From IMG/VR virus record IMGVR_UViG_3300042691_040178, positions 1 through 21,934 of that record: DNA of 21,934 nucleotides; one strand, 5' to 3'. Below the pieces are notes generated by a model. That model searched no databases. It saw only the letters and a list, made by a program, of their open reading frames with translations, and was not told where the DNA came from. The translations under genes were made by a program, and so were the position numbers. Each line of letters starts with the position of its first letter. Within the stretch, counting starts at the first letter, position 1. The stretch is from a virus. This document shows positions 1 to 21,934 of the stretch, piece after piece.

Positions 1-385
1 CAAAAAGTCCTCTTTCATTAGAGAATAGGACTTTTTTGAACCCTACTTGATTGAATATAGACTGACATCCTATGCATGGCTTTGCCATAGCTACTTTACC
101 ATTTTTATCAATGCGCACATTTACAAAAGTACAATCGGAACAATCATCCTTACCATATTTTAAAATAGCTGATAATTCTGAATGAGTACCCACAAACTTT
201 CTAATATCTAACCCATCTCTACCTTTATAATTAAATCGAAGATTAGCTGGGTGTGTTTTATTTGCATTAATGCCGATTTTTTGAATTCTACCTTTTCTTA
301 CAATAAAAGTAGTATGGAAAGTTCGGTGATCAATAACAGCCGGCATCAATGATTTAGTAATTTCTACGTACTTATTAAAATTCAT
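1..385 (-). CDS. Zinc-dependent deaminase-like protein (3' end outside window)
   Basis: I read this ORF by hand: ATG at 385-383, open for 128 codons to the window edge with no stop. It carries the two signatures of the cytidine-deaminase fold: H68-S-E70 (zinc ligand and catalytic glutamate) and, 32 residues after the glutamate, P103-C104-x-x-C107 (the other two zinc ligands). The following K-K-V-L-F-S-N segment fits the strand after the second helix. A zinc hydrolytic deaminase is therefore the likely activity. The substrate (dCMP, a nucleoside or a nucleic-acid base) cannot be told, and the N-terminal 60 residues do not match the compact dCMP deaminases I know. Its ATG overlaps the stop of the upstream six-cysteine gene as ATGA, so translation is probably coupled. 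No Shine-Dalgarno is visible. The ORF probably ends within a few codons, because a terminator-like hairpin overlaps its last visible codons. Confidence 0.72.
   Translation of the reverse strand, partial: MNFNKYVEITKSLMPAVIDHRTFHTTFIVRKGRIQKIGINANKTHPANLRFNYKGRDGLDIRKFVGTHSELSAILKYGKDDCSDCTFVNVRIDKNGKVAMAKPCIGCQSIFNQVGFKKVLFSNERGLF
2..37 (-). terminator. Hairpin with U-run at the end of the deaminase-like gene
   Basis: Bases 2-11 (AAAAAGTCCT) and 27-36 (AGGACTTTTT) are a perfect 10-bp inverted repeat around a 15-base loop. Read on the minus strand the structure ends in a run of five U, as in a factor-independent terminator. The A-tract/T-tract symmetry would also let it work on the plus strand. 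Only three base pairs are G-C, so it is a modest terminator. It lies inside the visible reading frame of the deaminase-like gene, so the gene must end just beyond the window. Confidence 0.45.
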
Positions 386-654
386 TTTCTAGTCTTTTTA
401 GTAACGATATTCTTCAATTTACACACACAATGTTCTTTGATTGGACATAAATTGCAAGAATTATCGTTGTCTAAAAATATATCAGGTCGCCAACAAGCAC
501 CCGTTGTAACCTCTTCGCAAATCTGCTTATTTTTTACGAGATCAAATTCTTTGATAGTATAACCAAAATTGAATTTTTTAATTTCGTCTTTTAGTTTTTG
601 AATTCGTTCTTCTTTTGTTTCTCTTTGTAGCTTTTCCTTCTTTTTTCGTTTCAT
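382..654 (-). CDS. Small six-cysteine protein, function unknown
   Basis: This is a 90-residue protein. The first 28 residues are almost all Lys, Arg, Glu and Gln and probably helical. The C-terminal half has six cysteines (C46, C54, C67, C70, C76, C78), including a C-x2-C-x5-C-x-C cluster that could bind zinc or an iron-sulfur centre. An aromatic/proline/aspartate stretch (C-W-R-P-D-I-F) between the first cysteines looks conserved in style, but I cannot name the family. The start overlaps the end of the HExxH gene by 77 bases in another frame. The stop overlaps the deaminase ATG (ATGA), so the gene sits in one co-transcribed cassette. No clear ribosome binding site is visible. The cysteine-rich half shows codon-level order and makes a chance ORF unlikely. 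Confidence 0.7.
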   Translation of the reverse strand: MKRKKKEKLQRETKEERIQKLKDEIKKFNFGYTIKEFDLVKNKQICEEVTTGACWRPDIFLDNDNSCNLCPIKEHCVCKLKNIVTKKTRK

Positions 655-1126
655 TTTTTAATGATTTGTAATATCTCATGTTCTTTTTCATAGCAGTATA
701 TAATCCTATAACTGCTGGCATCATCTTCTCGAAATACCTGGCTTGAACTTCTGTTTTATTATTCCAATAATACTTTCTTGTTATATTTTTAATATCTGAT
801 GCAAATTCTTTAAAAGGTACATCATCTACTACGTATTGAATATAATGGCAAAATTCATGCAAAAGATCTTCAATAAATAATTTCATTACTTGATGCTCTG
901 GCATTTCAAATATATCTTTCCTGATGCATATAGCATTGTTGAATGTATATTGCGAACATTCATCTTTTATGATTCTTAAGCGAATAATATGATAGTTGGT
1001 AGTTCTTTTGGGGCGTATTGAATTTAAAACACAAGATAATAAAGATTCGATGTATTGAAGATTTATATTACAATTTTCGATTGTTTTTTTATCTTTTTTA
1101 TCACATCGAATCTTTATGAATTGCAT
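578..1126 (-). CDS. HExxH zincin-like protein (putative metalloprotease fold)
   Basis: This is a 182-residue protein with a clear H90-E91-F-C-H94 motif in a predicted helix (L-L-H-E-F-C-H-Y-I-Q). About 30 residues later a T-E-V-Q-A-R-Y-F-E segment contains E126, a plausible third zinc ligand. This resembles the E-x-x-A pattern of small gluzincin/ImmA-IrrE-like domains. That would make it a minimal zinc peptidase, but similarity to a named family is not established here. There is no signal peptide, so a cytoplasmic role is expected. The last 25 or so residues are Lys/Arg/Asn/Thr-rich and encoded in DNA shared with the next gene, so the tail may be dispensable. The ATG lies 8 bases after the stop of the acidic-tailed gene, with no Shine-Dalgarno in front. 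Possible roles, by inference only, are host-protein cleavage or a toxin/antitoxin-type regulator. Confidence 0.68.
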   Translation of the reverse strand: MQFIKIRCDKKDKKTIENCNINLQYIESLLSCVLNSIRPKRTTNYHIIRLRIIKDECSQYTFNNAICIRKDIFEMPEHQVMKLFIEDLLHEFCHYIQYVVDDVPFKEFASDIKNITRKYYWNNKTEVQARYFEKMMPAVIGLYTAMKKNMRYYKSLKNETKKEGKATKRNKRRTNSKTKRRN

Positions 1127-1134
1127 ATTATTAG

Positions 1135-1596
1135 TTAATCATCTTCGTATGGGTTATCGTCATACTCCTCAAATTCTTCATATTCGAAGTCTTTTGATTC
1201 TTCTACAATGAAATTGTCTTGATCAGGGAAGAAATAATCATCACTAATTGGAAAACAATTTCCGAGATGATTCATAAGGTCTACCTGATCAGTCAATGAT
1301 TCGAGGGTTTCTGTCTTTTCAGAACACAAATTATAGAATTCTCTACCAGCGGCTATAGCAGCATAACAATAAAATAAATATTTGGTATTTTTTGCAGATA
1401 ATTTGCCATTTAAAAAGTATGCATAATCATCACAAACATTTTTATATAATTCTGATTGATGAGGTACTAAACGTTTTAACAAATCTTTTTTGATTGTTTT
1501 AGCGTCTTTGCTTTGGTTGAATTGAATGGTCTCAACAAAATTCCAAAATTCATTGAGTTCTTCGTTACTATATTTTTTATTAGGGTTCTCTGCCAT
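1135..1596 (-). CDS. Hypothetical protein with highly acidic C-terminal tail
   Basis: I do not recognise this 153-residue protein. Residues 1-110 look like a helical globular domain: it has an aromatic N-terminal segment (E-F-W-N-F-V-E), a basic patch near residues 33-47, and a Y-C-Y-A-A-I-A-A-G helix. The final 22 residues contain 13 Asp/Glu plus several aromatic residues and no basic residue after the first few. Such tails occur in DNA-mimic proteins and in phage single-stranded-DNA-binding proteins, where they recruit partners, but the rest of the sequence does not let me claim either. It lies between a nuclease and an HExxH protein in a same-strand cassette. The 29-base gap in front has no recognisable Shine-Dalgarno and none of the TAAATA motif seen before structural genes, which fits expression outside the late class. 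Confidence 0.72.
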   Translation of the reverse strand: MAENPNKKYSNEELNEFWNFVETIQFNQSKDAKTIKKDLLKRLVPHQSELYKNVCDDYAYFLNGKLSAKNTKYLFYCYAAIAAGREFYNLCSEKTETLESLTDQVDLMNHLGNCFPISDDYFFPDQDNFIVEESKDFEYEEFEEYDDNPYEDD

Positions 1597-1625
1597 GTTT
1601 TATGTTTTTACTAATTTATTGGGTT

Positions 1626-2339
1626 TCATATTAAATCTTTTTTAACCTTATCTCGCAATAAATCAAGTACAGTACTCTTCATATAGACTGTGGCGATATC
1701 TTGCCAGAAGGTTTTATCATCGAATTCTCTGAGATAAAAAATCTTAAGTCCTGCACATTTCTTTCCCGTTAATTGTTCGTGCAAATATGCATAGATCGAA
1801 AGCTGAATCGTATAAGTGGTAAATTCACATTGTTGGAGGTAATCCAACGGTTCATAAAAATAATCACTATATTTCGAAATAAAATTAAATTTCTTATTAG
1901 TTTTAAAATCCAAAATATAAAATAAATCTTTATTTTCTACAATAACATCTGCGGTACCTGCTAATTTATATTCATGCGAATATACTGTGCGTTCACATAG
2001 AATATTAGAATTTGATTTAATGACACCAGTACATTTCTTATCAAAACTCTTGATTAATTCTTCATAACCCTCTGTAATGAATTGATCTTTGAGATAATTT
2101 TCCATAACAGAGTGTATATTAGTTCCTCTATTTTGTGCAGTCTTTGTAATAGAAGCCCACTCCTTTAATACCTGATCCGGATCTTTTCCGTCTCTATCAG
2201 CTATTTTTTTACTCCAATAATCTTTATCAAATGGTTTTTTATATTTTCCGATCAAAGTTGTAACAGACATATACTTTTCACTATTGTGAATATTCGTATA
2301 TGTATGTGTAGAATGATCCAGTACTATGTCATTATGCAT
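1626..2339 (-). CDS. PD-(D/E)XK exonuclease, RecB/Cas4-like
   Basis: This 237-residue protein has the full set of RecB-type nuclease motifs in order. R71-G-T-N-I-H76 followed by E80 is the helix histidine motif (R-G-T-x-x-H-x-x-x-E). D131 lies in L-A-G-T-A-D-V. D144-F-K146 is the D-x-K catalytic pair. Q179-L-S-I-Y183 is the Q-x-x-x-Y motif of the RecB/Cas4/AddB group. It should bind Mg2+ and cleave DNA, probably as an exonuclease. In phages such enzymes serve recombination, genome processing or degradation of host DNA, and I cannot choose among these. There is no helicase domain and no signal peptide. It heads the left-hand small-gene cassette just after the last tail-fibre gene. The ATG has no Shine-Dalgarno, and an 8-bp AT-only inverted repeat lies 12-32 bases upstream. 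Confidence 0.85.
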   Translation of the reverse strand: MHNDIVLDHSTHTYTNIHNSEKYMSVTTLIGKYKKPFDKDYWSKKIADRDGKDPDQVLKEWASITKTAQNRGTNIHSVMENYLKDQFITEGYEELIKSFDKKCTGVIKSNSNILCERTVYSHEYKLAGTADVIVENKDLFYILDFKTNKKFNFISKYSDYFYEPLDYLQQCEFTTYTIQLSIYAYLHEQLTGKKCAGLKIFYLREFDDKTFWQDIATVYMKSTVLDLLRDKVKKDLI

Positions 2340-2350
2340 GAATCAATATA

Positions 2351-2371
2351 TGATATATAGATAATATATCA
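2351..2371. repeat. Perfect 8-bp inverted repeat at fibre/nuclease junction
   Basis: TGATATAT at 2351-2358 and ATATATCA at 2364-2371 are exact inverted copies around a 5-base loop. The right arm includes the TGA stop codon of the 250-residue fibre gene. The repeat has only one G-C pair per arm and no U-run after it on either strand. It is therefore more likely an RNA-processing site, a protein-binding operator or coincidence in AT-rich DNA than a classical terminator. Confidence 0.4.
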
Positions 2372-3121
2372 CGGGGCTACGTCCCAAAGTCTTATATATC
2401 TTATAGTACCACCTATATTTATTTGTAAAAATTGATTAGAAGTTACAATAGTACCGGGTGAAAAATAAGCTTCTTCTTTAATGCCTTCTTGAACCAACCA
2501 ATTAGCTGAATTATCTTGCACAACAGTACTTGATTCATCCCATTTTGCTGAATTACCTACTACAATAGAATTTACAACGAAAACATTGGTAGTACCACCT
2601 CCTGTTCCACCGCCGGGGCCGACAAGTAAATCCCAATTTGCAGAATTTGCATATACCGTATTATAAGCAGATTCCCATTTTGCAGAATTGTCGGCTAAAC
2701 AGGTTTGTGCGTCAGCAAACGTCACCCCCCCATTAGTACCCCAAAATGCGCTATTATCTTGTACTAATGTAAAAATGCTAATCGCAGGATTATTATCACA
2801 TAGTAATGTATATGAATTAGGAAAATCCGTATAATCATTACCCGTATAAGCATATAAAATGGGCGTATACGCGCCATTTACATTGTCTAGAAAATAATCA
2901 CCAACGACCATTCCTTGTATGCTACTACCTAAATCGGTAGATGGGTCGCCATAATATAATTTCGAACTCGCAGCATTGCCACCTGGTGTAGAACCATCTC
3001 CAATATATAGTCTTTTTGCATCTGTAGAATAAGCCAATTCGCCATCTCTAAAAGGAATATTAATCCTTTCACTTTCGGGTCCTCTTTTTACCTGAATGAT
3101 AGCATCTACTATAGCAGCCAT
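2369..3121 (-). CDS. Tail fibre protein with Mtd-like N-terminus and NSAxW repeats
   Basis: This 250-residue structural protein starts with a domain of the major tropism determinant N-terminal type. It shows K-R-G near residue 13, G-E-L-A-Y at 27-31 and Y-I-G-D-G at 39-43, the usual arrangement at the attachment end of many phage fibres. About 22 of 51 residues match the same region of the next-upstream 353-residue protein, so the two are paralogous there. Residues 122-208 hold five N-S-A-x-W units (Trp at 127, 149, 163, 194, 208), interrupted by a glycine-rich hinge at about 168-176. The end (R-Y-I-R-L-W) resembles the end of the 137-residue fibre protein. The gene sits 8 bases after its upstream neighbour and is preceded by two tandem TAAATA-type motifs. 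A run of seven G lies in the coding strand at 2731-2725. The role is inferred to be host contact or fibre decoration. Confidence 0.8.
   Translation of the reverse strand: MAAIVDAIIQVKRGPESERINIPFRDGELAYSTDAKRLYIGDGSTPGGNAASSKLYYGDPSTDLGSSIQGMVVGDYFLDNVNGAYTPILYAYTGNDYTDFPNSYTLLCDNNPAISIFTLVQDNSAFWGTNGGVTFADAQTCLADNSAKWESAYNTVYANSANWDLLVGPGGGTGGGTTNVFVVNSIVVGNSAKWDESSTVVQDNSANWLVQEGIKEEAYFSPGTIVTSNQFLQINIGGTIRYIRLWDVAP
2498..2758 (-). repeat. Five NSAxW protein repeats in a tail fibre
   Basis: The encoded peptide contains N-S-A-F-W, N-S-A-K-W, N-S-A-N-W, N-S-A-K-W and N-S-A-N-W, with tryptophans 22, 14, 31 and 14 residues apart. The spacing is irregular because of a Gly-rich insert between the third and fourth units. 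Short Asn-Ser-Ala-aromatic units of this sort suggest a repetitive trimeric shaft. That structural reading is inference. Confidence 0.65.
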
Positions 3122-3126
3122 AATAT

Positions 3127-3142
3127 TATTTAGCTATTTAGA
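3127..3142 (-). promoter_or_regulatory. Tandem late-promoter-like motifs before the 250-residue fibre gene
   Basis: On the minus strand the sequence reads TCTAAATAGCTAAATA, two adjacent octamers each ending in TAAATA. ATATT (5 bases) separates the second one from the ATG. The nearer octamer matches the T4 late promoter box TATAAATA at six of eight positions. No Shine-Dalgarno is present. Confidence 0.6.
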
Positions 3143-4191
3143 TAACCTATAGCAGTCCAATATATTGTTACAGAATCTGGGGTTGTTGTTGAAGCAGAGT
3201 AATCTATTGCTACGTCGAAAGAAGATAAAGTTATGTTTCTTATCACTGGAGCGAAATTATTATTTATGATTGATGAATATGACATTGTTACTTGAACGTT
3301 ATAACATACTGCCCATGTTGATAACGGGAATAATATTGTTTTAAAAACATTAGCAGTTAGTGGTGATAATTGACCCCACTGAGTGATAAAACCGCCCGGC
3401 ATTATTTGGTATCCATTATTAGATTTTAAATTATTAAACTGATCAGGATTCAATCTGAGATTTCCATCGACATCAAAGCTTAAATCACTAGATAATGTCT
3501 TAATGGACATGCCATATTCATCTATATATAAACCAGATGCTGAATTAGCAAATGTATCTGTAACTTTATTTGGTGTTATGCCACCAACAATTTGTGAATT
3601 ATATATATTCTTTACAGCTAATTGATTACCTATAATTTGAATGGTATTATTATCTACATTAGCAGATAGTCCTGATATAGAATTAATAATCGCGCCGTCG
3701 CTGTAAACATTAGTACTGCCACTAGGAAGAATTTTAAAAACTCCATCAACCACATTAAATTGTGCAGGATCATAATTTATAAAAACACCCTGCCCCGATA
3801 ATGAGCTCAATCCACTATTATAGGTGTGTATTTCTCCTATATGATTTCCTTTAATACCACCTTCTTTTAATTGAAAATGGCCGAATTGAAATTCCATGGT
3901 TTTATCGTCAGGCTTGCCACCTATCATTTTCCATGTCGTCCCATCTCTGATATAACCCCTATCTTCATTTTGATTAAAGTATATATCGCCAGTACCATTT
4001 ATTGCGGGTGCAGAACGCAAAACTGAAATTTTCGGATTTATAAGATTTCCGCCACTAGTATTGCCATCACCCACATATATTTTTTTTGAATCAATAGCAT
4101 AAACCAATTCACCTTCTTCAAAGATCACGCCAGTTCTATCGGCTTCGTTACCCCTTCTCAGTTTAATTTTTGCTATTCTACGATCAATCAT
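3130..4191 (-). CDS. Tail fibre with Mtd-like N-terminus and gp53-like tip
   Basis: This 353-residue protein has three parts. Residues 5-55 form an Mtd-type N-terminal domain (L-R-R-G, G-E-L-V-Y, Y-V-G-D-G). Residues 60-250 are a fibre shaft with G-D-I-Y-F and an L-K-E-G-G-I segment like V-K-D-G-G-I in the 137-residue protein. Residues 258-353 resemble the C-terminal domain of gp53-like tail fibres, with N-G-Y-Q-I-M-P-G-G-F-I-T-Q-W-G at its start and I-Y-W-T-A-I-G-Y at its end. In known phages that domain is the receptor-binding tip, so this is the best candidate in the window for a host-range protein. The ATG lies only 4 bases after the stop of the 200-residue fibre gene and has no promoter-like motif of its own, so the two are probably co-transcribed and translationally coupled. 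Confidence 0.83.
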   Translation of the reverse strand: MIDRRIAKIKLRRGNEADRTGVIFEEGELVYAIDSKKIYVGDGNTSGGNLINPKISVLRSAPAINGTGDIYFNQNEDRGYIRDGTTWKMIGGKPDDKTMEFQFGHFQLKEGGIKGNHIGEIHTYNSGLSSLSGQGVFINYDPAQFNVVDGVFKILPSGSTNVYSDGAIINSISGLSANVDNNTIQIIGNQLAVKNIYNSQIVGGITPNKVTDTFANSASGLYIDEYGMSIKTLSSDLSFDVDGNLRLNPDQFNNLKSNNGYQIMPGGFITQWGQLSPLTANVFKTILFPLSTWAVCYNVQVTMSYSSIINNNFAPVIRNITLSSFDVAIDYSASTTTPDSVTIYWTAIGYLNS

Positions 4192-4195
4192 AAGA

Positions 4196-4798
4196 TTAAG
4201 ATTTAAAAATTGCTACATGTACATGTCTAGGATCAAAAAATTGTGAAGTACCTGAAACTAATTTCATGCATTTAATACTGGCTGATGTATTAGATGTATC
4301 ATCTGTTACTACACAAAAAATATTCGGATCTGCTGTATCGACCTGATTTACTGTAATACTTGTTTGTATGTGATATTCGGTACCGGGTAAATTTTCTAGC
4401 AAGCTTGTTGTTTCTGGTGTGAAATATACTGTATATTTGCCTGCATTTGTTCTTTGTACTGATGAAATACCATATTTAGTAAAAGGTTCACTCGTGTTGC
4501 CCCAAAAACTAACAAATGCTTTAGTAATATTTGGTGCTGTAGATCCTGATAATGCCTCCATGTGACCAATTACAGCACGTCCCGAAGCTGATAAGTCACC
4601 TAATACCGTAAAACTATCTTCATTTACGCCAGCGTATATGGTAGCTCCTTTACCAGATCGGCCTATTTGCAATGATGATTTATTACCCACACCATCGTAG
4701 AGGTCTATTTTGCCTGTGGTAGGTAGTGCTGCACCTTGAGCATGTATGAGGCCTCCAAATGTCTCATCGATATTATTATCAGTTAAATTTGTAGGCAT
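4196..4798 (-). CDS. Putative tail fibre/tail collar protein
   Basis: This is a 200-residue protein. Its N-terminal 55 residues (M-P-T-N-L-T-D-N-N-I, F-G-G-L-I-H, and a Y-D-G-V-G-N-K-S-S-L-Q-I-G segment) look like the start of small fibre-type proteins that I recall from marine T4-like phages. The rest is Ser/Thr/Val-rich beta sequence with no catalytic motif. The end (D-P-R-H-V-H-V-A-I-F) holds two histidines that could be structural or metal-binding. There is no signal peptide or membrane segment. The gene heads a two-gene unit with the 353-residue fibre and has an AATAAATA box 5 bases before its ATG. Its place among fibres makes a structural tail role likely. Attachment versus receptor binding cannot be settled from sequence. 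Confidence 0.75.
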   Translation of the reverse strand: MPTNLTDNNIDETFGGLIHAQGAALPTTGKIDLYDGVGNKSSLQIGRSGKGATIYAGVNEDSFTVLGDLSASGRAVIGHMEALSGSTAPNITKAFVSFWGNTSEPFTKYGISSVQRTNAGKYTVYFTPETTSLLENLPGTEYHIQTSITVNQVDTADPNIFCVVTDDTSNTSASIKCMKLVSGTSQFFDPRHVHVAIFKS

Positions 4799-4803
4799 GT
4801 TAC

Positions 4804-4811
4804 TATTTATT
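4804..4811 (-). promoter_or_regulatory. Late-promoter-like box before the 200-residue fibre gene
   Basis: The minus strand reads AATAAATA, then GTAAC, then ATG. The box differs from T4 TATAAATA at one position and overlaps the stop codon of the upstream 628-residue gene. At T4 spacing, +1 would be the A of the ATG. Confidence 0.65.
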
Positions 4812-6693
4812 CTAAATACACAACATTATCAATTGTTGGCAAATTTTTAAAATTCGGTATATATGGTTCTGTTAACTCAAATAATAAATTTTCTATTTCT
4901 ATGATTTTTGAAAATATCCTATTCATTACTTGAGGACAAACAATTTCATTGTCATTTATTTTTGTGTCATAGTTTAATAATATATTAATATTATTAATTT
5001 CTTCGTCCAATAATGAAATATAATTATTGTAATTTAAATCACCGTATCTATCATATTTGTAATAAAATCTACCTTTCAAATTATTTTTAATTTGGATAAT
5101 ATTTGAATATATTTTATATAATTCTTTATTAAAAACTAATGCTTGAACATTTTCTTCAATATTAAGCAATACTTTATCAGTTTTAAAATAAGGTAATTCA
5201 TTATTTTTTAAAATTGAATTATAAATTGTTTTTTCTTTAAAAAATAAAATTTTACTATTTGATAGAACAAATAATGAATCGCTGCCATCTTTTATGTTTA
5301 ATATATCTATATCAAAAAGATCAATCTTTTTATTTTGTGATCCAAATCCCCAACGCAATTTCATATTCTTCCATTTTATTGACTGAAATTTCCATGCGAT
5401 AGATGGGTCTTGGCCATATTTTGATCTAGTAAATGTAGCAAATGTTTTTTTCGGATTAGAAAAGAATTTTTTATATACATTTGATTTTGTGATCAAATAA
5501 AAAACATTTGAATCAACTTCTGAAAAACACATCCTCCTGAATTCGAAATCTGTTTCTTTGTAAAATGAATCTTCAAATTCAAAATCATTAAATTTATAAT
5601 TCAATCCATATTCTCTAAGTAAGAATTTTTGTTTTTTATTATCAAAAAACAAAACATACATTGAATCGTTTAATTCACGCCATCTAATATCTTTTACTTC
5701 ATAATTTATAGAATATTTTAAATTGCGTTTATATACAAAATTTGAATCATATACCTTTATTACCTTGTTACCGGAATCATTTACAAATATTAAATTTTTC
5801 TTTGAGCCTATTATATCACATCCATTAAATTTATTTTTATTTTTAGCGATACCAAATCCGCCTATAGGTTTTATTAAAAATCGCTTATATTCATAAGCTA
5901 TATCACCAGTAAAATATGACAAAATGTCGTATTTAAATACTTGGCCACCACTATTAATTTGCGAATCTGTAACAAATAAATATTTTCCATCAAAAGTTAA
6001 ATCAGATAAGTGCTCGCATTTTTCTTCTGAGAAATTATCTATAACATTTTCATATAAAACTACACCTATATTTGTGAAATCGCTATTTGATGTTAATCCA
6101 ATTAAATGTGTATCGCTGATACCTAATATAGAAGTATTATTAGTTTTGGTTTGTGGAAATATAATAAATTTTTTAAGATTATCTATTTGTGAATAACTCG
6201 ACAATGTAGTTGTTTCATTAAATGTCTGTGATTCAAATAAATAGGGATTAGTATCACTGCTGTTACGAGCAGTATGCCATGCAAATATGGTAGTATTTTT
6301 AGCTATACCTGCAGTATAAGCATATTTGTACGGAATGTCGGTATCACCAAAAAATAATCTCGAATATATATAAATTAAATTATCTTGTATATATTTCAAT
6401 TTGGTATTTATTGAAGCACAATTTACTAATTCATTTGTATCAAAATATATATCTCTTTCCGAATATGGTAATTTATTTTCATCTAATATTGTTCTATCTT
6501 TGAAATATTTTGAAGAGATGAAGTCACCGGCGTAATTATCAGATACTTTAAGAGGTAATGATTCATTAGTTCTATATTGCCCCGAAAATACACTGCCATC
6601 ATTATAAACATTATAAAATCCGCGGTACTTATTCTTTCTCAAAAAAAGTTCATTACCTTCTGCATACCCGTATTTTATCTGATATAGATCCAT
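4807..6693 (-). CDS. Large tail protein with predicted beta-propeller
   Basis: This is a 628-residue protein. From about residue 130 to 500 it shows repeated short strands of the form L-F-V-T-D-S, L-I-F-V-N-D-S-G-N-K-V-I-K-V-Y-D, M-Y-V-L-F-F-D and V-F-Y-L-I-T-K, at intervals suited to beta-propeller blades. Residues 1-125 form a separate N-terminal domain rich in aromatic residues. Residues 510-628 are helical (Y-K-I-Y-S-N-I-I-Q-I-K-N-N-L-K-G-R-F), probably a trimerisation or docking region. I see no catalytic residues. The gene lies among baseplate and fibre genes and follows the 473-residue protein by 5 bases, so it is taken as a virion tail or adhesin component. The fold call is by eye. 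There is no signal peptide. Confidence 0.7.
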   Translation of the reverse strand: MDLYQIKYGYAEGNELFLRKNKYRGFYNVYNDGSVFSGQYRTNESLPLKVSDNYAGDFISSKYFKDRTILDENKLPYSERDIYFDTNELVNCASINTKLKYIQDNLIYIYSRLFFGDTDIPYKYAYTAGIAKNTTIFAWHTARNSSDTNPYLFESQTFNETTTLSSYSQIDNLKKFIIFPQTKTNNTSILGISDTHLIGLTSNSDFTNIGVVLYENVIDNFSEEKCEHLSDLTFDGKYLFVTDSQINSGGQVFKYDILSYFTGDIAYEYKRFLIKPIGGFGIAKNKNKFNGCDIIGSKKNLIFVNDSGNKVIKVYDSNFVYKRNLKYSINYEVKDIRWRELNDSMYVLFFDNKKQKFLLREYGLNYKFNDFEFEDSFYKETDFEFRRMCFSEVDSNVFYLITKSNVYKKFFSNPKKTFATFTRSKYGQDPSIAWKFQSIKWKNMKLRWGFGSQNKKIDLFDIDILNIKDGSDSLFVLSNSKILFFKEKTIYNSILKNNELPYFKTDKVLLNIEENVQALVFNKELYKIYSNIIQIKNNLKGRFYYKYDRYGDLNYNNYISLLDEEINNINILLNYDTKINDNEIVCPQVMNRIFSKIIEIENLLFELTEPYIPNFKNLPTIDNVVYLE

Positions 6694-6698
6694 TAAAT

Positions 6699-8120
6699 TT
6701 ATTTAATATTAGTGTTTTTAAACACTACATCGTTTACGGTTACTCCAACTGGTAAAATTTTATTAATTTTTTCTAAAATAATATTTTTTACATTTTGTTT
6801 AATGATATCATTATTAATGTTGCTATTTTTAATGATAATATTAATTTTATTGCTCTTATTGCCGGGAGTATTTACTGAAAAGGTTCTCTCAATTTGTTCA
6901 ATTTCATTTCGATGTCCTGCGGGCAAAGATGCTACTAAATCTGATGCGCCATAATTTTCTATTAATAAAAATTTAATTTCATCATTTGAAATTGCTTTGT
7001 CAAATAATTTAAAATTTTTAATTGAACAATTGTTCAACATATAATTTTTTGGTTGCTTCAAATATTGAGGTAATGTTATATTATTATGAAAATAAGTAGT
7101 ACCTACAACAAATGATTCTTGCGTAATATCCTGAAAAGAAAAATCAGCTTTAGGAAAATCAATACTTTCATATAATGAACCATCTACGAATATATCAATT
7201 TTGCCTTTTATTGTATTCAGTCTAAAAATAAAATGATGTTCACCATTTTTAAAACTAGATATATCAACAGGTATTTCTAGATCGAGTATATTTCTATTAT
7301 TATAAATATTTTTTAATCTAGTTTTAAAAATTATAGATTTTTTATTTTTGAAATTATGCTTTAAATAATCATAATTTGTTAAATTATAATTTAAACGTTT
7401 ATTGCTTGATTCGTTTTCATAAATTCCATACGAATCAATTAATTTCACATTTTCAAATGTCAAAGAAGATTCATTCAATTTAGCTAAAAAATGTCTTTCA
7501 TCAGTATTATTTCCTAATATTATGGGATAAAAATTTATCCCAGATTCATTATATTCTCTTACAATATCTAATTTTATAAAAGACGCATTTGGTATTATAC
7601 CACTTAAACTACTTTCTTCATTTGTTAAGGTATATATTTTTTCTCTATATTTGTTAAATTTTGTTATCTTTGATTTTGTATGCAACACATAAAAATTATC
7701 ATCATCATCAATAATAAAGTCTCTTATTTCAGACGTGGATGATAATAAAAGATCCTTTGAACTATGATCTAAACTTTCGCGCCAAATTTCAGCGTTACCT
7801 CTTTTATACAAAACATATTCATCACGAAATATTTTAGCATGATATCCATCAAATCCATAAACATTTCCGTTTTTCGAAACAATTGTTTTACAATTTATAT
7901 CGATGGGTTCCTCATCACTTACAAGATCTTGCGGAGGTAATATTCTCACTGAAATTATTTCTTCTGTTTTTAAATTTATACCCAAACAATTATTTTGTTC
8001 AAACAAATAATACAACATATCACCTTCAATGTAGTATGAAATATATTTTTGATTCAGGTCACCAAATGAATCAAAAATAGCACCGTTTGAATAAAATTTA
8101 GATGTATATGGTAATGTCAT
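6699..8120 (-). CDS. Tail protein with propeller-like strands and LamG-like domain
   Basis: This is a 473-residue protein. Residues 20-170 hold propeller-like strand repeats (N-V-Y-G-F-D-G, D-D-N-F-Y-V-L-H). Residues 240-385 look like a concanavalin/LamG jelly-roll: G-E-H-H-F-I-F-R-L-N, then I-D-I-F-V-D-G-S-L-Y, then a typical closing I-K-N-F-K-L-F-D-K-A-I-S segment. Such domains usually bind glycans, so host-surface contact is plausible. The C-terminal 75 residues (A-G-H-R-N-E-I-E-Q-I-E-R) form a separate module ending in V-T-V-N-D-V-V-F. The ATG is 2 bases after the stop of the 726-residue gene, in a different frame and without a promoter-like box, so the pair is translated from one message. 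It may once have been part of a longer chain with that neighbour. Confidence 0.72.
   Translation of the reverse strand: MTLPYTSKFYSNGAIFDSFGDLNQKYISYYIEGDMLYYLFEQNNCLGINLKTEEIISVRILPPQDLVSDEEPIDINCKTIVSKNGNVYGFDGYHAKIFRDEYVLYKRGNAEIWRESLDHSSKDLLLSSTSEIRDFIIDDDDNFYVLHTKSKITKFNKYREKIYTLTNEESSLSGIIPNASFIKLDIVREYNESGINFYPIILGNNTDERHFLAKLNESSLTFENVKLIDSYGIYENESSNKRLNYNLTNYDYLKHNFKNKKSIIFKTRLKNIYNNRNILDLEIPVDISSFKNGEHHFIFRLNTIKGKIDIFVDGSLYESIDFPKADFSFQDITQESFVVGTTYFHNNITLPQYLKQPKNYMLNNCSIKNFKLFDKAISNDEIKFLLIENYGASDLVASLPAGHRNEIEQIERTFSVNTPGNKSNKINIIIKNSNINNDIIKQNVKNIILEKINKILPVGVTVNDVVFKNTNIK
6700..6707 (-). promoter_or_regulatory. Late-promoter-like box before the 628-residue gene
   Basis: The minus strand reads ATTAAATA, then AATTTA (6 bases), then ATG. 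The box has two mismatches to TATAAATA, both in its first three bases, and the TAAATA core is intact. It overlaps the stop codon of the upstream gene. Confidence 0.5.
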
Positions 8121-8122
8121 AA

Positions 8123-10303
8123 TTATCGTGACTTAAATTTTGATTTAAATTTGCATTGTTCAATTTGAATTTTTTGCATTGAAGTACCATCAACTGCAAA
8201 CACATTATTTGGTGATAAAATTCTAGATGTAATTTTTTCATCGGTATATAATATACCACATTCACGGCGATTAATTATAGCATTCTCTTCTTCAGTAAAT
8301 GCTGAGCTTATACTTTTAACTGTCGGTGAAAAGAAATTTAAATGATCAGTTCTAATAACGTCTTTTATAGCGTATGTCGTAATATCGTATTTTCTAATTT
8401 TTTTAATATTGTCAATATTTGTAGCAGAAGATAACACAACCATATCTAGTTCATCTTGCGCCAAATACACACTATCTATTTTTTCGAAAGAAGAATTATA
8501 TATGTTTGTCATGCGGCCTTCCTGTACCATAATAAAGGGTGTAATTTTTTGGTCAGAAAAAACACCGAATCCCCTATCATTGAATGATCCCATTATTTGA
8601 TTACCAAATCCCGAAGACCAATTATATGAATTCATTGAGAATGATAATGTAAATTCATTAGTATCATTAATTTTTCGGTATTCTTCAATCAATGAATATT
8701 CATTACCAGTAAAATTATAACTAATACTACTTGAAGGTTCATCAAAAATAAATTCAAACCCATCATATCTTCTAAATGGCTTCATTCCGTCTGCAATTAA
8801 TGATCCAGACAAAGCGTCTAATATTTTCTTTGCATATTCTTCACCAAGTCGCTGATATATATATTCTTGGTCGTGTGTTAAAACTACATCACTTTTCTTA
8901 TCGAAGAAATACTCACCCCATATTGAGTCGCGTATTTTTTGGGGCGTACTATTCAATTCACTTAAAAAGTTATTTTGCCAAATAAAATTTTCATAATACG
9001 CTGAAGGCGCTAAAATTGTATTTAAATAATTTTCTATTTCATCGTAAAAAGTAAAATTTTGTCTAGAAGATAATGATGATGCTAAATTACATTTTTCCGG
9101 ATAATAATATCTATCTACCCAAATAGCATTTTCATTAGATCCTGATAACCAGGTACAAAGATATTTCGCAGATTCTTTATTTTTTCGCGAATCTTTAAAA
9201 AATAATTTATCTGAATGATAAGGAGTATTGCCAGCAATTGCCCCATTCCTGAACAATAAACTATCATTAATGTTCAGTTGCTCAAATGGATAGGTTGAAT
9301 TGGGTATTTCAAATTTAGTATAATTATCTTTTTTAAAGATATAATCGCTATTATATACATCATACGTAAGAACTATTGAATCGTATCCCAATTCTTGATT
9401 TAGTCCTGTATTCAAAGAATGATATTCTCTCATTGCTATGTTAGGAATATTCAATTCAGTATTTTGCAAATTATCGGCCCTATAACTATAATTTTTATTA
9501 GTATGCTGATTTTTAAGAGTTAAAAAATTTGCTTCTATCTCAGAAGCAGAAATATATGTATAATTATTGTATATTAATATATTATTAGTGCAATTGAGAA
9601 TTGATTTGTGAGGATTGATATTCAATGCATTTTTATTGAATTTCTCATATGAAGCCCACGAACTATTGCTATTAAATGAGAATTCTTGAATATAAAAATT
9701 CAATAAAACACCATTATTTAAATATGGTTCATTGGTACACGATAATTGATTATCTACACATGTCAATACATTATTAAGACCGTTGATTTTTTTGAAAAAA
9801 TAAAATTTGTTTTTATTTTTTATATAATTTAAACGATTCAATGTGAAATCGTATTTTTTCGAAAAAATAAATTCATTTGCTTCAAAATTTAAATAATAAG
9901 AATCAAAACCGTCTCTATACGATATTTGGCAAATATTTTCCGTAAGAAGATTTATTTCAAATGTGCATCTTCGATCCAAATTTTCTGATAATTCTAATTC
10001 AAAATCTTTATTAATTCTCAAAAAATTATTATTTTTAAATTTTATTGATGAAGAAAATAATATGGGTAATTTGTATTTTATATCATTAAATTTAAAAATA
10101 TCATCATTTTTAATGTTTTCAGTTAAAACAAAATTACTATAATTATTAATGCATTGGGTTTTTGCATATTTTAAATATTCTTCGTCACAAAAACCAAATC
10201 CGTCTTGAGAAATAATTTTATTTCCTTTTAAATTGAGATCATTATCTCCAATATATTTGGTACGTAGAGGCTCTACAATCTCATTTTGATGGAAAACTCG
10301 CAC
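8123..10303 (-). CDS. Large tail/adhesin structural protein, GTG start
   Basis: This is a 726-residue protein. The start codon is GTG at 10303-10301, the only sensible start before a long stretch without Met, and it sits 5 bases after a perfect TATAAATA box. The first 350 residues are Asn/Tyr/Phe-rich beta sequence. Around residues 380-400 there is a Y-L-C-T-W-L-S-G-S segment followed by W-V-D-R-Y-Y-Y-P, which I associate with large tail proteins of marine T4-like phages. Residues 520-640 look like a jelly-roll/LamG lectin domain (F-T-L-S-F-S-M-N, G-F-G-V-F-S-D). The end starts another strand-rich module and stops in a basic K-F-K-S-R. No enzyme motif is visible. Its position between the baseplate genes and the fibres suggests a peripheral baseplate or adhesin role, inferred from context. 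Confidence 0.72.
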   Translation of the reverse strand: MRVFHQNEIVEPLRTKYIGDNDLNLKGNKIISQDGFGFCDEEYLKYAKTQCINNYSNFVLTENIKNDDIFKFNDIKYKLPILFSSSIKFKNNNFLRINKDFELELSENLDRRCTFEINLLTENICQISYRDGFDSYYLNFEANEFIFSKKYDFTLNRLNYIKNKNKFYFFKKINGLNNVLTCVDNQLSCTNEPYLNNGVLLNFYIQEFSFNSNSSWASYEKFNKNALNINPHKSILNCTNNILIYNNYTYISASEIEANFLTLKNQHTNKNYSYRADNLQNTELNIPNIAMREYHSLNTGLNQELGYDSIVLTYDVYNSDYIFKKDNYTKFEIPNSTYPFEQLNINDSLLFRNGAIAGNTPYHSDKLFFKDSRKNKESAKYLCTWLSGSNENAIWVDRYYYPEKCNLASSLSSRQNFTFYDEIENYLNTILAPSAYYENFIWQNNFLSELNSTPQKIRDSIWGEYFFDKKSDVVLTHDQEYIYQRLGEEYAKKILDALSGSLIADGMKPFRRYDGFEFIFDEPSSSISYNFTGNEYSLIEEYRKINDTNEFTLSFSMNSYNWSSGFGNQIMGSFNDRGFGVFSDQKITPFIMVQEGRMTNIYNSSFEKIDSVYLAQDELDMVVLSSATNIDNIKKIRKYDITTYAIKDVIRTDHLNFFSPTVKSISSAFTEEENAIINRRECGILYTDEKITSRILSPNNVFAVDGTSMQKIQIEQCKFKSKFKSR

Positions 10304-10308
10304 AAATT

Positions 10309-10316
10309 TATTTATA
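10309..10316 (-). promoter_or_regulatory. Perfect T4-type late promoter box (TATAAATA)
   Basis: On the minus strand the exact T4 late consensus TATAAATA is followed by AATTT (5 bases) and the GTG start of the 726-residue gene. In T4 the box spans -13 to -6, which places +1 on the G of GTG. It lies in the short gap after the 137-residue gene. Confidence 0.75.
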
Positions 10317-10321
10317 ATGCA

Positions 10322-10735
10322 TTATACTTTATATACTCTAATGGCATATTTTGCTAAAGGTCCGCCCGGCGATGTTTGGATAAACATTTCCAAATATTCA
10401 CCAACCGCGGTAATTTGATTAGTATAAGTCATGATATTACCAGATAATGTTGAAGTACCACCGCCTAATTTAGCTAACACACTAGGTGATAATTGATTTT
10501 CACTTATTCCCCCATCTTTTACTTTAAATTCACCGCCTGATAGCGTTAATGTATTTTCGTCTGCAGTATATGCATTTCCTGATATCCTATCAGAAATTTC
10601 CTTTATGAGGTAATCTTTTAAAATATTTGCAGGCGCTGATGCAGTAAAGTTTACTTTTTCTAGAATAATGAGATCATTATCATCCACACCATCCGTCAAA
10701 GGCAAATTTTTTATATCAATAGATACATTACTCAT
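10322..10735 (-). CDS. Small tail fibre-like protein
   Basis: This is a 137-residue protein. The N-terminal 50 residues (I-D-I-K-N-L-P-L-T-D-G-V-D-D-N-D-L-I-I-L-E) resemble small adapter-type fibre proteins. Residues 70-90 contain F-K-V-K-D-G-G-I-S-E-N-Q-L-S, a motif common in phage fibre shafts where chains trimerise, and a related L-K-E-G-G-I lies in the 353-residue fibre. A Gly-rich turn follows, and the last strand (K-Y-A-I-R-V-Y-K-V) parallels the R-Y-I-R-L-W end of the 250-residue fibre. No enzymatic motif is present. The gene has its own late-promoter-like box and stands alone as a short transcription unit, which may let it be made in higher amounts than the long proteins around it. 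The role is inferred from motif and context. Confidence 0.74.
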   Translation of the reverse strand: MSNVSIDIKNLPLTDGVDDNDLIILEKVNFTASAPANILKDYLIKEISDRISGNAYTADENTLTLSGGEFKVKDGGISENQLSPSVLAKLGGGTSTLSGNIMTYTNQITAVGEYLEMFIQTSPGGPLAKYAIRVYKV

Positions 10736-10740
10736 GTGTT

Positions 10741-10748
10741 TATTTAGT
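10741..10748 (-). promoter_or_regulatory. Late-promoter-like box before the 137-residue gene
   Basis: The minus strand reads ACTAAATA, then AACAC, then ATG. Six of eight positions match TATAAATA and the TAAATA core is intact. The spacing is 5 bases as at most other sites here. Confidence 0.58.
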
Positions 10749-11339
10749 TTAGGTATTCACTTCTATATATTCATTAAATTTAGTTACGATATTAGCAGAT
10801 GTAGCAGGTACAGTTGATAATGTACCCGAAAGAATGTTTATTATTGCATCTTCTTCTGCGGATAAACTACTCATATAGTCTCTGTATGAAGTGACATTAG
10901 AACCAGATCTAAAGTTAAATAATTGATTATTATTATTTTTTATTACAAAAAATAAATCATCATTTTCCTTAGTATCTATGAATTGGGCGTTTTGTATTGT
11001 AGCACCTTCGAAATAATCAAGCGTAGAAGGTGGTATAAAAACTAATGGTATGAGATATTCAAATATATTAAAATTGCTATAATATAACCTAATTTGCAAT
11101 ATATCCTTTTTTATATCAGACACTGAATCTCTTTTTTTGAGAAAAAATTTACTTTTTATATCTTCAAATTCATTTATATATACATTGGTATCAAATATAA
11201 TTTTTGTTTTTATTAAATCAGCATTATTGCTTATATTGTAATTCAAATTTAATTCCAATTCTAATTCGTTGAGCACTTTAACTCCATCTAGATATGAGCC
11301 CGAATTACCGTCCACATTCAAATCAATATTAAACAGCAT
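10749..11339 (-). CDS. Hypothetical structural protein in the baseplate block
   Basis: I do not recognise this 196-residue protein. It is beta-rich at the N-terminus (L-F-N-I-D-L-N-V-D-G-N-S-G-S-Y-L-D-G), which could be a small sandwich domain. It ends with a segment L-S-A-E-E-D-A-I-I-N like F-T-E-E-E-N-A-I-I-N near the end of the 726-residue protein, so the two may share a module boundary. The start overlaps the end of the 938-residue gene by 11 bases. A weak A-A-G-G-G-A-G purine stretch lies about 12 bases upstream, too far for an ideal Shine-Dalgarno. With no promoter-like box of its own it is taken as the second cistron of the 938-residue unit. A minor virion component is the best guess from context. 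Confidence 0.62.
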   Translation of the reverse strand: MLFNIDLNVDGNSGSYLDGVKVLNELELELNLNYNISNNADLIKTKIIFDTNVYINEFEDIKSKFFLKKRDSVSDIKKDILQIRLYYSNFNIFEYLIPLVFIPPSTLDYFEGATIQNAQFIDTKENDDLFFVIKNNNNQLFNFRSGSNVTSYRDYMSSLSAEEDAIINILSGTLSTVPATSANIVTKFNEYIEVNT

Positions 11340-14145
11340 AAAAATTTAAACTCCCTTCTAGTATATCAGAATCATAATTACATTCAGGATTAATTAAATT
11401 TATGTCAAACAAACTAGAATGTTGATCATTAATAAAATCTACGGTATTATAGGTACCTGCTTTCATCATCGAAATTAAATTTGCTTTTAAGATTAATAAT
11501 TCATTATTATTGTATTTAAAAAATATTTCATATATATATGGCATATTATTGTTATCGTATAAGGTACAACAAATAGCATGCATTTTATTTCTGGAATTAT
11601 GGGTTATAATGGGTTTTGATACTCTAGTAAAAATAACAGGCAAAGGATTATCAAATTCTTCAATACCCAATAAATTTTTATCAAAAATATATGATATTTC
11701 TTCTATATTGGCATCATTATATGATATTTTATAAATTGTTGGTGATATATTACTATTGATAAAACCGGCATTAGATATATCTATTTTACAAATTAAAGAG
11801 TATTTTTTATTTTCAAAAAAGAATGGTTCAGATAAATTTCCACTTAGTATATTGCTTGGTGTATTTAATGATTTAAATTTTCCATCAAACCCATACTTAT
11901 CGAATATCACATAATTTTTGGTTTTTATATATAAAATATCATTAAATACACCAAAATTCATTATATCATAAATTAATTCTGCTGACAATGTATTATTGTA
12001 ATTATATTTTTTAAGAATATTAATAAATGCATCATTTATGATAGATATTGTATTGTCTTTTATATTTTTTACGTATATTTCTTTCCGCGAAATTGATAAT
12101 AAATTTTTTGTTTGTGTATTACAGTTTTCTTCAATTTCATTTAAGAAAATATTTTTTGTACTATCAAACTCTTCATAAATTTCATTTTGAATGAAATTGC
12201 CGCCATCAACATCTTCGAATACAATAGAAGATAAAATATAATTTTGCGTAAAAGTGGCTTCAAATGTTATAGCATCAAAAAAACTACCGCAATTATATAT
12301 TATGTCGGGAGAACCAAAGCCAAGATCAAAAGGATTTATTTTTAATGAAAAAGTTGCTGTATCTGGTATATCAAATGTTAAACCATCATATATAATATTG
12401 CCAGTAGTGGCCCTTATCATTAAACCATTAACTGCGCCGCCGATACCCCCGTCTAATAATATATTATAATAATAGTTTGAACTAAAAATATTACCCGGCC
12501 AAACATCCCTATCAGAAGAGCATAATGCAGGTAATTGAGTATTATCATCAAATAAAAATATACCACCGTCATACTTGCTAAACGATGTAACGCTTTGATT
12601 TTTAGTAAATCTCTGGTCGGAATATTTTTTAAATTCAGTGGGTTCAAATAATGCAAATTGATTGCCGTATATATCACTTTGCCAATTTGTTATTTTGCCT
12701 TTATTTGCAATGGACAAAAATCCCAATTCTAATCCTTTTTTATTTATAATTTTAGAATTAGCTATTTGATTTTTAGCTATATACCCATAAAAATTTTGTT
12801 CATATGGATTAGAAAATATATCACCTTCTGAAAACCCATCTGATAATTTTTTAATTATGGGGGTATAATCTTGAGTGTGTATTAATGGATATTCATTGAA
12901 ATATCTATTTGTTAGTCCTGTAGTATTACCATATCTGTTTGGATCCGGATATATGTATAGTTTATTTGGTTCTAATTTCGAATAATCTATTTCATAATGA
13001 TTTTTAGGAACCGAAAAATATAATAATCCTGTTTTTTCTGGTTTGAAAAATAAACCAATTTTTCTTAATGTTTTTAATTGAGAATCTTCTTCAATCGAAG
13101 CGGTACTCGGAAAATGTCGGTTTAATAAATTTCCCGAAGGATTTTCTGCTTCGAATAATTTACCAGTCTCTATGTCATTTTTTGAATTGCCAGTTTTTAC
13201 ATAATAAAAATCAGCACCTATAAATTTTTTTATAAGAATACTTTTTAAATCTAAGATATTGGCTGCATAATCTTTATATTTTGATATTAAATTAAAAAGT
13301 TTTTCGCCTGATTTGCAATTTAAATTTGCTTTTGTAATATCATAATTAATTGAAAATACTCTGCCAGTTTCTTTTAAGAATATATCCAATATTTCAAAAA
13401 TATATTTTGTAGTCGCTGCATCAAAATCTAAAAAGATATTTCCGTCTATATTATTAGTATTAGCCGCAAATAATTGCTGTCTTAACACATTTTTAGTGTC
13501 ATATAATTCATGACCTGAATCAGGATCATTGTCTAAGTAAGTTGTATATACGTCGATAAGCTCCTCAATTTCTATATCCAATGTACTTATAATTTCATCA
13601 ATTTTTAATCTAGGAAAATTATAAGCCAAACTTTGATCGTCTGATACTAAAACGTAATCTGTAAGTGAATCGTAAATTGCGCTTTCTACAGATTTTTTCG
13701 TTCCTCTTTCTTGATTTTTATTTGCAGATTGTTTTGTTTTTTCTCTTTTTTCAGAATGATATTTGCATATTTCAATTATTTTTTTTGAATATAATGGAAT
13801 TATAATATCCAAATCATTATCATCATTAAAATCTGCAAGTTTTAAAAAACGCCTTTCTTCTAAAGTCAAATAATTAAGACTTATATCTTTTAATAATTCA
13901 ATATACCTTTCTTTTATTAATTGTTGTGATTCAGAACTGCTATTTTTTTTTACGGTTGACCAAACAAACAAATAATTTTTATAGGCTGCATTGTATTGTT
14001 GATGCGTCAGTCTGATTTCTGTATTTTGCAGAAAATCATAAAATGAAAAAGCCTCTTTAAAATCTTTTGCAGTAGCATTGTTAATTCTATTTTTTGTTAT
14101 AGAATTAGAAGGCAGAGGTAGCTGTTCATTTAAACCAGTGGACAC
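11329..14145 (-). CDS. Large baseplate/tail structural protein, GTG start
   Basis: This is a 938-residue protein. The start is GTG at 14145-14143, preceded by TCTAAATA and TTTTT, the same layout as at gp25. Residues 30-160 are helical and charged. Their core L-T-L-E-E-R-R-F-L-K-L-A-D-F-N-D followed by D-L-D-I-I-I-P-L-Y-S-K-K-I resembles the N-terminal region of large virion proteins next to the baseplate genes of marine T4-like phages (from memory). The middle includes a segment with W-P-G-N-I-F near residue 550. The last 300 residues are beta-rich with short propeller-like strands (Y-V-I-F-D-K-Y-G-F-D-G). No enzyme motif or signal peptide is visible. It follows the 1100-residue protein by 18 bases in the slot where T4 has gene 8, but I see no convincing similarity to gp8. 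Confidence 0.72.
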   Translation of the reverse strand: MSTGLNEQLPLPSNSITKNRINNATAKDFKEAFSFYDFLQNTEIRLTHQQYNAAYKNYLFVWSTVKKNSSSESQQLIKERYIELLKDISLNYLTLEERRFLKLADFNDDNDLDIIIPLYSKKIIEICKYHSEKREKTKQSANKNQERGTKKSVESAIYDSLTDYVLVSDDQSLAYNFPRLKIDEIISTLDIEIEELIDVYTTYLDNDPDSGHELYDTKNVLRQQLFAANTNNIDGNIFLDFDAATTKYIFEILDIFLKETGRVFSINYDITKANLNCKSGEKLFNLISKYKDYAANILDLKSILIKKFIGADFYYVKTGNSKNDIETGKLFEAENPSGNLLNRHFPSTASIEEDSQLKTLRKIGLFFKPEKTGLLYFSVPKNHYEIDYSKLEPNKLYIYPDPNRYGNTTGLTNRYFNEYPLIHTQDYTPIIKKLSDGFSEGDIFSNPYEQNFYGYIAKNQIANSKIINKKGLELGFLSIANKGKITNWQSDIYGNQFALFEPTEFKKYSDQRFTKNQSVTSFSKYDGGIFLFDDNTQLPALCSSDRDVWPGNIFSSNYYYNILLDGGIGGAVNGLMIRATTGNIIYDGLTFDIPDTATFSLKINPFDLGFGSPDIIYNCGSFFDAITFEATFTQNYILSSIVFEDVDGGNFIQNEIYEEFDSTKNIFLNEIEENCNTQTKNLLSISRKEIYVKNIKDNTISIINDAFINILKKYNYNNTLSAELIYDIMNFGVFNDILYIKTKNYVIFDKYGFDGKFKSLNTPSNILSGNLSEPFFFENKKYSLICKIDISNAGFINSNISPTIYKISYNDANIEEISYIFDKNLLGIEEFDNPLPVIFTRVSKPIITHNSRNKMHAICCTLYDNNNMPYIYEIFFKYNNNELLILKANLISMMKAGTYNTVDFINDQHSSLFDINLINPECNYDSDILEGSLNFYAV

Positions 14146-14150
14146 AAAAA

Positions 14151-14158
14151 TATTTAGA
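14151..14158 (-). promoter_or_regulatory. Late-promoter-like box before the 938-residue gene
   Basis: The minus strand reads TCTAAATA, then TTTTT, then GTG. The box has two mismatches to TATAAATA at positions 1 and 2, with the TAAATA core intact. The whole TAAATA-TTTTT-start block is identical to that in front of the gp25-like gene. Confidence 0.63.
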
Positions 14159-14163
14159 GCATA

Positions 14164-17100
14164 TTAGGAATTTGAAGACAATAATTCTAAACCAACCATT
14201 AATTCACGAGTAATTATACTTTCTGCGGAGTCCCACCATTGTGCTTGTGATGAAATAGATTCCGATAATGTTGTAAAGCTGTCATTCCAATTTATGATAC
14301 CTTCTAGTTGTTCATCAGAATATGTTGATATGTATTTATAAAATGTATAATATTTTTCAATTTCTTCATTATCATATGATTTAGGTAGTACTAGAGACCA
14401 GCCCCACGACGGTGTATATCCCGATAAAGCATATGTTTTATTCTCGGAATCTAAAAAATTCGCAGTTAATACATTGGTATTACATAAATTATAAGTATCT
14501 GAAAATCTTTCGTGTGCTATTATATAGCCATCATCAATTGATATAATTGAATTTAAAAAATTTAATTGTTCACCCAAATTTTTGCCATAAAAAGTATTTG
14601 AATCGGTTGTATATCCTTTACTATCAAAATTTTCGTTAAATTTATTTCGCGATCCTTTTAATTTAGATAATTTTATAGAAAATAAATCTAATAATCTTGT
14701 TATATTAGGAGGAAAGTTATATGTATTGAAAATATATAAATTTTCATTTAGTAATTTGTGAATAGAATTCAATTTATCAATATTACACGTATCAATAAAA
14801 CTATTGTTATCTACAAAGTTTGATATTTTTTCATAAATCTTCTTTCCCAATAACGTGGGTGATTCATTAGATGTGCCTAGGCACATTTTTATGAATTCAT
14901 CGAGCAAATCATTACTATTTTTTAATGATTCTTGAAACGAAAAATTTTTCATTTGCGATGCCATGTCAAAATTTTCATTTATCTTCGCAATACCTTTTCC
15001 ACTAACGGGATTTATATTAAAAGTGTTACTACAACACCCGGTGGTACTAAATTGAGGTGGGCCATATAAAAATTTTTCTGTATATTTAAATCCAGTAGGA
15101 TCTCCTTTTGTATTAATAAAATTTTGATAAAAACCTATTGTATTTATATCATTTAATTTTATAATTTTAGGAGTAGATGATACATTATTAATTATATTGT
15201 CAATAGTGAATATTTTTATATCACTATCTACATAGTCAAAAATTAATAGATCGCCCTGGGTAGTAGAAGCTATACCATTAAAATTACAATCATTTGACAT
15301 TATATCGGATGTCGAATCAACAGACATTATATACGATACATCATTTGTAAAAGATGGTTTTATCAAAATATCGTTCTTGTTAGCTATAAACCACAAATTT
15401 TCATATATATCATATGAAAATGCCCATACCTTGTGATCTATATTAATAAAATTAATTTCACCTGTATCTTGATTTATTTTTAATAAACCATCATTTTCAA
15501 AATTATTTTTATTTTGTAAAAGTATCCATGAAATTTTTTCATAAGTACAAATTATATCATTTCCTATATAATTTTCCGGTATTTCATAATTATTTAAAAT
15601 AATACCATCTTTGTCATATACACAAATAAAAGATGATAATGAAAAATTATATACAACCCATGCATTATTTTTTACATCAATATCCACTATTGCGGGCAAA
15701 ATAGAGTTTGAACCAGCAGCGCCACTGTTAGGAATATAATAGGTATTACTAGAATAATCTATATTATCTGCACTAGGCGCAGCATAAAATAAAATATCAC
15801 CACTACTACTCAATTTACATACGCTAATACTATCATATAATGTTACCCACACATCACCCTTTTTATCAGCAGCGATAAAACTAGGAGATGAGCCTTGCGG
15901 CAGATATATCTTTTGAACATCATTATTATCGAAATCAATTTTTGCTATTAGGTCCTGATCTGAATCAATAGCCCAATATGTATGTGAAATAATAGCATTT
16001 TTATATGAAGGGACTACAATAGAAGCATACATACCTGATAGCGTTTGTGTATCAAAAACATGTTTTACAGTATTATTTTCATCGAAAATATTTGTAGCAT
16101 AATTATGTGCTAGATCAAGTTTATATATACTAGTAGATTGTGGATTTGTAATAATAGTATGTTTTGTGTCAACATACATGAAGAAATCACTAATCCCATT
16201 AACATCACAACATATAGATACATTATCTCTTGCAATTTTAGGTATTATATAACCTTTAAAAAATCCTAATTTTTGATAATTCTCAAATTCACCATAATCT
16301 TCATATATATCAAAAGCTGATGGTATTATTGTATCCGTAGTAGTGTCTTTCAAATAAAATTTTATTGAATTTTCATCCAATTCTTCATTCTCTTTTTTAA
16401 GAGTAAATTTCTTCCATGCTTTACTACTAAAATTGCTAAAATCTTTTACTTTAGCTACAAAAGGTATTTTTTGACCTAAAAATTTATTTTTACTTATCTG
16501 GAAAGTTGCAATATTAAAATTTCCTTCAGAATCTATACCATTAGTAGAAAAAGACACACAACTCAATTGTTCTACATAATGAATAGCTGGTGTATATGTT
16601 GCTTGGGTAGTACCATTTAATACAGAGTATTGTTCAGCTATATTATATTTAACATTATCTACATCATAAAAATTACTATAATCAAATGATATGCTTATGT
16701 TTGCGGGTTTTATAGTTTTATTATTGGGTGTACGAACTGTGTCGTCTGTGTAATATATAAGACGTTGTCCCGAAGTACCAGCTAATACAGATCCTATGTC
16801 ATCTTTTTTGCAAAAAATTATATTATTATTCTCATTTAATTTAACATAGATATCTACATTATTTGTTGTTTTTATTGTTTTTACTGGTATTGGATCGAAT
16901 GTAGAGAGAACTGCATTATAGTCGAGAGTTAAAAACCTAGCACTGGGTTTAAGGTGTGCATATTTGTCTAAGTAATAGTTTTCAATATCCAGAATCGGAG
17001 AAGAATTTCCCGATACTTCTAGCAAAATAGAAGCACCTTCGCTTGATAACGAATTATATGATTGCCAACTATTAAATCGTGAAATTAAAAAAGGACATTC

Positions 17101-17466
17101 ATATCGTGAACTTCTTATAATAGCATTTTGTTTTGAAGATAGAACCAATGTGTCAGAAATAAAATCTTTTACGAGTATATTTTGTACAAAAGATGATTCA
17201 TATCCTATTCCACTAGCTCCATAGAAATAACATTTTACACTATAAGTACCGGGTACTTTATAAAAGTGAGTTGCAGTTATGTCTCGGGATGTTGTACCAT
17301 CACCAAAATCCCATATAATTCTAGTATTTGATACTGCAAGACCATCACCAGCATCAAATTTTGGTATAAAAGTAAATGGCGTAATTGGCAAAGTATAGCC
17401 TGACGTAATTTGATTATAAGTATAATCAAGAACAGAAAAATTTAAATATCTAAAATCAGCGTTCAT
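14164..17466 (-). CDS. Baseplate protein with PKD domain and beta-propeller (gene 7 position)
   Basis: This is an 1100-residue protein. Residues 28-103 are a clear PKD (Ig-like) domain: W52-D-F-G-D-G57, H67-x-Y69 and P72-G-T-Y-S-V. Residues 435-765 look like an NHL/lyase-type beta-propeller, with repeats such as Y-W-A-I-D-S-D, D-V-W-V-T-L-Y-D, N-A-W-V-V-Y-N and N-L-W-F-I-A-N. Residues 785-1100 are a C-terminal domain containing G-D-P-T-G-F-K-Y, Y-T-P-S-W-G-W and Q-L-E-G-I-I-N-W, which I associate with the protein encoded after gp6 in marine T4-like phages. T4 gp7 is of similar length (1032 residues) and also follows gene 6, but I cannot show homology. The ATG overlaps the gp6 stop (TAATG), and a strong GAGGTGA precedes it, the one good Shine-Dalgarno I found. 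The likely place is the baseplate wedge or its rim. Confidence 0.78.
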   Translation of the reverse strand: MNADFRYLNFSVLDYTYNQITSGYTLPITPFTFIPKFDAGDGLAVSNTRIIWDFGDGTTSRDITATHFYKVPGTYSVKCYFYGASGIGYESSFVQNILVKDFISDTLVLSSKQNAIIRSSRYECPFLISRFNSWQSYNSLSSEGASILLEVSGNSSPILDIENYYLDKYAHLKPSARFLTLDYNAVLSTFDPIPVKTIKTTNNVDIYVKLNENNNIIFCKKDDIGSVLAGTSGQRLIYYTDDTVRTPNNKTIKPANISISFDYSNFYDVDNVKYNIAEQYSVLNGTTQATYTPAIHYVEQLSCVSFSTNGIDSEGNFNIATFQISKNKFLGQKIPFVAKVKDFSNFSSKAWKKFTLKKENEELDENSIKFYLKDTTTDTIIPSAFDIYEDYGEFENYQKLGFFKGYIIPKIARDNVSICCDVNGISDFFMYVDTKHTIITNPQSTSIYKLDLAHNYATNIFDENNTVKHVFDTQTLSGMYASIVVPSYKNAIISHTYWAIDSDQDLIAKIDFDNNDVQKIYLPQGSSPSFIAADKKGDVWVTLYDSISVCKLSSSGDILFYAAPSADNIDYSSNTYYIPNSGAAGSNSILPAIVDIDVKNNAWVVYNFSLSSFICVYDKDGIILNNYEIPENYIGNDIICTYEKISWILLQNKNNFENDGLLKINQDTGEINFINIDHKVWAFSYDIYENLWFIANKNDILIKPSFTNDVSYIMSVDSTSDIMSNDCNFNGIASTTQGDLLIFDYVDSDIKIFTIDNIINNVSSTPKIIKLNDINTIGFYQNFINTKGDPTGFKYTEKFLYGPPQFSTTGCCSNTFNINPVSGKGIAKINENFDMASQMKNFSFQESLKNSNDLLDEFIKMCLGTSNESPTLLGKKIYEKISNFVDNNSFIDTCNIDKLNSIHKLLNENLYIFNTYNFPPNITRLLDLFSIKLSKLKGSRNKFNENFDSKGYTTDSNTFYGKNLGEQLNFLNSIISIDDGYIIAHERFSDTYNLCNTNVLTANFLDSENKTYALSGYTPSWGWSLVLPKSYDNEEIEKYYTFYKYISTYSDEQLEGIINWNDSFTTLSESISSQAQWWDSAESIITRELMVGLELLSSNS

Positions 17467-19286
17467 TAAATCACCTCAATTTTGTTTAATAAATTGCTTA
17501 TTTGGTAAAAGAAAGGAAATTGAAAATATTGCAAAGCATAATTTTGTGAAGTATTTTCTAAAGTAGCTTCTGGGTATAATGGATTCCATACTACGAAATT
17601 AATTTTAGATACAAAAAATTCATTGTCTTTACTATATCTGTGTGTTTCTATTTTTTGGATACCAGGGATAGATAAAATATCTTGTGATAATTGTGCTAAA
17701 TTTAAAATTGATCCTAATTTATTATTTGCTATGTCAAAGAATTTTTGTATTATATCAAATACATTACTTTTTATTAATTCTTTCGATGTGTTATAAGCAG
17801 GGTCTCTGTATATTTTTAATTTTGTTTCAGCACGTACTAAATCCGTGTTTGTTTCGTCAGGAAAAGGTAGCCCTATATCAAATGCATTATATATCGGATC
17901 ACATACAACTACATTTTGATTGATTAATTTAATATCATTAAATGATTCTACAATAGCTTGTTTTTGGGAAATTGGTAAACCTATAGGTGTTTCTTCATTA
18001 AGAATAGAACCATATTTTGGAACAACAAAGCAATATACATTATTGAAATCACAGCTGTCAGAAAATAAAACTTGATTCATCAATACTCTTTCATCTTGAT
18101 TGGGTCTTTCTAAACCTATATCATAAAAATATTTTAAATAATATTTTGTATAATCTTGATTATTAACTACCTTAGTATTTTCAATAATATTAGAGAACTT
18201 TGATGAAATTTTTGATTCAAAGTCACCTACAGTAACACACCTGTTTTGTGACATGAACATTAGAGGTGCATTTTTCTTAATTTCATCAACTGTTTCGTAC
18301 GATTTAAAATTTGTTGAAGCTGTTTCATTATTGAGATTAAAATATGTCAATTGATTTACATCAATTTTAGTAGCATTTGATATTCTAATATCAGAATAAA
18401 TTTCATTCCACCTGTTTGTATTATAAAGAGATAATTGTCTGCCTGTTAATAAATTAGAACCGATTTTTCCTGTTGTTCCTTTACTTTGTAAATAATAAAT
18501 CGCTATTTGATCACCAGCATTTAATTGTTTTCCATTTACATCATTGCCAAATTTTAATTCATAATTTAAATTTTCATTAAATCTTTTTTCAAAAACTTTG
18601 GCGGTTGATTCTTGACCATATACTGTATCAACTTCTTTCCATTCTGACCATTTTTCAGTGTATATGTCACGGACAAATACGAAAATATTATTATTATCGA
18701 TAATTGTTGTGTTGTTGATCAAGTCTTGTATAGTTATAACTTTTATTTCAAATGCTTCACCTAATGCCGTAGTAATTGGATATTCCTTTACATCGCCTTG
18801 ATATAAGACTGCATTGTTTACAACACTATCAATATTTTCACTTTCATTAACCGATTTTTCAAAAAAAACATCTTCTGTAAATGTATATGTTGATCCATCT
18901 ACGTTTATATATGAAAATCTCGGCAACAAATAAGAACCGGGTATTAAATTTGAATTCGCACTAAATTCACTTAATGTAACAGAAGGCGTATGATATCCGT
19001 GAGGTTTATAACCAATTAAAGAAACTATTTTATTAATATTTTCAAATAATTCTGCTTGTGAAAATGTTGCTTCTGCAGAAGTTTGATTGACATAGAATAA
19101 TAATACATGATACATGTAAGCTACTACATCAACCAATGCAGAAATATTACTACCTTCGAAATCAATATCTTGAAATTTTTCAGATGTTTTTAATCGATTT
19201 ACAATTAATTGCTTCATACTAACAGCATCAAATGCTGCGTATGCATTTCTTGGTAAATTAAATTCTGTAAAATTAGATATTGCCAT
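17466..19286 (-). CDS. gp6: Baseplate wedge protein, T4 gp6-like
   Basis: This 606-residue protein (T4 gp6 is 660) is directly downstream of a gp25-like gene. The N-terminus has the F-E-G-S-N-I-S-A-L-V-D-V-V-A-Y segment and Y-V-N-Q-T-S-A-E-A, the family's helical start. L-I-G-Y-K-P near residue 92 follows. A G-D-F-E-S-K segment lies in the middle, and I-P-G-I-Q-K-I-E-T-H-R-Y-S near residue 560 is a typical C-terminal motif. In T4, gp6 forms the core ring of the baseplate wedge and contacts gp25, gp53 and gp7, so the neighbours fit. The ATG is 2 bases after the gp25 stop without its own box or Shine-Dalgarno, and the stop overlaps the next start by one base. The three genes are one operon. Confidence in the family is high. 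Confidence 0.88.
   Translation of the reverse strand: MAISNFTEFNLPRNAYAAFDAVSMKQLIVNRLKTSEKFQDIDFEGSNISALVDVVAYMYHVLLFYVNQTSAEATFSQAELFENINKIVSLIGYKPHGYHTPSVTLSEFSANSNLIPGSYLLPRFSYINVDGSTYTFTEDVFFEKSVNESENIDSVVNNAVLYQGDVKEYPITTALGEAFEIKVITIQDLINNTTIIDNNNIFVFVRDIYTEKWSEWKEVDTVYGQESTAKVFEKRFNENLNYELKFGNDVNGKQLNAGDQIAIYYLQSKGTTGKIGSNLLTGRQLSLYNTNRWNEIYSDIRISNATKIDVNQLTYFNLNNETASTNFKSYETVDEIKKNAPLMFMSQNRCVTVGDFESKISSKFSNIIENTKVVNNQDYTKYYLKYFYDIGLERPNQDERVLMNQVLFSDSCDFNNVYCFVVPKYGSILNEETPIGLPISQKQAIVESFNDIKLINQNVVVCDPIYNAFDIGLPFPDETNTDLVRAETKLKIYRDPAYNTSKELIKSNVFDIIQKFFDIANNKLGSILNLAQLSQDILSIPGIQKIETHRYSKDNEFFVSKINFVVWNPLYPEATLENTSQNYALQYFQFPFFYQISNLLNKIEVI
17471..17477 (-). promoter_or_regulatory. 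Strong Shine-Dalgarno of the 1100-residue gene
   Basis: The minus strand reads GAGGTGA, then TTTA, then ATG, a near-complete complement to the 16S rRNA tail at good spacing. It lies in the last codons of gp6. It stands out because no other gene here has a comparable site at normal spacing. Confidence 0.8.
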
Positions 19287-19288
19287 AA

Positions 19289-19765
19289 TTAGTAGTTTGT
19301 ATAACCAATACTATTTAATGCACCAGACATTGTGAGTGCTGGTGTATTTAATTGGGGTATTGAAAATGAAATTTCTATGTTATATTCAGATGTATCATAC
19401 ATCGGATAAACATTAACATAATTCAATAATATTCTGGGTTCAAAAAATGTTAATTTAGATCTAATAAGGCCCGCAATATCCATAGCAACCAAATCACTCA
19501 TAGGATTGAATAGAAATTTTTTCAAATCCAATCCAAATTCGGGATTTAATATTTTTTCACCAGGTGCTGTATTAAAAATATTTCTAATAGAATTTTTAAT
19601 AGCATTCATATCATAATCCAACATAATATCATTTATTTCTGGCAATTGCCTGAAATTATCTTTGATTAAATATTTTTTTTGTAGATCTAAATGCAAATCA
19701 GAATAAGTAAATGCCTTGTCACTAACGCGTAGTTCAGGTAGTCCACTTATTTTAATTGACGCCAT
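19289..19765 (-). CDS. gp25: Baseplate wedge protein, T4 gp25-like
   Basis: This protein of the GPW/gp25 family is 158 residues from ATG at 19765-19763 (M-A-S-I-K). The frame is open back to a TTG at 19780, but that would place the start across the promoter-like box, so I reject it. The family signature is clear: I-R-N-I-F-N-T-A-P-G-E-K-I, then N-P-E-F-G-L-D-L and F-L-F-N-P. T4 gp25 (132 residues) has a lysozyme-related name but acts as a sheath-like nucleation piece of the baseplate wedge, binding gp6, gp53 and the first sheath ring. Extra N-terminal residues make this version longer. It heads the operon gp25, gp6, PKD/propeller protein and diverges from the plus-strand 186-residue gene, with 31 bases between the starts. 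Confidence 0.88.
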   Translation of the reverse strand: MASIKISGLPELRVSDKAFTYSDLHLDLQKKYLIKDNFRQLPEINDIMLDYDMNAIKNSIRNIFNTAPGEKILNPEFGLDLKKFLFNPMSDLVAMDIAGLIRSKLTFFEPRILLNYVNVYPMYDTSEYNIEISFSIPQLNTPALTMSGALNSIGYTNY

Positions 19766-19770
19766 AAAAA

Positions 19771-19778
19771 TATTTAAC
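19771..19778 (-). promoter_or_regulatory. Late-promoter-like box before the gp25-like gene
   Basis: The minus strand reads GTTAAATA, then TTTTT, then ATG at 19765. The TAAATA core is intact and spacing is 5 bases. It is 5 bp from an oppositely oriented copy of the motif. Confidence 0.6.
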
Positions 19779-19783
19779 AATTA

Positions 19784-19791
19784 AGTAAATA
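19784..19791 (+). promoter_or_regulatory. Late-promoter-like box before the plus-strand 186-residue gene
   Basis: The plus strand reads AGTAAATA, then ATAGC, then ATG at 19797. The core TAAATA and the 5-base spacing are the same as on the minus strand, which shows the motif follows gene direction and not DNA strand composition. Confidence 0.58.
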
Positions 19792-19796
19792 ATAGC

Positions 19797-20357
19797 ATGA
19801 AGAAGAAGTTTCATGCTATTTTTGAAGCAGCCTTGTCTCGCTATTCCCGTGGTGGATTTTTAGTTGGTGATTATGTAAAATTTGCTAAAAATTTTAAGAC
19901 CAACGATGCTTATAAAATGCTTGGAACTAATATTAAACAATTGTTGGATGAAATGGAATCATCAAAATTGCATCTTCGTGTGGTTGGTATTGTAGATAAT
20001 AATACACCAAGGTATCCTGGGAATCCAGATACCATGACAGGTGACGTCACCTTAGATATTGCTTTGGATAACGGAGGCGGAAGATATACACACTATACAA
20101 AGATTCCTGCTTGTTGTGTCGAGCAAATGGAAACAGATGGAATTAATTATCCTGCTTTTGATTCTTCTTTGGTGAGACCTAATGGCACGCAAATCAAACC
20201 ACTTGAATATTCCGTAAAAGAAACAGAGTCTTTTAAATCTGATAGAGGTGAAGGTAAACTCACTGGTATTGAACATAAATTACCCATGCAAAATGTTAAG
20301 ATACCTGCACAGCAACCAACTACTGCGAGGTATCTTAGGAGTTTTCAAGAATTATAA
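19797..20357 (+). CDS. Conserved phage protein of unknown function
   Basis: This is a 186-residue plus-strand protein. The N-terminus (F-H-A-I-F-E-A-A-L-S-R-Y, then G-G-F-L-V-G-D-Y-V-K-F) matches my memory of a conserved uncharacterised protein in marine T4-like phages. Residues 57-110 form a beta-rich core with an R-Y-P-G-N-P-D-T-M-T-G-D-V segment and P-A-C-C-V-E. The last 60 residues are Lys/Gln/Pro-rich and probably extended. No catalytic motif, signal peptide or membrane segment is visible. It has a late-promoter-like box like the structural genes, which suggests late expression and a virion or assembly role. Its stop overlaps the stop of the clamp loader by 6 bases, so the two transcripts converge with no room for a terminator between them. 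Confidence 0.75.
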   Translation: MKKKFHAIFEAALSRYSRGGFLVGDYVKFAKNFKTNDAYKMLGTNIKQLLDEMESSKLHLRVVGIVDNNTPRYPGNPDTMTGDVTLDIALDNGGGRYTHYTKIPACCVEQMETDGINYPAFDSSLVRPNGTQIKPLEYSVKETESFKSDRGEGKLTGIEHKLPMQNVKIPAQQPTTARYLRSFQEL

Positions 20358-21269
20358 TTTTGCTATTTGCAAGATTAATGCAAAGAAATTGATCTCTTGA
20401 TCAACAACAAATGCATGTCTATACATGTATTCTGTTATAACTAAAATGGTTTCAGCTTTCTTTGGTTCATTTTGCCAAGAATAAACATACTGAACCATAT
20501 TCTTCATCAGGTTATGATAGTCTGATTGAAAAGTACTTTCATTTTGAATATAAAATTTTCTACATTCAAACGGATTTTCCTTGATCTTATCAAAAACTTC
20601 TTTAACAAATTCATTTTGTGTTGCCTGATTAACAATTGATAGAGTACCTGACGTAGAATTTTTTTGTAATTCATTAATGATCTTTCTAAAATCTGGAAAA
20701 TTGTGCTTTACCAATTCAATAAACAGAGGCTTTTGCTCTTCGGGAACAGTAATGCCTTCCTTTTTAAGGATACCAAAGCAATGCTTAATAACATCTTGAA
20801 TATTATGATTAAAATTCAAGCTAACACAACGTGATTGAACTGCAGGAATGATCTTGTGTTTATAATTTGCTGTTAAAATAAAGCGCGTATTTGCAGCATA
20901 TTCTTCCATTACATTGCGCAAAGCTCTTTGACCTTCAGCTGAGATGCCATCTGCTTCATCTAAAATGATGACTTTAATATCACCTGTCAATGATCTGGTT
21001 TGTGCAAATGAAATTACTTTTGTTCTGATAGTATCAATACCGTTTTCATCAGAGGCATTTACATAAAGATAATCACATTCTAAGATATGATTCACAATCA
21101 TCTTAGCTAATGTGGTCTTTCCTTGGCCTGGTGATGAAATAAGAAGGAGATTCGAGATCTCCTTCTTTGCTTTGTATGATTCAATGACCTTCCTTGTATC
21201 AACTGGAAGAACAATATCATCTAATGTCTTGGGTCGATACTTCTCTACCCAAATATTATCAAAATTCAT
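20352..21269 (-). CDS. gp44: Sliding-clamp loader ATPase subunit, T4 gp44-like
   Basis: This 305-residue AAA+ protein (T4 gp44 is 319) opens with W-V-E-K-Y-R-P-K-T-L-D-D-I, the standard start of clamp-loader subunits. Walker A is S45-S-P-G-Q-G-K51-T-T, Walker B is I-I-L-D104-E-A-D, sensor 1 is near N135, and the S146-R-C148 arginine-finger motif of clamp loaders is present. It should hydrolyse ATP to place the gp45 clamp on primer ends during phage replication. In T4, gene 62 follows gene 44 and supplies the fifth subunit. Here the next gene is convergent, so a gp62 equivalent must be elsewhere or absent. It lies 5 bases after dut and is probably expressed from the dut promoter. No clear Shine-Dalgarno is present. 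Confidence 0.92.
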   Translation of the reverse strand: MNFDNIWVEKYRPKTLDDIVLPVDTRKVIESYKAKKEISNLLLISSPGQGKTTLAKMIVNHILECDYLYVNASDENGIDTIRTKVISFAQTRSLTGDIKVIILDEADGISAEGQRALRNVMEEYAANTRFILTANYKHKIIPAVQSRCVSLNFNHNIQDVIKHCFGILKKEGITVPEEQKPLFIELVKHNFPDFRKIINELQKNSTSGTLSIVNQATQNEFVKEVFDKIKENPFECRKFYIQNESTFQSDYHNLMKNMVQYVYSWQNEPKKAETILVITEYMYRHAFVVDQEINFFALILQIAKL

Positions 21270-21274
21270 AATAA

Positions 21275-21709
21275 TTATTTTCCAGAAGAACCAAATCCCT
21301 TAGCACCGCGACTTGTTTCTGATACTGAATCAGACCAGTCTGCAGTCATATGTACTAATGGATAGATAACTAACTGTGCACAACGATCACCTTTCTTTAC
21401 AACATAGTCAACATCAGAATGATTGAATAATTTCACACCCAAATCACCGCGATATGGATTATCAATAATGCCATTAAATGCAGTAATATTGTGTTTGAAT
21501 GCCAAACCCGATCTGCTTTCAATTCGGACCCAAAATTCAGGCGATAGATATGCTAATGTTAAACCTACTGGAACGACAGCAGATCCTCTTGCCGGAATAA
21601 TTGTTTCATCAACTGCGGTCATATCATATCCACTATCTCCAATAGAAGGATCAGGATTGTTTTTCTTTGGTAAAACAGCATCTGGATGAGTCTTTAAGAA
21701 TTTAATCAT
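21275..21709 (-). CDS. dut: dUTPase (dUTP diphosphatase)
   Basis: This 144-residue trimeric dUTPase has all five motifs in order: D25-S-G-Y-D29, R66-S-G-L-A70, G80-I-I-D83-N-P-Y86-R-G, G107-D-R-C-A-Q112 and R134-G-A-K-G-F-G140-S. D83 is the usual water-activating residue and Y86 the ring that stacks on uracil and excludes thymine/ribose. It converts dUTP to dUMP and pyrophosphate, which keeps uracil out of phage DNA and feeds thymidylate synthesis. Its length is normal and no residue appears lost. It precedes the clamp loader by 5 bases in a two-gene replication unit, with a sigma70-like promoter directly in front and none of the late-type motif, so early or middle expression is likely. Confidence 0.95.
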   Translation of the reverse strand: MIKFLKTHPDAVLPKKNNPDPSIGDSGYDMTAVDETIIPARGSAVVPVGLTLAYLSPEFWVRIESRSGLAFKHNITAFNGIIDNPYRGDLGVKLFNHSDVDYVVKKGDRCAQLVIYPLVHMTADWSDSVSETSRGAKGFGSSGK

Positions 21710-21715
21710 ATATGA

Positions 21716-21744
21716 ATTATAGGTGATGCTTAGTAAATTATCAA
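21716..21744 (-). promoter_or_regulatory. Sigma70-like promoter of dut and the clamp loader
   Basis: On the minus strand -35 TTGATA (21744-21739) and -10 TATAAT (21721-21716) are separated by exactly 17 bases. There is one mismatch in the -35 and none in the -10. Six bases (TCATAT) separate the -10 from the ATG, so a normal start 7 bases downstream would be the A of the ATG. No Shine-Dalgarno is present. The -35 overlaps the divergent late-type box. Confidence 0.68.
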
Positions 21745-21750
21745 TAAATA
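21743..21750 (+). promoter_or_regulatory. Late-promoter-like box before the right-edge plus-strand gene
   Basis: The plus strand reads AATAAATA, then ATTTTT (6 bases), then ATG at 21757. It has one mismatch to T4 TATAAATA. Its first two bases are shared with the -35 element of the divergent dut promoter. Confidence 0.58.
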
Positions 21751-21756
21751 ATTTTT

Positions 21757-21934
21757 ATGTCAGAAGATGATTCATTAGACTCTGTAGATTCGCTCATAAA
21801 TCAACTAAAATCTATTCCTAAAGCGACGAAAGAAGTCGAACAAGTAGAAGATACCCTAACAAAAGAAAATCTCGAGGAATTCATTTTAAAACATACAGGT
21901 AATTTAGTTAAGCAGGCTTCTGAATCTGTTACAT
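21757..21934 (+). CDS. Plus-strand phage protein, 3' part outside window
   Basis: I read this by hand: ATG at 21757 with 59 open codons to the window edge. The visible part begins with an acidic Ser/Asp-rich stretch (M-S-E-D-D-S-L-D-S), continues with Lys/Glu-rich helical sequence, and then has E-N-L-E-E-F-I-L-K-H-T-G-N-L-V. This last segment loosely recalls small helical proteins encoded near the large terminase in marine T4-like phages, but too little is visible to claim a small terminase. A late-promoter-like box 6 bases in front supports the chosen start and late expression. It diverges from dut, with 47 bases between the two start codons. Confidence 0.6.
   Translation, partial: MSEDDSLDSVDSLINQLKSIPKATKEVEQVEDTLTKENLEEFILKHTGNLVKQASESVT

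Follow-up and report, generated by a model that had tools for sequence, protein, structure and literature searches.

A gene in the gp7 position of a viral baseplate wedge cluster is most likely a distant version of T4 gp7 with a constant PKD domain and an optional propeller

Introduction

The gene that directly follows gp6 in the baseplate wedge cluster of this virus, hereafter X, most likely encodes a distant version of T4 gp7 and not a purpose-built adhesin. We will argue that X, in an uncultured lineage of T4-like myoviruses of bacteria, is the gp7 counterpart, composed of a C-terminal core, a PKD domain that would act as a joint and a propeller that can be dispensed with, a model that, taken as a whole, we consider probable. 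As X lies in the gp7 position and its fold gives a hint of gp7, yet no match to gp7 is found in its sequence, it is to be seen as a counterpart of gp7 that stands outside the sequence family of T4 gp7. We will present the gene and its relatives, then its parts, and we will then weigh the other readings of the same evidence.

The gene and its genomic setting

The window, that is, the whole stretch of 21,934 nucleotides that was analysed, is a complete 21.9-kb virus record that we take to be a fragment of a genome. X occupies positions 14164..17466 on the minus strand as a single open frame of 1100 aa, whose ATG start shares one base with the stop of gp6 (TAATG). Upstream of it are found two baseplate wedge genes of the same strand, gp6 (17466..19286; phrog_219, E 2.8e-43; Pfam Gp6-like_1st) and gp25 (19289..19780; phrog_261, E 3.2e-29; PF04965), together with the clamp loader gp44 (phrog_168, E 4.5e-84). 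The slot after gp6, which an earlier note on this DNA had assigned to the gene without stating its strand, is thus confirmed. On the other side of X lies p938 (11329..14145, minus strand), a protein of 938 aa in the gp8 position that belongs to no known family: no Pfam family was matched at E<=0.01 in 38 of its members. The dN/dS of X is far below 1 when the window is compared to the related loci L003, L004 and L005 (dN 0.096-0.122, with a dS of 1.33-1.37 that is near saturation, and with L005 giving figures nearly identical to those of L004).

Further downstream of X and p938 are two fibre candidates (window 3130..4191 and 2369..3121; 353 and 250 aa) that have in common an Mtd_N domain, the N-terminal domain of the major tropism determinant; the former additionally carries a gp53-like C-terminal fibre domain. 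The products of 4807..6693 and 6699..8120 look propeller-like by eye and gave no useful Pfam matches. The second looks LamG-like at its end, also by eye, and a PDB sequence search with the first returned nothing useful.

Relatives of X and gene order

At least 330 stretches of viral contigs were confirmed to carry a relative of X. Viral contigs were searched twice, with lists of 26 and 80 loci that partly overlap, from which 102 loci result; these searches were seeded on the window protein or on a family alignment and favour long members (84 long, 15 short and 1 cut among 100 distinct rows, contig-end fragments included). The gene order is highly constant: gp6 adjoins X in 101 of the 102 listed loci, L101 being the exception, and gp25 adjoins gp6 in 94 of the 95 that have room for it. 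A second survey was seeded on gp6, the queries being the gp6 proteins of X-bearing loci; of the 501 stretches that it confirmed, the best 80 were retained. By a count of names, it shares about 20 of its 80 contigs with the X set, which makes this survey less biased but not independent. Once the 5 loci with less than 300 nt after gp6 are dropped, X is next to gp6 in 73 of the 75 that can be tested; the remainder consists of L194, where X comes about 690 nt further on, and of L182, where just 380 nt are left. We also observed an X relative in which a stop separates two open frames, one for the N-terminal part and one for the C-terminal part (L174:7802-11989), be it through a sequencing error or in reality.

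Outside these contigs, 50,697 GenBank phages compared with six diverse X members gave nothing, bar one weak match over the PKD region, and a single pattern derived from the alignment of the C-terminus picked up 199 stretches in a collection of genomes of bacteria and archaea, none of which was confirmed. Only two PHROG matches at E<=0.01 were obtained among the 43 X members scanned, in one member each.

The PKD domain, constant in the members scanned and among the better conserved parts

The PKD (Ig-like) domain of X spans residues ~25-104 (17155..17394, minus strand). The signature that had been noticed in the letters alone proves to be real: within residues 45-78, PF18911 (E 8.7e-8) scores 32.6 bits against a curated cut-off of 27, and PF00801 (E 7e-7) 29.6 bits against 23.5, while the AlphaFold2 model of X, which was built on a 62-sequence alignment with a mean pLDDT of 82.3, predicts the strands of a beta-sandwich. 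A profile of the X family also matches PDB collagenases in their PKD domains. When the window protein and 42 relatives were scanned against Pfam (E<=0.001), PF18911 was found in all 43 and PF00801 in 40 of them. The PKD domain is therefore the constant part of the X family.

How well the parts of the protein are conserved was measured on 875 pairs among 66 long members, with an overall identity of 35-85%. Mean identity is highest for the C-terminal helices (56.8%), followed by the PKD domain (51.5%), the middle region (48.3%), the C-terminal beta domain (46.8%), the propeller (43.4%) and the linker that precedes it (41.1%). The propeller and its linker are thus the least conserved parts, and the PKD domain is among the better conserved ones. 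The difference can be large, as between the window and L006 (PKD 90%, propeller 59%), and it is smaller in distant pairs (32% and 24% with L056). The presence of the PKD domain in every member scanned and its slower evolution compared to that of the propeller argue against its being a fast-evolving adhesin; such conservation is what a structural joint would show.

The middle region and the propeller

The beta-rich middle of X (residues ~105-432; 16171..17154, minus strand) is followed by the optional propeller (residues 433-796; 15079..16170, minus strand). The latter, which the earlier note had proposed, is upheld as a predicted fold. In the model, 28 strands of at least 3 residues each lie between residues 436 and 789, forming a ring of four-stranded blades, seven by count. 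Aligned to known propellers with VIA-align, this part of X gives Z of 25.9-29.8 among the matches listed (50 rows), the best being 1l0q (Z 29.8, rmsd 2.4, 285 residues), a protein that itself combines a propeller and a PKD. With the full-length model, the matches listed by Foldseek in the PDB and BFVD are also dominated by propellers. At the level of the sequence, the Pfam propeller match (Vgb_lyase) is partial and below the cut-off, with 22.5 bits for a required 50.

Residues 105-349 are retained in both short and long members, and it is the stretch of residues 349-805 that is reduced in the short ones, to 68-99 residues. In the gp6-seeded survey, where a complete X was defined as one open frame longer than 500 aa that stops short of the end of its contig, the propeller profile matches 29 of the 48 complete proteins and does not match the other 19. 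When mapped on a gp6 tree with 51 rows (these 48 loci plus the window, L013 and L018), the distribution of the propeller needs 4 changes, against 15.4 in shuffles, and at least 3 of the 4 are forced by well supported branches. The propeller is thus mostly inherited and follows the clades instead of being shuffled among them. It is an optional clade-level insert that was gained or lost a few times, in other words a lineage trait.

The C-terminal region and its weak structural match to gp7

The large C-terminal domain that had been proposed is present (~825-1100), and the domain boundaries given for X as a whole turned out to be good. Helices come first, then a beta domain and finally a long helix. 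The conserved helical domain (residues ~828-940; 14647..14985, minus strand) weakly resembles the helical domain of T4 gp7 in structure, and the beta domain with the terminal helix covers residues ~960-1100 (14167..14589, minus strand). Residues 800-1100 were folded separately, with a pLDDT of 78.9, and 413 PDB chains were aligned to the resulting model, only 11 of which reached Z>=2. The fourth row is T4 gp7 itself (5hx2_A, residues 638-692; 49 residues, rmsd 3.6), weakly matched over a stretch that coincides with its Pfam Gp7_helical domain (643-689). The fifth, also weak, is a chain of the XM1 baseplate (7kh1_A2; 74 residues, rmsd 5.2). According to the available text of PMC10457771, XM1 gp17 is the orthologue of T4 gp7, and its built part covers residues 1-79 and 107-200, a total of 173. 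Since 7kh1_A2 also has 173 residues, we infer from this length that it is gp17. The Z of these two rows (2.7 for T4 gp7 and 2.6 for XM1) are far below the level that is meaningful for the tool, where anything under 8 may reflect a common arrangement, and mean nothing on their own. The predicted fold of the C-terminus gives a hint of gp7 likeness.

The third row, 8kea_A, is a chain of the cyanophage A-1(L) baseplate complex that matches a different part, and we counted it against the gp7 reading. It was not taken as support, and neither were the other rows at Z>=2, namely two rotavirus chains, 5ogx, 7cal_A, 6l2u_A, 4wqt_X and 3aoi_X. With the same C-terminal model, Foldseek gave no match under E 1, and a PDB profile search with the C-terminus gave three chance-level matches only.

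Comparison with gp7 sequences, and gp7 elsewhere

No match was obtained between X and the gp7 profiles phrog_964, PF21428, PF21427 and PF21456. Its alignment by hhalign with T4 gp7, cyanophage gp7, gp6 and gp8 gave a probability of at most 1.2%. For this purpose, X was taken as a whole and as its C-terminus, propeller and middle, not each against every target, and p938 was also among the targets. As the control pair, T4 against cyanophage gp7, is itself weak (probability 17%, E 0.0014), the method operates here near its limit. A likeness between the C-terminus of X and the N-terminal domain of gp6, seen by eye, found no support in hhalign and was set aside.

The gp7 reading put forward for X supposes that there is no true gp7 homologue elsewhere, and no gp7 of the T4 type was found in related viruses: the T4 gp7 profile phrog_964 matches none of 13 large contigs (98-236 kb, possibly partial), the window record being only 21.9 kb long. 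In the same contigs, the gp6 profile phrog_219 is matched in 13 of 13 and the T4 portal in 11. As for other profiles, gp8 (phrog_438) was matched in one contig, weakly, gp53 in three, all below the cut-off, and phrog_17744 in none, in the latter case without any matching control. The T4 gp7 helical-domain profile PF21428 matches the T4 record and misses that of S-SM2, in which a gp7 is annotated, so it covers only the nearer kin of T4.

X and known systems

The gene order gp25-gp6-X-p938 fits both that of T4 (gp6-gp7-gp8) and that of the cyanophage S-SM2 (gp25-gp6-gp7-gp8). T4 gp7 (phrog_964; Pfam Gp7_helical, Gp7_5th and Gp7_6th) is like X in its position after gp6, in its length (1032 aa compared to 1100) and in its layout, with a helical domain well towards the C-terminus that is followed by domain V, which we read as a beta domain. 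The two differ in that no sequence match connects them and that X has a PKD domain where T4 gp7 is fn3-like. The idea that T4 gp7 is unlike X has to be qualified, as T4 gp7 shows an N-terminal, Ig-like fn3 match that stays under the threshold (residues 7-89; E 0.0019, 18.8 bits against 25) and, at residue 212, an Asp-box motif. Proteins of the same slot, likewise preceded by gp25 and gp6, can also be far longer than X, with 4156 aa for S-SM2 gp7, more than 5700 aa in S-RIM8 and more than 6900 aa in P-SSM7; this slot tolerates very different protein sizes. No sequence similarity was seen between X and the first 320 residues of these cyanophage proteins.

A named entry close to X is A0A6J7XER1, a "PKD domain containing protein" of 1177 aa from an uncultured Caudovirales phage (Foldseek E 3.6e-92, TM 0.64 of the query, 27% identity). 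It very probably belongs to the X family, and it owes its name to the PKD domain alone. A wedge protein with additional modules has been described in the Bacillus phage Vp4, whose baseplate wedge protein 3 carries predicted carbohydrate-binding modules (PMC11406892, in its available text); it is like X in having such extra modules, but both the wedge protein and the modules are different. In the accessible parts of the open-access literature, no wedge protein of the gp7 position is described as carrying a PKD domain or a propeller.

Other readings of X

X could also be a new wedge component that was inserted after gp6, the true gp7 then being p938 or a protein that goes unrecognised, and we find this unlikely. 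p938, which was looked for with the window's sequence only, follows X in 79 of the 88 listed loci with room for it. It is close to T4 gp7 in size (about 850-1600 aa in relatives), and its N-terminus bears a conserved PFF..KI...YY...R...LKGS in which the eye sees a likeness to the core of gp7, whereas X itself matches no gp7 profile. In addition, the L027 contig carries a weak gp8-like stretch (phrog_438, E 1.3e-5, 78/478 positions) beyond the gene that follows X, which means that more than one gene lies between gp6 and this stretch. Nevertheless, hhalign of p938 with T4 gp7, cyanophage gp7 and gp6 gave nothing, so that the resemblance seen by eye was not retained. Moreover, the slot of p938 is that of gp8, and it was not found immediately after X in nine of these 88 loci (L013, L018, L019, L023, L024, L027, L090, L098 and L101), so X after gp6 is the more constant of the two. 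It is also the C-terminus of X, the only one of the two proteins to be folded, that returned gp7-type chains, albeit weakly.

The earlier note had rather suggested that the PKD and propeller are host-surface binding modules that turn the wedge itself into an adhesin. We consider this doubtful, and a little more so than the previous reading. The propeller is indeed optional and more variable than the PKD domain and the C-terminal helices, and some X relatives carry extra modules. In L027, the X relative begins with a fused sedolisin-like protease domain (L027:8654-9913; Kumamolisin-As match, E 1.7e-16), a fusion seen on this one 163-kb contig only; its ETSLD, AAGDSG and GTSAAAP are presumably the catalytic motifs. 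In L070, L077, L081 and L097, long Thr/Pro repeat linkers and further domains are found in or after the C-terminal region, those of L081 being similar by eye to RCC1-type repeats without a match in a PDB sequence search. Besides the Vp4 wedge protein mentioned above, we counted as precedents the predicted PKD domain of the receptor-binding proteins of Deep-Blue and Vp4 (available text of PMC11406892) and T4 Hoc, which has PKD domains and binds mucus (available text of PMC13370021). Against this, the PKD domain is found in all members scanned and evolves slower than the propeller, the latter is mostly inherited according to the gp6 tree, the per-domain dN/dS values are well below 1 in three comparisons, and separate Mtd_N fibre candidates are encoded downstream. 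On equally doubtful ground, the gp7 slot might be a display platform, in which a constant PKD-plus-core scaffold receives a propeller in certain clades and a protease or Pro/Thr-linked domains in a handful of relatives, and by which part of the contractile baseplate would itself touch or trim the host surface before the fibres lock. Finally, it is very improbable that the propeller is an enzyme akin to virginiamycin B lyase or to lactonases: Vgb_lyase is the sole propeller family matched in X, and Vgb or streptogramin lyases are good structural matches, but the Pfam score remains under the cut-off of this family, and many other propellers score as high as the Vgb-type ones or higher.

A model for X in the baseplate wedge

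If X is the counterpart of gp7, its organisation can be projected on that of known wedges. In both T4 and the T6SS, two gp6-type subunits and one gp7-type subunit are associated through a common three-helix bundle and a triangular trifurcation (available text of PMC6300606). In X, the C-terminal helical domain would likewise join two copies of gp6 in the wedge core, and the beta domain that comes after the helices would lie close to where the wedge branches. The PKD domain, together with the beta-rich middle, would extend towards the periphery of the baseplate, where both could serve as a joint or as a docking surface for the neighbouring wedge and fibre proteins. In T4, the domains of gp7 are in contact with gp9 and gp10, and a change of state of the baseplate makes one of these domains swivel by ~45 degrees to the outside (PMC3004832, in its available text); by analogy, the PKD domain of X may be a joint like this swivelling domain. 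The propeller, which in some clades is inserted between the middle region and the core, would add a further surface for docking, and possibly for a ligand.

Should X indeed be gp7, a widespread uncultured lineage would have remodelled a core protein of the T4-like wedge until its sequence is no longer recognisable, and the annotation libraries that we tried miss it. This reading gives a name to a gene of at least 330 viral contig stretches and provides a test. X would also be a case of a wedge protein that gained or lost a whole propeller several times.
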